From: Clostridia bacterium
GTDB taxonomy: Bacteria > Bacillota > Clostridia > Caldicoprobacterales > Caldicoprobacteraceae
Length of the DNA stretch: 64,000 nt
Direction: 5' to 3'
NCBI GenBank assembly: GCA_017577715.1
Contig: PKRC01000004.1
Coordinates: 1 to 64,000, forward strand
The notes under the pieces are model-generated. The model made no database searches and was not told where the DNA came from. It saw only the letters and a list, made by a program, of their open reading frames with translations. How positions within the stretch are numbered: the first letter of the stretch is position 1; each line of letters opens with the position of its first letter. Made by a program: the position numbers and the translations under genes. This document shows, one piece after another, positions 1 through 64,000 of this stretch.

Positions 1-372
<372 letters not shown>

Positions 373-456
373 AAAGCTCTGCATTGTGCAGTTTTGAGGG
401 TGCAGGAAGCGCTTTAAGAGCGGTTAGCACCTTGAGAAAAAGTGAAGGAAGAAAGA

Positions 457-575
<119 letters not shown>

Positions 576-588
576 CTTTAAATGGCGT

Positions 589-663
589 TCCTCAGTAGCT
601 CAACGGTAGAGCACTCGGCTGTTAACCGAGGGGTTGTTGGTTCGAATCCAACCTGAGGAGCCA
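589..663 (+). tRNA. tRNA-Asn (GTT anticodon)
   Basis: A full cloverleaf can be drawn. The acceptor stem is TCCTCAG (589-595) with CTGAGGA (653-659), followed by discriminator G660 and an encoded CCA at 661-663. The anticodon stem ctcgg/ccgag encloses the loop with anticodon GTT at 621-623. The T loop ttcgaat is standard. The tRNA is 14 nt downstream of the 5S gene and is probably cotranscribed with the rRNA operon. Confidence 0.98.
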
Positions 664-794
664 TTCTTTTTTTGGCTAGTTTTCGTCAAGTTAAAGTGAG
701 CTTTAAAAAGCAAGTTTTGACTTATATCGTTGAGTACAGAATTTTCAAGGTGGCTTAGGTAGGATAGGGAAAATTTAATAAGATTGCGGAAGTG

Positions 795-824
795 ACAAGC
801 TCTTTTTAAAGGGCTTGTTTTTTT
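795..824 (+). terminator. Intrinsic terminator of the rRNA-tRNA operon
   Basis: ACAAGC at 795-800 pairs with GCTTGT at 813-818, extended by CTTT/AAAG inside, and is followed directly by a run of T to 824. It is the first strong terminator after tRNA-Asn. Confidence 0.8.
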
Positions 825-876
825 ATATGTGTACGGGGAGATGTTTTTGTTTCAGGCTTTTATAAATAAAATAATA

Positions 877-905
877 TTTACTCTGGGATTTTGGCATGTT
901 ATAAT
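877..905 (+). promoter_or_regulatory. Candidate sigma-A promoter for hom
   Basis: A perfect TATAAT at 900-905 lies 17 bp after TTTACT at 877-882 (four of six matches to the -35). It sits after the rRNA terminator and 67 bp before the hom start. Confidence 0.5.
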
Positions 906-972
906 CTAGCCTAAAGATTGTGCCGATAATGTTGTGATATCATAAGAACATCTTAAATGGGAGGGAGTACCG

Positions 973-2262
973 GTGGATAGCATAAAAATTGCACTTTTAG
1001 GTCTGGGAAATGTAGGCAGAGGAGTATGGAAGATACTGCACGGGCACCGGGACATGATAAGGGAATATGTTGGAGTTCCCATTGAGATAAAGAAAGTTTT
1101 AGTCCGAGATATCCACAAAAAGCGCGATATAGATGTGCCATTTCATATACTTACTACTAAGTTTGATGATATACTTTTTGATGAGGATATACATATTATT
1201 GTTGAATTAATGGGCGGCTTGAACCCTGCTTACCAATATATTAGAAAAGCCATTGAAAAGGGCAAACATGTAGTTACTGCAAACAAGGCTGTCATCGCAT
1301 CCTACGGTAAGGAATTGATACAATTAGCCAATCAAAGGAATGTCCTGCTACGATTTGAAGGAAGCGTAGGAGGAGGAATTCCTATAATCGCTGCCCTTAC
1401 CAAGAGCCTTGCTGCCAATGAAATAGAGACGGTGGTGGGCATAATAAACGGGACTACCAACTATATCCTCACCCAGATGACCAGATACGAGATGGATTTC
1501 AACACTGCATTAAAGCTGGCACAGGAAAAGGGATACGCCGAGGCTGATCCTACTTCGGATGTTGAAGGAGAGGATGCCGCCTTTAAGCTTTCCATATTGG
1601 CTTTTATTGCCTTTGGAGTGCAGGTCCCACCACAGGATATCCCTAGGGAAGGCATTACCCGTATTTCCGAAAAAGAAATTCAATATGCGGCCCAGCTGGG
1701 CTATACCATAAAGCTATTGGCTGTTGCCAAAAAGCACGATGGGAAACTCGACCTACATGTTCATCCAACACTGGTACCCATTACTCATCCTCTAGCTGCA
1801 GTCAATGACGAATTCAATGCTTTGTTCATCAAAGGTGACGCGATAGGGGAGCTAATGATGTATGGCAAAGGAGCCGGGTCGCTGCCTACAGGCAGTGCCG
1901 TAGTGGGCGATATAATGGATGTATCTTGCGCGATGATGTCAGGGTTTAGAGAGCCCTATGCCTATAGGAATGTTAGGGAAGACTTGTATATCAACGGTGA
2001 GGGTGAAGGGGAGTATTATGTGCGCCTCGAAGTGGTGGATCAACCGGGCGTACTTGGTAAGATCTCAACGGTTTTGGGGAATTACGGTGTAAGCATTGCT
2101 TCGGTGGTTCAGCGAGGCAGGGGTGAGCGGGTTGTACCGTTGGTTCTAATTACCCACAGGGTGGAGAGAAAGAAGCTAGACCTTGCACTGGAGGAAATCA
2201 AGAAGTTCGATGTGGTAGAAGAGGTGGCCAGCATCTTACGGGTAGAAAGCCATTCAAGTTGA
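973..2262 (+). CDS. hom: Homoserine dehydrogenase
   Basis: Predicted to reduce aspartate-4-semialdehyde to homoserine with NAD(P)H, the branch point to threonine and methionine, in the cytosol. The 429-residue protein opens with a Rossmann glycine motif (LGLGNVGRGVW, residues 9-19) and contains the family segment GTTNYILTQM near 165-174 in the catalytic domain. A C-terminal ACT domain (about 350-425, starting YYVRLEVVDQPGVLGKI) suggests feedback control by an amino acid, commonly threonine. Length fits the ACT-containing bacterial form. The start is GTG at 973, chosen because GGGAGGGA lies at 959-966. It is the first gene after the rRNA terminator. Confidence 0.95.
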   Translation: MDSIKIALLGLGNVGRGVWKILHGHRDMIREYVGVPIEIKKVLVRDIHKKRDIDVPFHILTTKFDDILFDEDIHIIVELMGGLNPAYQYIRKAIEKGKHVVTANKAVIASYGKELIQLANQRNVLLRFEGSVGGGIPIIAALTKSLAANEIETVVGIINGTTNYILTQMTRYEMDFNTALKLAQEKGYAEADPTSDVEGEDAAFKLSILAFIAFGVQVPPQDIPREGITRISEKEIQYAAQLGYTIKLLAVAKKHDGKLDLHVHPTLVPITHPLAAVNDEFNALFIKGDAIGELMMYGKGAGSLPTGSAVVGDIMDVSCAMMSGFREPYAYRNVREDLYINGEGEGEYYVRLEVVDQPGVLGKISTVLGNYGVSIASVVQRGRGERVVPLVLITHRVERKKLDLALEEIKKFDVVEEVASILRVESHSS

Positions 2263-2290
2263 AGGATGGGGAGGAGCGATAACTCTTAAA

Positions 2291-3733
2291 ATGGATATAA
2301 ACGAGGCGCCATTGGTCAAAACGCTTGTAGAGTATACAAACGAGGGTATCCTTCGATTTCATATGCCAGGACACAAGGGTGGCAAAGCTTTCCCAGAGGC
2401 ATTTTTATATAATCCGGCGGCTTTGGATGTAACCGAGATCCCCGGCATGGACAATCTCTACTGCCCTACTGGGGTGATCGCTCAGGCTCAAATGTTGGCA
2501 GCCAAAGCCTTTGGCGCGCGCCATACTTTTTTCATGGTTAACGGCTCAACAGTAGGGATTCAAGCCATGATAATGGCTGCCTGTAGGCCCGGTGATAAGT
2601 TGATTATTCCCAGAAACAGCCATAGGTCGGTATGGTCGGCTATGGTACTGGCTGATGTCAAGCCTGTATATGTTCAACCTCGATATGACCGGGTAAACTC
2701 TATGGCTACTCAAGTGTCGGTTCAGGATATTCAAAGAGCTTTGGATGATAACCCCGATGTTGTGGGGGTGCTGGTGGTACATCCCAATTATTACGGCATG
2801 TGCAGCCATTTGAAGCAGATAGAAAGGGTTGTTCATGATAGAGGGAAGCTGTTGCTGGTGGATGAGGCTCATGGTGCTCATTTTGTCTTTCATCCTGATT
2901 TACCCCCTTCGGCCGGAGAGCTGGGAGCCGATATATGGGTTCAAAGCGCTCATAAGACGCTACCCGCTTTGACGCAGGGGGCATATCTCCATGTAAAGGG
3001 ACCGCGGATTGATGAGAGGCGAGTAGCCCAGATTATAGCTATGTTACAGACCAGTAGCCCGTCCTATTTGATAATGGCTTCACTTGATTGGGCTCGGGCT
3101 CTGATGGAGGCAGAGGGCAGAAAGTTGATTGACAATTTGATTGAGGCGGTCCATCATGCAAAGGAGCAGCTACGAAGCCATCTAGGGCTTTTGACATTGG
3201 ACGATTATGACAGGAGTGAAGAGGTGGAGGCGCTGGACCCTACACGGCTAGTACTGGATGTGCGCCCGCTTGGGATCACTGGCTATCAAGCCGAGAAGCT
3301 ATTGAGAAGGGTTGGCGTGCAAGTTGAGATGAGCGACATACACCGCCTGGTACTCATATGTAGCGTAGCAGATGACAGGGCGGTTTTTGACGCCTTGGTT
3401 GAAAGATTGGCAAAGATGGCAGACGAGCTACCAGAACATAGGCTTGGCCCCTGTGTCGAATATAATGAGATGTCAATTTCCCAGGAAATACCGCAGCAAA
3501 TGATGTCGCCCAGGGAAGCTTTTTATAGTATAATAGAAAACATACCTCTAAGAGAAAGCGTAGGCAGAATATGCGCAGGGGTCATAGGTGCTTATCCTCC
3601 GGGTGTACCTCGTTTTTGTCCCGGAGAGTTAATAGATAAAGAAGGAATAGATGAGCTTTTGTACATACAGCGACAAGGAGGTTCTCTTTTTGGGCTTGTA
3701 GAGGGTCATCTAGTCCCAGTGGTAAGCGAATAG
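2291..3733 (+). CDS. Orn/Lys/Arg decarboxylase family protein (YaaO-like)
   Basis: A PLP-dependent fold-type I decarboxylase of 480 residues. The N-terminal FHMPGHKGG motif (about residues 23-31), the aspartate motif VDEAHGAHF and the PLP lysine in SAHKTLPALTQGAYL are all visible. A C-terminal domain (about 380-480) contains YPPGVPRFCPGE, typical of the short Clostridia/Bacillus form. The substrate (arginine, lysine or ornithine) cannot be decided from sequence. It immediately precedes tmk, the same position as yaaO in Bacillus. GGGGAGG at 2269-2275 is rather far from the ATG, so the start is likely but not certain. Confidence 0.88.
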   Translation: MDINEAPLVKTLVEYTNEGILRFHMPGHKGGKAFPEAFLYNPAALDVTEIPGMDNLYCPTGVIAQAQMLAAKAFGARHTFFMVNGSTVGIQAMIMAACRPGDKLIIPRNSHRSVWSAMVLADVKPVYVQPRYDRVNSMATQVSVQDIQRALDDNPDVVGVLVVHPNYYGMCSHLKQIERVVHDRGKLLLVDEAHGAHFVFHPDLPPSAGELGADIWVQSAHKTLPALTQGAYLHVKGPRIDERRVAQIIAMLQTSSPSYLIMASLDWARALMEAEGRKLIDNLIEAVHHAKEQLRSHLGLLTLDDYDRSEEVEALDPTRLVLDVRPLGITGYQAEKLLRRVGVQVEMSDIHRLVLICSVADDRAVFDALVERLAKMADELPEHRLGPCVEYNEMSISQEIPQQMMSPREAFYSIIENIPLRESVGRICAGVIGAYPPGVPRFCPGELIDKEGIDELLYIQRQGGSLFGLVEGHLVPVVSE

Positions 3734-3752
3734 CATGGAGAGAGGGTTGGTT

Positions 3753-4385
3753 ATGGCAGGGATTTTTATCACTTTTGAAGGCCCGGATGGGGCAGGGAAA
3801 ACTACTCAGGTTATGCTTCTGGAGCGGCATTTACGGCAAAAAGGCTATGATGTGCTGGTGACCCGTGAACCGGGTGGAACACCCGTAGGGGAGGAAATAC
3901 GCAAGCTTCTGCTTAACCGCAGCCATCAAGATATGGATGCCTTAACCGAGATGTATTTGTATGCAGCATCACGTGCCCAGCATGTAAGGCAAGTCATAAA
4001 ACCTGCCCTTGATAAGGGCATAGTGGTGTTGTGCGATAGATTTATCGATTCCAGCATAGCCTACCAGGGATTTGGAAGAGGATTGGGCATGGATGTGGTA
4101 GAAGCTGTAAACAGATATGCGCTGGGAGATATCCTACCTGATTTGACAATTTTTTTGAACATTCGGCCTGAAGAGGCTTTAGCAAGAGGCCGTATGAGGT
4201 TAAAAGAGGCGGACCGGCTAGAAAGCGAGAAATTGGAATTTCACCAGCGCGTTTACCAGGGCTTCCTCATTTTACAGGAAAGGTATACACAGCGCATCAA
4301 AGTGGTAGATGCATCAAGGAGCGTTGAGGAGGTATTTAAACAAGTTCTGGAGTTGGTAGAATATTTGCTATCATGTAAAAAATAG
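3753..4385 (+). CDS. tmk: Thymidylate kinase
   Basis: Phosphorylates dTMP to dTDP for DNA synthesis in the cytosol. The P-loop FEGPDGAGKTTQ lies at residues 8-19, the DRF/DRY-type motif in CDRFIDSSIAYQG near 94-106, and an Arg-rich LID segment near 145-160. The product is 210 residues, the usual size. I prefer ATG 3753 because GGAGAGAGGG at 3737-3746 is well spaced and the protein then starts MAGIFITFEG; an in-frame ATG at 3735 would add six residues without a good ribosome site. It follows the decarboxylase by less than 20 bp, so the two are probably cotranscribed. Confidence 0.96.
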   Translation: MAGIFITFEGPDGAGKTTQVMLLERHLRQKGYDVLVTREPGGTPVGEEIRKLLLNRSHQDMDALTEMYLYAASRAQHVRQVIKPALDKGIVVLCDRFIDSSIAYQGFGRGLGMDVVEAVNRYALGDILPDLTIFLNIRPEEALARGRMRLKEADRLESEKLEFHQRVYQGFLILQERYTQRIKVVDASRSVEEVFKQVLELVEYLLSCKK

Positions 4386-4426
4386 GATATAATATAGCTA
4401 AGCAAGTCAAAAAGGGGGGATGAGCA

Positions 4427-4756
4427 GTGAAGCTCATAATTGCCGTGGTGCAGGATGAGGATGCTCAGAAGCTGATTTCTACCTTGATGAATGAGGGATT
4501 TGGGGTCACCAAGCTGGCTACTACAGGAGGTTTTTTGAGGGCAGGAAATACCACTTTGCTGATCGGTACCGAAAAAGAGAGGGTTGAATTAGCTCTATCC
4601 CTCATTGAGAAAGTGTGCAAGAGCAGGAAGCAGATAGCCACATCGCCTTCACCCGTGTCAGGTACCACAGGAGTATATATGCCCTATCCCATTGAAGTAA
4701 CAGTAGGCGGAGCTACCGTTTTTGTACTGGACGTGGAGGAGTTCAAGAAGATTTGA
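4427..4756 (+). CDS. darA: Cyclic di-AMP receptor DarA (PstA/YaaQ, PII-like)
   Basis: A 109-residue PII-like protein. The family's hallmark stretches are visible: MKLIIAVVQDEDAQKL at the N terminus, TTGGFLRAGNTTLLIG near residues 31-46 and the C-terminal half ending GGATVFVLDVEEFKK. The homologues in Bacillus, Staphylococcus and Listeria are trimers that bind cyclic di-AMP; their downstream targets are not settled. The start is GTG at 4427, with AAAGGGGGG at 4411-4419. Its place between tmk and yaaR-holB is the conserved Firmicutes order. Confidence 0.92.
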   Translation: MKLIIAVVQDEDAQKLISTLMNEGFGVTKLATTGGFLRAGNTTLLIGTEKERVELALSLIEKVCKSRKQIATSPSPVSGTTGVYMPYPIEVTVGGATVFVLDVEEFKKI

Positions 4757-4791
4757 GCTAAGTATAACATTTCGGGGAGATAAAGGTAGCT

Positions 4792-5244
4792 ATGAGAATA
4801 AGGGATGCTGTCGTTAAAGACAAGGAAATGAGTTTAAACAGCTTAAGGAGAGAGAATTATCCGGGTAAAATACACAGCACAAGTTTTAACGGAATAATAC
4901 GCGATACGCAGGAAAAGTTAATTGAACAAGAGCTGTCACTGCTTGTTGAGGAGATTAGGCAGCAAGAGGAAAAACTGATCAAGCATCTTACTCTTGCTGA
5001 AGTCATTCGCTACAGAAAGTTGGTGTCAAAGTTTTTATCCATGGTTGTAAGCAATATGTATCAATTCGTAAAGCATGACCACTTCAGTAGCCAGGGCAGG
5101 CATGAGATATATGCTGTAGTAAACAAGGTCAATCAAAAATTAGAGGAGCTAGTGAAGCGAGTGCTTTATTCAGACAAGGATAAGCTCAAGATATTATCCC
5201 TGATAGACGATATTCGAGGGCTGCTGATAGACTTATTCTATTGA
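4792..5244 (+). CDS. yaaR: YaaR family protein (DUF327)
   Basis: A 150-residue, mostly helical charged protein of the YaaR/DUF327 family, whose function is not known. Support comes from the conserved position between darA and holB and from the family-like C-terminal half (LAEVIRYRKLVSKFLSMVV near residues 67-85, then a helix-rich tail ending in LIDDIRGLLIDLFY). There is no signal peptide or membrane segment. A GGGGAGATAAAGG stretch at 4774-4786 is the ribosome site. It is part of the tmk-holB operon. Confidence 0.85.
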   Translation: MRIRDAVVKDKEMSLNSLRRENYPGKIHSTSFNGIIRDTQEKLIEQELSLLVEEIRQQEEKLIKHLTLAEVIRYRKLVSKFLSMVVSNMYQFVKHDHFSSQGRHEIYAVVNKVNQKLEELVKRVLYSDKDKLKILSLIDDIRGLLIDLFY

Positions 5245-5272
5245 AAGGTTTGGAGAAAGGTTTGAACGGACT

Positions 5273-6247
5273 ATGAACTTTTCAGACATAATAGGCCAAT
5301 CATCTGTAGTAAACAGGTTAAAACAGATCATCGAAAGCAAGAGGATAGGCCATGCTTATCTGTTGGTTGGCCCGGAAGGAATAGGGAAAAAGACGCTAGC
5401 CAATATATTTGCTCGAGGGATTATGTGCACATCACATGGACAGAGGCCTTGTGATGTGTGCCGTTCATGCAGGCAATTCAATTCGGGGAATCATCCTGAT
5501 GTATACCGGGTTCAAAAAGGGGATAAAAGCAGTATAGGCGTGGAGCAAATAAGAGATCTGCTGGACGATATACACCTTAAACCTTATGAGTCCAGCCGCA
5601 AGGTTTATATAATTGAGGATGCCCACGCCATGACTGCACAGGCTCAAAATGCTTTTTTAAAGACTTTGGAAGAGCCTCCTTTTTTTGCTACCATTATTTT
5701 GCTTGCAGAGAGGGCCAACGAGCTACTGCCTACCATATTGTCACGCTGTCAGGTATTTCGTATGCAAAGGCTTACCAGAGAAGAAGTGTGTACCATCATA
5801 GTTAAGAACTTGGGCATACCTAAGGAAAAGGCTATGCTGTTTGCCGGCCTTTCCGATGGGATTCCGGGTAAAGGATTACAGCTAGCGGGCTCACAGGAGT
5901 TCCATCAGATGCGAAACGATGTTTTCAAATTTCTTGAGGGAATTTTTGATTATAGTGATATAGAAAAGATGGCCCAGTGGGAGCTTTTTAACCAATATAA
6001 GGACAGGATCGACGAAATACTGGACATGTTGGTCATATGGTTCAGGGATGTGCTGGCATATAAGGAGACCGGGGATTTTGGGTTGGTTATCAACATCGAT
6101 AAGCTGCCCATGATAGAAAAACAAGCCTCCTTATTTACATTGAGTCGTATAAGGAGTATCATTGAAAGTATAGAACGCACTCGAAGGATGCTGAAAGGAA
6201 ATGTCAACTTTCAATTAGCCATAGAGAATTTGCTGCTAAACATATAG
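5273..6247 (+). CDS. holB: DNA polymerase III subunit delta'
   Basis: A clamp-loader AAA+ subunit of 324 residues. A P-loop-like GPEGIGKKT lies at residues 33-41. Four zinc-ligand cysteines (C52, C60, C63, C66; pattern C-x7-C-x2-C-x2-C) follow. The sensor/arginine region contains LKTLEEPP and ILSRCQVFRMQRL (the SRC motif). The C-terminal third is the less conserved collar domain. It acts in the replisome to load the sliding clamp. It overlaps neither neighbour; the ricT ribosome site begins right at its stop codon, suggesting translational coupling. Confidence 0.94.
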   Translation: MNFSDIIGQSSVVNRLKQIIESKRIGHAYLLVGPEGIGKKTLANIFARGIMCTSHGQRPCDVCRSCRQFNSGNHPDVYRVQKGDKSSIGVEQIRDLLDDIHLKPYESSRKVYIIEDAHAMTAQAQNAFLKTLEEPPFFATIILLAERANELLPTILSRCQVFRMQRLTREEVCTIIVKNLGIPKEKAMLFAGLSDGIPGKGLQLAGSQEFHQMRNDVFKFLEGIFDYSDIEKMAQWELFNQYKDRIDEILDMLVIWFRDVLAYKETGDFGLVINIDKLPMIEKQASLFTLSRIRSIIESIERTRRMLKGNVNFQLAIENLLLNI

Positions 6248-6251
6248 GGAG

Positions 6252-7175
6252 GTGATTTTTATACAGACAGTGGTAGGGGTCAGATTCAAGAGAGCAGGCA
6301 AGATATATTACTTTGACCCCAATGACATAGAGCTTAACCGCGGTGACCACGTGATAGTGGAGACAGCCCGTGGAATAGAATATGGGGAAATAGTCGTACC
6401 GCCAAAGCAAGTCCCCGAGGAAGATATAGTCCCTCCCTTAAAAAAAGTCATTAGAAAGGCTACTGAAGAAGATGAGCAGAAGGTACGAGAGAACAAGGAA
6501 AAGGAAGTTAAAGCCTTTGAAATATGTTTAAGGGAGATTGCCAAGCACAACCTTCCTATGAAGCTGGTGGGAGTCGAATACACCTTTGATAATAACAAGC
6601 TCATATTCTATTTTACCGCTGAAGGGAGAGTGGATTTCCGCGAGCTGGTTAGGGATTTGGCAGCCATTTTTAGGACAAGGATAGAGCTCAGGCAAATTGG
6701 CGTACGCGATGAAGCCAAGATGATAGGAGGGCTAGGCCCTTGTGGCAGAGATATGTGTTGTTGCACTTTCCTGGGGGATTTTCAACCTGTATCTATTAAA
6801 ATGGCAAAGGAGCAAAAGCTTTCGCTTAATCCGGCTAAAATATCTGGCGTGTGTGGACGACTTATGTGTTGTTTGAAGTTCGAACAGGATTTTTACGAGG
6901 ATGTATTAAGGCGAATGCCAAAAGTGAACAAGGAAGTATTGACGCCTGATGGGAAAGGCATTGTGGTGGATATAAATGTGCTGTTTGAGAAAGTCAAGGT
7001 AAAGTTGATTCAGGATGATGACAATGTAGAAGTCAGAGAATATTCTCCCGATGAGGTAGAATTGTTAGACGAGGATCAAAGCGAAGATGCCCTAAAAGAG
7101 ATAAGTGAGATACAAGAAGATTTAAGTGAGGTGGATGAAGAGTTGAGGTCGTTGATAGAGGAATATGATGAATGA
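6252..7175 (+). CDS. ricT: RicT (YaaT), PSP1-domain Fe-S protein
   Basis: In Bacillus, RicT forms a complex with RicA and RicF that carries Fe-S clusters and promotes Spo0A phosphorylation and RNase Y-dependent mRNA maturation. Here VVGVRFKRAGKIYYFDPND is followed by a PSP1 domain with the cysteine clusters GPCGRDMCCCTF and GVCGRLMCCLKFE (about residues 160-215), then an acidic tail. The open frame begins at GTG 6252, but that codon lies inside the perfect Shine-Dalgarno GGGAGGTGAT (6247-6256), so it cannot be used with it. Homologues begin two to four residues before VVGVRFK. This places the real start at ATT 6255 or, better spaced, ATA 6261; see the findings. No in-frame ATG or TTG lies nearby. 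Confidence 0.93.
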   Translation: MIFIQTVVGVRFKRAGKIYYFDPNDIELNRGDHVIVETARGIEYGEIVVPPKQVPEEDIVPPLKKVIRKATEEDEQKVRENKEKEVKAFEICLREIAKHNLPMKLVGVEYTFDNNKLIFYFTAEGRVDFRELVRDLAAIFRTRIELRQIGVRDEAKMIGGLGPCGRDMCCCTFLGDFQPVSIKMAKEQKLSLNPAKISGVCGRLMCCLKFEQDFYEDVLRRMPKVNKEVLTPDGKGIVVDINVLFEKVKVKLIQDDDNVEVREYSPDEVELLDEDQSEDALKEISEIQEDLSEVDEELRSLIEEYDE

Positions 7176-7257
7176 AAAAAATCTTGCAATTTTGGGTATT
7201 GATGATAGAATATAAGGTGTTTGTTGCGGGGGTTTCAATGTAAGGAGGTGAGGGTAG

Positions 7258-7428
7258 ATGGCCTATAAGATTACTGAGGAATGCATCGCATGCGGGGCTT
7301 GTCAGTCCGAGTGTCCGGTTGATGCCATCTCCGAAGGTGAGGACATCTATGTTATAGATCCGGATGCTTGTATAGAGTGTGGCGCATGTGCCGATGTTTG
7401 CCCTGTGGGTGCTCCTCAACAGGAATAA
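7258..7428 (+). CDS. 2[4Fe-4S] ferredoxin
   Basis: A 56-residue clostridial-type ferredoxin starting MAYKITEECIACGACQSEC. Two CxxCxxCxxxCP motifs are complete: C9-C12-C15-C19 and C38-C41-C44-C48. It carries low-potential electrons in the cytosol of anaerobes. AAGGAGGTGAGGG at 7242-7254 is an excellent ribosome site for the ATG at 7258. The gene lies 82 bp after ricT and is closed by a terminator 16 bp downstream. Confidence 0.96.
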   Translation: MAYKITEECIACGACQSECPVDAISEGEDIYVIDPDACIECGACADVCPVGAPQQE

Positions 7429-7443
7429 ACAGGAGTACACCGT

Positions 7444-7483
7444 AAAAAAGGAACCTGATCGTTTAGATTGGGTTCTTTTTTTA
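7444..7483 (+). terminator. Intrinsic terminator after the ferredoxin gene
   Basis: GAACC (7451-7455) pairs with GGTTC (7471-7475), extended by flanking A and T runs with one bulged G, and ends in seven or more T. It probably terminates the decarboxylase-to-ferredoxin transcript. Confidence 0.75.
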
Positions 7484-7593
7484 TTGTGATAAATTTTGCC
7501 TGATAGCAGGAATTTGGCAACTTATGCCGAAATATTTATATACAGTGGTTAAGTAAAGGCCTGAAACTATAAACTGCGGGGAGTGATGTAGCT

Positions 7594-10038
7594 ATGTATC
7601 GTAGAATGTTGGCTCTACTTGTCGGACTAACTGTAGGGATTTTCTTCGTAGGAATCGTACCTGTGGCACATGGGGATACCGATTACAGCATTATTCGCGT
7701 GCGGCTGGCTTCCATGGGGGATATTGTCAGCGCAAAGGTTAAAGTGAATGGGAATTACAGTATAGCAGAAAATAGTGATATCTATCTTGAAAAGAACAAG
7801 GAGTACGAGATAGGTATACAAGATGGCAAGCTGATCTTGAAAGATGGAAATGCTGTTTACATGCTGGGCAAAAAGTTCACTTTTAAGCAGCACAAGGGTG
7901 AAGATTCCGATGTTCTGAGCGTGCTTAACTCTTCCTATGGATGGACAAATTACAAAGGCGATATGGTAGTGAGCCTGGAAGGAGGATACATCAGGCTTAC
8001 CAATCACGTGTATCTTGAGACCTATTTATATGGCGTATTGCCCTACGAAATGAGCAACTCGTGGCCTTTAGAAGCGCTCAAAGCTCAAGCTGTAGCTGCC
8101 CGTACATACGCTGTTCGTTATAAGAAACCTGCTTTGGATTATGATGTGGTGGATACCCAGAGTAGCCAAGTATATAGAGGATATGATGCCACAAAAGGGA
8201 ATTGTATAAAGGCAGTGGATGAAACAGCCAAGATGGTGCTGAAATACAATGGGGATTTTGTATATACCTTTTATTCATCCAGCAATGGAGGATGGATAGA
8301 GGCGGGATATGAGGTTTTTTCAGGCATAAGCAAGGATTACAAACCTCTTACTGCCAAAGAGGATCCCTATGATCCTAAAAGTAAATGGAGTTTTACCATC
8401 TATAAAACGCAGATCGATATGACGGGGAAGGACCTTACGGATCCGGCTAGTTGGTGGGACTCGGTAACCGAGAGGGATATCACCAGATACAAGGATTTTA
8501 TAGAAAAACTGAAAAATGAGCTCAAAAGTAAAAACGGTGCATCTGACGTCAAAATTATTAGCATTGATGAGATACGGTTTGAAGGAGAGACGGAGGGCAA
8601 GAGGAAAAGAGAGGCTTATATTAAGCTTTCCTTTTACATGAAGAGAGGCGATAACGGTTATGTGATGGATGATCAAGGCAATATTAATCTCTGTACGGAA
8701 GAAATCAAGATTTCAACCAAGGATATGCGCTTTGCTGTAGGCACCACTATAATGAGGAGCTTATACATAACAGGCCTTGAGCTGCGCAATGCAGATGTTC
8801 CCGGACAAGAAGAGTATGTTGTATCAGGATTGGGTTTTGGGCATGGCGTTGGTATGAGCCAGTGGGGCGCCAAGGCTATGGCCGAACAAAATAAAACTTA
8901 TAGAGAGATTCTGAACTTCTATTATCCAGAGGCTACAGTAGAGGTTCTCAACATTTCTTCGCCCGATCTTCCCGACATGCCCTCAAGAGGTGATAATAGG
9001 CAGGATCCTCAGCCTTCTGATGGGGGTACTGATGGGGGAGGGAACCAACAGCCACAGCCCGTATATGGCATTGTAAAGGTAACTACTTCGCTGAACGTTA
9101 GGCAAGGGCCGGGTACGCAATACAAGCGCATTGGAGGATTGGGGCCCAATACTCGCGTACAAATATTGCGACAAGTAGGGGATTGGTACGAGATAAAAGC
9201 GGGCAACCTGCAGGGATATGTCCATAGCGACTATGTCGTATTAGAAGGGGGGCAGCAACCTCCAGGGTCCTCTTCAGGGGGTAACAAAGGGCAACAACCA
9301 TCAGATTCTTCCTCGGGAGGTAACCAGGGACAGCAGCCACCGGTTGATCCGCCTGTGCCACCCGGCAATGATAAAAGATATGCTGTTGTAACTGCTAGCG
9401 CATTGAACGTGCGCAGTGGCCCCAGTACCAAAAACCATAAAATTGGTATGGTAGTTAAGGGGAATAGGCTTACTGTGCTGGAACAAGTCGGTGAATGGTA
9501 TAAGATAGAGTACAATGGACTTATAGGATATGTACACGGCGGTTATATAAAGCTGGAGGTTACCAGCTCTCAACCTTCAAGTGGAGGCAATAGCCAATCT
9601 CCTAGCACCAATACCGGCAGTGTGATAGCTAAAGGGACGGTAACAGCCAGCATTCTTAACGTTCGCGCAGGGGCTGGTACAGGATTTAAAGTAATTGGAA
9701 AGCTTGCAAAAAGTACAAAGGTGGACATTTTGGAAAAGGTGGGAGCCTGGTATAAAATTAAATATGGCAATACTGTTGGATACGTGCATGGGGATTATAT
9801 TAAGCTAGACGCTAGCGGCAGTACGGGTTCTAGAGGGGAACAGTCAACTTCTATCGGGATTGTTACAGCAAGTGGGTTAAATGTGAGGTCTGGTCCGGGG
9901 ACCAATTATAGTAAGGTCGGGATTTTATACCGCAATAGTCAGGTGACTATTTTAGGGCAAAGCGGAGTGTGGTATAAAATAAAATTTGGCAACATGACGG
10001 GGTATGTGCACAGCGCTTATGTGAAGGTGAAGGTTTGA
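7594..10038 (+). CDS. Secreted SpoIID/LytB-domain protein with four SH3 repeats
   Basis: 814 residues. A signal peptide occupies about residues 1-27 (MYRRMLALLVGLTVGIFFVG, cut near AHG). The SpoIID/LytB domain (about 135-460) shows the usual motifs: LPYEMSNSWPLEALKAQAVAARTYA, then SSNGGWIEA and the C-terminal GFGHGVGMSQWGA. SpoIID proteins are peptidoglycan lytic transglycosylases. Four bacterial SH3 (SH3b) repeats with LNVR.GPGT and GYVH signatures start near residues 490, 596, 679 and 755, joined by Gly/Ser/Gln/Pro linkers; they are expected to bind cell wall. It is much longer than true SpoIID (about 340) and not in a spoIID context, so it is probably a vegetative or germination wall hydrolase. 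GGGGAGTG at 7578-7585 supports the ATG. Confidence 0.9.
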   Translation: MYRRMLALLVGLTVGIFFVGIVPVAHGDTDYSIIRVRLASMGDIVSAKVKVNGNYSIAENSDIYLEKNKEYEIGIQDGKLILKDGNAVYMLGKKFTFKQHKGEDSDVLSVLNSSYGWTNYKGDMVVSLEGGYIRLTNHVYLETYLYGVLPYEMSNSWPLEALKAQAVAARTYAVRYKKPALDYDVVDTQSSQVYRGYDATKGNCIKAVDETAKMVLKYNGDFVYTFYSSSNGGWIEAGYEVFSGISKDYKPLTAKEDPYDPKSKWSFTIYKTQIDMTGKDLTDPASWWDSVTERDITRYKDFIEKLKNELKSKNGASDVKIISIDEIRFEGETEGKRKREAYIKLSFYMKRGDNGYVMDDQGNINLCTEEIKISTKDMRFAVGTTIMRSLYITGLELRNADVPGQEEYVVSGLGFGHGVGMSQWGAKAMAEQNKTYREILNFYYPEATVEVLNISSPDLPDMPSRGDNRQDPQPSDGGTDGGGNQQPQPVYGIVKVTTSLNVRQGPGTQYKRIGGLGPNTRVQILRQVGDWYEIKAGNLQGYVHSDYVVLEGGQQPPGSSSGGNKGQQPSDSSSGGNQGQQPPVDPPVPPGNDKRYAVVTASALNVRSGPSTKNHKIGMVVKGNRLTVLEQVGEWYKIEYNGLIGYVHGGYIKLEVTSSQPSSGGNSQSPSTNTGSVIAKGTVTASILNVRAGAGTGFKVIGKLAKSTKVDILEKVGAWYKIKYGNTVGYVHGDYIKLDASGSTGSRGEQSTSIGIVTASGLNVRSGPGTNYSKVGILYRNSQVTILGQSGVWYKIKFGNMTGYVHSAYVKVKV

Positions 10039-10050
10039 AGTGCTACAATA

Positions 10051-10083
10051 AAAAAAGCGTGGGGATTAACCCTACGCTTTTTT
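10051..10083. terminator. Bidirectional intrinsic terminator
   Basis: A nearly perfect stem (AAAAAAGCGT at 10051-10060 with ACGCTTTTTT at 10074-10083, plus GGG/CCC inside) with A-run and T-run on either side. It can end transcription from the SH3 protein gene on + and from comB on -. Confidence 0.85.
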
Positions 10084-10207
10084 GCTTTGATATATCTGCT
10101 CAATATTACGAGAAACCTACCCCGCTATATATTGTAGTACAGTAATTTGCAGTACAATAAACTTTCGATTCCACCAGTGCCTTGATATGAAGCTTTCTAC
10201 AACGCCT

Positions 10208-10936
10208 TCAGGTTGTCTCTAAAACTCTTATGATGCCTTCGCGGTATACTGGAACAGTAGGCAATAGATTTAGCTGAATGCAGTAATCCACATCGGACTC
10301 GAACCCTGCTTTCACCAGATTCTTGTAATGGTATGTGCGCTCCAGCACTTTTCTTAGGTCGTGCTTGTGGTTAGAATACATTTGTAAGCATACCAACCCC
10401 AAATCATCCATCTCTAGGGGTCTCCCCATATGTTGAAGCGTATCAAGCATCGCGCCTACGGCCAAGATATCATCCAACGAAAACTTTCCTTCGGTACCTG
10501 CACATATAAAAGCCACATCCTCATTCTTTTGTCCAATATATTGAGTTACGGCTTCGACGTTTAAAAATCCGCCAATGATGACTTCTTTTGCTTCGCTGGC
10601 CTTCCTTATAGCCTTTGTCCCGTTGGTAGTAGTTATAAGTAAGGTACGCCCTTCTACCACGTCGCGGGTGTACTCATATGGAGAATTTGAAAGATCAAAC
10701 CCCTCTATCTTCAGAGCATTTCTTTCTCCACCTAAGAGGAAGGCTCCCCTCTCATAATTTTTCGAAAAGTTTATAGCTTCTTCAATATCAATTAACGGAA
10801 TGACTTCCTTGCAACCGTTATGTAAAGCGGTTATGATTGTGCTGCTGGCGCGAAGTACGTCGATGACGACTGCTACACGATCTTTAAGCTCTTTTTCATT
10901 TACATTGCTGGGCAGTGCATAAACGTCTATCTTCAT
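10208..10936 (-). CDS. comB: ComB family 2-phosphosulfolactate phosphatase
   Basis: 242 residues, matching the ComB family: MKIDVYALPSNVNEKELKDR, then VVIDVLRASSTIITAL (about 22-37), FDLSNSPYEYT and TTNGTKAI near residues 101-108 and ICAGTEGKFSLDDILAVGAM near 145-164. ComB hydrolyses 2-phosphosulfolactate in coenzyme M biosynthesis; many bacteria with comB lack the rest of that pathway and the substrate there is uncertain. A GGAGG lies 14 nt upstream of the ATG, rather far. A good promoter is at 10992-11020, so it can be transcribed separately from spmAB. Confidence 0.9.
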   Translation of the reverse strand: MKIDVYALPSNVNEKELKDRVAVVIDVLRASSTIITALHNGCKEVIPLIDIEEAINFSKNYERGAFLLGGERNALKIEGFDLSNSPYEYTRDVVEGRTLLITTTNGTKAIRKASEAKEVIIGGFLNVEAVTQYIGQKNEDVAFICAGTEGKFSLDDILAVGAMLDTLQHMGRPLEMDDLGLVCLQMYSNHKHDLRKVLERTYHYKNLVKAGFESDVDYCIQLNLLPTVPVYREGIIRVLETT

Positions 10937-10991
10937 GATAATTCTTAATGCCTCCGATCAAAACTAAATTATAAAGCAACCTCATGAATTG

Positions 10992-11020
10992 ATTTTAAGG
11001 ACAAAATGCTTATTTGTCAA
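10992..11020 (-). promoter_or_regulatory. Candidate sigma-A promoter for comB
   Basis: On the minus strand a perfect TTGACA (11015-11020) is followed after 17 bp by TAAAAT (10992-10997). The start of transcription would be near 10985, about 50 bp before the comB ATG. Confidence 0.65.
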
Positions 11021-11057
11021 CTTTAATTCAGGCATTTTTATAGAGCTTAAATCGGTA

Positions 11058-11594
11058 TCATCTGCCGAATACTATGCTGCAGACCATGACAGATGCCATA
11101 AGCCCTGCCAAATCGGCTAATAGCGCGGCCCATAGAGTATGCCGAATCCTTTTTATTCCAACTGCCCCAAAGTAGACTGAGAGGGTGTAAAATATGGTTT
11201 CAGTGGAGCCCATCACTGTTGAAGCTATCCGCCCGATAAACGAATCGGGGCCATAGACTTTAAAGAGCTCAGCCAATATTCCCATTGAAGCGGAGCCCGA
11301 CATGGGGCGCATGATTACAAGGGGAAGGATCTGGGCTGGAATGCCCACGCTTTCCACAAAAGGGCTTATAAGGCTTACAAGGATGTCCATGGCTCCGGAG
11401 GTTCTGAATATTCCGATTGCGACAAACATAGCTACCATGTAAGGTAACACCTTAACTGCGGTGGTAAGGCCTTCTTTTGCCCCTTCAACAAATGAATCAT
11501 ATACGTTTACGCCGTTTAAATGTCCATATATCAATACGATAAATATAAAAGCAGGAATGGCAAAAGAGGATATTATATTTATAACGCCAGCCAT
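11058..11594 (-). CDS. spmB: Spore maturation protein B
   Basis: 178 residues, an integral membrane protein with several hydrophobic helices (for example IISSFAIPAFIFIVLIYG near the N terminus) and the SpmB segment RPMSGSASMGILAELFKVYGPDSFIG. SpmA/SpmB are needed for proper spore core dehydration in Bacillus; the mechanism is unknown. The start at 11594 (MAGVINIISS) is chosen because GAGGGTG precedes it at good spacing; the open frame extends further upstream but that part overlaps spmA. It lies 20 bp after spmA, in one operon. Confidence 0.93.
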   Translation of the reverse strand: MAGVINIISSFAIPAFIFIVLIYGHLNGVNVYDSFVEGAKEGLTTAVKVLPYMVAMFVAIGIFRTSGAMDILVSLISPFVESVGIPAQILPLVIMRPMSGSASMGILAELFKVYGPDSFIGRIASTVMGSTETIFYTLSVYFGAVGIKRIRHTLWAALLADLAGLMASVMVCSIVFGR

Positions 11595-11614
11595 GTTATA
11601 TTTACACCCTCGCT

Positions 11615-12190
11615 TTAATAATACCTCTGGAATATCTTGGCGGCTATAATTCCTGCCGCCGTTGAGCAGACTGTAGCTATAAATGTAGTGCCAATGATCT
11701 CCGTTGGGTTGCTGGAGCCGGCCGTACTGCGCAGGGCTATCACAGTGGCGGGTATTAGTTGTATAGATGAGGTGTTTATAACCAAAAACATGCACATGGC
11801 GTTGGTTGCTCTATCCTTTTGGGGGTTCAATTCCTGCAGCTCTTTCATAGCCTTTATTCCCAAGGGAGTAGCTGCATTGCCCAGTCCCAACATGTTAGCA
11901 ATTATGTTCATGGTTATAGCCCCCATTGCAGGATGTTTGGCCGGTATGTCGTTAAATAGAAATCGCGTTATGCCCTGCATTTTTTGTGAGAGCTTTGTGA
12001 CCAGCCCTGCTTCTTGAGCCACCTTTATGAGCCCCAACCACAATGCGTAAACGCCTATTAACCCAAAACATAATTCCACAGCGTATTTAGCATTGTCCAG
12101 GGCTGCCTGCGTGACGACCTCTATCTTTCCATTAAATGCAGCGACTACCAGTCCTATCAATATCAACAATATCCATACTATGTTGACCAT
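11615..12190 (-). CDS. spmA: Spore maturation protein A
   Basis: 191 residues, membrane protein with an N-terminal helix (VNIVWILLILIGLVVAAF) and nucleoside-transporter-gate-like motifs (GNAATPLGIKAMKELQ, then VINTSSIQLIPATVIALR). It partners with SpmB in spore core maturation. ATG 12190 is preferred: AAGGTGAGG lies just upstream, whereas the GTG nine bases earlier falls inside that ribosome site. First gene of the spmA-spmB pair. Confidence 0.93.
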   Translation of the reverse strand: MVNIVWILLILIGLVVAAFNGKIEVVTQAALDNAKYAVELCFGLIGVYALWLGLIKVAQEAGLVTKLSQKMQGITRFLFNDIPAKHPAMGAITMNIIANMLGLGNAATPLGIKAMKELQELNPQKDRATNAMCMFLVINTSSIQLIPATVIALRSTAGSSNPTEIIGTTFIATVCSTAAGIIAAKIFQRYY

Positions 12191-12300
12191 AGGCCTCACC
12201 TTTTAGGCAATCTTTTTGTTTATGCATATGACATTTCTTTTTACAATAGAACCTATGCATAAATTTAATTATAGTTTACATATTTTTTACAAATAGCCTA

Positions 12301-12329
12301 TTGACTTTTATTGGTATTATTGGTAATAT
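12301..12329 (+). promoter_or_regulatory. Candidate extended -10 promoter for abrB
   Basis: TTGACT at 12301-12306, 17 bp, then TAATAT at 12324-12329 preceded by TGG (extended -10). It is about 45 bp upstream of the abrB start. abrB genes are usually repressed by Spo0A, but I see no clear 0A box here. Confidence 0.5.
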
Positions 12330-12376
12330 AATTTGCGTGATTGATGTCGAATTTTGTTAGGGGAGGAGGGGAGAAA

Positions 12377-12625
12377 ATGAAATCCACGGGTATTGTGAGA
12401 AAAGTAGATGAGTTGGGAAGAGTTGTAATTCCAATTGAGTTGCGTAGGACTCTGGGTATCGACAAGAAAGATGCTTTAGAGATTTACGTGGACGATGAAC
12501 ATATTATATTGAAAAAGTATGAGCCTGCATGCATATTCTGCGATAATGCCAAGGATGTACGGACTTACAAAGGCAGGAATATATGCAAAGAGTGCCTGGC
12601 TGAGCTGCGCAAGCTGACTGAGTAA
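12377..12625 (+). CDS. abrB: AbrB family transition-state regulator
   Basis: 82 residues. The N-terminal swapped-hairpin DNA-binding domain is unmistakable (MKSTGIVRKVDELGRVVIPI, then ELRRTLGIDKKDALEIYVD). The C-terminal part has two CxxC pairs (CIFCDN and CKEC), the Clostridia-type zinc-ribbon-like tail not found in Bacillus AbrB. It likely represses stationary-phase genes during growth. ATG 12377 follows GGGAGGAGGGGAG (12361-12373). It is a single-gene unit on + inside a minus-strand block. Confidence 0.93.
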   Translation: MKSTGIVRKVDELGRVVIPIELRRTLGIDKKDALEIYVDDEHIILKKYEPACIFCDNAKDVRTYKGRNICKECLAELRKLTE

Positions 12626-12651
12626 CGCATCATCTTCCAGGCACCTACCTT

Positions 12652-12692
12652 TTTTCTTTGGTTATATATACATCATCATAGACCAAAGAAAA
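12652..12692. repeat. Inverted repeat between the convergent abrB and rsmI genes
   Basis: TTTTCTTTGGT at 12652-12662 is the exact reverse complement of ACCAAAGAAAA at 12682-12692, with a 19-nt loop. There is no T-run after the hairpin on either strand, so it is not a textbook intrinsic terminator, although its place between converging genes suggests a termination or 3'-end role. Confidence 0.45.
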
Positions 12693-12696
12693 TAGT

Positions 12697-13536
12697 TCAA
12701 GTATCTATAGAATGCTTGTAAACCTCGTTTCTGGGTAGCCCCCGGGCTTTAGCCACCTGTTTTATAGCTTCCTTCTTGTCAAAGCCTTGAGCCATGTATT
12801 GTTTGATGTGTTCCTTTATGGAAATATTCCACACATCCTTATGCTGCGTATCTTGATTTCCACATCCCTCTAAGATGAGCACTATTTCTCCTTTAGGGGG
12901 ATGTTCATTAAAATGTTGCAGCATCTGTTCAAGGTTTAAGATGATGACCTCTTCGTGTATCTTAGTTAGTTCCCGCACCACTGCCACCTTTCTGTTGCCC
13001 AGCTTGTCGAGCATATCCTTTAGGGTGGCAACTAACCTGTGCGGCGCTTCGTAGAGAATGATGGTGCGCTGCTCGCATTTTAACTCTTCTAGCCTTGCTT
13101 CTCTGTCCTTTTTCTCCCGCGGCAAAAAACCTTCAAACGCAAAACGGCTGGTATCCATTCCCGACAGCACCAAAGCTGTGATGGCGGCTGTGGGACCGGG
13201 CAATACCGTAACGGGTATACCGTTCTCCCTTGCCAGGCTAATTAGAGGTATTCCCGGGTCAGATATCCCCGGCATTCCCGCATCGGATACCAGGGCTACG
13301 CTATGGCCCTGCTTAAGCAGCTCTATAATTTTGTGACCCCGCTCCTTCTGATTGTGTTCGTGATAGCTTATAAGCGGCTTTGAAATCCCGTAGTGGTTCA
13401 AGAGCTTTAAAGTATGCCTGGTATCTTCAGCGGCGATATAATCCACTTCCCGGAGAATGCGAAGCGCTCTTAAGGTTATGTCCTCTAGATTCCCTATTGG
13501 CGTTGCGCAGATGTAAAGGGTACCTGTTGCCGGCAA
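12697..13536 (-). CDS. rsmI: 16S rRNA (cytidine1402-2'-O)-methyltransferase
   Basis: 279 residues of the SAM-dependent tetrapyrrole-methylase fold. Signature stretches are GTLYICATPIGNLEDITLRA at the N terminus, AAEDTRHTLKLLNHYGI near 35-51, VSDAGMPGISDPG near 83-95 and PGPTAAITALVLSG near 113-126. It methylates C1402 of 16S rRNA in the decoding centre. The start is TTG, eight bases after AAGGAG. It is the last gene of the ccdA-tlpA-rsmI run. Confidence 0.95.
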   Translation of the reverse strand: MPATGTLYICATPIGNLEDITLRALRILREVDYIAAEDTRHTLKLLNHYGISKPLISYHEHNQKERGHKIIELLKQGHSVALVSDAGMPGISDPGIPLISLARENGIPVTVLPGPTAAITALVLSGMDTSRFAFEGFLPREKKDREARLEELKCEQRTIILYEAPHRLVATLKDMLDKLGNRKVAVVRELTKIHEEVIILNLEQMLQHFNEHPPKGEIVLILEGCGNQDTQHKDVWNISIKEHIKQYMAQGFDKKEAIKQVAKARGLPRNEVYKHSIDT

Positions 13537-13569
13537 AGAACATCGCTCCTTAGTTTTTTACCGAAGTAA

Positions 13570-14244
13570 TTACTCTTCCGTCGCCCTAATTGCTTCAACT
13601 ACAATTTCCATTTCTTCTTGGCCTGAAAAAGCTCCTATCTTAAGATAGCGAACTATCCCTTCCTTGTCAATAACGTAATTGGTGGGCACTCCGCTTTGGT
13701 AATAGATTTTCCAAGCTTCGTTATTCCTGTCCAGGAGTACGGGAAAGGTATACCCATACTGTTGAATAAAATCCCTCACCTTTTTCTCTGCAGCTTTATC
13801 ATCGGTTCCGCCCTTAAGCTCCACAGAGGTAGAGTTGACTGCCAAGATGACGATATCCTGGTCTTTGTACTTTGCATAAAATTCCTCCATATGGGGCATC
13901 TCAGCTCGACAGGGCGGACACCAGGTAGCCCAAAAGTTGAGAAATACGATTTTTCCCTTATAATCCGACAGTTTGATCTTATTGCCATTTAAGTCTTCAG
14001 CCTCAAAATCATGCATGGGCTTATTTATCTCCAAGAAATAATATTTGTCCTTTAAAATACTTTGTGGTGAAGTTGTGTTTTTGCCATCGCTTTCATCTAG
14101 TGAAGGATTGAGGGCATTTTCATCCTGTGGCTCCTCTGCTTGGCCTTGCGGCCTTTCCTGAGGCGTATCTTGTGACATAGCACAACCGCTTGCAAACAGT
14201 CCTAATGCCAGCAAAAGAGACAGTATTTTGATAATCTTGCCCAT
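13570..14244 (-). CDS. TlpA/ResA-like lipoprotein thiol-disulfide oxidoreductase
   Basis: 224 residues. A lipoprotein signal with lipobox ASGC (cysteine 21) anchors it outside the membrane, followed by a Gln/Glu/Pro-rich linker. The thioredoxin-like domain (about 75-220) begins HDFEAEDLNGNKIKLSDYKG and carries WCPPCRAEM as the redox site, with the cis-proline loop SGVPTNYVIDKEG. It receives electrons from a CcdA-type membrane protein; the ccdA gene lies directly upstream. The physiological disulfide substrate is unknown; spore or cytochrome maturation are the usual roles. Confidence 0.92.
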   Translation of the reverse strand: MGKIIKILSLLLALGLFASGCAMSQDTPQERPQGQAEEPQDENALNPSLDESDGKNTTSPQSILKDKYYFLEINKPMHDFEAEDLNGNKIKLSDYKGKIVFLNFWATWCPPCRAEMPHMEEFYAKYKDQDIVILAVNSTSVELKGGTDDKAAEKKVRDFIQQYGYTFPVLLDRNNEAWKIYYQSGVPTNYVIDKEGIVRYLKIGAFSGQEEMEIVVEAIRATEE

Positions 14245-14277
14245 GGAATTGCATCATCCTTTCAAAATGATTTTCTG

Positions 14278-14970
14278 TTATGAGTCTAAAAAGGCCAATC
14301 TATTGAAGAAAATCAATAACCCTATTATGATGAGAAGTCCACCGCTAATCCATCTTATTATGTCCATATATTTGTACAGTTTTTTAAGGGGCGTCCATAA
14401 CACCGGCATACAGGCTGTCAGTGTCACAAAGGGCAACCCCAATCCTAAGCTGTATACCGCCAATAATCCCATCCCTTTACCGATGGAGGGGGTCTGGCTG
14501 GCCATGACCAGCACCGAGGCAAGCATTGGACCTATACAGGGAGTCCATCCCAAACCAAAGCCCATACCCGCGATAATGGATGTAAGGAATCCCGGCCCAT
14601 CAATGCTTGTCTTAAATCTTTTCTCATAATTTAAAAAGGGAATAGGGATAAGCCCAATATGGAACAGGCCAAAAAAGGCAATCAATGCTCCACTTATCAT
14701 TCGGATAACATCCTTGTGTTTCACTATAACCCTTCCGAAGGAGCTTGCCGCAGTTCCCATGCTGATGAACACAAAAGAAAAACCTATGACAAATAAAAGG
14801 GCGTTTAGTACCAAGGTACGATAGGACTTTGAGGTGCTTCTAAGCAGATTGTCGACGTTTTGCCCTGTCAAGTAAGCCAGGTATACTGGAATAAGCGGTA
14901 AAACGCAAGGAGAAAAAAAAGAGGCTAATCCTTCAACAAAGACCATAAAAATGAAGGCCAAGTCTGCCAC
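14278..14970 (-). CDS. ccdA: CcdA/DsbD-type thiol-disulfide transporter
   Basis: 230 residues with six or so membrane helices. The first contains FSPCVLPLIPVYLAYL and a later one GFGLGWTPCIGPMLASVL; the cysteine-proline pairs in these helices are the redox centres that move reducing power across the membrane. The start is GTG with GAGGAGG seven bases before it. Its partner is the extracellular TlpA-like protein encoded next, 33 bp downstream. Confidence 0.93.
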   Translation of the reverse strand: MADLAFIFMVFVEGLASFFSPCVLPLIPVYLAYLTGQNVDNLLRSTSKSYRTLVLNALLFVIGFSFVFISMGTAASSFGRVIVKHKDVIRMISGALIAFFGLFHIGLIPIPFLNYEKRFKTSIDGPGFLTSIIAGMGFGLGWTPCIGPMLASVLVMASQTPSIGKGMGLLAVYSLGLGLPFVTLTACMPVLWTPLKKLYKYMDIIRWISGGLLIIIGLLIFFNRLAFLDS

Positions 14971-15152
14971 CTATATTCCTCCTCATTTTTATTTTATAAT
15001 ACTTATAATACCCCATCTTTAGATTTAAACGACATATATCTTAATAATTAATATAATATGATGTAATATCTCCGTATTTTTCAGCATTTATATATTTCTA
15101 TTATAATATTGTGTAGCTTTTTTAACAAAATTTAAACTTTCACAATCTTGTA

Positions 15153-15181
15153 TTGACTTATAACATAATTTGTAGAATAAT
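15153..15181 (+). promoter_or_regulatory. Candidate promoter for the LCP gene
   Basis: TTGACT at 15153-15158, 17 bp, AATAAT at 15176-15181. The surrounding 200 bp are very AT-rich and carry no other recognisable element. Confidence 0.45.
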
Positions 15182-15217
15182 GTTAGATGCTACATAAAGC
15201 TCAATGGGGGTATTTAC

Positions 15218-16273
15218 ATGAAAAAATTTTTGATAACTGCGCTATCCATATTGCTTGTCTTTCTAATAGCATCAGCGACTTATATATATGTATTGCTTGA
15301 CCAACTTGAAAATAATTCTCTCACAGATTATGCGGATTCATCGGACTTATCGGATTTCTCTGATTCATCAGATTCTCAGGAAGAAGTGCCCTCTAGTGAT
15401 AAAGATTTAGGGATTTCTGAAACAGCTCCCAAAACCAGCAAAACCGGTGTAATTAACATACTCCTGTTTGGTTTGGATTCAAGGGTTGAAAACAGTGTAT
15501 CTCGTTCCGATACCATAATGATCGCAACCATCGACAAGAAAAACCAGGTCATTAAGCTTACCTCCCTGATGCGCGATATGTATGTGCCCATTCCTGGCAG
15601 AGATAAAAACAGGATAAATACGGCTTATATCTTTGGCGGACCTTCCCTTGCCATCAAAACGGTAAACACCAACTTCGACCTGGATATACGCCATTATGTT
15701 ACGGTGGACTTCTTTGGTCTAGAAAAGATCATTGATCAGGTAGGCGGTGTAACTATAGACGTCAAAAAGCAAGAAATCCCCTATATTAACAGCTGCATAC
15801 AAGAACTCAACAGTCTAAATAAAAACACCAAGCCTGCCCCTTTGCTCAAAAATCCCGGCCCACAGACGTTAAACGGCAGGCAAGCGGTAGCATATGCCCG
15901 CGTGCGAAAAGTTGGGAATGGCGATTTTGAGAGGACCGAGAGACAAAGGCGGGTACTGGTAGAATTATTTAAAAAGATAAAGACCATTAACCCTTTGAAA
16001 CTACCCGGCTTGGTGAGCACTATGTTACCCTATGTGGAGACCAATCTCTCAAAGACCGAAATTTTGAGCTTGGGGATCTCAGTGTTGGGATTTAAGAACA
16101 AGGATATAATACAATACAGGCTACCAGTAGATGGAACGTATGAATCTAAGCGAATTGACGGCATGGCCGTTCTGGTACCAGATTTAGAAAAGAACAAGGT
16201 TCTTCTCCACGATTTCATATACGGTGACAGCGTAAATGATGAGGTTGCAGATGCTAACAGCAGTGGTGCTTAA
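15218..16273 (+). CDS. LytR-CpsA-Psr (LCP) family cell-wall glycopolymer ligase
   Basis: 351 residues. One N-terminal membrane segment (LITALSILLVFLIASATYIYVLL) is followed by a striking Ser/Asp-rich linker (about residues 36-60). The LCP domain (about 78-250) shows NILLFGLDSR, SDTIMIATID, TSLMRDMYVPIPG and the arginine-rich VAYARVRKVGNGDFERTERQ with the catalytic arginines. LCP enzymes move teichoic-acid-type polymers from undecaprenyl phosphate to peptidoglycan on the outer face of the membrane. GGGGG near 15206-15210 supports the ATG. It is a single-gene unit. Confidence 0.93.
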   Translation: MKKFLITALSILLVFLIASATYIYVLLDQLENNSLTDYADSSDLSDFSDSSDSQEEVPSSDKDLGISETAPKTSKTGVINILLFGLDSRVENSVSRSDTIMIATIDKKNQVIKLTSLMRDMYVPIPGRDKNRINTAYIFGGPSLAIKTVNTNFDLDIRHYVTVDFFGLEKIIDQVGGVTIDVKKQEIPYINSCIQELNSLNKNTKPAPLLKNPGPQTLNGRQAVAYARVRKVGNGDFERTERQRRVLVELFKKIKTINPLKLPGLVSTMLPYVETNLSKTEILSLGISVLGFKNKDIIQYRLPVDGTYESKRIDGMAVLVPDLEKNKVLLHDFIYGDSVNDEVADANSSGA

Positions 16274-16346
16274 CAATGGGAGGAAGATCATAGCTTTCAA
16301 CAGGAATTGATAAAGGGCAGAAATGTCTGATTTGGTGGAATAATAC

Positions 16347-16376
16347 TTGACATAATGGATAATATCATAGTATAGT
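16347..16376 (+). promoter_or_regulatory. Promoter of the metG T-box transcript
   Basis: A perfect TTGACA (16347-16352), 18 bp, TATAGT (16371-16376). The transcript would start near 16383, just before stem I of the T-box. Confidence 0.65.
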
Positions 16377-16389
16377 ATTTTTAAGCTTG

Positions 16390-16650
16390 CAAACGCGATG
16401 AAGAGAAGAGTAGGCAGGTAGACCCGCCTTTAGAGAGCCGGGGTAGGTGAAAGCCGGCGGCGGAGTTTCCTGTTGAACATGGTCTTGGAGCGGAGCGGTC
16501 GAAATGGCGAGTAGGCCGCTACGGGAGGTCCCGTTATAGACGCAGGTGATGATGGTCACCGGTAGAGTTTTTCGCCGCGAGGCGAAAAAGAATTAGGGTG
16601 GTACCGCGGAGGATACCCCTCGCCCCTATATGGGAGTGAGGGGTTTTTTT
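16390..16650 (+). promoter_or_regulatory. T-box leader (tRNA-Met sensing) of metG
   Basis: The conserved T-box AGGGTGGTACCGCG lies at 16595-16608 and is followed by the terminator CCCCTC (16616-16621) / GAGGGG (16638-16643) with a T-run at 16644-16650. Upstream, stem I has the usual gcgatgaagagaagagta segment near 16395-16412. The candidate specifier codon is ATG at 16479-16481, preceded by GAAC and followed by GTCTTGGAG, the arrangement seen in known T-boxes. Uncharged tRNA-Met would stabilise the antiterminator and permit metG expression. Confidence 0.93.
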
Positions 16651-16729
16651 GCATGGAAGCCCTTTAAAGCGGCCAATCTATCACCCAAAATGAGTCCATC
16701 GACCATAATAAAAATTAGGAGGGTTGAAT

Positions 16730-18754
16730 ATGTCAGATAAGAAGACCTTCTACATTACCACCCCCATATATTATCCCAGCGATAAGCTGCACATTGGACA
16801 TGCCTATACTACTGTAGCGGCAGATGCCATGGCGCGGTTCAAGAGATTGACGGGTTATGACGTCATGTTTTTGACGGGGACCGACGAGCATGGCCAGAAG
16901 ATAGAGCGATTGGCCAGGGAAAAGGGTGTGACCCCCAAGGAATATGTGGATAACATAGTAGCCGGCATCAAAGAGCTGTGGAAGCTGATGGACATATCCT
17001 ACGATGATTTTATCCGTACCACCGAAGAGCGGCATGAAAAGGTGGTGCAGAAGATATTTAAAAAGCTGTATGACCAGGGCGACATATATAAGGGCGAATA
17101 TCAGGGATGGTATTGTACCCCGTGTGAATCCTTCTGGACTGAGCGGCAGCTGGTGGATGGAAAATGTCCCGATTGCGGCAGAAAGGTGGAGCTGGTGAAG
17201 GAAGAGGCCTATTTCTTTAAGCTGTCCAAGTACCAGCAACAGCTGATAGAGTATATAGAGTCTCATGACGAGTTTATACAGCCGCCTTCCCGCAAGAACG
17301 AGATGCTAAACAATTTCCTGCGTCCCGGGTTGGAGGACCTGTGCGTTTCCCGTACCTCGTTTAAGTGGGGTATCCCTGTGCCTTTTGATGATAAACACGT
17401 GGTATATGTATGGATTGACGCCCTTTCCAACTATATTACGGCTTTGGGATACATGACCGATGCCGATGAGAAATACCGCAAGTACTGGCCAGCTGATGTC
17501 CACCTGGTAGGTAAGGAAATCGTTAGGTTCCACACCATCATATGGCCCATAATGCTGATGGCTTTGGGTGAGCCCCTGCCCAAGCAGGTGTTTGGCCATG
17601 GTTGGCTGGTGCTAGAAGGGGGTAAGATGTCCAAATCTAAGGGTAACGTGGTGGATCCGGTGGTGCTGGTTGAGCGCTATGGCGTGGATGCCATTCGCTA
17701 CTTCCTGTTGAGGGAGGTACCCTTTGGTGCCGATGGGGTATTTTCCAATGAGGCTTTGCTCAACAGAATAAATTCCGATCTGGTGAACGATTTGGGTAAT
17801 CTGGTCAACCGCACCATAGCCATGGTGGACAGGTATTTTGACGGCTTGATCCCGCAGCCGGCACAGCTCGAGGATGTCGATATGGAGCTGAGACAATTGG
17901 CCGTTTCCATTCCTTCCAGGGTAGAGCAGCTGATGGATAGGTTTGAATTCAGCAACGCTTTAGCTGAGATATGGAAGCTCATCGGCAGGGCCAATAAATA
18001 TATAGACGAGACTACGCCGTGGGTTCTGGCAAAAGATCCAAGCAAGCGCAGTCGACTGGGTACGGTGCTGTATAACCTGTCGGAGTGCCTGCGCATGATA
18101 TCGGTGTTGGTCAGCCCCTTTATGACAAGGACACCCGGGAAGATCTGCCAGCAGCTGGGTATAAGGGATGAAAGCTTAACCACATGGGATAGCCTGGCCG
18201 AGTTCGGGAAGTTGCCTCCGGGAACCAGGGTGCAGCGTGGCGAGGTCATATTCCCCAGGTTGGATGTGGAAAAGGAGCTTAAAGAGCTAGAAGAGATACA
18301 GCAAAGGGCAAAACAAGCAAGCCAGAGCAACAGTGAAACTCATACCGCTGCTAAGGAAGAGGCACGGGCAGCTGATGGCGCTGTACAACAAGAGCGACAG
18401 GATGATTGTCAACAGAAGCAGGAGGCTAATCAGATTTCCATTGACGACTTTGCAAAGCTGGATCTCAGGGTGGCAAGGGTTGTAAGCGCCGAGGCTGTGG
18501 AAAAGAGCAACAAGCTGCTCAAACTGACGCTGGAGGTGGGCGGCGAGACGCGCCAGGTTGTCTCCGGCATTGCTAAATATTATACGCCCGAGCAGCTGGT
18601 GGGCAAAAAGGTTATATTGGTGGCCAACTTAAAGCCAGCCAAGCTCATGGGCATAGTATCGGAAGGCATGATACTGGCTGCTACCGATGATAAAGGAAAT
18701 TTGGCCTTGTTGACGGTGGATCATGATATAGCCAGCGGTTCCAAAATAAGCTGA
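16730..18754 (+). CDS. metG: Methionine--tRNA ligase
   Basis: 674 residues, cytosolic. The class I signature HIGHAY lies near residues 20-25 and KMSKSKGNVVDP near 302-313. A zinc knuckle CTPC...CPDC (about 126-147) marks the MetG1 type. After the anticodon-binding helices there is a charged linker (about 530-565) and a C-terminal OB-fold tRNA-binding domain (ISIDDFAKLDLRVARVVSAE onward), giving the dimeric form. ATG 16730 is preferred because AGGAGG at 16717-16722 is ideally spaced; a TTG six bases earlier is too close. It is controlled by the T-box just upstream. Confidence 0.97.
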   Translation: MSDKKTFYITTPIYYPSDKLHIGHAYTTVAADAMARFKRLTGYDVMFLTGTDEHGQKIERLAREKGVTPKEYVDNIVAGIKELWKLMDISYDDFIRTTEERHEKVVQKIFKKLYDQGDIYKGEYQGWYCTPCESFWTERQLVDGKCPDCGRKVELVKEEAYFFKLSKYQQQLIEYIESHDEFIQPPSRKNEMLNNFLRPGLEDLCVSRTSFKWGIPVPFDDKHVVYVWIDALSNYITALGYMTDADEKYRKYWPADVHLVGKEIVRFHTIIWPIMLMALGEPLPKQVFGHGWLVLEGGKMSKSKGNVVDPVVLVERYGVDAIRYFLLREVPFGADGVFSNEALLNRINSDLVNDLGNLVNRTIAMVDRYFDGLIPQPAQLEDVDMELRQLAVSIPSRVEQLMDRFEFSNALAEIWKLIGRANKYIDETTPWVLAKDPSKRSRLGTVLYNLSECLRMISVLVSPFMTRTPGKICQQLGIRDESLTTWDSLAEFGKLPPGTRVQRGEVIFPRLDVEKELKELEEIQQRAKQASQSNSETHTAAKEEARAADGAVQQERQDDCQQKQEANQISIDDFAKLDLRVARVVSAEAVEKSNKLLKLTLEVGGETRQVVSGIAKYYTPEQLVGKKVILVANLKPAKLMGIVSEGMILAATDDKGNLALLTVDHDIASGSKIS

Positions 18755-18804
18755 CCAGGTATAATGATCCAAAGCACGTGAGGTAGAAAAAGGGGATTGA
18801 GGGG

Positions 18805-19575
18805 ATGGAAATGCTGTTTGACACCCATGCACATCTGGAAGACGAAAGGTTTGATCAGGACAGGGAACAACTCATTGAAGAACTGCCTGAAAAGGGTGTG
18901 GCCTACGTCGTAAATGTAGGCTCCACCCTTGAAACTTCTCGCATGTCGGTGGAGCTGGCAGCGCGGTATCCCTTCATATACGCCGCTGTGGGGGTTCACC
19001 CCCATGAGGTGTCGCAAATGAGCAGCCGGGATTTGGCTACCCTTGAAGCTATGACTACAGGCCAAAAAGTGGTGGCCATTGGTGAGATCGGCTTGGACTA
19101 TTATTACGATTTTTCGCCCAGGGAGTTGCAGAGGGAATGGTTTGCCCAACAGATAGACCTGGCATACAGCCTGGGATTGCCCATAATCATACATGATAGG
19201 GAGGCCCATGCAGACGTGCTCGACATACTCAAAGCTAAAAAGGACAGGATAGTTGGCGGGGTAATGCACTGCTATTCGGGAAGCTGGGAGATGGCAAAGG
19301 ATTTCATGGACCTTGGGCTTTACATCTCTCTGGGTGGTCCGGTTACTTTTAAAAATGCTAAAAGGCCGGTGGAGGTAGCTCAAAAAATTCCTCTGGACAG
19401 GCTGGTCATTGAAACCGATAGCCCCTATCTGGCACCTACACCTCATCGGGGTAAACGCAATAACCCTGCTTATGTAGGGCTGGTGGCCCAGAAAATTGCC
19501 GAGATCCGCGGGATGTCCTTTGAGGAAATAGCTGAAATTACGCTTAACAATGCTAAAAAGCTATTTAAAATATAG
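18805..19575 (+). CDS. tatD: TatD family metal-dependent hydrolase (DNase)
   Basis: 256 residues, TIM-barrel. Metal ligands are in FDTHAHL (N terminus), GEIGLDYYYD, HCYSG and ETDSPYLAPTP. TatD proteins act as 3'-5' exonucleases and some as D-aminoacyl-tRNA deacylase-like enzymes; the role here is not fixed. Two starts are possible: ATG 18805 (AAGGGG eight bases before) or ATG 18811 (GAGGGG six bases before), the latter giving MLFDTHAHL. It follows metG by 50 bp, a pairing common in Firmicutes. Confidence 0.94.
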   Translation: MEMLFDTHAHLEDERFDQDREQLIEELPEKGVAYVVNVGSTLETSRMSVELAARYPFIYAAVGVHPHEVSQMSSRDLATLEAMTTGQKVVAIGEIGLDYYYDFSPRELQREWFAQQIDLAYSLGLPIIIHDREAHADVLDILKAKKDRIVGGVMHCYSGSWEMAKDFMDLGLYISLGGPVTFKNAKRPVEVAQKIPLDRLVIETDSPYLAPTPHRGKRNNPAYVGLVAQKIAEIRGMSFEEIAEITLNNAKKLFKI

Positions 19576-19635
19576 TGAATTGTGTTATAAGAAATTAAGA
19601 TATGATGAGCGGATTTAAGAAAAGGAGATGGAGTA

Positions 19636-20226
19636 ATGAACAACTACGTCTATAGGTTAGGGGATGCTCTATACATCAATTTGACCAATCGATGTACCAA
19701 CTGCTGTGATTTTTGCATTCGCAATATCCATGATGGCATGGGAGAGTACAACCTATGGTTGGATAAAGAGCCCACCGTCCAAGAGGTGCTTGAGCAGATA
19801 GGGGATCCCACTCAGTACAGCGAAATAGTGTTTTGCGGATTTGGGGAGCCCATGATAAAGCTGGAGGAGCTCCTAGAGATTGCCCGCGAAATTAAGAGAA
19901 AAGGTGGCAGGGTGAGGATCAATACCAACGGCCAGGCCAACCTTTACCACGGCAGGAATGTGGTGCCCTTGCTCAAGGGGCTGGTGGATGTAATCTCCAT
20001 AAGCCTCAATGCGCCCACCGCTGAACAATATGATGCCATATGCCATTCGTACTATGGAAAAGAAGCTTTCAAAAGTATTTTAGAGTTCGCTAGGGAATGC
20101 GTCAAGGTCATTCCAAGGGTGGTGCTTTCGGTGGTGGACGTATTATCCCCTGATGATATTGAAAGGTGTCGTACCATTGCCGAGGATATAGGAGCACAGC
20201 TTAGGGTACGCCAGATGATAGAATGA
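19636..20226 (+). CDS. TatD-linked radical SAM protein
   Basis: 196 residues, short for a radical SAM enzyme. The Fe-S cluster motif is CTNCCDFC (C-x3-C-x2-C, near residues 19-27, in LYINLTNRCTNCCDFCIRN), followed by the SAM-binding GFGEPMIK near 73-80 and RINTNGQANL. It lies directly behind tatD, the association that defines this family. It resembles the activase-type radical SAM core; its substrate is unknown. AAAGGAGATGGAG at 19620-19632 supports the ATG. The stop codon is nine bases from the stop of the convergent PBP gene. Confidence 0.88.
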   Translation: MNNYVYRLGDALYINLTNRCTNCCDFCIRNIHDGMGEYNLWLDKEPTVQEVLEQIGDPTQYSEIVFCGFGEPMIKLEELLEIAREIKRKGGRVRINTNGQANLYHGRNVVPLLKGLVDVISISLNAPTAEQYDAICHSYYGKEAFKSILEFARECVKVIPRVVLSVVDVLSPDDIERCRTIAEDIGAQLRVRQMIE

Positions 20227-20265
20227 GGAGGATGCTCACCGGTAATATTCCGTGAACATCCTCCT
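20226..20265. repeat. Inverted repeat at the convergent radical-SAM/PBP gene ends
   Basis: AGGAGGATG (20226-20234) pairs exactly with CATCCTCCT (20257-20265) around a 22-nt loop. It spans both stop codons. There is no T-run, so its role as a terminator is uncertain. Confidence 0.45.
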
Positions 20266-22266
20266 GGCTATGTCAAGCTTTATGTCTCCTTGGCCTGCTG
20301 GCACTTCTAGCGCTACGCATACGAGGAGGGGTTTTTCACTGTTTAAGGTAAATCCGATGAACCAAGCTATCTCCTGGGTTTTATCCCCAACCTGTGCCGT
20401 ACCGGTTTTGCCAGCGATGGTAAGCCCGGGAATTTTTACTCTATGCGCCGTCCCAGTTGGATCTTCCACCGTATCCACCAGCATGGGCAGTAAGGTTTCC
20501 ACATGTTGTTGAGGTATGACGTTTTCTAACCATGGTTTTGGCTGTAAGGATTCCACGATTTGCCCCGAGGAGGTACGGATTTCCTTTATGATCTGTGGAA
20601 GCATCATCTTGCCGCCATTGTAGAAAGCGGTATACATGGCAGCCAGCTGTAAGGGGGTTATCAGCATTTCACCCTGTCCGTAGCTGGTATTGGCAAGCAG
20701 GGCATCGCTCCATTGGGTGGCATCGTTTTTCACCTGGGAATTTTTTACTGGTAGGATAAATGGCAAGGCTTGGCCTATGCCATATCGAGTGGCTAAGCTT
20801 TCGAAGTTTCTATAGCCTATTTTTAATCCCGTCCATGCGAAGAATATGTTATCTGACCACACGATGGCATTGCGTAAATTCACATCCCCTGCTGGATGGG
20901 GCACCCGTCTAATAGGGGGAGCAGTCCAGTTTGACGAAGGGATCCATTCCTCTTTTTGGGCTTCGGGCACTACTGTTTCCGGAGTGATGACCCCCAGCTC
21001 CAGAGCCATGGCCGCTGTAAAGGGCTTGAATACAGACCCCGGTGGATACAGGCTTTGTATGCACCTGTTTACAAGGGGATGATTAGGGTCCTGGGATATC
21101 GCTTTCCATAAGGAAGGAGACACTCCCACGGGGAATACGTTGGGGTCAAAGGAAGGTTGACTTACCATGGCCAGTATTTCGCCGGTTGATGGATTTAATG
21201 CTATAACGCTACCTCTATGATCTTTTAATGCTTCGTATGCGGTTTTTTGAAGATGAGGGTCGATGGTCAGCATAACGTCGTTGCCGTCCTGGGCTTCCAC
21301 ACTGGCTATGATATATTTTTGCTTTCCTTCTTGGTCTTCTATATAGAAGGTATAGCCTTTCTGCCCTCTTAAGCTTTCTTCCAGCGCTGCTTCTATTCCC
21401 TGTCGTCCAATCAGGTCATCTGCTTCATATCCCTTGGATGCCTTTTCCTTCAGCTCATCCTGATTGATCTTTTGTACATATCCCGTTACATGTGCAAATG
21501 CTTGTTCCATGGGATACTGACGAGTGGTATAGCTTTTGCTGGACAACATGACCCCTTTTACCTTGAGAAGCTCACTTTTGTACTCTTCGGAAATATTAAA
21601 TGGTAAGTTTTTGATGGGAACGAAGAAGTCGGGGTTGTCCTTTACCCATTTTTGGTTGAGTATGCTGTGTATGGCGCTTTCGTCCATTTCTATGAGGGAC
21701 GCCAGGGCTTTAACAAAGCTATCGATGTCCGGAATGGCTGAAGGCTTGGCTCCCACCGTATAAGCCGGACCGTCAACAGCCAGCGGATTTCCTTCCCTGT
21801 CGGTTATGGTTCCCCGTTTGGCTGTGTGCTGTTTGATTCTCACTTTATCCCCTTCGCCCATGATGGGAAATATGAGGGAAGGGGACCATGATATCTTCCA
21901 TTGCTTATCCTCCAAAACCAGCGGAAGGGTATATTCATATTCGAAAGTTCCCACCGTATTGGTATAGAACTGGGCCTTAAAGGGAAGATAGGCCTCATCC
22001 TCTTCGATGACAATTTCCTGTGCAGTGATTTCCAACTTGTCTAATTTGATAGTCGAAAATATGTTGGTATACCTGTTTACGAAGTCCTGTTGATTGATGG
22101 AGGATTGGGATTCCACAGACAAAAGTTCATACATGTCCTGATAGTTGCCCTGTTTCCAAGCCTCAAGATAAGCGTTGGCAGTCTCTTTTGGATGGGACTT
22201 GGAGCAAGCCGGTACTGTGAAGCAGATAATCAAGCTCAATGCTATTAATACTACCAACCTTTTCAT
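20236..22266 (-). CDS. Class B penicillin-binding lipoprotein (MecA/PBP3-type)
   Basis: 676 residues. An N-terminal lipoprotein signal ends in VPAC (cysteine about 21). Next come an NTF2-like MecA-N domain (about 28-145), a PBP dimerisation domain (about 150-310) and the transpeptidase (about 340-670). Catalytic motifs are SVFK in PPGSVFKPFTAA, SDN in VWSDNIFFAW and KTGT in IAGKTGTAQVG. It cross-links peptidoglycan outside the membrane. MecA-type architecture is often tied to beta-lactam tolerance, but resistance cannot be read from sequence. AGAGAGGTGA precedes the ATG. A 15-bp palindrome lies 64-78 bp upstream. Confidence 0.92.
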   Translation of the reverse strand: MKRLVVLIALSLIICFTVPACSKSHPKETANAYLEAWKQGNYQDMYELLSVESQSSINQQDFVNRYTNIFSTIKLDKLEITAQEIVIEEDEAYLPFKAQFYTNTVGTFEYEYTLPLVLEDKQWKISWSPSLIFPIMGEGDKVRIKQHTAKRGTITDREGNPLAVDGPAYTVGAKPSAIPDIDSFVKALASLIEMDESAIHSILNQKWVKDNPDFFVPIKNLPFNISEEYKSELLKVKGVMLSSKSYTTRQYPMEQAFAHVTGYVQKINQDELKEKASKGYEADDLIGRQGIEAALEESLRGQKGYTFYIEDQEGKQKYIIASVEAQDGNDVMLTIDPHLQKTAYEALKDHRGSVIALNPSTGEILAMVSQPSFDPNVFPVGVSPSLWKAISQDPNHPLVNRCIQSLYPPGSVFKPFTAAMALELGVITPETVVPEAQKEEWIPSSNWTAPPIRRVPHPAGDVNLRNAIVWSDNIFFAWTGLKIGYRNFESLATRYGIGQALPFILPVKNSQVKNDATQWSDALLANTSYGQGEMLITPLQLAAMYTAFYNGGKMMLPQIIKEIRTSSGQIVESLQPKPWLENVIPQQHVETLLPMLVDTVEDPTGTAHRVKIPGLTIAGKTGTAQVGDKTQEIAWFIGFTLNSEKPLLVCVALEVPAGQGDIKLDIARRMFTEYYR

Positions 22267-22329
22267 GAGGGCATTTCACCTCTCTGCCAAATTCGTGCTT
22301 TTGTATATTTTATCATACATCCTTTAAAT

Positions 22330-22344
22330 ATTCACCTGGTGAAT
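22330..22344. promoter_or_regulatory. Palindromic candidate operator upstream of the PBP gene
   Basis: ATTCACCTGGTGAAT is a perfect 7+1+7 inverted repeat. It lies 64-78 bp upstream of the PBP ATG, in the promoter or early leader region. The binding protein is unknown. Confidence 0.4.
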
Positions 22345-22502
22345 TTTCGTTGTGATATACGATAAAGAGTATAGAATCGACATCATTTGGAATAATATAG
22401 AAATAAATAGAATAAAAAATTATGGATAAAAGTTTGAGCGTGGCTTCGTTGATGGGGACTTTATGATTAAAGCTATACCTATGCTATAAATATTACAAAA
22501 CG

Positions 22503-22531
22503 TTGACAAAATATTAAAAAAATATTACAAT
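22503..22531 (+). promoter_or_regulatory. Sigma-A promoter of the YabE-like gene
   Basis: A perfect TTGACA (22503-22508), exactly 17 bp, TACAAT (22526-22531). The 5' leader would be about 70 nt. Confidence 0.7.
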
Positions 22532-22606
22532 GTGTAACAGATTTATTATTTGCGTTTGTTGTGCGTAGCCCACGCGATGCCTTGATGAATAAAAGGAGGG
22601 TGATTC

Positions 22607-23638
22607 ATGGAACCTCAAATAGGCGGGGAAAATAATGCGCTGAGAGGCAAGTTTAAGTTCTTGTTGATGGTACTGATTGCCCTGCTGATATTAAGCGGAA
22701 TTTCGGCCGCAGCTGTCTATTATATAGACAGCATAAGCTATGCGGTCACATTGAGGGATGATGGACGAGAGGTAGAGATAGTTACTTTAGAAAAAACGGT
22801 AGGTGAGTTTTTGGAGAAATATGAAATTGAGCTGGGACCAGGGGACAGCATAAATCTCGATAGAGACGATAGGCTTTATGATGGCGTTGTAATTGAGATA
22901 ACGCGCACTTTGCCTTTTTACGTCGTAGCCGATCAAGAGGAAAAAACGGTATACCTTCCTCAAGGAGCTACGGTAGCCGATGTGCTTAAAAAGGCGGGTA
23001 TTGCCTTGAGGGAAAAGGATGTGGTAAACTACAGGTTAGATGCAGGTGCCATTCCTGGGGAAAAGGTCATAGTAACCAGGTATGATGAGGAGGTCATAAT
23101 AGAGAAGGAGCCCATTGCTTACAACGTAATTATCAAAAAAGATGACAATATGGATGAGGGAGAACAGAAGGTTGTCCAGGAAGGAAGAGAAGGGGAACTT
23201 CAAAGGAAGATACTGGTCACCTACCGGGATGGCCAGGAGATATCGAGAAAGGTGATAGAGGAAAAGGTGGCGGTACAGCCGATAGACCGGGTTGTGCATG
23301 TTGGTACGGTAAAGAAAAAGATAACTTCCCGTGGCGATGTTTTGCGTTATTCCACAGTAAAGACCTTTGTAGCCACCGCTTATACCCATACCGGCAACCC
23401 TACCAAAACCGGCGTTATGCCAAGGGTGGGATACATCGCGGTAGACCCTAGGATAATTCCACTGTATAAGACGGTGTATATAGAGTTCCCTAAGGGATGG
23501 GAGCATTTAAACGGTTACTATAAAGCCATGGATATTGGGGGAGCTATCAAGGGCTACAGAATAGATGTATTTATGGATAGCGAAAGTGAATGCATTAAGT
23601 TTGGGAGAAGGAGTGTCAAAGTATACTTTCCTAAATGA
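22607..23638 (+). CDS. yabE: YabE-like protein (DUF348-G5-3D domain)
   Basis: 343 residues. One N-terminal membrane anchor (FKFLLMVLIALLILSGISAAAVYY). Two DUF348 repeats follow (about 48-100 and 105-160; each has a TVGEFLEK/TVADVLKK-like core), then a G5 domain (about 165-245) and a C-terminal 3D domain (about 255-343). The three aspartates of the 3D domain are in VDPRIIP, MDIGG and IDVFMD. Such proteins resemble resuscitation-promoting factors and are thought to be cell-wall lytic transglycosylases. The gene overlaps rsmA by four bases (ATGA), so translation is coupled. Confidence 0.92.
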   Translation: MEPQIGGENNALRGKFKFLLMVLIALLILSGISAAAVYYIDSISYAVTLRDDGREVEIVTLEKTVGEFLEKYEIELGPGDSINLDRDDRLYDGVVIEITRTLPFYVVADQEEKTVYLPQGATVADVLKKAGIALREKDVVNYRLDAGAIPGEKVIVTRYDEEVIIEKEPIAYNVIIKKDDNMDEGEQKVVQEGREGELQRKILVTYRDGQEISRKVIEEKVAVQPIDRVVHVGTVKKKITSRGDVLRYSTVKTFVATAYTHTGNPTKTGVMPRVGYIAVDPRIIPLYKTVYIEFPKGWEHLNGYYKAMDIGGAIKGYRIDVFMDSESECIKFGRRSVKVYFPK

Positions 23639-24534
23639 CGATGGGTAAGGATATACAATCGCTTACTTCGCCGAGAGTGGTCAGAGAGCTTATGGCCCGA
23701 TACGGGGTGAGCTTTAAGAAGGGTTTGGGGCAAAACTTTCTAATTGATAGAAACATACTTGCCAAGATAATAAACGCGGCTGAACTTGATGGAGAAGATT
23801 TGATACTGGAAATCGGAGCAGGGATAGGGACCTTGACCAAGGAACTGGCCAAAGCTGCCAAGCAGGTGGTAGCAATTGAGATAGACGATAGGCTGTTGCC
23901 CATTCTCCATGACGTGCTTTCAAGTTACTCCAATGTGAACCTCATTCGCGGGGATATTCTCAAGCTGGACATAAAGCAAGTGACGGAAGAATACTTCGGT
24001 GATCAGCCGTTTAAAGTGGTGGGCAATTTGCCGTATTATATCTCCACGCCGGTGCTGATGATGTTTCTGGAAAGTGGCTTGCGTTATGAGTCCATGGTAG
24101 TCATGGTACAGAAAGAAGTGGCGCTGAGGATGACGGCTGCGGCTGGCACCAAGGACTACGGAATGCTGTCCATTGCTGTTCAGTATTATACCTGCCCTGA
24201 AATAATAGCTATTGTGTCGGCCAATGTGTTTATTCCACCTCCCAAGGTGGATTCTGCCATCGTGTTGCTTAAAAGAAGACCCTATCCCCCGGTTCGGGTG
24301 GAGGATTCCCAGTTGTTTTTCCAAGTGGTAAGGGCGGCTTTCGGCCATAGACGAAAAACCGTACTTAACGCGTTAACGGCGTTGGAGCTGGAAGGTGTGG
24401 ATAAGGAAAGATTACATGCTGTACTGAACAGATGCAGTATTAACTCACAAATGCGGGGTGAGGACCTCACCATACAGCAATACGCTGATATAGCCAATGA
24501 GCTGTGGTTTGAGAGCAAAAAAGTTTATAGATGA
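23635..24534 (+). CDS. rsmA: 16S rRNA (adenine1518/1519-N6)-dimethyltransferase
   Basis: 299 residues (KsgA). After KKGLGQNFLID (about 28-38) come the SAM-binding motif LEIGAGIGTLTKELA (about 57-71), acidic IEIDDRL and the catalytic NLPYYISTPVL (about 130-140). It dimethylates two adjacent adenines near the 3' end of 16S rRNA. The first ATG overlaps the stop of the YabE-like gene; ATG 23641 is an alternative. A strong terminator ends the transcript 20 bp later. Confidence 0.96.
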   Translation: MTMGKDIQSLTSPRVVRELMARYGVSFKKGLGQNFLIDRNILAKIINAAELDGEDLILEIGAGIGTLTKELAKAAKQVVAIEIDDRLLPILHDVLSSYSNVNLIRGDILKLDIKQVTEEYFGDQPFKVVGNLPYYISTPVLMMFLESGLRYESMVVMVQKEVALRMTAAAGTKDYGMLSIAVQYYTCPEIIAIVSANVFIPPPKVDSAIVLLKRRPYPPVRVEDSQLFFQVVRAAFGHRRKTVLNALTALELEGVDKERLHAVLNRCSINSQMRGEDLTIQQYADIANELWFESKKVYR

Positions 24535-24553
24535 GCGTACACTGAATGATGGG

Positions 24554-24589
24554 AAACCCCAATTCGTGAGAATTGGGGTTTCTTTTTTT
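24554..24589 (+). terminator. Intrinsic terminator after rsmA
   Basis: A perfect 12-bp stem, AAACCCCAATTC (24554-24565) with GAATTGGGGTTT (24570-24581), GTGA loop, then seven T. Confidence 0.92.
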
Positions 24590-24640
24590 GTATTGTCTCA
24601 TATATTTATAGTAAATAAAAAAGTAAAGGAGGGAGAAGAG

Positions 24641-26077
24641 TTGGCTAGAGGGTATTATCATCGTTCGTTTGTTATTTTACAACCTTGGGATACAAAGTTC
24701 AACATGAAAGCAGAAAAGTCACCTGCGGGCTATTGTAAAATTGAGGTGCGAAATGATAAATGCAGGATGTATTTCCATGTACAGGATTTAAAATTTCAGA
24801 CGGCTCAGCAGGAAAGTTATGATGTCTTTCTGGTATCAGCACAGGAAGGGATATCTCCTCAAAGAATTGCTACCATCGATGTTGATTCACGGGGGCGTGG
24901 AGAATGTGCTGTGGAAATAAGCGTAAACGATGTTGGTGGTTCGGGCTATTCTCTTGACCAATTCCATGGACTAGCCGTTGTACGTCATGATCGTGACGAT
25001 ATCAGCTATCCTTTGGTGGGTTATGCCAATAAGCGAGTAGAACTGGATTGGGCAGGACGAATAAAAAAGGATATAAGTAGATTTTACAATAAGTCTGTCA
25101 GGACAGTGGCTGAGAGCAGGAAAGAGAGCAGTCAGATGAGGTTGGCTGAGGAGAATAGGAGCGAGAAAGCTCATAAAGAGCCGTTATTACCCATTGACGA
25201 TAAAAAGCAAAAAAGCATACAGGATATAATTACAGCGCTGGCGCCTTTGTTGTACAGTAAAATACAGGAGGGGCAAGAGGAAGGCAATAAATTACAGATG
25301 CAACAGGCATATGAAAAAGAAGATTTGGATACTGTTAAGGGTTTGACTGGCGACAGAGAAAAATCAGAAGACACCGCCATGATAAAAGAGCAAAAGAAAG
25401 ATGAGAAGGATATTGATGTACAGCGCGATGAAGGCCGTAGCGCATCCGAAATGTTGCAGGATGTATTTGAGGTAAGAGAGGACAGGGTTGTCTCCGCGGA
25501 CACTAATGGGAAAAAGGATGCTATGCTGGAAGAGGCACCTCAAGCACACACGGAAGACAGAGAATCAAAAGCCCGAGAAGCTGTGGTACAGGAGATGTCT
25601 CCCGAAGGAGGGCAAATTCAAGAGCAGGCTGATGCGGATGAAAGCAGACCTGCTGAGGGAGAAAGCAAGATTCAAGGGCATACAGCCGAGCTATCGAGGG
25701 AACAAACATACTGGGATAAAACCAAGGATTATTATATCAAGTTGTTTGAAACTCACAGGAGAGTTTATCCGTTTATATGGGAAAAGGAAGAAGTTCAATG
25801 GGTGGAGGTACCATATGTGGACGATTACAGCCAGTACGCCTACATAGCACCTCAGCATATTGATAACGTCTATTATGACCATTACATCGTGGGGCTTGTA
25901 AAGGAAAAAGGAGAGGTTCGCTATGTAGCATATGGGATTCCGGGGCCATACGGCTCCATGCCTCCCGTGTTTATGCAGGGATTTTCTAGATGGGTTCCAT
26001 CAAGGTACGGTTATGGAATGGGATATTGGCTGATGTATGTTGATGCCTATACTGGAGAAATTGCATATCCATATTAA
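24641..26077 (+). CDS. Hypothetical protein, Tyr-rich C terminus, function unknown
   Basis: 478 residues; I do not recognise a characterised family. The N-terminal part (about 1-150) looks like a compact beta-rich domain (YYHRSFVILQPWDTKF near the start, and a run of short strands ending PLVGYANKRVEL). The middle (about 165-365) is low-complexity, rich in Glu, Lys, Gln and Asp and probably disordered or coiled. The C-terminal 110 residues are unusually rich in Tyr, Trp and Pro (for example GIPGPYGSMPPVFMQGFSRW) and look like a second folded unit. No signal peptide or membrane helix. The start is TTG 24641 with AGGAGGG at 24628-24634; an open frame further upstream overlaps the rsmA terminator. 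It lies between rsmA and spo0A with its own terminator; a spore-coat or morphogenetic role is only a guess. Confidence 0.75.
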   Translation: MARGYYHRSFVILQPWDTKFNMKAEKSPAGYCKIEVRNDKCRMYFHVQDLKFQTAQQESYDVFLVSAQEGISPQRIATIDVDSRGRGECAVEISVNDVGGSGYSLDQFHGLAVVRHDRDDISYPLVGYANKRVELDWAGRIKKDISRFYNKSVRTVAESRKESSQMRLAEENRSEKAHKEPLLPIDDKKQKSIQDIITALAPLLYSKIQEGQEEGNKLQMQQAYEKEDLDTVKGLTGDREKSEDTAMIKEQKKDEKDIDVQRDEGRSASEMLQDVFEVREDRVVSADTNGKKDAMLEEAPQAHTEDRESKAREAVVQEMSPEGGQIQEQADADESRPAEGESKIQGHTAELSREQTYWDKTKDYYIKLFETHRRVYPFIWEKEEVQWVEVPYVDDYSQYAYIAPQHIDNVYYDHYIVGLVKEKGEVRYVAYGIPGPYGSMPPVFMQGFSRWVPSRYGYGMGYWLMYVDAYTGEIAYPY

Positions 26078-26128
26078 TATGCCTTCTGGCCAGGTTAGGC
26101 ATAGGATTGGGTTGACAAATTGAGGTGT

Positions 26129-26169
26129 GAAAAAAGGACAGCGCTATCCTTGGCGTTTTGTCCTTTTTT
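26129..26169 (+). terminator. Intrinsic terminator after the Tyr-rich protein gene
   Basis: AAAAAAGGACA pairs with TTGTCCTTTTTT, with CGC/GCG pairing inside the loop. The T-run ends near 26169. Confidence 0.8.
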
Positions 26170-26236
26170 GTTTTCAAAAATGTTGTTGCCTCCATCTTCC
26201 AAACTCCAAAGAAATATGGTAAAATAAAAAAAGTAT

Positions 26237-26290
26237 TTTACAAATTATACTAATTATGTAAAATTTCGACTTAAAATAACAAATTTCGCA
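26237..26290 (+). promoter_or_regulatory. Candidate spo0A promoter with tandem 0A-like boxes
   Basis: TTTACA (26237-26242), 16 bp, TAAAAT (26259-26264) is a plausible promoter. Overlapping and following it are two copies of AAATTTCG starting 20 bp apart (26261 and 26281). On the opposite strand they read AGTCGAAATTT and TGCGAAATTT, close to the Spo0A box TGTCGAA (six of seven for the first). Spo0A autoregulation is known in Bacillus; here it is inferred. Confidence 0.4.
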
Positions 26291-26334
26291 TAAATTTAAC
26301 ATTAAATGCATTAATTTGAGGGGTGAGGGTAAAA

Positions 26335-27105
26335 ATGGAATCGAAAATTAGAGTTGTCGTCTTGGATGATAATATGGGCATAAGGGAGATTTTAAAGGAT
26401 TACGTCAACATGCAGGATGATATGGAGGTGGTTGGAGTAGCTGGAGATGGAGTGACAGGCTTGGAAGTCATAAAGGCAACTTGTCCCGATGTCGTCATCA
26501 TGGATATGATCATGCCGCAGCTGGATGGGTTGGGGGTGCTTGAACACCTCAATACGGGTAGTTTGCAACCTTCTCCTTCGGTGATATGTTTATCAGCGGT
26601 AGGGCAGGAGGACTTAATTCGCAAAGCCATAGAATTGGGAGCCAAATATTATATGGTAAAGCCCTTTGATTTAGCAATGATGGTAAAGAGGATAAGGGAA
26701 GTCGTGCGTAAAATCGAACCTGCTAAGGTCAATGCAGCAAGTGTCGTAAAAAGTGAAAACCTAGAAGAAAGGATTTCCAGTATATTTTTGACTATCGGAA
26801 TCCCCGCTCACATCAAAGGTTATCATTTCTTGAGAGAAGCCATCAAGATGGTGGTGGAAAACTCCGAACTTATAAACTGCATTACTAAAGAGCTATATCC
26901 GGGCATTGCCAAAAAATTTAATACCACCCCCAGCAAGGTGGAACGGGCCATTCGCCATGCCATCGATGTGGCATGGAGCCGCGGTAAAGTGGAAAATATC
27001 AACAAACTGTTTGGGTATGTTGTATACAGTAAGAATGAAAAGCCTACCAATGGAGAGTTTATTGCGTTGGTTGCCGATAAGCTGAGCATGGAATGGTCGG
27101 CATAG
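26335..27105 (+). CDS. spo0A: Sporulation master regulator Spo0A
   Basis: 256 residues. The receiver domain (1-125) has the acidic pair D11-D12, the phosphorylated aspartate D57 ([13 protein letters not shown]) and the conserved lysine K109 (MVKPFD). After a linker, the DNA-binding Spo0A_C domain (about 148-256) carries [16 protein letters not shown] and the recognition region [18 protein letters not shown]. Phosphorylated Spo0A starts sporulation and represses abrB in Bacillus. ATG 26335 follows GAGGGGTGAGGGT. spoIVB, the usual upstream neighbour, is absent. Confidence 0.97.
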
Positions 27106-27126
27106 TTGTTGAAGGTTTAATAAATG

Positions 27127-27157
27127 TTGACAGCGCCTTCCTATCATAATATGATAG
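27127..27157 (+). promoter_or_regulatory. arsR-operon promoter overlapped by a perfect palindrome
   Basis: TTGACA (27127-27132), exactly 17 bp, TATGAT (27150-27155). The palindrome CTATCATAATATGATAG at 27141-27157 (8+1+8, no mismatch) covers the -10. That is where an ArsR-type repressor would block polymerase; the ArsR gene starts 61 bp downstream. Confidence 0.7.
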
Positions 27158-27218
27158 TACAAGGATATAATAGATAGACGACGTGGAAAATATTCGTGAT
27201 GGGAAGGATGGATTATAA

Positions 27219-27524
27219 ATGGACCTGTCCAAGTATCAGCATAAGGCTGAGCTTTTAAAGGTATTGGGGCATCCTGTAAGGTTATGTATTGTACACGGCC
27301 TTATGCATAATGAGTGTAACGTATCGGGAATTCAGGAGTGCTTAAAGCTTCCCCAGTCCACAATTTCCCAGCATTTAGGAATATTGAAGGCCAGAGGTAT
27401 CATTAAGGGAGAGCGACAGGGGGTGGAGGTAAAGTATTCGGTAGTCCACGATGATGCCATCAAAGTGGTGAAGATCCTGTTGGATGATGAGCCCCTTTTT
27501 TCTGCGGGGTCAAAGGAGGAATAA
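27219..27524 (+). CDS. ArsR/SmtB family transcriptional regulator
   Basis: 101 residues, winged helix-turn-helix. The start ELLKVLGHPVRLCIVHGL and recognition helix LPQSTISQHLGILKARGIIKG (about residues 44-64) are family-typical. It has three cysteines (C23, C33, C41) and none in the C-terminal helix, so it lacks the second sensing cysteine of SqrR/BigR persulfide sensors, and the metal-binding ELCVC motif is replaced by NECNVSG. The effector is unknown. It is 3 bp from the oxidoreductase gene, and a palindrome on their common promoter suggests autoregulation. Confidence 0.88.
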   Translation: MDLSKYQHKAELLKVLGHPVRLCIVHGLMHNECNVSGIQECLKLPQSTISQHLGILKARGIIKGERQGVEVKYSVVHDDAIKVVKILLDDEPLFSAGSKEE

Positions 27525-27527
27525 CTT

Positions 27528-29207
27528 ATGAGTAAGAAAAAGCTGGTTGTGATTGGGGATGAACTGGATGGTATAAGGGTAGCTGCCAGGGCTGTGCGGC
27601 AAAATCCAGAGATAGAAGCAAAGGTGTTGATGCCTAGAGGACGTTTTTCGTTTGATCGTTACATACTTGCCTATTTCATTCAAAATGCTGATGAAGATGT
27701 TTTTTCTTTTATGGAAAGCGTCATGGAAAGTTATAAAGTCCAATATGGCATTGACATTTTAACGCATCTTAAAGTGATCGACATCCTTCCTCTTGAGAAA
27801 AAAGTGGTGTTTGAAGACTTAAAAGAAGGGGTTAGTTCAGCAGTAGAATATGACAAGCTGGTCATTGCCACTGGAGTTGTTCCGGTTGTTCCAGAGGTAG
27901 AAGGCATCAATCTGGGCAACGTCGTGTTCCTCACATCACTAGATGATATTATGGCCATCCAGGAGGGAATAGAGTCCGGGCTAATAAAGAAAGCAGTTGT
28001 GGTAGGAGCTAGTATGGCGGGAGTTTACACAGCTGAAAGCCTGTGGAAACGGGGTATTAAGGTTACCCTTGTGGAAAAAGGCCCACAGATCCTCCCCGAG
28101 TTGGATATGGAGATGGCTGAGCTGGTCAGCAGGCAGATGGGGCATAAAGGCGTTGAAGTGCTGGTGGGAGAGAAGGTCTTATCATTGATAGGCAATGCAA
28201 AAGGAGATGTGGTAGAAGTCCATACTCCCGAGCATATAATTCCTGCTGATTTGGTCATATGGTTGGAGGACATAAAACCCGATGTGGAAATAGCCAAGAA
28301 AGCGGGAATTATTATAGGGGATAGCGGCGCAATCGAAGTAGACAAGTATATGGAGACCAATGTGCCCGGCATATACGCTGTTGGTAGCTGTGTCCAGAGG
28401 ATTCATCATATAACCGGTAAACCTGTATGCCTTTATAAGCAGGCCGTTGACGATATGGCGTTCTATGTGGTCAGCGAGAATATAGCGGGTTCAAATGATT
28501 GTTCATTGGAGAAAGGCGTGTTGGGCACCATAAGCATACAGGCTTTTGACCTTGGGATAGCCAAGACTGGCCTTTCTCTACAGCAAGCCAAGGAAGAAGG
28601 CTATGAGGCCGAGACAGCCATCATCTCGGTCTATGACGATAAGTATGCGTGTGGTAGTAGTTATAGAGAAAATGTGGTTAAGCTGGTGGTAGATAGGTCA
28701 AATGGCAAGATATTGGGAGCGCAGTGCGTGGGAGGAGTGTTGTCAGATAAATTGGTGGATGCGGTTGCCGCTGTCATAAGTATGGGTGGTACGGTTAAGG
28801 ATTTGGCCATGCTGGATGTGACACGTCATTTTTCGTATTTCATGAACCTGCATCCCCTTTCTCTGGTAGCCCATGTGATGCTCAACAAGCTGGAAGGTAA
28901 GTTTAAGGGCATTTCACCCCTTGAACTAAATGACATTATGCGCAGTGAAGAAGTTATTCTGTTGGATGTTCGTACCCCCTCGGAGTTTAAAATGGGGACG
29001 TTGCCGGGTGCCATAAATATACCCTTAGAGGAATTGGAAGCTAGGAAGGATGAATTAGACAGGCAACGCAATATAGTGTTGATAAGCGAAAGAGGTCGTA
29101 GGGCCTATCTTGCCTTTATTAAGCTTAGGCAAATGGGCTTTGAACGTTTAAGCGTTTTAGATGGTGGATTGCTCGTATATCCTTTTGCGTCGGGTGTGGA
29201 TATGTAA
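27528..29207 (+). CDS. Divergent CoA-disulfide reductase-like protein with rhodanese domain
   Basis: 559 residues with the architecture of CoA-disulfide/persulfide reductases: a two-Rossmann FAD/NAD(P)H core (1-320), dimerisation domain (about 330-450) and C-terminal rhodanese-like domain (about 460-555, DVRTPSEFKMGTLPGAINIP). Three things are odd. The family's FAD motif GGxAxG reads GDELDG (10-15). The redox cysteine (SFANCGLPYYI in relatives) is Tyr45 in SFDRYILAYFI. The rhodanese catalytic cysteine is Ser520 (VLISERGRRAYLA). FAD-site GD near the end of the core is GS (YAVGSCV). It may be a pseudoenzyme or use other chemistry. Cotranscribed with the ArsR gene. Confidence 0.82.
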   Translation: MSKKKLVVIGDELDGIRVAARAVRQNPEIEAKVLMPRGRFSFDRYILAYFIQNADEDVFSFMESVMESYKVQYGIDILTHLKVIDILPLEKKVVFEDLKEGVSSAVEYDKLVIATGVVPVVPEVEGINLGNVVFLTSLDDIMAIQEGIESGLIKKAVVVGASMAGVYTAESLWKRGIKVTLVEKGPQILPELDMEMAELVSRQMGHKGVEVLVGEKVLSLIGNAKGDVVEVHTPEHIIPADLVIWLEDIKPDVEIAKKAGIIIGDSGAIEVDKYMETNVPGIYAVGSCVQRIHHITGKPVCLYKQAVDDMAFYVVSENIAGSNDCSLEKGVLGTISIQAFDLGIAKTGLSLQQAKEEGYEAETAIISVYDDKYACGSSYRENVVKLVVDRSNGKILGAQCVGGVLSDKLVDAVAAVISMGGTVKDLAMLDVTRHFSYFMNLHPLSLVAHVMLNKLEGKFKGISPLELNDIMRSEEVILLDVRTPSEFKMGTLPGAINIPLEELEARKDELDRQRNIVLISERGRRAYLAFIKLRQMGFERLSVLDGGLLVYPFASGVDM

Positions 29208-29323
29208 TGTGGGTTTTGTGGAAAAGTAGGCCTATATATCCACAGTTGGAAAAGCTATAAAATGAAGGCCTGGGGATAATTATGTGGATATTGTGGATAA
29301 CTTTATGAACAATTTGTAGATAA
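29195..29323. promoter_or_regulatory. Cluster of seven DnaA-box matches
   Basis: Compared with TTATCCACA / TGTGGATAA, there is a perfect match at 29292-29300 and single-mismatch matches at 29195-29203, 29217-29225, 29236-29244 (the only one in TTATCCACA orientation), 29271-29279, 29283-29291 and 29315-29323. The first lies in the last codons of the upstream gene. Several are about 20 bp apart. An AT-rich stretch follows (29335-29460). Both flanks are transcribed rightwards, so a bidirectional origin here is unlikely; a DnaA titration or regulatory site is more plausible. Confidence 0.6.
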
Positions 29324-29493
29324 TTGGTGGAGGAAATATCTTGATTTTGATATAGATTTATATTAATTTATTAAGGGAATTTTATAGAGGCCCGTGAATA
29401 AAAAATAAGCGTATACCGCACAATTTATTTAATCTGTGTTTCAATTGAAAATTACATATAAGACAAATCTTGTTTCCGGAGGGATATAAGGGG

Positions 29494-29919
29494 ATGGCCT
29501 ATAAGAAATGCCCACGATGCAATTTGAACTATATTAAAGATACCGAGTCTTTATGTAAGGTATGCCTGGAGGAGGTTGGTAAATCTCTAAGCGATAACGA
29601 TAGGGAAGAGGAATACGATATTTGCCCAGAATGCGGTGAAAATATCATTGAACCAGGGGAAGAGATGTGTGATCAATGTGCCATGGAACGCATGAAAGAA
29701 GGAGAGCGCATTGAAGGTGACGGCTGGGATGATTTCTTATTAGCGGTTGATGAAGACGACGAGATATTTAACCAGGATATCGACGACGATTTAAGTTCGC
29801 TGGAAGATTTGGGCGATTTAGAAGACTTAGCTGAAGCAGAGGACTTGGAGCCCCTCGAGGATTTGGAGATCGATGAAGAAGTCGATGAAGAATTTGAAGG
29901 GGACGAAGAAGAGGAGTAA
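29494..29919 (+). CDS. Acidic zinc-ribbon protein, function unknown
   Basis: 141 residues. Two zinc-ribbon-like units, each with two CxxC pairs, are visible: CPRC...CKVC (residues about 6-26) and CPEC...CDQC (about 47-66). The C-terminal half (about 85-141) is an Asp/Glu run with almost no positive charge (LEDLGDLEDLAEAEDLEPLE). I do not recognise a characterised family. ATG 29494 (MAYKKCPRC) is chosen with GGAGGG at 29478-29483; an upstream in-frame ATG at 29470 has no ribosome site. It lies just after the DnaA-box cluster and is closed by a terminator. Confidence 0.75.
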   Translation: MAYKKCPRCNLNYIKDTESLCKVCLEEVGKSLSDNDREEEYDICPECGENIIEPGEEMCDQCAMERMKEGERIEGDGWDDFLLAVDEDDEIFNQDIDDDLSSLEDLGDLEDLAEAEDLEPLEDLEIDEEVDEEFEGDEEEE

Positions 29920-29946
29920 TTTTTGGAAACATAATACGACTATATG

Positions 29947-29980
29947 CGCCTATGCTGTATTTGATAGCATGGGCGTTTTT
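29947..29980 (+). terminator. Intrinsic terminator after the zinc-ribbon gene
   Basis: CGCCTATGCT (29947-29956) pairs with AGCATGGGCG (29966-29975; one G.T pair), then TTTTT. Confidence 0.85.
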
Positions 29981-29991
29981 GTTTCTGTAAC

Positions 29992-30028
29992 AGGATAAGG
30001 GATGCCTATTGTTGGCATCCCTTATCCT
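29992..30028. repeat. Perfect 15-bp hairpin upstream of veg
   Basis: AGGATAAGGGATGCC (29992-30006) and GGCATCCCTTATCCT (30014-30028) pair without mismatch around a 7-nt loop. It follows the previous terminator by 11 bp and is followed by an AT-rich stretch (ATAAATTTTTATTTT), so it could be a second terminator or a stable 5' structure. Confidence 0.7.
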
Positions 30029-30112
30029 ATAAATTTTTATTTTCAAATATATTTTATGCCATTTGTGGCAAAAATAATCCTAGACGAAATTTTGTTTAAA
30101 AAGGTGAGACTT

Positions 30113-30370
30113 ATGATTGACGCACAGGCATTGATGAGGGTCAGAAAGGCAGTAGAGTCCAATATAGGAGAGAGGGTAAAACTAAAAGCAAATAGAGGGC
30201 GAAAAAAAAGCCTTGTTAAGGAAGGGGTTATCCAGGAGGTCTACCCCTGCATCTTTACGGTGCGCGTCAACATCGATGACAGGTCGGTCCAAACGCTTTC
30301 ATTTACATATTTCGATATACTCACATCCAATGTGGAAGTAGTAATATGCAAAAATAACGAGAGGATTTAA
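30113..30370 (+). CDS. veg: Veg protein
   Basis: 85 residues, the small conserved Veg family: VRKAVESNIGERVKLKANRG then RKKSLVKEGVIQEVYP and a C-terminal beta core ending FTYFDILTSNVEVVICK. In Bacillus, veg is very highly expressed and linked to biofilm gene control and spore outgrowth. ATG 30113 follows AAGGTGAG at 30101-30108. It precedes sipL and ispE, as in other Clostridia. Confidence 0.93.
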   Translation: MIDAQALMRVRKAVESNIGERVKLKANRGRKKSLVKEGVIQEVYPCIFTVRVNIDDRSVQTLSFTYFDILTSNVEVVICKNNERI

Positions 30371-30447
30371 ACATATTTTTCGACTGTCACCTATATTTAT
30401 TATAATAGATATCTTTATGGGACAAAAGCATGGGAGGAGGAGTGAAG

Positions 30448-32016
30448 GTGACCGTCGAATGCACGAGGGATGTTTTGAAAGTGGACCAAACTGTGGGGCA
30501 ACAGCTATCACAAGTGCTGGTAGAAGGGGATGTTGTGGTTCCAGAGGTTAAATCCGATATCGCCAGGATACTGGACGTTGACGGTACGGTAATTGTAAAT
30601 AGCAAAGAGGTAATTCAGGACAAGGTTATGGTAGAAGGAGCTGTGCTGTGTACAGTTCTATATGTTGGCCAAGGCGATTCCCAGCTTATAGAGAGCCTAG
30701 AGACAGAGATAGGCTTTACCCATTACCTGGATGTGCCGGGCGCCAAGCCCAACATGCTATCCACGTTGAAGTGCCAGGTGGAGCACATTGAGTATGAGGT
30801 CATAAACAGCAGAAAACTTAGCATAAAAGCGGTGGTCAACCTGCACAGCAGGGTTAACGAAGTCATTGGGCTGGAGGTCATACACAACTTTAAAGATATG
30901 CCGAATATACAGATGCTGAAAGACAAGGTAGCGGTATCGTACAGCCAGGGGCAGGGCAGTTCCCAGGGTATAGTAAGAGAAGCCCTGGAGTTAGAGGAAG
31001 GGATGCCTTCTATACAGAAGATATTGAAGAAGAGCGCATCGGTAAAGGTCAATAACAGAAAGGTCATGGATAACAGGGCGGTCATTGAGGGAGATATAAG
31101 GATTCAGCTGGTTTACCTGTGTGACGACCCCAACGAACCCCTTCAACATGTGAACTATGATATGCCCTTTACCCATTCTGTAGACATTGTAGGGGCATAT
31201 CAGGGATTGGAGTGTGCTGCCGACGTATGGGTACAGGAGCTCTTCGTCGAGCCGAGGGAGGATATTAATGGAGAGATGCGGGTGCTCAATGTGGAAGCAG
31301 TGATAGCAGCTGAAGCTCGGGTATTTGAGACCGAAACAAAGGAGCTGTTGATAGATGCATACTGCCCGGGATTGTCCATTCAGCCCAAGAAGAGAAGAAT
31401 AAGGTTGACGCAGACGGTGGGAGAAGTCCAAGATCAATTGGTGATAAAGGACAGCGTGACATTCCCGGAAAACGTTCCACAGGCTGCCAGGATTTTGTAT
31501 GTGGAAACAAAACCTATCATCACAGATCAACATATAAGCGATGGCAAGGTAGTCATTGAGGGAGTGCTGGTGAGCAAGGTAATCTACCAATCCACCGATC
31601 CATCCTATGGGCTGGCCAGCATAAAGGAGGATATCCCCTTCAGGCATGGCATAACGGTTGAAGGAGCACGGGAAAATATGGAATGCCAGAGCCAGCTGAT
31701 GGTAGACCATACCAGCTGTACTTTGATTGCCCCTGATGAAATCGAACTTCGTGCGGTGTTGACGGCGGAGGCAAGGATGTTCTCCAGCTTGGAAAAGGAA
31801 GTATTCCTGGATGTTGAAGTTGAGGAGCTGAAACAAGGGGAAGACGCAGGGATTTACGTGTATTTCGTTCAGCCGGGAGACAGCCTGTGGTCCATAGCCA
31901 AAAAGTACAACACTACGATAGACACCATATTGAAATATAACGATATAGCTGAGTCGCAGGTATTGACTCCGGGAGAGAAGCTGCTCATCTATAAGAAGCT
32001 TGAGGTTTCGCTGTAA
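30448..32016 (+). CDS. sipL: SipL-like spore coat morphogenesis protein (SPOCS + LysM)
   Basis: 522 residues. Three DUF3794/SPOCS repeats are visible (about 40-150, 185-290, 345-450), each with a VVEG/VIEG.L strand pattern. A C-terminal LysM domain (about 470-520) begins YFVQPGDSLWSIAKKYNTTI. This layout is that of Clostridioides difficile SipL, whose LysM domain binds the coat ATPase SpoIVA; that role is inferred here. No signal peptide, consistent with action in the mother cell. GTG 30448 is preferred because GGGAGGAGG (30432-30440) is seven bases before it; an ATG at 30430 lies too close to any ribosome site. Confidence 0.88.
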   Translation: MTVECTRDVLKVDQTVGQQLSQVLVEGDVVVPEVKSDIARILDVDGTVIVNSKEVIQDKVMVEGAVLCTVLYVGQGDSQLIESLETEIGFTHYLDVPGAKPNMLSTLKCQVEHIEYEVINSRKLSIKAVVNLHSRVNEVIGLEVIHNFKDMPNIQMLKDKVAVSYSQGQGSSQGIVREALELEEGMPSIQKILKKSASVKVNNRKVMDNRAVIEGDIRIQLVYLCDDPNEPLQHVNYDMPFTHSVDIVGAYQGLECAADVWVQELFVEPREDINGEMRVLNVEAVIAAEARVFETETKELLIDAYCPGLSIQPKKRRIRLTQTVGEVQDQLVIKDSVTFPENVPQAARILYVETKPIITDQHISDGKVVIEGVLVSKVIYQSTDPSYGLASIKEDIPFRHGITVEGARENMECQSQLMVDHTSCTLIAPDEIELRAVLTAEARMFSSLEKEVFLDVEVEELKQGEDAGIYVYFVQPGDSLWSIAKKYNTTIDTILKYNDIAESQVLTPGEKLLIYKKLEVSL

Positions 32017-32041
32017 AACCCAAAGTAATTTTTAAACTCAT

Positions 32042-32110
32042 GCGTGTTCATGCCCCTGAGAAATTAAGGCTAACATTTATTTGGGCATGAAAACACGCCT
32101 TTTGTTTTTA
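32042..32110 (+). terminator. Terminator after sipL
   Basis: GCGTGTTCATGCCC (32042-32055) pairs with GGGCATG...AACACGC (32083-32098) with two bulged A, followed by CTTTTGTTTTT. Confidence 0.75.
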
Positions 32111-32244
32111 TAGGCTACCAAGTTAGTCTCCTTTCAACAGCTGATAAAGCGATAAAGCCTTTGGCAAGATACTGTATGCTAATGTATAATTTACTAAAGT
32201 GCTGCCTTTTTAATAAAACTGTAAGGATAAGGATTGGGGATACG

Positions 32245-33129
32245 GTGAGAAGGATTGTTTTAAAAGCTTATGCCAAAATCAATTGGGCGCTGGACGTGTT
32301 GGGCAAGCGCTCTGATGGATATCACGAAGTACGGATGGTCATGCAGTCGATAGATTTATGGGATATGGTCTCTCTTGTGGAAAAGGAAAATGGAATAAGC
32401 ATCGTATGCAATATGAATGGCATACCTGTAGATGAGACAAATACAGCTTATAGGGCTGCTGCTTTGATTAAAGAAAGGTTTGGCATAGAAAAAGGCCTCG
32501 AGATTGAACTACAGAAACGTATTCCCATAGCGGCGGGTATGGCTGGAGGAAGCGCTGATGCCGCTGCCGTATTAGTAGGGCTTAACAGGATGTGGGGTCT
32601 CAATCTTCAAGACGGGGATCTTATGGCTCTAGCCAGCTTTATAGGTAGCGATGTGCCGTTTTGCCTTGTGGGAGGTACTGCTCTGGCAGGGGGCAGAGGG
32701 GAGGAGATAACGGCGCTTTCTCCGGTTAAAGGGATATGGCTGGTGCTGGTAACCCCTGAGCAACGCATCTCCACAGCCGAGGTCTACGGCAGGTTGAATT
32801 TAAGCCGGATATCTGTAAAGCCCGATATAGCCAGCATGGTGAATAGCTTACAGCGCAGGGATCTTGAAGGTATTGCCCGGAACATGATAAACGTTCTTGA
32901 GGGAGTAACCGCCGAATTGTGCCCTTGGATAGATGTGGTTAAGAGCGATATTATGGGACAAGGGGCTATTGGGTGCTGTATGAACGGGAGCGGTCCCACT
33001 GTGTATGGCCTTTTTGGGGACGAGGGTGCGGCGCGAAAAGCATATGCGGCCTTAAGGCATAGATATCCGCAGTGCTATGTAGCTCAAACCACTGGTTTGG
33101 GAGTACAGGTAATGGAGGAGGCTTTTTAA
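32245..33129 (+). CDS. ispE: 4-diphosphocytidyl-2-C-methyl-D-erythritol kinase
   Basis: 294 residues, GHMP kinase of the MEP isoprenoid pathway. N-terminal LKAYAKINWALDVLGKRSDG holds the substrate lysine; PIAAGMAGGSADAAA (about 95-109) is the ATP-binding loop; C-terminal MNGSGPTVYGLF is the third GHMP motif. The start is taken as GTG 32245 since homologues start two or three residues before VLKAYAKINW; GGGGA at 32236-32240 precedes it, though close. A longer open frame upstream shows no homology. Confidence 0.95.
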   Translation: MRRIVLKAYAKINWALDVLGKRSDGYHEVRMVMQSIDLWDMVSLVEKENGISIVCNMNGIPVDETNTAYRAAALIKERFGIEKGLEIELQKRIPIAAGMAGGSADAAAVLVGLNRMWGLNLQDGDLMALASFIGSDVPFCLVGGTALAGGRGEEITALSPVKGIWLVLVTPEQRISTAEVYGRLNLSRISVKPDIASMVNSLQRRDLEGIARNMINVLEGVTAELCPWIDVVKSDIMGQGAIGCCMNGSGPTVYGLFGDEGAARKAYAALRHRYPQCYVAQTTGLGVQVMEEAF

Positions 33130-33132
33130 AGC

Positions 33133-33876
33133 ATGAATGCGGTAATATTGGCAGGAGATAACCAGGCCGATCTGGCCAGGATTAATGCAGCCAATAAAGC
33201 ACTGCTGAACATCTGTGGCCGTCCGATGATAGAATACGTCGTTGATGCCTTGAGGAACTCTTCTTCGGTGAGCAGCATTTCCATAGTGGGGCCGGTTAAG
33301 CTTTTAAAGGAGTGCATTGGGAATAGAATAGACTATTATTTTGAGGATAGGGGTTCATTTTTTGAAAACCTAGAAGCCGCAATGCAGCCCTTTAAAACCG
33401 ATAGGAGGGTTATAATTGTCTCATCCGATATACCGATGATTACAGGTCAAGTGGTGGATGACTTTGTGAACCGATGTATAAACGCTGATGCCGACCTGTG
33501 TTACCCAATTGTTGAAAAGAGCTTGAATGAGAGCATGTTTCCCGGCTTTAAAAGGACCTATGTACGTCTTAAAGAGGGTACCTTCACTGGAGGCAATATG
33601 TTTTATGTAAATCCTGCTATTATTGACAAGTGCCGCCAGTTTGCAACCCGACTGGTTGAGTACCGAAAGACCCCATGGAAGACGGCCAGAATTTTGGGAC
33701 TTGACCTGTTGATTCTGTTAACTATAGGCAGGTTGTCAATATCAAAGGTAGAACAGCGCTTTTATGAGCTTTTGGGCATAAAGGGAGTAGCCATCATATC
33801 TCCTTTCCCACAGCTGGCCAACGATGTGGATAAACCCAGCGATATTGAGATGGTGGAAAAATACCTTGCCCGATGA
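33133..33876 (+). CDS. MobA-like NTP transferase domain protein
   Basis: 247 residues. The N terminus MNAVILAGDNQAD is a nucleotidyltransferase start in which the usual GG.S.RMG.K is replaced by a looser NKALLNICGRPMIEYVVDAL; SSDIPMITGQVVDDF contains the metal-binding aspartate (SSDIPM). It may transfer a nucleotide to a sugar or cofactor precursor; the substrate is unknown. It starts three bases after ispE and precedes spoIIR, a common Clostridia order. Confidence 0.85.
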   Translation: MNAVILAGDNQADLARINAANKALLNICGRPMIEYVVDALRNSSSVSSISIVGPVKLLKECIGNRIDYYFEDRGSFFENLEAAMQPFKTDRRVIIVSSDIPMITGQVVDDFVNRCINADADLCYPIVEKSLNESMFPGFKRTYVRLKEGTFTGGNMFYVNPAIIDKCRQFATRLVEYRKTPWKTARILGLDLLILLTIGRLSISKVEQRFYELLGIKGVAIISPFPQLANDVDKPSDIEMVEKYLAR

Positions 33877-33890
33877 TTAAAAAATTGAAA

Positions 33891-33948
33891 ACTGTCAATA
33901 CTTCTAATATCAGCTTAAAGTACGGCAGGTATTGGGGGTATTGACAGT
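33891..33948. repeat. Inverted repeat enclosing the spoIIR ribosome site
   Basis: ACTGTCAATAC (33891-33901) is the exact reverse complement of GTATTGACAGT (33938-33948). The right arm ends within the GTG start codon of spoIIR (33947), and GGGGG (33934-33938) touches it. Confidence 0.6.
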
Positions 33949-34681
33949 GAAGCGCAAGCCATGGGCTGTGTACTTATTTATAATTTCCTTGATAATGCTA
34001 TTGATAGCAGCTGGTGTGTATACAAATGCTTCTCAACAGCAGTACATACGCTTTCATATAGTAGCCAACAGCGATTCTCCTGAAGACCAAGCCTTGAAGC
34101 TTAAGGTGCGGGACAGGTTACTGGAAATATTTGGCCAGGAGTTTGCTGATATCAATTCTATGGAGACGGGGAGGGAGAAGATCAGAAGCAGCTTAGACGA
34201 GATACAGAGGATTGCACTTCTTGAAGTAGAACAGGCAGGCAAGTCATACCCCGTGCAGGTTCAATTTGGACGCTTTTTGTTTCCCACTAAGGCATATGGT
34301 CATCTGGTTTTGCCGGCGGGGGAATATGAGGCTTTAAAGGTAATTATAGGAGATGGTAAAGGGTCTAACTGGTGGTGTGTAATGTTTCCGCCCCTGTGCT
34401 TTATAGATATCTCTCACGGTGTGGCCAGGCACAGCGAAGAGGCAACAAAGGTTGGTGGCGCTTCACAGGCTAATATAGCTAGCGAGGTTAAAGGCAATAA
34501 CCCCCAACAGGAAAGCCCTGCCAAGGGTACCGAATCTATGAAGCTTGGTGAATGGGAAGATAAAGGAGATTTGACAAGTTATAGAAAAATAGAATACAGA
34601 TGGAAGGTAGCCGAATGGTTAAAGATTTCGGAAGTTAGAATAAAGAGGCTGTTTTCCTTTTTAAGCTTCTGGGATCGATAA
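33947..34681 (+). CDS. spoIIR: Stage II sporulation protein R
   Basis: 244 residues. An N-terminal membrane/signal segment (AVYLFIISLIMLLIAAGVYT) is followed by the SpoIIR core IRFHIVANSDSPEDQALKLKVRD and, near 140, WWCVMFPPLCFIDIS. SpoIIR is secreted from the forespore and triggers SpoIIGA to process pro-sigma-E in the mother cell. GTG 33947 is chosen because GGGGG at 33934-33938 is eight bases before it; TTG at 33932 and 33941 are also in frame but badly placed. A linker of about 30 residues near 175-200 is poorly conserved. Confidence 0.94.
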   Translation: MKRKPWAVYLFIISLIMLLIAAGVYTNASQQQYIRFHIVANSDSPEDQALKLKVRDRLLEIFGQEFADINSMETGREKIRSSLDEIQRIALLEVEQAGKSYPVQVQFGRFLFPTKAYGHLVLPAGEYEALKVIIGDGKGSNWWCVMFPPLCFIDISHGVARHSEEATKVGGASQANIASEVKGNNPQQESPAKGTESMKLGEWEDKGDLTSYRKIEYRWKVAEWLKISEVRIKRLFSFLSFWDR

Positions 34682-34705
34682 AAAGGTGCCTATGGCACCT
34701 TTTTA
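34680..34705 (+). terminator. Intrinsic terminator overlapping the spoIIR stop
   Basis: AAAAAGGTGCC (34680-34690), TAT loop with one extra base, GGCACCTTTTT (34694-34704). The stem begins in the TAA stop codon. Confidence 0.88.
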
Positions 34706-34725
34706 TCATATAAGCGTAAACCTAC

Positions 34726-34905
34726 TTTTGTTAACCGTAATTTAAAGAGCTGGATATGGAAACTATCTGAGCTTTATATAAGGAATATTTCGGTAGGTAT
34801 ATTCAGTTTAGGGTTAACAAAAAATATAACAGAAGCCATATGCTAGAAAGGGAGATGGTATGGGGCATAAAAACAAGCTTTCTGTTATAGCTGTTTTGTT
34901 AACCC
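34726..34905. repeat. Three copies of a TTTTGTTAACC motif around the sleB start
   Basis: TTTTGTTAACC at 34726-34736, its inverse GGGTTAACAAAA at 34811-34822, and TTTTGTTAACCC at 34894-34905 (inside sleB). The last two form a perfect 12-bp inverted repeat around the sleB ribosome site and ATG. The core GTTAAC is itself palindromic. Confidence 0.6.
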
Positions 34906-35570
34906 TTTTTATTTGCGGCACAATGCTGATGGAGCATTGGAAAAGTCAAAATGCGGCCGTCGAGACCATACTGTACTGGGGCTCTACCGGCAGCAAGGTG
35001 ATGGAGGTTCAGAGAAAACTCAAACAGTGGGGCTATTACGATGGACCCATAGATGGGATATACGGTGCGAAAACCTTTGAAGCCGTAAAGCTTTTTCAAA
35101 GGAAAAATGGACTGAAAGTAGATGGGGGGGTAGGGCCTCAGACGGCGGCAGCTCTGGGCATCACCCTGAATGATACTTCTACTTCTTACCAGCCTTCAAG
35201 GGGTGGTGGAACTTCCAGCAGCGGGGATTTGTACTTGCTAGCCAGGCTGGTACATGCTGAAGCCAGGGGAGAACCTTATATTGGAAAGGTAGCGGTGGCG
35301 GCGGTGGTATTAAACCGCGTAAAGCATCCTGCTTTTCCCAACACCATTGCAGGGGTGATATACCAACCGGGTGCCTTTACGGCTGTTACTGACGGTCAGA
35401 TAAACCTGGCTCCTGATGAAGAGGCGCTGCGGGCAGCCAGGGATGCTCTAAACGGATGGGATCCCACTTATGGTGCTCTTTACTATTATAATCCGGCCAA
35501 GACTACCAGCAGTTGGATATGGTCCAGACCTGTACACATCGTTATCGGGAATCATCGCTTTGCTAAATGA
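34860..35570 (+). CDS. sleB: Spore cortex-lytic enzyme SleB
   Basis: 236 residues. Signal/anchor segment (LSVIAVLLTLFICGTMLM), a peptidoglycan-binding domain (about 38-100, GSKVMEVQRKLKQWGYYDG) and a hydrolase_2 catalytic domain (about 122-236) with ARLVHAEARGEPYIGKVAVA, whose glutamate is the likely catalytic residue. It is a lytic transglycosylase that degrades cortex during germination. GGGAGATGG just before the ATG is the ribosome site. It is followed by ypeB, its usual partner. Confidence 0.96.
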   Translation: MGHKNKLSVIAVLLTLFICGTMLMEHWKSQNAAVETILYWGSTGSKVMEVQRKLKQWGYYDGPIDGIYGAKTFEAVKLFQRKNGLKVDGGVGPQTAAALGITLNDTSTSYQPSRGGGTSSSGDLYLLARLVHAEARGEPYIGKVAVAAVVLNRVKHPAFPNTIAGVIYQPGAFTAVTDGQINLAPDEEALRAARDALNGWDPTYGALYYYNPAKTTSSWIWSRPVHIVIGNHRFAK

Positions 35571-35656
35571 GCTGTGATAGCGTGAAACAGATTAATTTAT
35601 ATATCTATGGCGCACAGAAGAGGGCAGCGGTACTGATATGACGGGAGGCAGTGCAT

Positions 35657-37003
35657 ATGATCAGGTGGATGCTGACGATAGTATTAGCAGTGGCTTTGAT
35701 AGCGGTAGGATTGTGGGGATACAATCAGTATTTACAGAATATGGAATACCGCAACTACATAGAAAATCTGTATCAAAAGTCGTTTTTTGAGCTTGTAGGG
35801 CAGATAGGCGATATAGATACAAAGCTTTCCAAGCTTATGGTGAGCGGGGATCAAAGCCAAAGCATGGTGCTGCTCGCCGAGGTATGGAGGCAGGCTGATG
35901 CCGCCCAGGTAAACTTAGGGCAATTGCCATTGGGTCATCTGTCGCTTATAAAGACCTCGAAGTTTATAAACCAGCTGGCAGATTACTGTTATTACCTTAC
36001 CAAAAAAGTGGGGCAAGACCGGACCATATCATTGGAGGAGATGGATAAACTGCAAAAGTTACGTAACAATTGTGCACAGTTGAATGAAGAGCTTAAAGTA
36101 TTGGTTGATAATCTCAATTCAGGCGGGGTCAAGTGGGGCGAAATAAGGCAAGCCAAAATCAAGCAGGAGCTCAATGAAAAAGCAGAGAACCTAATTGAGC
36201 AACAGTTTATCAAAATAGAGAGGACCGGTATTGATTACCCAACGTTGATATACGATGGACCGTTTTCCGAAACGCTTCAGCAGAGAAAGGATATCCGTAT
36301 TCAGGGTGAGGCTATTGATCAAAAGAAGGCCCAGGAAATTGCTGCCGACTTTGTAGGGAGAGCCAGGGTAGGCGAAGTAAATGACGGTCCTGAGACCACG
36401 GCCGATATAGAGACCTGGGGAGTGTATATAAAGCCCAAGGATGGCAATGGAACCATCTTTGTCTCGGTAAGCAAAAAGGGCGGCAAGGTAGTGAATATGA
36501 TTTCTGACGGGGAGATTAAATCGGCCAAGCTCTCCCTTGAAGAGGCACAGGATAGGGCAGAAAGGTTTTTGGCCCAAAAAGGATACAGCTCCATGATACC
36601 TACTTATAGCCAGAAGTTTGATGGTACGCTGGTAATAAATTTTGCATATAAGCAGGGCGATGTCATAGTATATCCCGATCTCATTAAGGTAAAGGTATCG
36701 CTCGAGGATGGCAGTATCGTTGGTTTTGATGCGCGCAACTACCTGATAGCCCATAAAGAGAGGGATATAGACCCTCCAAAGCTGTCGCTTGAGGAAGCGC
36801 GCAAGCTGGTAAATCCCAATCTCAAGGTAAAGTCGGAAGGGTTGGCCATCATTCCTACCGAGTCGGGCGGCGAGAGGCTGTGCTACGAGTTTAAGGGTGA
36901 ATATGGAGGAGACAACTTCATAGTCTATATTGATGCAAACAATGGAAAAGAAGTAAATATATTGAAGATTATTGATACCGGCGATGGAACCTTGGTAATC
37001 TAG
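35657..37003 (+). CDS. ypeB: Germination protein YpeB
   Basis: 448 residues. An N-terminal membrane segment (MLTIVLAVALIAVGLWGYNQYL) is followed by a helical region (about 30-190) and three PepSY-type repeats (about 210-290, 295-370, 375-445; the repeat cores begin with SLEEAQDRAERFL and SLEEARKLV). YpeB stabilises and localises SleB in the spore. ATG 35657 is preferred (GGGAGG at 35643-35648, eight bases before) over GTG 35651. It is in an operon with sleB. Confidence 0.95.
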   Translation: MIRWMLTIVLAVALIAVGLWGYNQYLQNMEYRNYIENLYQKSFFELVGQIGDIDTKLSKLMVSGDQSQSMVLLAEVWRQADAAQVNLGQLPLGHLSLIKTSKFINQLADYCYYLTKKVGQDRTISLEEMDKLQKLRNNCAQLNEELKVLVDNLNSGGVKWGEIRQAKIKQELNEKAENLIEQQFIKIERTGIDYPTLIYDGPFSETLQQRKDIRIQGEAIDQKKAQEIAADFVGRARVGEVNDGPETTADIETWGVYIKPKDGNGTIFVSVSKKGGKVVNMISDGEIKSAKLSLEEAQDRAERFLAQKGYSSMIPTYSQKFDGTLVINFAYKQGDVIVYPDLIKVKVSLEDGSIVGFDARNYLIAHKERDIDPPKLSLEEARKLVNPNLKVKSEGLAIIPTESGGERLCYEFKGEYGGDNFIVYIDANNGKEVNILKIIDTGDGTLVI

Positions 37004-37052
37004 CCATATTTTTTGCAGCATAATGCGCTTTAAGGCCGGAAAAACTATTATC

Positions 37053-37080
37053 AGCAAAAGATAAATAGTCTTTTGCTTTT
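37053..37080 (+). terminator. Intrinsic terminator after ypeB
   Basis: AGCAAAAGA (37053-37061) pairs with TCTTTTGCT (37069-37077), tail TTT. The next gene's ribosome site begins at once after it. Confidence 0.65.
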
Positions 37081-37095
37081 AAAGGGGGTATTATC

Positions 37096-37272
37096 GTGGC
37101 TAGAAGGCGCGGAATTATGTCCGATAGGCTTAAAGAAGAGATTGCCAAGGAATTGGGCGTATACGACATCGTCAAGACTAGGGGTTGGGGTGACGTCTCT
37201 TCCCGGGATTGCGGAAATATAGTTGCCAAGGCTATAGAAATGGCCGAGAGGAGCATAAGTAGGACCAACTAG
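37096..37272 (+). CDS. Small acid-soluble spore protein, alpha/beta type
   Basis: 58 residues starting VARRRGIMSDRLKEEIAKEL. It contains the SASP core: KEEIAKELGVYDIV and GWGDVSSRDCGNIVAKAIEMAE. SASPs of this type coat spore DNA and protect it from damage. It is shorter than Bacillus SspA and closest in pattern to the SspF-like Clostridia form. The start is GTG 37096 with GGGGG at 37084-37088. It has a terminator on each side, so it is a single-gene unit. Confidence 0.9.
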   Translation: MARRRGIMSDRLKEEIAKELGVYDIVKTRGWGDVSSRDCGNIVAKAIEMAERSISRTN

Positions 37273-37284
37273 CCATATAATGCT

Positions 37285-37324
37285 AAAAGCATGGGCGGGG
37301 GCTATTGCCTCCGCTTATGCTTTT
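37285..37324 (+). terminator. Intrinsic terminator after the SASP gene
   Basis: AAAAGCATgGGCGGgGGC pairs with GCCtCCGCttATGCTTTT around a TATT loop; the 3' arm supplies the T-run. Confidence 0.75.
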
Positions 37325-37493
37325 GGCCGTATATTTTGAGTTTGGTTTTAATAGTGTGTGGCAAGCAAATAACCTTTTTTGAGGAAATATCTGCGAAATG
37401 TTGAATAAGAATAGTTATAAGAATAGTTTCAAGAAATAAGCGCCCCAATGATTTTAAGATGGGGGAGATGAGGGGCGATTAGGGTCAAATAAA

Positions 37494-37522
37494 TTGTAGA
37501 CTTATCATAATTGTGGTATAAT
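37494..37522 (+). promoter_or_regulatory. Promoter of ddl
   Basis: TTGTAG (37494-37499), 17 bp, TATAAT (37517-37522) with TGG in front (extended -10). Confidence 0.6.
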
Positions 37523-37653
37523 CTAATTATACATAAATGAGAAGCAATGGGAAAGATTAACTGCAACTTATAGAATTGCTTGCAGCCTTAATGTGAGATA
37601 TGCAAGGCTTGTTTAGGCAAAGTCGTGGATAGGCTGAGGGGGGAAAAGAGTAC

Positions 37654-38736
37654 ATGCCTCAAAAGTTAAAGGTAGCTGTTCTTTTTGGAGGGCAATCGGG
37701 GGAACATGAGGTTTCCCTGATGTCGTGTGCTTCAGTGGTGAAAAACATGGACCGCAATAAATATGATATATATTTTATAGGCATTACCAAGACGGGAAGA
37801 TGGCTCCTTTTTGAAGGGGATGTGGAGGACATCCAGAGCGGAAGATGGGAAGCTACCTCAAAGCCCATAGTGTTTCCTGGCGATCCTTCGTTCAAGGGCT
37901 TTTTTCTTGTAGACAACCCGTCCCATATATATAAGGTGGATGTGGTTTTCCCTATAATGCATGGACCCCATGCTGAGGATGGGACCATACAGGGGTTACT
38001 GGAGCTGGCTAATATTCCTTATGTGGGCTGCGATGTGGTGGCTTCCTCTGTAGCCATGGATAAGGCTATGGCTAAGGCCGTTTTTAGTAGCTGTGGTTTA
38101 CCGCAGGGAAAGTACTTGGTGGTATTGAGGCAGCAGTTTGAGCAAGAGCCACAGCCCATAATAGATGCCATTGAATCGTATTTAGGCTATCCGTGTTTTG
38201 TAAAGCCTTCCAATATGGGTTCCAGCGTGGGGATTACCAAAGCCCACGACAGGCAGGAACTCATCGAGGGGTTAAAGGAAGCTGGACGCTATGATAGGAA
38301 GCTGGTAGTTGAAGCTTTTATCAATGGCAGGGAGATAGAATGCGCTGTCTTGGGGAACAACGATCCTCAAGCCTCTGTGCTGGGAGAGATCATCCCGTGC
38401 AATGAATTTTACGATTATAACGCAAAGTACTTCGATGATGGTAAGTCACAATTGATCATACCAGCCGACCTTCCGGAAGAAAAGGCGCAGGAGATTCGTC
38501 AGTTGGCCGTAAAGGCCTATAAAGCCCTGGACTGCAGCGGAATGGCCCGGGTGGACTTTTTCGTGGATAAAGACACCCTTGAGGTGTTTGTAAACGAGGT
38601 TAACACCATACCTGGATTTACTAGAATAAGCATGTATCCTAAACTGTGGGAGGCGACGGGTGTGCCGTATTCCACCCTTATAGATAGGCTAATAGAGCTT
38701 GCGCTGGACAGGTTTAAGGAAAAGCATCCCGAGTGA
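37654..38736 (+). CDS. ddl: D-alanine--D-alanine ligase
   Basis: 360 residues, ATP-grasp. N-terminal VLFGGQSGEHEVSLMSCASV, ATP-binding FVKPSNMGSSVGITKA (about 187-202), EAFINGREIEC and metal/substrate region EVFVNEVNTIPGFTRISMYPKLWEATG near the C terminus. It joins two D-Ala for peptidoglycan precursors. The residues around YDYNAKYFDDGKSQLIIPA are those of D-Ala-D-Ala (not D-Lac) ligases as far as I can judge. It runs into murI. Confidence 0.95.
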   Translation: MPQKLKVAVLFGGQSGEHEVSLMSCASVVKNMDRNKYDIYFIGITKTGRWLLFEGDVEDIQSGRWEATSKPIVFPGDPSFKGFFLVDNPSHIYKVDVVFPIMHGPHAEDGTIQGLLELANIPYVGCDVVASSVAMDKAMAKAVFSSCGLPQGKYLVVLRQQFEQEPQPIIDAIESYLGYPCFVKPSNMGSSVGITKAHDRQELIEGLKEAGRYDRKLVVEAFINGREIECAVLGNNDPQASVLGEIIPCNEFYDYNAKYFDDGKSQLIIPADLPEEKAQEIRQLAVKAYKALDCSGMARVDFFVDKDTLEVFVNEVNTIPGFTRISMYPKLWEATGVPYSTLIDRLIELALDRFKEKHPE

Positions 38737-38750
38737 AGGGAGACTGTGCG

Positions 38751-39557
38751 GTGGATCCAAGGCCTATTGGCGTATTCGATTCAGGATTGGGCGGGTTAAC
38801 GGTAGTGAAGGAGTTGATGGCCCAGTTGCCCAACGAGAACATAGTCTATTTTGGCGATACGGCTCGCCTTCCGTATGGGACGCGCTCCAGGGAGACCATC
38901 ATCAAGTACTCCATACAGTGCATACGATTTCTTCTCACTCAAAACATAAAGGCCGTGGTCATCGCTTGTAACACGGCAAGTTCAATGGCCCTTGAGACCG
39001 TAAAAGAAGTTTTTGATCTTCCCATAATAGGGGTAGTTGAGCCCGGTGCAGCCCATGCCGTCAAGGCTACGCGAAACGGCAAAGTGGGCATAATTGGCAC
39101 TGAGGCCACAGTACAGAGCGGCTCCTACGCCAGGGCCATTGCCAGGTTGAACCCTGGTATACATACCCGCAGCGTAGCATGCTCGCTATTTGTGCCCATA
39201 GTAGAAGAAGGGTGGAGTGACACGCCCATAGCCTATTTAACCGCTGAAAGATACCTTGCACCTTTGAAGGAATGGGGTGCCGATACCCTTATATTGGGTT
39301 GTACCCATTATCCTCTGTTGATGAATACAATTTCAAAAGTTATGGGTCCCCATGTAACGCTAATCAACCCTGCGGTGAGTACAGTTCATGAAGTAAAACG
39401 AATTCTTGAGCAGGGGGATATGCTCAATGACAACCATAACCAACCTCAATATCGCTATTATGTGAGCGACTTTAGCCAGAAGTTCAAGCAGATAGGAAGC
39501 CGCTTTTTAAATAGGGAGATAATATATGCTGGTAAGGTAGACATAGAAAATTATTAG
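38751..39557 (+). CDS. murI: Glutamate racemase
   Basis: 268 residues. N-terminal PIGVFDSGLGGLTVVKEL; catalytic cysteines in ACNTASS and GCTHYPLL; YFGDTARLPYG. It supplies D-glutamate for the wall. GTG 38751 is preferred (AAGGGAGA at 38736-38743); a GTG at 38733 overlapping the ddl stop is an alternative. Directly after ddl, another wall precursor gene. Confidence 0.94.
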   Translation: MDPRPIGVFDSGLGGLTVVKELMAQLPNENIVYFGDTARLPYGTRSRETIIKYSIQCIRFLLTQNIKAVVIACNTASSMALETVKEVFDLPIIGVVEPGAAHAVKATRNGKVGIIGTEATVQSGSYARAIARLNPGIHTRSVACSLFVPIVEEGWSDTPIAYLTAERYLAPLKEWGADTLILGCTHYPLLMNTISKVMGPHVTLINPAVSTVHEVKRILEQGDMLNDNHNQPQYRYYVSDFSQKFKQIGSRFLNREIIYAGKVDIENY

Positions 39558-39589
39558 TAAATTTATCTAGGATGTGAGGAGGGAGAGTT

Positions 39590-40234
39590 ATGAAGATTAC
39601 ATGGTTTGGACATGCCTGTTTTAAATTGGCCTCGGACTCAGGGGTTACCATAATTACCGATCCATATGATGAAACGGTGGGGTATAAGTTGCCGGAGGAA
39701 CATGCCGATATTGTTACGGTAAGCCATCAACATTTTGACCACAGCTACGTACAGGGTATACCTGGCAAGCCGGAGGTTATCAGCGAAGCAGGCAATTTCT
39801 CGGTAAAGGGCATACCCATAAGAGGCATAGTCAGCTATCACGATGACCAGGGTGGTAGAAAAAGAGGCACTAACATCGTATACGTGTATGAGATAGATGG
39901 GGTAAGGGTATGCCATTTAGGGGATCTGGGGCATGTTCTTTCCAAGGAGCAGGTTGAGCAAATAGGACATGTGGACGTGCTACTTATACCTGTGGGAGGT
40001 ACCTATACCATTGACGCAAAGGCAGCAGCCAGCGTGGTTTCAACCCTAAAGCCTTCCATAGCCATCCCCATGCACTACAAGACCGCCAAAATTGATTTTT
40101 CCATCGATGGCGTCGAGAAGTTCTTAGAGGTCATGGGAGGCGGGACCTACATCCATGACCATACTCTGGAGGTTAAAAAGCAGGATATAGAGGGAAAGGA
40201 GACCCGAATTTTGGTTCTTGATTATGAATGCTGA
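39590..40234 (+). CDS. MBL-fold metal-dependent hydrolase (UlaG-like)
   Basis: 214 residues, metallo-beta-lactamase superfamily. The HxHxDH-type motif is VSHQHFDHSYV (about 45-55); further ligands in CHLGDLGHVL and the C-terminal IAIPMHYKT. The N-terminal ITWFGHACFKLAS is typical of UlaG/UPF0173 proteins. The substrate is not known. GGAGGGAGAG at 39576-39585 is the ribosome site. Confidence 0.9.
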   Translation: MKITWFGHACFKLASDSGVTIITDPYDETVGYKLPEEHADIVTVSHQHFDHSYVQGIPGKPEVISEAGNFSVKGIPIRGIVSYHDDQGGRKRGTNIVYVYEIDGVRVCHLGDLGHVLSKEQVEQIGHVDVLLIPVGGTYTIDAKAAASVVSTLKPSIAIPMHYKTAKIDFSIDGVEKFLEVMGGGTYIHDHTLEVKKQDIEGKETRILVLDYEC

Positions 40235-40243
40235 TAAAAATTC

Positions 40244-41933
<1,690 letters not shown>

Positions 41934-41960
41934 CCAGTGATTTTATATAAATTTTTGTAT

Positions 41961-41990
41961 AACCCTACTAATTTTAAGTGGGGTTTTTTT
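41961..41990 (+). terminator. Intrinsic terminator after pyrG
   Basis: AACCCTACT pairs with AGTGGGGTT (one wobble), then seven T. Confidence 0.9.
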
Positions 41991-42655
41991 GTAAATTTTT
42001 TTGTTGACGGCGAAGGACTTTTTGCTTATGATATCTATATACTGCTCATAATGCCACATTGCCGGTACCCTTGGATGCCTTTCAAATCTACTTTCTCATG
42101 TGGGAAAGTTTGTGCGTATATACAAAAGCTTATGGGGTTTTATGTAAAAATAGCGTTTTTGATTGGAAAGCGTGACGAGGGTATATATAGTTAATACACA
42201 ATTTTACCGGTGGATTTCATATACTGTTAAATAGTGTTTATGTGGTGTCGGTTGCGTTGACCATTTTTGTTTACTGAATTTATGGCACCCTGTATGAATG
42301 ACGGAAAACTGGGAATAATATGAAAACAGAGCGTATTTCCCTCAGCATTTATGAATGCACCCCTTGAGCCGGTAGTATTCCGTATGTCTTGAATGTACAG
42401 ACCATTTAATTCAGCAGCTGAAAAGGCTCCTATATTTTGCAAAAATAGAGATGGATTTTAAATTTGGTGGACTATCGTAATGCATTCCTGTAGGGATACT
42501 AAACGGCGTTATTGAACCAGGAAGTCCTATATCCCATAAAATGGCTCAATTTACTGTCAAAAATCAAAAGATGAAAACTAGAGCATAAAAAAAGCTGTAT
42601 ATAGTTTGTACATTATAAAGCAAAAAATCTAAATAGAAAGCGAGGAGAAAAGGCT
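41991..42655. other. Long intergenic/leader region before rho
   Basis: 665 bp with no convincing gene. A promoter candidate at 42004-42032 (TTGACG, 17 bp, TATGAT) would give a leader of about 615 nt for rho. A 71-codon minus-strand open frame (42227-42442) has no ribosome site and a TTG start and is not accepted. Long untranslated leaders are known for autoregulated rho genes. Confidence 0.5.
42004..42032 (+). promoter_or_regulatory. Candidate promoter for rho
   Basis: TTGACG (42004-42009), exactly 17 bp, TATGAT (42027-42032). It lies just after the pyrG terminator. Confidence 0.5.
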
Positions 42656-44683
42656 TTGGATCTGAGCAATCTAGACTTAAACAATTTGGAAAACAATAAT
42701 ATATTTGAACTCAGAGAGTTTGGCAAGGAAATAGGAGTAAAGGGCGTTACCAGGTATAGAAAAGCTGAACTCATTGAGCGTATAAAAGAGAGACTTAGGG
42801 AGATGGCCCAAGAGCAGCAGCGGGAATGGCTTGCCAAAAAACAGGGATCGCAGGATGAGCAGTTCCAGGAACAGCAGGTTCAACATGAGGACCAGGCTGT
42901 TCAGCCTGTAGCGCAACAGGAAAATGAGCAGGGTCAACAGGTGCAACAAGAACAGCCAATTATTCCGCTTGCGCAGGAAGGCCTAAGCGTACGGCAGGAG
43001 CAGGAAGAGAAGCCAGCTGATGGGCAGCTTGAGCAGGAGGGAGAGGCTGTCCAGCCACCGCAGGAAGCTGCTCAGCCCAAGCCTGGCAGAAGGGGAAGAC
43101 CCAGGAAAAAGAAGGAGGTTGCCCAAGAAAAGGAGACAACCGGTGGAGATGCCCAACAGCTGCATCTACTTGATCAAGTAGGTCAATCGATAGCAGAGGA
43201 GCGGGCAGATCAAGAGCAGCAGCCTTCTCTAATGAAACAGGAGGCACAAGAGGCGGTACAGGAACAAAGGACGGCACAGCAGCCCGATAGGGGAGAAATG
43301 GCGCAAAAGCAGGGAGAGCCACAGCATCAAGTTGGAGAATGCGGTGCTGAAGGGGGCGAGGAGAGAGAGAGAGCTGTTGTAGCCCGCAAAAAAGAGGACC
43401 TACTGGAGAAGATCATTACTGATAAAGAGGAATATGAGAGGCAGGTTGCTTACGCGCGGAAATACTTCAATACATCCAATCCTGCTGTGCCTATTCTGCT
43501 GAGCACCGGAGAGTGCGGCGACGCCAAAGGCGTACTGGAAGTGCTGCCGGACGGTTATGGATTCCTGCGCGCCGAAAACTATATGCCCGGCAGTAAGGAT
43601 GTGTATGTTTCCCAATCGCAGATACGCCGTTTTAATCTGAAGACCGGCGATTTGGTGGAAGGCAAAACCCGCCCTGCAAAAGAGGGCGAGAAGTTTCAAG
43701 CCCTTCTTTATGTGACCGCTGTCAACGGTGAAGATCCTGAAAAGGCTACCCAGAGAAAGCCTTTTGATGAACTGACTCCCATATTCCCCAACGAGCGCAT
43801 AACGCTGGAGAATCCCAGGAATCCCAAGGAGCTGGCCACGCGTCTCATTGATCTCATAGCTCCAATAGGCAAAGGCCAGAGAGGGCTGATTGTATCGCCT
43901 CCCAAGGCAGGAAAAACCACGCTGCTCAAGAAGATCGCCGACAGCATTGCCACCAATTATCCTGATATCTACCTCATAGTGCTGCTCATCGATGAGCGGC
44001 CCGAAGAGGTTACCGATATGCAGCGCTCCATAAAGGGAGATGTGGTGTATTCCACATTTGACGAGTTGCCCGAACACCATACAAAGGTGGCCGAAATGGT
44101 TTTGGAGCGCGCACAAAGGCTGGTAGAGCATGGTAAGGACGTAGTGATATTGTTGGATAGCCTTACCCGTCTGGCCCGTGCCTATAACCTCACCGTGCCT
44201 GCAACAGGTAAGATACTGTCGGGCGGTATCGATTCGGCGGCCCTCCACAAGCCCAAGAGGTTCTTTGGTGCGGCCCGTAATATTGAGGGAGGTGGAAGCC
44301 TGACCATCATCGCCACCGCCTTAATCGATACCGGAAGCCGCATGGATGAAGTCATATACGAGGAGTTTAAAGGTACGGGTAATATGGAAATCCATCTGGA
44401 TAGAAAGCTATCTGAGAAGAGGATTTTCCCGGCTATAGACATCTTCAAATCGGGCACGCGTAGGGAAGAGCTGCTGCTCACCCAGAGGGAGCTGGAATGC
44501 GTATGGGCTATTCGCAAGAATTTGAGCGAAGGGCGACCAGACAGGATAATCGAGATCATAATAAACGATCTGATGCGTACCAATTCCAACGAAGAGTTTA
44601 TAGACTTGATGTTAGAGCATTTTGAGAAAATGGAAAAAGACGGCTATTTTGTTGACCGCGAGAGCTATTACAGCTATCGCTAA
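42656..44683 (+). CDS. rho: Transcription termination factor Rho, with Gln/Glu-rich insertion
   Basis: 675 residues against about 420-430 in typical Rho. The Rho_N domain (1-50) is followed by an insertion of about 180 residues (60-240) dominated by Gln, Glu, Ala and Pro, with one basic patch ([10 protein letters not shown]). The cold-shock RNA-binding domain (about 285-350, [15 protein letters not shown]) and ATPase domain follow, with the P-loop [10 protein letters not shown] near residue 417, Walker [17 protein letters not shown] and the R-loop. It is a hexameric RNA helicase ending transcription. The start is TTG 42656 with AGGAG at 42643-42647. Confidence 0.96.
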
Positions 44684-44712
44684 ACAGCAATACGGTGGGG
44701 TATAGATAAACT

Positions 44713-45777
44713 ATGATAAGCGTAAGCCCACGATACAGAAAATATTTAAAGACCACAACAAGGGTAGTTCTAGTGCTCCTGCTGGTACTCTTTGTGCCCC
44801 TCAAGGTTCTCCCTTATATGGCTCCCTTTGTGGTGGCTTTGTTTATAGCCTTTATCATTGAACGGCCGGTAAGATTTTTGACTGATAAATTCAGATTGCC
44901 CCGTGGGGTAGCTGTGGGCATAGTCCTTTTCTTTTTTACTCTGGTTACGGGCGGAATTTTGATACTCATATTTTCGGAATTGGTCAACGAGATATGGCGC
45001 TTAACCAGGGAAATCCCCAGCGCCCAGGTGGTTAAAGGGTACATCGACGTGTTATTGGGCAGGGTGCAGAATCTGTATTTGAGCCTACCCGCTGAGTTTG
45101 AGAGCACCATCAGAGACAGCCTTGGGTCTGTTGTGGGAAGCATATCGGCATCTCTGCACAGCCTGCTCAATTATCTACTGAACATGGCAAAGTTTTTGCC
45201 ACAGGCATTTCTCTTCATAGTGATATCCCTGGTGGCCTCCTTTTTCATGAGTAGGGATAGGGAGAAGATATCCAGGTTTGTCTATAAGCAGATGCCGGAA
45301 GGGTGGAGGAACAAGATCCGTACGGTAAAAGATGACCTTTTTACCGCACTGGTGGGGTTCATCAAAGCACAGGCCATCCTCATTTCGGTTACCTTTATCG
45401 AGCTACTGATAGGATACAGCTTAATCGGGGTTAAATACGTATTTTCATCGGCTCTCATAACGGCGGTGGTGGATGCCCTGCCGCTATTGGGCACCGGTAC
45501 TATACTCATTCCGGCCGCGGCTGTTAATTTAATTATGGGTAATGTTGCAAGGGGATTCGCCTTTATAGCGCTTTATATCGTGATATTGATAGTTCGCCAG
45601 TTTTTAGAGCCCAAGGTGGTGGGACAGAGCCTGGGCTTGCATCCCCTTGTTACCCTCATATCGATATATGTGGGGCTGCGGCTTTTTGGAATCATAGGGC
45701 TGTTTTTGGGGCCCCTTGTTGTGGCTATTATAAAGGCTTTACAGAAGGCCAAGATTTTGCCCCAATGGAAGGCATAG
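44713..45777 (+). CDS. ytvI: Sporulation integral membrane protein YtvI (AI-2E transporter family)
   Basis: 354 residues with about seven membrane helices in the pattern of the AI-2E/PerM family: two at the N terminus (residues 17-50), one at 64-90, then a soluble stretch and a C-terminal group including LFGIIGLFLGPLVVAIIKAL. YtvI proteins are expressed in sporulation in Bacillus, but their function is unknown. Located between rho and rpmE; GGTGGGG at 44695-44701 is the nearest ribosome site. Confidence 0.85.
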   Translation: MISVSPRYRKYLKTTTRVVLVLLLVLFVPLKVLPYMAPFVVALFIAFIIERPVRFLTDKFRLPRGVAVGIVLFFFTLVTGGILILIFSELVNEIWRLTREIPSAQVVKGYIDVLLGRVQNLYLSLPAEFESTIRDSLGSVVGSISASLHSLLNYLLNMAKFLPQAFLFIVISLVASFFMSRDREKISRFVYKQMPEGWRNKIRTVKDDLFTALVGFIKAQAILISVTFIELLIGYSLIGVKYVFSSALITAVVDALPLLGTGTILIPAAAVNLIMGNVARGFAFIALYIVILIVRQFLEPKVVGQSLGLHPLVTLISIYVGLRLFGIIGLFLGPLVVAIIKALQKAKILPQWKA

Positions 45778-45871
45778 AGGAGAAATTAGACGGCTTTAAG
45801 CTGGATTATTGCAAAACGACCGCGGGAAGGAAAAAGGGACAGCCAAAAACTGGTTGTGGCTGAAAAACGTC

Positions 45872-45901
45872 TTGAAATTCACGCTCTCGATGTGCTATAC
45901 T
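45872..45901 (+). promoter_or_regulatory. Promoter of rpmE
   Basis: TTGAAA (45872-45877), 18 bp, TATACT (45896-45901); about 50 nt leader. Confidence 0.55.
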
Positions 45902-45949
45902 GTAGTAGTTATGATAGGGTTGCAATTATCAACGAAAGAGGTGACTGTG

Positions 45950-46162
45950 ATGAAGAAAGGTATACATCCCGAGTATGGAGAGGCCATAGTAAGGTGCGCA
46001 TGTGGAGAGACATTTGTTACCGGTTCTACTAAAAAGGAGATCAGGGTTGAGATATGCTCGAAATGCCATCCTTTCTTTACCGGGAAACAAAAGCTGGTAG
46101 ATACGGGAGGACGTGTAGAGAGATTTAAGAAGAGATATGAGCTAAATAGCGACCAGGTGTGA
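45950..46162 (+). CDS. rpmE: 50S ribosomal protein L31
   Basis: 70 residues. [20 protein letters not shown] and the zinc ligands CAC...CSKC show the zinc-binding form (RpmEA). [20 protein letters not shown] is typical of the C-terminal half. ATG 45950 follows AAAGAGGTGA. It has its own promoter and terminator, though part of the rho-prfA neighbourhood. Confidence 0.96.
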
Positions 46163-46176
46163 ATTCCACAAAACAG

Positions 46177-46211
46177 TGCAGATTGGGGTTATACCCTGGT
46201 CTGCATTTTTG
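46177..46211 (+). terminator. Intrinsic terminator after rpmE
   Basis: TGCAGAttgGGG pairs with CCCtggTCTGCA, then TTTTT. Confidence 0.87.
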
Positions 46212-46233
46212 TTTATCATAAGGGGTGTAGTTG

Positions 46234-47220
46234 ATGAGAAAATGCGATATAGGGGGGCAAGCAGTATTGGAAGGGGTGATGATGCGCGCCCCTTCCCGTA
46301 TGGCTATAGCAGTTAGGCGCTATGACGGCCAGATAATAGTGCGAGACCAGCAGCTGTCTTCCCTAAAGGATAGGCATTCAATTTTTAAGCTGCCGGTCAT
46401 AAGGGGTGTTGTAACTTTTGCTGAGACGCTGGTGGTGGGCATAAGGTCTCTTATGGCCTCTGCCGAGATGTACGGCGACCCAAGCGTTGTACAGGAGTAT
46501 AAGCCATCCAGAGTTGAAAGGTTTGTAGCCGATAAAACTGGCAAAAAGGTAGAAGACGTAATGACATGGTTTGCGCTGCTATTGGCCATCGGCCTGGCCA
46601 TAGCGCTATTTGTGGTGGCTCCCGCTGTGCTGACGGGGTTGCTCAGGCAATGGATAGCCCATCGCGTCATGCTGGGATTGATTGAGGGATCAATAAGGCT
46701 TGCCGTATTTATCGGTTATATCGTGCTGGTGACCCGGATTAAAGATATACAGCGGGTTTTCCAATATCATGGGGCAGAGCATAAGGTCATTCACTGTTAT
46801 GAACACGGTGAGGAGCTATCAATAGAAAACGCCAGAAAGTACAGCACGTTGCATCCCAGATGCGGTACCGCTTTTTTGCTGGTGGTGATGGTGGTGAGCA
46901 TCGTGATGTTTTCAGCATTAGGGTGGAACAACATGATAGCCCGCATCTTGGTAAAGCTATTGCTGTTGCCTTTGGTGGCGGGCGTCTCATATGAAATAAT
47001 AAAGTGGGCAGGAAGAACCAGCTGGCCGGGAGTGAAATTTGTCATGTTCCCAGGACTTATGCTGCAAAAGCTTACCACCCGCGAGCCGGATGATGACCAG
47101 CTGGAAGTTGCCATGAAAGCTTTTATGCAGGCTGCGGGCTTGACTGACAAGGGGGCTCAAGATGCGGCTGAAGGGGATGGAAATATTAAGGAAGGGGCAA
47201 AAGATTTTAGAGTGTCATAA
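46234..47220 (+). CDS. DUF1385 membrane protein (YqhQ-like)
   Basis: 328 residues. The family start GGQAVLEGVMMRAPSRMAIAVR is intact, followed by LPVIRGVVTFAETLVVGIRSL, three to four membrane helices (about 110-135, 155-175, 215-240) and YHGAEHKVIHCYEHGEELS with conserved histidines. The function is unknown. It lies between rpmE and prmC, the usual Clostridia order, and overlaps prmC by 59 bases. ATG 46234 is supported by AAGGGGTG at 46220-46227. Confidence 0.9.
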   Translation: MRKCDIGGQAVLEGVMMRAPSRMAIAVRRYDGQIIVRDQQLSSLKDRHSIFKLPVIRGVVTFAETLVVGIRSLMASAEMYGDPSVVQEYKPSRVERFVADKTGKKVEDVMTWFALLLAIGLAIALFVVAPAVLTGLLRQWIAHRVMLGLIEGSIRLAVFIGYIVLVTRIKDIQRVFQYHGAEHKVIHCYEHGEELSIENARKYSTLHPRCGTAFLLVVMVVSIVMFSALGWNNMIARILVKLLLLPLVAGVSYEIIKWAGRTSWPGVKFVMFPGLMLQKLTTREPDDDQLEVAMKAFMQAAGLTDKGAQDAAEGDGNIKEGAKDFRVS

Positions 47221-48031
47221 TATCCCGGCATCGAGGCTGGAGGCAGAGCTTTTGATGGCTCATATGCTGAAATGCCAAAGGCATGACCTGTACCTTGCGC
47301 GGGACTGGACACTAGACGCCTCTCAGGCGCAACGCTTCTTTGATCTGATATATAGACGGTGTGAGGGGTGTCCCATTCAGTATATAACCAACAAGCAGGA
47401 GTTCATGGGGCTGGAATTTTATGTAGACCAGAGGGTATTGATACCCCGTGCCGATACCGAAATACTGGTGGAACACGTGATTAAATGGGCATCTCAAAGG
47501 GTGGGAACTGTGCGTATACTGGATATAGGTACCGGAAGCGGTGCGATTGCCATAAGCCTTGCACTTTTTTTGCCCCGTGCCCGCATAACAGCTGTTGATA
47601 TTTCGGCAGGGGCATTGGAGGTGGCAAGGCTCAATGCTTGCCGGCATGGGGTTGAAGATCGTATAGCCTTTTTAGAAGGAGATTTATTTTCCCCCTTAGA
47701 TGGCCATACTGATGTCCAGCCCTTTGATGTTGTCGTATCCAACCCCCCATATATACCCACTCAGGAGATTGAGAATTTGGAGCGACATATTAGAGATTAC
47801 GAGCCGCGCATTGCCCTCGATGGAGGGCATGATGGTTTAAAGTTTTACAGCCGTTTGGCCAGGGAAGGGTTGAATTGGCTGAGAACAGGAGGTCTATTGG
47901 CGGTTGAAGTAGGATATGGCCAGGCTCAAAAGGTCAAATCCATATTGGAAAATACGGGGTGTTATGTAGATATTGCCATATATAAGGATTTAGCTGGTAT
48001 TGAGCGGGTGGTTTTTGCCATACGCCGCTGA
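47162..48031 (+). CDS. prmC: Peptide chain release factor N5-glutamine methyltransferase
   Basis: 289 residues. An N-terminal helical domain (1-85) precedes the methyltransferase with RILDIGTGSGAIAISLAL (SAM site, about 119-136) and catalytic VSNPPYIPT (about 194-202). It methylates the GGQ glutamine of release factors; the substrate prfA is the next gene. ATG 47162 is favoured by AAGGGGG seven bases before it, which means it overlaps the DUF1385 gene. Confidence 0.95.
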   Translation: MRLKGMEILRKGQKILECHNIPASRLEAELLMAHMLKCQRHDLYLARDWTLDASQAQRFFDLIYRRCEGCPIQYITNKQEFMGLEFYVDQRVLIPRADTEILVEHVIKWASQRVGTVRILDIGTGSGAIAISLALFLPRARITAVDISAGALEVARLNACRHGVEDRIAFLEGDLFSPLDGHTDVQPFDVVVSNPPYIPTQEIENLERHIRDYEPRIALDGGHDGLKFYSRLAREGLNWLRTGGLLAVEVGYGQAQKVKSILENTGCYVDIAIYKDLAGIERVVFAIRR

Positions 48032-48116
48032 AATGCTGTTATGATAAGAGGTTGAAATGTCTTTATTTTAATTTTTAAGCTAATTTAAGCTAACTTCTAT
48101 TAAAAGGGGAAGGTGT

Positions 48117-49193
48117 ATGCTGGATAAACTGGAGTTTATTGAAAGAAAATATGAAGAATTGAGCAAGGCAATTGCCGATCCAGAGATTATCGCCAAACAA
48201 AATGAATGGAAGAAATTGGTCAAAGAGCATGCCGACCTTGAGGATATCGTAATCAAATACAGGGAATATAAAACGATAGAGCAGGATATAGCGGTGGCCC
48301 GCGAAATGCTAAAGGAGAAGCTGGATGAAGAGTCTTTAGCCATGCTCCGGGAAGAGCTAGATGCCCTTGAAGAGAGAAAGGAAAAGGCACTCCAAGATCT
48401 TAGGCTTTTGCTTCTTCCTAAAGATCCCAATGATGAAAAGAACGTGGTTATGGAGATACGGGCTGGGGCAGGCGGAGAAGAAGCAGCCCTTTTTGGCGCT
48501 GACCTGTTTAGGATGTACAGCAGGTACGCTGAGCGCAAGGGCTGGAGGATAGAGATCATGAGTGCCAATTACACAGACATGGGGGGTGTCAAGGAGCTCA
48601 TATTCGTGGTTGAAGGCAGAGGAGCCTACAGCCGGCTCAAATACGAGAGCGGGGTCCACCGTGTACAGAGAATACCGACCACCGAATCGGGTGGTAGGAT
48701 TCACACCTCCACTGCTACCGTGGCCGTGCTGCCGGAAGCCGAAGATATTGAGGTGGAGATAAATCCTGACGACTTAAGGATCGAGGTCTTCAGGTCATCG
48801 GGGCATGGAGGCCAAAGTGTCAATACCACCGATTCGGCTGTGCGCATAACCCATATTCCTACAGGCATAGTGGTCACATGCCAGGATGAGAGGTCGCAAC
48901 AGAAGAATAAGGAAAAAGCCATGAGGGTTTTAAAGGCCCGTGTGCTTGATGCCGTTCGGAGGGAACGGGAACAGGAATATGCTCAGGTTAGAAAAAGCCA
49001 GGTGGGTACCGGCGATAGAAGTGAAAGAATACGTACCTATAATTTTCCTCAAGGACGCGTAACCGACCATCGAATTGGTAAGACGATATATAATTTAGAA
49101 GGTTTTTTGGATGGAGATATGGACGAAATCATAAATGAGCTTATAATAAACGAACAGGCTGAAAGGCTTAAGAATACCCAAACATCCCAGTGA
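48117..49193 (+). CDS. prfA: Peptide chain release factor 1
   Basis: 358 residues. The GGQ motif is in [20 protein letters not shown] (about 229-248), and the anticodon-like tripeptide PxT region is [10 protein letters not shown]. It releases peptides at UAA and UAG. AAAAGGGGAAGGTGT leads into ATG 48117. Modified by the upstream prmC product. Confidence 0.97.
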
Positions 49194-49234
49194 ATACAAT
49201 TTTTATATAAGCTCTAGTTTGGGGATGGTTTGGG

Positions 49235-49984
49235 TTGGGTGATCTGTTCTTCAGCTGTGTCATGGGTACAGCCGCCGGCATTTTGGGTACTGGCTTAGGG
49301 GGACTCATTGGATTTGTCTTAAACAACCCCAGTAGGCGATTTTTGAGTGCATTATTGAATTTTTCTGCCGGACTGATGGTAGCAGTGGTGTGCTTTGACC
49401 TTCTGCCAGAGGCTTTTGAAATAGGAGGCTTTGACGTCAGCATAGTCGGGGTGTGCTTAGGGGTGGTCATGATCTTAGCCTGCGATGAGGCCATAACCGC
49501 CTGGAAGAGCTACTATAAAGGGGACCAACGCTCTCCCATGGGCCAGTATGTAAAGACCGGCATACTGTTGGGGATAGGCATTGCTCTTCACAATTTTCCC
49601 GAAGGTTTAGCCATAGGGTCAGGTTTTACGGCTATGAAATCCTATGGCATAGGGCTCAGCTTGGTCATCGCATTTCATGACGTTCCTGAGGGCATTGCCA
49701 TGGCTGCGCCCATGAGAATAGGCGGTATGGCCAGGTGGAAGGTCTTTCTGTCAGCGGTTATGGCAGGAATCCCAACGGGCATTGGAGCGCTGGTGGGGTA
49801 TCTGCTGGGCGAGATATCGCCTTATTTCATAAGCCTGTGCTTGGGGTTTGCCGGTGGCGCCATGCTATACATAACTTGTTCGGAGCTCATCCCAAAATCC
49901 AACGACCTGTACAGGGGAAGGATTTCGGGGATGAGCCTTATAATGGGAGTGATAGCCGGAATTGTAGTGTCTTCCATGCTCTGA
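49235..49984 (+). CDS. ZIP family metal transporter
   Basis: 249 residues, eight predicted membrane helices. The two ZIP metal-binding helices are ALHNFPEGLAIGSGF (helix IV) and AFHDVPEGIAMAAP (helix V), with His, Asn/Asp, Pro and Glu ligands. It most resembles the ZupT/gufA group; zinc, iron or manganese uptake is possible. The start TTG 49235 is the first in-frame start codon, with a weak GGGGATGG ribosome site. Confidence 0.9.
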   Translation: MGDLFFSCVMGTAAGILGTGLGGLIGFVLNNPSRRFLSALLNFSAGLMVAVVCFDLLPEAFEIGGFDVSIVGVCLGVVMILACDEAITAWKSYYKGDQRSPMGQYVKTGILLGIGIALHNFPEGLAIGSGFTAMKSYGIGLSLVIAFHDVPEGIAMAAPMRIGGMARWKVFLSAVMAGIPTGIGALVGYLLGEISPYFISLCLGFAGGAMLYITCSELIPKSNDLYRGRISGMSLIMGVIAGIVVSSML

Positions 49985-50067
49985 TATACAAAGCTTGTGG
50001 CCTAATAGAGCATATCATATTAAATGGGGCTCATATCATTGTGTTTATGCGAAAGGAGAAAGTACAA

Positions 50068-51117
50068 TTGAAGACCAGGGTACTAAAGATAAACGATGTG
50101 GAAAGCGATTGTAGCGCTATACTGGAAGCTGCCAGGCTGATACAGGCCGGGGAAGTGGTGGCATTTCCCACTGAGACGGTATACGGCTTGGGAGCCAATG
50201 CTTTGGATGCGGCTGCCGTTCAAAAGATCTTTGAGGCAAAGGGCCGTCCATCGGACAACCCTCTAATAGTGCATATTTCAAAACGCCAGGATGTGGACAG
50301 GCTGATAAAAGAATTACCTTCCTCGGCGATCACCCTTATGGAGCGTTTCTGGCCGGGACCTCTTACCATGATCTTTAAAAAGTCTCCACTTATACCCGAT
50401 GCAGTGACGGCTGGGCTGGATACAGTAGCCATTAGGATGCCGCGCCATCCGGTGGCTTTAAGGCTTATAGAGTGTAGCGGGGTGCCGATTGCTGCTCCCA
50501 GCGCCAACAGGTCGGGGCATACCAGCCCTACCATGGCGCAGCATGTCCTGGATGACCTCGACGGCAGGATTCCCCTTATACTGGATGGAGGAAGGTGTGA
50601 TGTAGGCCTGGAGTCCACCGTTTTGGATATGACGGCTGAGGTCCCAACTATCTTGAGGCCCGGCGGCATCACATACGAGATGTTGATGCAGGTGTTGGGA
50701 GAAGTGAGGGTTGATGATGGGGCTTTAAAGCCGGTTAAGAAGCAACAAGTCAAATCTCCTGGAATGAAATATACCCATTATGCACCTCACGCCCAGGTGG
50801 TGGTGGTGCGGGGGGAGCCCCACCAAATGGTGGCCAGGATAAACGTTATGGCAGAAGAGTATGCAAAACAGGGCATGAAGGTAGGAATACTTGCCACTCA
50901 GGAAACGAAAGCTTATTATAAAGAAGGCCAAGTGTTGGTGTTAGGAAGCCGCAAGCAACCTGCCACCATGGCCTCCAACCTATTTTGGGTTTTGAGGCGG
51001 TTTGATGAGCTGGGAGTGGACATTGTATTGGCCGAATGGATAGAGACAAAGGATGAAGGTTTGGCAATAATGAACCGCATATTGAGGGCGGCCGCTTTCC
51101 GCGTGATCGAGGCGTGA
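50068..51117 (+). CDS. ywlC: L-threonylcarbamoyladenylate synthase (Sua5/YwlC)
   Basis: 349 residues. YrdC domain (about 20-205) with AFPTETVYGLGANALDAAAV, IFEAKGRPSDNPLIVHI and PSANRSGHTSPT; a C-terminal Sua5 domain (about 230-349) makes it the long form. It makes threonylcarbamoyl-AMP for t6A37 in tRNA. TTG 50068 is preferred (AAAGGAG at 50052-50058); the open frame continues upstream within the ZIP gene in another frame, which I disregard. Confidence 0.93.
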   Translation: MKTRVLKINDVESDCSAILEAARLIQAGEVVAFPTETVYGLGANALDAAAVQKIFEAKGRPSDNPLIVHISKRQDVDRLIKELPSSAITLMERFWPGPLTMIFKKSPLIPDAVTAGLDTVAIRMPRHPVALRLIECSGVPIAAPSANRSGHTSPTMAQHVLDDLDGRIPLILDGGRCDVGLESTVLDMTAEVPTILRPGGITYEMLMQVLGEVRVDDGALKPVKKQQVKSPGMKYTHYAPHAQVVVVRGEPHQMVARINVMAEEYAKQGMKVGILATQETKAYYKEGQVLVLGSRKQPATMASNLFWVLRRFDELGVDIVLAEWIETKDEGLAIMNRILRAAAFRVIEA

Positions 51118-51145
51118 AAACCTACTTTTGAAGGAGGTTTTGTAG

Positions 51146-51613
51146 TTGACCACGGTTTTGTTTGTGTGTACAGGCAATACCTGCCGAAGCCCTATGGCTG
51201 AGGCCTTATTTAATGACTTGGCCAATAAAAAAGGGCTAGATAGCGTAAGGGCCGTTTCTGCCGGTTTGGCTGCTATCGAAGGGAACAAGGCTACGCCCCA
51301 GGCTATCGAAGTTATGAAGCGGAGAGGGATAGACTTAAGCGGTCACCGAGCCAGAAATGTGGACGCATCACTTGTAAAAGAAGCTGATCTGATACTAACC
51401 ATGACCCATCGACACAAAGCCATATTGAGCAGCATGTATCCCGAGGCCGCATCCAAAATACATGTGCTTAAAGAATACGCACAAGGTGGATCGGTTAAAG
51501 GGGAATTGGTGGATATCCTTGATCCCTTTGGTCAACCGATAGAGGTTTACGAAAGCTGTGCTCATGAGCTGGAGGAGTCTCTTACAAAGCTGATAGAAAG
51601 GCTTAAAGCCTAA
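51146..51613 (+). CDS. ywlE: Low-molecular-weight phosphatase, YwlE-like (protein-arginine phosphatase)
   Basis: 155 residues. The catalytic loop VCTGNTCRSPMAEALF at the N terminus contains C-x5-R; the threonine before Cys-Arg is the residue that distinguishes the arginine phosphatase YwlE from tyrosine phosphatases. The C-terminal general acid is in ILDPFGQP. It may oppose the arginine kinase McsB, whose gene is not in this window. TTG 51146 follows AAGGAGGT (51131-51138). Next to ywlC, as in Bacillus. Confidence 0.93.
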   Translation: MTTVLFVCTGNTCRSPMAEALFNDLANKKGLDSVRAVSAGLAAIEGNKATPQAIEVMKRRGIDLSGHRARNVDASLVKEADLILTMTHRHKAILSSMYPEAASKIHVLKEYAQGGSVKGELVDILDPFGQPIEVYESCAHELEESLTKLIERLKA

Positions 51614-51682
51614 TTTTTTATTGCAATTATCAAATGGATTAGGTTATAATATTAGAGAATGTGGGTGGGGGTATTGTGTGCT

Positions 51683-52390
51683 ATGAGAGCCCAGAGCGAG
51701 GGTAAAAATTTAAAGAAAATGGTGGGTGTGGCAGCGGCTGATTTGGTGAAGGATGGTATGACGGTTGGGATTGGGACAGGCAGTACGGCTGCGTTTTTTA
51801 TTGAGGAGCTGGGTCGAAGAGTGAGACAGGGCTTGTCCATTCGCGGCGTGCCAACGTCCTATCAAGCCAAGCTCATGTGTCATCAGCATGGGATACCAGT
51901 GCTTGATGTTTCGTTGGTGGACAGGCTGGATATCGCCATTGATGGCGCTGATGAGATCGATTACAGCTTAAACGCCATAAAGGGCGGCGGTGCTGCCAAT
52001 ACCATGGAAAAGGTTATAGCCGCCATGGCTGATGAGTTTGTGATCATAGTGGATCATTCCAAGCTGGTGGAAAGGTTGGCTGTATCTTTTCCTGTGCCGG
52101 TGGAAGTTATTCCGGCAGCTCTTAGCTTTGTAATGCGAAAGCTCAGAGAAATCGGCTCCAGACCTGAGCTCAGAATAGCAGTTAGAAAAGCGGGGCCAGT
52201 GGTGACCGATAATGGCAATTTTATCGTGGACCTGTATTTTGATGAGGCGCCTGATGTGTACCGGTTAAACCACATTCTTAAATCCATCCCGGGGATAGTG
52301 GAGACCGGCCTTTTTTTGGGAATGGCGCGTAAAGCCTTGGTTGCATGGGAGGATGGAGTGGAGGTAATGCTGGCAGGTCAAAAGGATTGA
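51683..52390 (+). CDS. rpiA: Ribose-5-phosphate isomerase A
   Basis: 235 residues. [21 protein letters not shown] is the phosphate-binding start, followed by [10 protein letters not shown] (about 87-96) and [12 protein letters not shown] with the catalytic residues. It interconverts ribose-5-P and ribulose-5-P. ATG 51683 is taken; GGGTGGGGG at 51663-51671 is 11 bases before. An upstream ATG at 51659 is possible. RpiA rather than RpiB at this place differs from Bacillus. Confidence 0.94.
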
Positions 52391-52439
52391 ATGCCATACC
52401 GGTGACCACGTAAAGTTTAACGATAAAAGGAGAGATAAA

Positions 52440-53069
52440 ATGGGAAGAGTGCACGTTTTAGATCATCCGTTGATTCAGCATAAGTTGTCCCTCATAAGGG
52501 ATAAGGAGACAGGGGCTAAGGAGTTCAGAGAGTTGGTGGCGGAGATATCTCTGCTTATGGCTTATGAGGTCACACGTGACCTGCCGCTTAAAGAGGTGGA
52601 GATAGAGACCCCGGTGGCTAAGGCCACAGCCAAGGTCATATCCGGCAAGAAGCTGGGAATTATACCAATTTTAAGGGCGGGGCTTGGAATGGTAGATGGC
52701 ATGCTCAAACTCATTCCGGCCGCTAAAGTAGGGCATATTGGCCTATATCGCGACCCAGAGACGCTAGAACCGGTGGGATATTATTGCAAGCTGCCTCCAG
52801 ATGTGCATGAGAGGGAGCTCATCGTAATTGATCCCATGTTGGCTACCGGAGGTTCGGCATCTGCTGCCTTAAAGCTAATAAAAGAAAGAGGTGCCAAGAG
52901 CATAAAGTTTGTTTGCTTGATAGCCGCTCCCGAAGGAATTAAACGCCTCCAGCGGGATCACGACGATGTAGACATCTATGTGGCTGCTATAGATAAATGC
53001 CTCAATGAACACGGATATATAGTGCCCGGCTTGGGAGATGCGGGAGACAGATTGTTTGGAACAAAATGA
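52440..53069 (+). CDS. upp: Uracil phosphoribosyltransferase
   Basis: 209 residues. [20 protein letters not shown] at the N terminus, PRPP loop [20 protein letters not shown] (about 127-146) and C-terminal [14 protein letters not shown]. It salvages uracil to UMP. AAAGGAGAG precedes the ATG. Last gene before the V-ATPase operon; the NCS2 permease beyond that operon could supply its substrate. Confidence 0.97.
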
Positions 53070-53148
53070 TTTCGATGGCAGGGTGTAGGAAGTAGATTGG
53101 CTGTTTGCGTTGCAAGGCATAACGGTCATTTGAGGGGGAATGCCGGCT

Positions 53149-53461
53149 ATGGATATGGATGCTATTAGGGAGATCAGGCAAGCAGAGCAGCAGGCCGAAG
53201 AGATAAAGAAGCAGGCAATGGAAAAGGCAAGAGATATATTGAGGAAGGCTGAGGAAGAGGGTAACCGATTCCTAGCAGAGGTGGTTCAGCAAGCGCAACA
53301 GGAGAGGCAGCAGTTTATGCGTCAGGCTGAACACGAAGCCAAGAAGGAGATAGAATCTTTAGGCCAAAAAGTGGAGCAGGAATGCCAGAAGATACGTCAA
53401 GTAGCCCAAATCAGGATGGATGAAGCCATTTCCTTGGTTATGGGAAAGGTCGTGAATATCC

Positions 53462-53475
<14 letters not shown>
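53149..53475 (+). CDS. ntpF: V-type ATP synthase subunit H (peripheral stalk)
   Basis: 108 residues, almost wholly a charged coiled coil (AIREIRQAEQQAEEIKKQAM onward) that would pair with subunit E as a peripheral stalk. ATG 53149 is preferred because GAGGGGG at 53132-53138 is 10 bases before it; ATG 53140 is too close. It is the first gene of the operon and overlaps subunit I by 14 bases. No strong promoter was found right before it. Confidence 0.85.
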
Positions 53476-55958
<2,483 letters not shown>

Positions 55959-55969
55959 GAGTGGACACT

Positions 55970-56578
55970 ATGGATGGGATTGACAAGATCAAACAGCGTA
56001 TTCTGGAAGATGCTCGGCAGGAAGCCGAACGCATAATCAAGTCAGCTGAGGAAAAGGCAGAGGAAATTAAGAAGGCCAAAGCCGATGAGGCCGGCAGGCT
56101 AAAAAAACGTTTGACCGAGCAAAACATAGAGGCGGCTCGAGAACATAAAAGAAGGATGCTGGTATCGGCTCAGCTGGAGATGAAGAAGAAGGTGCTGGCC
56201 GTCAAACGGGACATGATAGAGGCCGTATTTGCAGGGGTTATTGAGAGGATAAGCCGCATGCCAGATGATCAATACAGGGAAGTTATCGCTTCCATGCTTT
56301 TGAATGCTCCTCTTCAGGGAGATGAAGAGGTGTTATTTTCGGTTTATGATGAGCACCGCCTGGATCAGGATTTCCTGGATTACATTAATGAGCAATTGAA
56401 AAAACAGGGGCGTAACGGACGGCTGCGCCTCTCGCCTGATAGAGGGCAGTTTAAGGCCGGCTTTATCCTTCGGGGCCATAAGGTTGAGATAAATTGCTCT
56501 TTTGAAGCAATTGTGAGGGCATTGCGAGCTGAGATGGAATCTCAAGTAGCCGAGATGCTGTTTGGTGAGCTTTCTTAA
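55970..56578 (+). CDS. ntpE: V-type ATP synthase subunit E
   Basis: 202 residues. N-terminal coiled coil (KIKQRILEDARQEAERIIKS on) and a C-terminal alpha/beta domain (GFILRGHKVEINCSFEAIVR). It forms the peripheral stalk with subunit H. ATG 55970 is preferred (TAGGAG eight bases before) over GTG 55961. Confidence 0.92.
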   Translation: MDGIDKIKQRILEDARQEAERIIKSAEEKAEEIKKAKADEAGRLKKRLTEQNIEAAREHKRRMLVSAQLEMKKKVLAVKRDMIEAVFAGVIERISRMPDDQYREVIASMLLNAPLQGDEEVLFSVYDEHRLDQDFLDYINEQLKKQGRNGRLRLSPDRGQFKAGFILRGHKVEINCSFEAIVRALRAEMESQVAEMLFGELS

Positions 56579-56657
56579 ATTTGCCTTGTTAAGCCTATAA
56601 AGTTTTTGGAGTAAGAAGCATATTGATTGACCTGTTGCGGGCAGTAGGAAGGATGAT

Positions 56658-57665
56658 ATGATGCCTCAACCCAGTTATGAATATGGAGTGGCCAGAGTCA
56701 GAGTTTTAGAGACCAAACTGCTTACCCGGGAGCGCATTGAACGGATGGCTGATGCCCCATCCGCCGAGGAAGCGCTCAAAGTTCTGTCGGAGACCAGCTA
56801 TGCCCCTTTGGTTGCAGAGCTGGTTTCTCCCTATGAATATGATGAGCTGCTTTCCAAAGAGATGAGTAGGGTACGTACCTTTATAGATGAGATTTCGCCG
56901 GATCCGGCCATTACGGACTTATTTTTCTTAAAATATGACTTTCATAATCTCAAGGTTTTATTGAAGTACAGATATTTAGGTGGCCAAGATGAGGGGCTGC
57001 CCTTGGTTCAAATAGGTACCATTCCGGTGGAAATATTAAGAAAGGGTGTGGATGATCCCGAAAGTGGCCTGCTTCCACCTTTTATGGTCAATGCAGTAAG
57101 GAGAGTGGACCAGGCCTGTGCTTTGAAGATTGATCCCCAAAAGATCGATATACTTTTGGATCTAGCCATGTACGACCATATATTTGAGGTGTGTCGCAGG
57201 AAAAGGAACGGGTTTGCTCTTGGTTATTTTCAGATGCAGGTTGACCTTTTAAACCTCCGTTCGCTTTTGCGGGCAAAGAGACTGGGGCAGGGGTTTGACT
57301 TTTTGAAGGAGATGCTCATCCCGCACGGCAGCTTAAATGTATCTTTTTATAGCCGTGCCATGGAGCAACCTTATGAACAGTTGATCAAAGAGGCGGAATC
57401 CACTCCTTACGGTAAGGTGATGGCCGAGGCCGTGCAGGATTTTCTGCGCACCGGTACTCTGACCGCTTTTGAAAGGCTGATGGATGACTTCCTGCTGAAT
57501 TACGTCAAGGCCTTAAGATATAATCCTTTTGGGATAGAAGCCATTGTGGGCTATCTATTGGCCAAGGAAAACGAAATTAAGCTAATACGCATAATCATGG
57601 TGGGCAAGATAAACAACCTGCCTGCTGAAAAAATCCGTGAAAGGCTTCGTGATGTGTATGTATAA
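56658..57665 (+). CDS. ntpC: V-type ATP synthase subunit C (d-type, AhaC)
   Basis: 335 residues. The YEYGVARVRVLETKLLT start and the all-helical pattern with conserved DLFFLKYDFHNLK (about 95-107) and FGIEAIVGYLLAKENEIKLIRIIMVGK at the C terminus are those of the V/A-ATPase C subunit, which couples rotor shaft and ring. ATG 56661 is nearly as good a start. It overlaps subunit F. Confidence 0.93.
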   Translation: MMPQPSYEYGVARVRVLETKLLTRERIERMADAPSAEEALKVLSETSYAPLVAELVSPYEYDELLSKEMSRVRTFIDEISPDPAITDLFFLKYDFHNLKVLLKYRYLGGQDEGLPLVQIGTIPVEILRKGVDDPESGLLPPFMVNAVRRVDQACALKIDPQKIDILLDLAMYDHIFEVCRRKRNGFALGYFQMQVDLLNLRSLLRAKRLGQGFDFLKEMLIPHGSLNVSFYSRAMEQPYEQLIKEAESTPYGKVMAEAVQDFLRTGTLTAFERLMDDFLLNYVKALRYNPFGIEAIVGYLLAKENEIKLIRIIMVGKINNLPAEKIRERLRDVYV

Positions 57666-57981
57666 GATGGGCGTAATTGGCGACAAAGATTCGATATTGG
57701 GGTTTAAAGCTTTGGGCCTGTCGGTGTTTCCGGTTACGCAGCCTGAACAGGCTGCTAGGCTCATCCACAAGCTGGCAAAAGAGAATTATGTGATTTTGTT
57801 TGTCACAGAATCGCTGGCACAGGATATCAAGGAGACCATCGATAGATACGGCTCTCAGCCTTTTCCCATTATTACCTTGATTCCCAACAATGCTGGAAGC
57901 ATGGGATTGGGAATGGAAGGGATCAAATCCAACGTGGAAAAGGCGGTAGGAGTGGACATTTTATTTGGAGAGCGAGGGTAG
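57652..57981 (+). CDS. ntpG: V-type ATP synthase subunit F
   Basis: About 110 residues. MGVIGDKDSILGFKALGLSV is the family start; the tail has PIITLIPN. It binds subunit D in the central shaft. Starts at 57652, 57658 and 57667 are possible; GAAAGG at 57639-57644 favours 57652, while homologues start MYKxGVIGD, matching 57658. Either way it overlaps subunit C, implying coupled translation. Confidence 0.92.
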   Translation: MCMYKMGVIGDKDSILGFKALGLSVFPVTQPEQAARLIHKLAKENYVILFVTESLAQDIKETIDRYGSQPFPIITLIPNNAGSMGLGMEGIKSNVEKAVGVDILFGERG

Positions 57982-57988
57982 GTGAGCT

Positions 57989-59761
57989 ATGCAGGGTAGG
58001 ATAGTAAAGGTATCGGGACCGCTTGTAGTAGCCGAAGGGATGGCCGATGCCAAGATGTTCGACGTGGTGCGGGTAAGCGATAAGCGGCTTATCGGCGAGA
58101 TAATAGAGCTAAGAGGGGATAAGGCTTCCATTCAGGTATATGAGGAGACTGCGGGATTAGGTCCGGGAGAGCCCGTGTATTCCACCGGCGAGCCTTTAAG
58201 CGTGGAGCTGGGGCCTGGGCTTATTGGCTCAATATTTGACGGTATACAGCGACCCTTAACCCTTATTCGCGAGAAGGTGGGCGATCGCATTGCAAGGGGG
58301 ATTGAAGTTCCTGCCTTGGATCGGGAGCGCAAGTGGGAGTTTATGCCCCGCGTCAAGCCGGGGGATCAGGTTGAGCCCGGCGATATAATAGGTGTGGTCC
58401 AGGAGACTTCCATAGTGGAGCACCGTATTATGGTGCCCCAGGGGATAGAAGGGGTTATAGAGTGGATTCATGAGGGAATGGCTACAATTGTAGAGCCGGT
58501 GGCCAGGGTAAAGATGCCCAATGGCGCTCTTGTGGACATTACCATGATGCAGAAGACCCCTGTCCGCGTGGGGAGAAAATACAAGCAAAAACTTCCTCCC
58601 ATTGTTCCGCTTATAACGGGCCAGCGAATCATTGATACCTTCTTCCCGGTAGCAAAGGGAGGAGTGGCTGCCGTACCCGGGCCCTTTGGCAGTGGCAAGA
58701 CGGTGGTGCAGCACCAGTTGGCAAAGTGGGCCGATGCCGACATCATAGTATATGTGGGATGTGGCGAGCGCGGTAACGAGATGACCGATGTTCTTATGGA
58801 GTTTCCTCAGCTAAAGGATCCAAAGACCGGCGAGCCCCTTATGAAGCGGACGGTGCTTATTGCCAATACTTCCGATATGCCGGTGGCTGCCCGTGAGGCT
58901 TCCATATACACCGGTATAACCATTGCCGAGTACTTTAGGGATATGGGCTATAACGTGGCCATCATGGCCGACTCCACTTCAAGGTGGGCTGAAGCCCTCC
59001 GCGAGATGTCGGGCCGTCTGGAGGAAATGCCCGGCGAGGAAGGCTATCCGGCTTATTTAGGCTCCAGGCTTGCCGAATTCTACGAACGGGCTGGCCGAGT
59101 CATTTGCTTGGGTAAGGACAACCGGGAAGGCACCATAACCGCCATTGGTGCCGTTTCACCGCCTGGCGGTGACTTTTCGGAACCCGTAACCCAAGCCACA
59201 TTGCGTATAGTCAAGGTATTCTGGGGTTTGGATTCACAACTGGCATACCGCAGGCATTTTCCTGCTATAAACTGGTTGACCAGCTATTCGCTGTATCTTG
59301 ACCGGCTAAACGAGTGGTACATAAGGGAGATATCGGAGGAGTGGCCTAAGCTCAGGCAGGAGGCCATGTCCCTGTTACAGGAGGAGGCCCAGCTGGAGGA
59401 GATAGTCAGGCTGGTGGGGGTGGATGCCTTATCGGTGAAGGATAGGCTGGTGCTGGAGGCTGCCAAATCCATAAGGGAAGATTACCTGCACCAAAACGCT
59501 TTCCACGAGGTGGATACCTATACTTCCCTTATAAAGCAGTACAAGATGCTGAAGCTGATAATCGAATTCTATCATCTGGGACAAAGAGCATTGGATTCGG
59601 GAGCCGAGTTCAGCCAGGTGGTAAGCCTCCCTGTAAGGGAGCGCATAGGGCGAGCCAAGTACATTTCTGAGGACCAGTTGGAGCAGCTGGATGAGATTTT
59701 AAACGAGTTAAAGGAACAGATGTCGTCCTTGATGTCGGAGGGAGGCGTCTCTTATGCTTAA
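57989..59761 (+). CDS. ntpA: V-type ATP synthase catalytic subunit A
   Basis: 590 residues. The P-loop [11 protein letters not shown] lies near residue 230, after the family-specific non-homologous insertion (about 110-200). [10 protein letters not shown] and [20 protein letters not shown] are further ATPase motifs. It hydrolyses or makes ATP at three A/B interfaces. GGTAGGTGAG precedes the ATG. It overlaps subunit B by eight bases. Confidence 0.98.
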
Positions 59762-61139
59762 AGAGTACAGGACCATTACTGAAGTAGTTGGTCCATTGAT
59801 GCTGGTAGAACACGTGGAGGGAGCAAAATATAACGAGCTGGTGGAGATTCAACAGTCCAATGGAGAGGTTCGCAGGGGCCGTGTCCTTGAGGTGGATGGC
59901 GATAAGGCATTGGTTCAGCTCTTTGAGGGCTCTCACGGCTTGAGGATTGCCGACAGCAAGGTGCGCTTTTTGGGCAGGGGTATAGAGCTGGGCGTATCTA
60001 GGGATATGTTGGGGCGCGTATTCGATGGAATGGGGAGACCCATAGACGGAGGCCCAGAGATCATTCCCAAAAAGCGCATGGACATAAACGGAGAACCCAT
60101 CAATCCCGCTGCGCGCGACTACCCGTCGGAATTCATCCAAACCGGGATTTCGGCTATCGATGGCCTCAATACTCTGGTGCGCGGGCAAAAGCTGCCCATT
60201 TTCTCGGGGGCAGGCTTGCCTCATGCCCAGCTGGCAGCGCAGATTGCCCGGCAAGCTACAGTGCCGGGCAGCGACACCGAATTCGCCGTAGTGTTTGCGG
60301 CCATAGGCATAACCTTTGAGGAGGCCGACTTCTTCGTATCTGATTTTAGAAGGACCGGTGCCATCGAGCGGGCGGTGCTGTTCATGAATTTGGCCGATGA
60401 CCCGGCAATTGAGCGCATCTCCACACCCCGCATGGCATTGACAGCTGCCGAATATCTGGCCTTTGAAGAGGATATGCACGTACTGGTTATACTTACTGAT
60501 ATGACCAACTACGCCGAAGCCCTCAGGGAGATATCGGCCGCTCGTAAAGAGGTGCCTGGCCGCCGTGGCTATCCGGGCTACATGTATACCGACCTGGCTA
60601 CCATGTACGAGAGGGCCGGAAGGATAAAGGGCAAGAAGGGCTCTATTACTCAGATACCTATACTAACCATGCCCGAGGACGACAAGACCCATCCCATTCC
60701 CGACCTGACGGGATATATTACTGAAGGCCAGATAATATTGAGCAGGGAGCTTTACCGCAAGGGCATAAATCCACCCATTGATGTTTTGCCATCCCTGTCC
60801 CGTCTGAAGGATAAGGGCATAGGAAAGGGGAAAACCCGGGAGGACCACGCCGATACCATGAACCAGCTGTTTGCGGCCTATGCCCGTGGCAAGGAGGCCA
60901 AGGAGCTGGCGGTGGTGCTGGGCGAAGCGGCCCTTTCGGAGATGGATAAGCTATATGCCAAGTTTGCCGATGAATTTGAGAGGAGATATGTATCTCAGGG
61001 CTTTGAGACCAACCGTTCCATCGAGGAGACCCTTAATCTCGGGTGGGAATTGCTTTCCATACTGCCAAAGAGTGAGCTTAAACGAATTCGGGACGAGTAC
61101 CTCGATAAATATTTTCCCGGAGACAAAGGGGATGAATAG
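59754..61139 (+). CDS. ntpB: V-type ATP synthase subunit B
   Basis: 461 residues. It resembles A but has no P-loop: the position reads [47 protein letters not shown] carries the regulatory arginine region. It is the non-catalytic subunit alternating with A. Confidence 0.98.
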
Positions 61140-61142
61140 TTT

Positions 61143-61790
61143 ATGGCTATCATGAGGGTTAATCCCACGCGCATGGAACTTACCCGTTTGAAAACAAGGC
61201 TTCAGGTGGCAGTAAGGGGTCACAAGCTGCTCAAAGACAAGCGGGATGAGATGATGCGCAAATTTTTAGACCTGATAAAACAGAATAAGGAGTTGCGGGA
61301 GCGCGTGGAGCAAAAATTAACCCTGGCGTTTAAGGATTTTGTGATGGCGCGGGCTGTCATGTCTTCCGAAGTGCTGGAGGAGGCTATAATGTTTCCCACC
61401 CGTAGGGTGGAGATAAAACCTTCAATTGGTAATATCATGGGCGTAGCTGTTCCCGTCATTGAGTATAAGGAAGTGATCGACCAAGAGCTCTCTCCTTATC
61501 CCTATAGCTTTGCGGCCACTTCGGCCGAACTGGATGGCGCCATTGCCGCCTTTTCCGACATCCTGCCACTTATGGTGGAGTTGGCTCAGATAGAAAAGAC
61601 TTGTCAGATGCTGGCAGATGAAATTGAGAAAACCCGCCGCAGGGTAAATGCTCTGGAATACGTAATTATCCCTCAACTCCAAGAGACGATACGCTATATT
61701 ACCATGAAGCTGGATGAAAACGAGCGCGGAAATCGTACCAGGTTGATGAAGGTCAAGGATATGCTGGAGGAAAAAAATGCAAATGTATGA
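61143..61790 (+). CDS. ntpD: V-type ATP synthase subunit D
   Basis: 215 residues. NPTRMELTRLKTRLQVAVRG at the N terminus and RRRVNALEYVIIPQLQETIRYI at the C terminus pair as the long coiled coil of the central shaft. AAAGGGG lies nine bases before ATG 61143. Last gene of the V-ATPase operon. Confidence 0.96.
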   Translation: MAIMRVNPTRMELTRLKTRLQVAVRGHKLLKDKRDEMMRKFLDLIKQNKELRERVEQKLTLAFKDFVMARAVMSSEVLEEAIMFPTRRVEIKPSIGNIMGVAVPVIEYKEVIDQELSPYPYSFAATSAELDGAIAAFSDILPLMVELAQIEKTCQMLADEIEKTRRRVNALEYVIIPQLQETIRYITMKLDENERGNRTRLMKVKDMLEEKNANV

Positions 61791-61875
61791 CGAAATTAGC
61801 CTGTAAGGCCATGTAAAAGTCAATTTTGGTTTACACGACGAATTTGGGAAGATTATATGGCTATCAATAGGTGCT

Positions 61876-61900
61876 CCGGTGGGTGTGTTACACCCACCGG
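61876..61900. repeat. Perfect 11-bp GC-rich hairpin at the V-ATPase operon end
   Basis: CCGGTGGGTGT (61876-61886), loop GTT, ACACCCACCGG (61890-61900). No T-run follows, so it is not a standard intrinsic terminator; it may define the 3' end of the operon mRNA. Apart from this and the elements listed below, 61791-62100 holds nothing I can support. Confidence 0.65.
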
Positions 61901-62102
61901 CTAGAATAAAGCTTGCCACAACCTCCTCTTTTTGGCATATTTCTCAACTTTGGTTATCTGCGATTTTGGAAAGTAAAAGCTTGACCAAATTCCTTCACTT
62001 TTCTTTATGTCCCTTGTATATCCTTTCTCATAAAGGGTGACCTATGTAATTTGAATGCGATAGATTATCGCGGGAAGGCAACGCATATCTACAAAAAAGT
62101 TA

Positions 62103-62131
62103 TTGATAAATTTATCTGCATATGTTACACT
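62103..62131 (+). promoter_or_regulatory. Candidate extended -10 promoter of the NCS2 leader
   Basis: TTGATA (62103-62108), 17 bp, TACACT (62126-62131) preceded by TGT. Transcription would start near 62138. Confidence 0.5.
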
Positions 62132-62140
62132 GTTTCAAGT

Positions 62141-62257
62141 GGGGATATTTTTAAGTCTGGTACAGAGATGCCGACAAGATATCCTGCAACAAGAGCATAG
62201 CATAACGTTGTGTTGAGGATAATCTTGCCTGCACTATGTGACAGACAAGATTTTTTT
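62141..62257 (+). ncRNA. Structured leader/attenuator upstream of the NCS2 permease
   Basis: Three competing pairings are visible. P1: GGATAT (62143-62148) with ATATCC (62179-62184), enclosing GTCtGG/CCGAC (62155-62175). Antiterminator: CAAGATATCC (62175-62184) with GGATAATCTTG (62217-62227; one bulged A). Terminator: AATCTTG (62221-62227) with CAAGATT (62246-62252) and seven T. P1 and the antiterminator share ATATCC; the antiterminator and terminator share AATCTTG. This is riboswitch- or protein-controlled attenuator logic. I do not recognise a known class; a purine riboswitch core is not evident and the PyrR-loop consensus is only partly resembled (CAGAGA in the loop). Confidence 0.55.
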
Positions 62258-62372
62258 ATGTAAAGGGGGATGAGTATAAGTATAGCGAGAACAGCAAATA
62301 GTTTATACGGCTTATATACCACAGTTGGGTGGTGTAAATTCACACAAATAAAGATTAAGGAGAGATGCTGTC

Positions 62373-63752
62373 ATGTCCAAAATTCAACATGCCATAGGGT
62401 ATCTTCCCGATGAACGTCCGCCGATATGGAAGCTTTTACTTTACGCGATACAACAGGTTATCGTAATGTTTCCTGCAACGGTAGCTGTAGCAATCATTAC
62501 AGGTTTTCACATCTCGACGACCATCTTTGCCAGCGGCCTTGCTACCCTCTGTTTTATTCTGGTTACAGGACGAAAGATCCCGCTTTATTATGGGTCAAGC
62601 TTTTCATATATCACTGCCGTTGCTAGCCTGATGAGCTCCCAAGCGTTGGCGGGATACACTCTCAATGAAAAGATAGCGGTAGCTCAATTTGGCATCGTCA
62701 TGTCAGGGCTTGTATCTATAGCGGCAGGGCTTATCGTCAACCGCTTTGGGAGGGATTCCCTGGAAAGGATCTTGCCGGCATCGGTTACAGGTCCTATTGC
62801 TATGGTGATCGGGCTTACGCTCGCGGGGACAGCGTTAAACGATGCGGCCTCCATTGCGATTGATACCGCAGGAACCATTGCTGTTGCGGAATCCCAGATA
62901 GCTCTTGCCAAGAACATGGCTTGGCTAGTTTCGCTCGTCACATTGATCTCAACTATCTTGTTCTCAGTATATTTGAAAGGTTTTATGGGTCAAATTCCAC
63001 TTATTCTTGGCCCAATCGTGGGCTGTATTACGGCCTTCATCATCAAACTTGTAACGGGCATTAACCTTTTTAAAGTTTTGCCTGCCACAGCCAACACTGG
63101 AATTTTTGCTCTTCCCATATTTACGCTTCCCAAACCCTCATGGATGGCGGTTGCAGCCATTATGCCCATAGCAATTGCTACCATTCCCGAATCAACGGCA
63201 CACATATACCAGCTGGACCTTTATGTAAATGATTTGGCAAACAAAAAGGGTAAGGGTAAGAGGTATGATATTGCCGACAAGCTTGGGCTTAACTTGATCG
63301 GCGACGGCATCGGCGATATAGTTGCCGGATTTATTGGAGGTCCTGCTGGCACCAACTATGGGGAAAACATAAGCGCCATGGCTATCACCAGAGTGTTTTC
63401 CACATCGGTTCTCATTGCTGCTTCCATAATAGCCATGATTATTTCCTGCTTTACACCTCTAATAAATGCCATCTATTCAATCCCCACCGCGGTAATAGGG
63501 GGCATTGAAATCTACTTGTTTGGCGCAATAGCCGTTCAAGGGGTTGCCATCATGGTTGAAAGAAAGGTGGATCTGTTTAGCGCTAGAACTATAGCGGTTA
63601 TTGCAACCATCATGATTATCGGCCTTGGAGGACAATACGCCTTTGGAGGCAACATACCCTTCTTTGGCATGGAGGTTCCAAGCGTTGCAGGGGCAGCCAT
63701 ATTCGGAATACTTCTTAACCTGGTATTGAGCATAGGGGAGAGGGAAAGATAA
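62373..63752 (+). CDS. NCS2 family uracil/xanthine permease
   Basis: 459 residues, about 12-14 membrane helices. Family features: LLYAIQQVIVMFPATVAVAII at the start, LYYGSSFSYITA (QH-like helix region) and AIMPIAIATIPESTAHIYQL, containing a conserved glutamate in the substrate site, then IGGPAGTNYGENISAMAITR. The NxG/ENxG-type motif suggests nucleobase-proton symport; uracil or xanthine cannot be told apart confidently. AAGGAGAG precedes the ATG. It is behind the attenuator-like leader. Confidence 0.93.
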   Translation: MSKIQHAIGYLPDERPPIWKLLLYAIQQVIVMFPATVAVAIITGFHISTTIFASGLATLCFILVTGRKIPLYYGSSFSYITAVASLMSSQALAGYTLNEKIAVAQFGIVMSGLVSIAAGLIVNRFGRDSLERILPASVTGPIAMVIGLTLAGTALNDAASIAIDTAGTIAVAESQIALAKNMAWLVSLVTLISTILFSVYLKGFMGQIPLILGPIVGCITAFIIKLVTGINLFKVLPATANTGIFALPIFTLPKPSWMAVAAIMPIAIATIPESTAHIYQLDLYVNDLANKKGKGKRYDIADKLGLNLIGDGIGDIVAGFIGGPAGTNYGENISAMAITRVFSTSVLIAASIIAMIISCFTPLINAIYSIPTAVIGGIEIYLFGAIAVQGVAIMVERKVDLFSARTIAVIATIMIIGLGGQYAFGGNIPFFGMEVPSVAGAAIFGILLNLVLSIGERER

Positions 63753-63793
63753 TATAGTGTTTAATGATGTTTAATTCCATAAAGCTTTGTAGG

Positions 63794-63822
63794 AGAGTTG
63801 TCCATGGGACAACTCTTTTTTT
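63794..63822 (+). terminator. Intrinsic terminator after the NCS2 gene
   Basis: AGAGTTGTCC (63794-63803), loop ATG, GGACAACTCT (63807-63816), then seven T in total to 63822. Confidence 0.93.
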
Positions 63823-64000
63823 ATGGCTGTATGGGATTTGCCTAAATTCATGGTATGGTTAAGTATAAAAGCTAGTGGATGATAAAGCTTTTATTGAGGG
63901 GTGGGGTTACAGGAGTTGTCAACATGGCCTGGAAGCTGACGGAAAGTGCATTGTGAGGTTTCTATCCTCGCAGTTTATTTTTTTGACCCTATTGGGGCTT
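63823..64000. other. Right edge of the window
   Basis: No full gene. A 10-codon frame MAWKLTESAL (63924-63956) has an AGGAG site nine bases upstream and runs into a hairpin-like TGTGAGG/CCTCGCA (63952-63973) followed by a T-rich stretch. It may be a leader, a gene remnant or chance. Confidence 0.3.

Follow-up and report, generated by a model that had tools for sequence, protein, structure and literature searches.

Leader of a predicted uracil permease gene in a Caldicoprobacter relative is very likely a PyrR-dependent transcription attenuator

A PyrR-type leader upstream of a permease gene

The leader at positions 62103 to 62257 of the window (the whole 64,000-nucleotide stretch of DNA analyzed here, from a Clostridia bacterium that is a Caldicoprobacter relative) is very likely a PyrR-dependent transcription attenuator of the probable uracil permease gene that follows it. 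It contains three mutually exclusive helices, which are real, and they end in an intrinsic terminator. This kind of attenuator is well known; judged by its letters, the loop of the binding hairpin belongs to a slightly different subtype linked to uptake. The features of the region are as follows.

62103-62131, + strand: promoter-like element TTGATA-17-TACACT, its second hexamer preceded by TG (promoter scan; weak evidence)
62142-62185, + strand: anti-antiterminator, the predicted PyrR binding hairpin (RF00515 match, folding, covarying pairs in relatives)
62163-62168, + strand: hexaloop CAGAGA (PyrR loop CNGNGA) with closing pair A62162-U62169, the usual pair being C-G (letters read, loop comparison)
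62175-62227, + strand: antiterminator, in which CAAGATATCC (62175-62184) plus an extension pairs with GGATAATCTTG (62217-62227) (folding, own versus permuted pairing)
62221-62257, + strand: intrinsic terminator, stem AATCTTG/CAAGATT plus inner pairs, T-run at 62251-62257 (letters, folding, relatives)
62262-62285, + strand: block AAAGGGGGATGAGTATAAGTAT after the terminator (comparison of leaders)
62357-62362, + strand: AAGGAG, the likely ribosome-binding site for the permease (read from the sequence)
62373-63752, + strand: NCS2 family permease gene, 459 amino acids, probably a uracil permease (PF00860, NCBIfam, solved chains)

The initial annotation had proposed the order anti-antiterminator, antiterminator, and terminator and had left the class unrecognized. 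All segments that it quoted are present where it placed them (GGATAT at 62143 to 62148, ATATCC at 62179 to 62184, AATCTTG at 62221 to 62227, and CAAGATT at 62246 to 62252), and the order is borne out by these letters, by the folds, and by relatives. The class is a known one: a covariance search against Rfam, run as a permissive scan of the 551-base stretch from 61900 to 62450, matched RF00515 (PyrR binding site) over model positions 1 to 115 with 40.7 bits and an E value of 3.5e-4, which is below the gathering score of 54 bits. Most sites with this type of hairpin in related genomes fall under that score too. The anti-antiterminator is built from a lower stem (62142-62151/62176-62185), an internal bulge UAA on the 5' side (62152-62154), and an upper stem that reaches 62162/62169. 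The PyrR hexaloop CNGNGA sits in the TACAGAGATG loop, in line with the earlier suggestion that the hairpin enclosed by the first helix could be the protein-binding part. PyrR, one of the candidates named at that stage, is supported by the same match and by a pyrR gene with two further sites in the genome. Counting against the assignment, the top of the upper stem (GGUA[CAGAGA]UGCC) keeps its pairs but not the letters of the published PyrR site consensus, ARUCCAGAGAGGYU, in a part that PMC7430163 describes as crucial for binding.

When the whole genome was searched with RF00515, the leader site came third, after two sites flanking pyrR. Weaker matches in this genome (ranks 4 to 14, E = 0.16 to 7.3) were disregarded, as 9 of 14 control genomes also give matches at E ≤ 10. 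The window's own permease site was absent from a 61-genome RF00515 search with stricter filters and was present again in a later search. A match to the small RNA McaS (22.4 bits, with a gathering score of 42) was dismissed as chance. At gathering level, an Rfam scan of the whole window returned rRNA, tRNA, one T-box, and nothing else; the T-box leader lies at 16389 to 16630 and scores 122 bits.

A protein-independent riboswitch, with a nucleobase or nucleotide as its direct ligand, would follow the same regulatory logic and would suit a nucleobase transporter downstream. We give that reading next to no weight, given that the conserved letters are those of the PyrR loop and bulge, that the sole gathering-level cis-regulatory match in the window is the T-box elsewhere, and that, in a set of 30 genomes selected because a PyrR-type site precedes their permease, 29 carry one full-length PyrR (at least 216.9 bits). 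No purine riboswitch or other Rfam riboswitch matched in the leader region in the gathering-level and permissive scans, and the same hairpin type precedes pyrR in other genomes, both of which speak against the purine and unknown ligands that had been suggested initially.

Folding is consistent with a switch. The computed energies of the single elements are -15.4 kcal/mol for the anti-antiterminator hairpin, -17.5 kcal/mol for the antiterminator, and -11.7 kcal/mol for the terminator. Forced folds of 62138 to 62257 gave -35.1 kcal/mol for the hairpin plus terminator versus -34.0 kcal/mol for the antiterminator, and such near equality is what a switch requires. From 62136 to 62262, the antiterminator-type fold is best (-36.4), so that the winning fold on paper depends on the ends chosen. 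The leader is more stable than its shuffled versions, 2 of 200 of which reached so low an energy (z = -3.26). A simple terminator scan detected nothing at the leader, probably because the stem carries a mismatch and a bulge.

The promoter-like element reported at the outset is indeed present, and transcription is expected to start near 62138, but it is weak evidence because four such sites were found in the region versus 1.8 ± 1.3 in shuffles. This element and the terminator, together with the long spacer of 115 nt from the end of the T-run to the permease ATG (62373), would also fit a separate small RNA, about 120 nt long, that ends at the terminator and has no role in permease expression. 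That alternative found no support and is extremely improbable: the PyrR-type element precedes the permease gene in many genomes and pyrR in others, and its antiterminator coevolves with the lower stem, for which a simple small RNA would have no use. Within the spacer, the core AAAGGGG(G)ATGAG of the block at 62262 to 62285 is common to all six leaders examined from the genus and family of the window; 13 other leaders that were compared did not show it. In certain other genomes the ribosome-binding region of the permease resembles this block, which may be a tiny open frame or a relic.

The permease and the pyrimidine genes of the genome

The permease scores above the cut-off of PF00860 and matches the NCBIfam uracil permease and NCS2 models, both under cut-off (241 versus 477 bits for uracil permease). 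Its nearest solved chains (8omz, 3qe7, and 5xls) are all uracil permeases, and in the alignment with 8omz its PESTAH lies opposite AEHVGH and its YGEN opposite YGEN, stretches that we take to contain the uracil-binding residues of UraA. By these sequence comparisons, the protein is probably a uracil permease, which would place the leader before a gene of pyrimidine uptake, as expected of a PyrR attenuator. Its closest relatives with species names are those of Caldicoprobacter oshimai and Caldicoprobacter algeriensis (89% identity each), and the relative in assembly L125 is 92% identical. Just upstream on the same strand, positions 53462 to 61790 of the window hold what looks like a V-type ATPase operon, judged by its genes; the last of them (61143-61790), the sole one tested, encodes ATP synthase subunit D.

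A full-length pyrR lies on another contig of the same genome (L009), with an RF00515 site on each side, one at 2602 to 2718 (53.2 bits) and the other at 3287 to 3389 (67.2 bits, above the gathering score). The latter precedes pyrB and begins with a hairpin whose loop is closed by C-G. Behind pyrR are pyrB, pyrC, pyrF, carB, a pyrK-like gene, pyrD, and pyrE. NCBIfam models were matched above cut-off for PyrR, aspartate carbamoyltransferase, dihydroorotase, PyrF, the carbamoyl-phosphate synthase large subunit, dihydroorotate dehydrogenase, and PyrE, and under cut-off for the dihydroorotate dehydrogenase electron-transfer subunit. The genome's own PyrR scores up to 258 bits against solved PyrR chains.

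Proposed mechanism and comparison with known attenuators

By analogy with Bacillus subtilis, in which UMP-bound PyrR stabilizes the anti-antiterminator and causes termination according to PMC7430163, we infer UMP-PyrR-dependent termination at the window's locus. With UMP plentiful, UMP-bound PyrR would hold and stabilize the hairpin at 62142 to 62185, and the held hairpin would keep 62175 to 62184 from pairing with 62217 to 62227. The terminator at 62221 to 62257, being freed, would then form and stop transcription at about 62257, leaving the permease off. With UMP low, PyrR would leave the RNA, and the antiterminator (62175-62227) would form and block the terminator, allowing read-through and production of the permease.

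The uracil permease gene of B. subtilis is pyrP. The attenuators of the B. subtilis pyr operon, including the one before pyrP, are described in PMC7430163, and the window's leader shares with them the helix order, the CNGNGA hexaloop, the internal bulge, a PyrR in the genome, and a target in pyrimidine uptake. It differs from the attenuators described there in its A-U closing pair in place of C-G and in its setting, with the permease gene outside the pyr operon, behind the V-type-ATPase-like genes, and with 115 nt between terminator and ATG. A separate transporter gene with its own pyrR RNA is likewise found in Streptococcus pneumoniae (SP_1286, a putative uracil transporter), where uracil represses about 2-fold according to PMC10942264; the likeness lies in this arrangement.

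Conservation and covariation in relatives

A relative of the permease is present in 45 of 61 genomes, and an RF00515 match at E ≤ 0.1 is present in 43 of the 61 (the window's own genome included in both counts), many of these matches lying just before the relative of this permease. Among 80 permease loci from named records, 75 have at least 200 nt upstream, and 33 of these 75 have a PyrR-type hairpin within 450 nt upstream, versus 21 of 1,500 shuffles. We aligned 38 distinct leaders, namely, 32 of those 33 (one being a duplicate) and six from the 61-genome search; the six include the window's own leader, and five of them precede more-distant NCS2 permeases.

The upper stem is 98.4% paired across the 38 leaders, with double changes in four of its five pairs, the pattern-found rows having been preselected for at least 3/4 upper-stem pairs. 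For the whole hairpin, the covariation score and the cells paired were reached by none of 500 shuffles; the number of double-changed pairs (reached by 66 of 500) and the pair types (119 of 500) do not beat shuffles. The lower stem was out of register in some rows when columns were fixed (58% paired), and its figures come from a re-anchored alignment, in which pairs 4 to 7 are 81% paired versus 63% when permuted (0 of 2,000) and pairs 8 to 10 are 54% paired versus 43% (5 of 2,000), pairs 1 to 3 being nearly invariant and uninformative on covariation. For the antiterminator, pairing with the leader's own partner averages -10.8 kcal/mol over the 38 leaders versus -8.0 kcal/mol with permuted partners (0 of 5,000); in several single leaders, the own antiterminator is no better than a borrowed one (e.g., L081, rank 38 of 38). 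A terminator-like hairpin before a T-run occurs in 38 of 38 leaders, a count for which the best hairpin per leader was chosen, without a shuffle control.

Within the window's family, GGATAT...ATATCC...GGATAAT in the window and in G002 reads AGATAT...ATATCT...AGATAAT in G004 and G006, where the same G-to-A change in both GGATAT and GGATAAT accompanies ATATCC to ATATCT, so that the two alternative pairings change together. G001 and G003 have ATATCT...GGATAAT, with the first arm lost. Hairpin, antiterminator, and terminator are kept in relatives with coordinated changes, in keeping with what had been proposed from the window's sequence.

In two close relatives, C. oshimai and C. algeriensis, the lower stem lacks its 5' arm and the upper hairpin alone remains (-6.2 kcal/mol), so that PyrR control would not hold throughout the genus. 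By eye, an unrelated stretch replaces both the promoter and this arm (L013:1010-1260 and the same region of L014), and these two species may have lost PyrR control of the permease. In L013, a 74-amino-acid open frame without a Pfam match crosses the loop. The losses in two sister species, and the window's score under the Rfam threshold, would suit a decaying, unresponsive PyrR site that leaves partial constitutive termination. We consider such decay very unlikely for the window's leader, as all helices are intact in its genome and in G002 and as many other genomes have the A-U variant on stems that remain paired.

A loop-closing pair linked to uracil uptake

Many permease-linked sites have an A-U or other non-C-G closing pair, whereas biosynthetic sites mostly have C-G; both kinds often occur together in a genome that has a single PyrR. 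The A-U pair closes the loop in 21 of the 38 permease leaders. In a first set of loci, C-G was found in 13 of 13 sites before pyrB and in 26 of 36 before pyrR (the rest being six U-G, two A-G, one G-U, and one A-U), and A-U was found in 23 of 40 before the permease (the rest being four A-G, two U-A, two G-C, one G-U, and eight C-G); these counts include two probable chance matches (the first site of L109 and the second of L051), and the pyrR pattern used overlooked pyrR genes with DDVIYTGRT. In a second set, comprising 35 of 69 places with sites, all 18 sites before pyrR or pyrB have C-G, and eight of nine before the permease have A-U, the ninth having A-G. Eight further sites of this set without an assigned gene comprise four A-U, two G-C, one C-G, and one without the PyrR loop.

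Directly before the permease, a site was found by pattern in 34 of 74 distinct permease loci with enough upstream DNA (13 duplicates and 12 that were too short having been left out). All 27 sites without pyrR just upstream are non-C-G (20 of them A-U), and all seven with pyrR just upstream are C-G (Fisher's test, 1.9e-7, kinship ignored); a wider pyrR pattern gave the same 27 and 7. A tree of 32 of the 34 permeases requires only three changes between C-G and other pairs, each with a change of context. By the letter pattern, no site stands directly before the permease in the remaining 40 loci, 20 of which have pyrR upstream; this site finder misses some sites (e.g., L091:1321-1379, found by R1, a covariance model of the hairpin built in this analysis).

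R1 matches 55 of the 80 named loci and gives the window 58.9 bits; because the window's site and 32 of the 80 loci are among the rows used to build it, matches there are not independent evidence. In 25 places, R1 found sites 648 to 850 nt before the permease with a PyrR-like open frame between (14 A-U, four A-G, four C-G, two U-G, and one without the PyrR loop). A general rule linking A-U to permease genes that stand alone, and C-G to those in an operon with pyrR, was rejected as too broad because these distant sites are mostly non-C-G despite the pyrR between; it holds only for sites directly before the permease. Of 12 genomes selected because a site precedes a pyrR-permease pair, RF00515 matched in 10, with one match over cut-off; nine of the 10 are A-U hairpins followed by pyrR, and the remaining one is U-G and was not seen to be followed by pyrR. 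R1 sites before pyrR-permease pairs also occur in L140 and L142 (43.4 and 41.2 bits), in whose genomes RF00515 has no match at E ≤ 0.05. Indirect evidence of this kind, of which the A-U hairpin before pyrR itself is the best, suggests that PyrR reads the A-U subtype.

A second PyrR serving the variant sites was considered and rejected: none of comparable score was found in the 30 genomes searched, and the second matches, which are presumably other phosphoribosyltransferases, are 23 to 27% identical and score at most 34.9 bits. One genome (G061, the record of L077) has an A-U site before the permease and no convincing PyrR (best match, 26.8 bits).

We tentatively offer a broader idea, which we think possible though rather doubtful, that Firmicutes with a single PyrR use a C-G loop for biosynthetic operons and a non-C-G loop, mostly A-U, for uracil uptake, so that synthesis and uptake would shut at different UMP levels; the closing pair would then be a tuning letter, switched each time the permease gene enters or exits the pyrR operon. 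A PyrR loop subtype linked to its target, and which the Rfam threshold tends to leave out, would add to a textbook regulator, found here in a new place, and would make it easy to ask whether a single base pair sets the order in which an RNA-binding protein serves its targets. Among the literature matches listed, with subscription journals mostly outside, no paper is devoted to the loop subtype by its title or the start of its abstract; we do not claim that it is unpublished. In L028, two PyrR-type hairpins stand in tandem before the permease, the first closed by C-G and the second by A-U.
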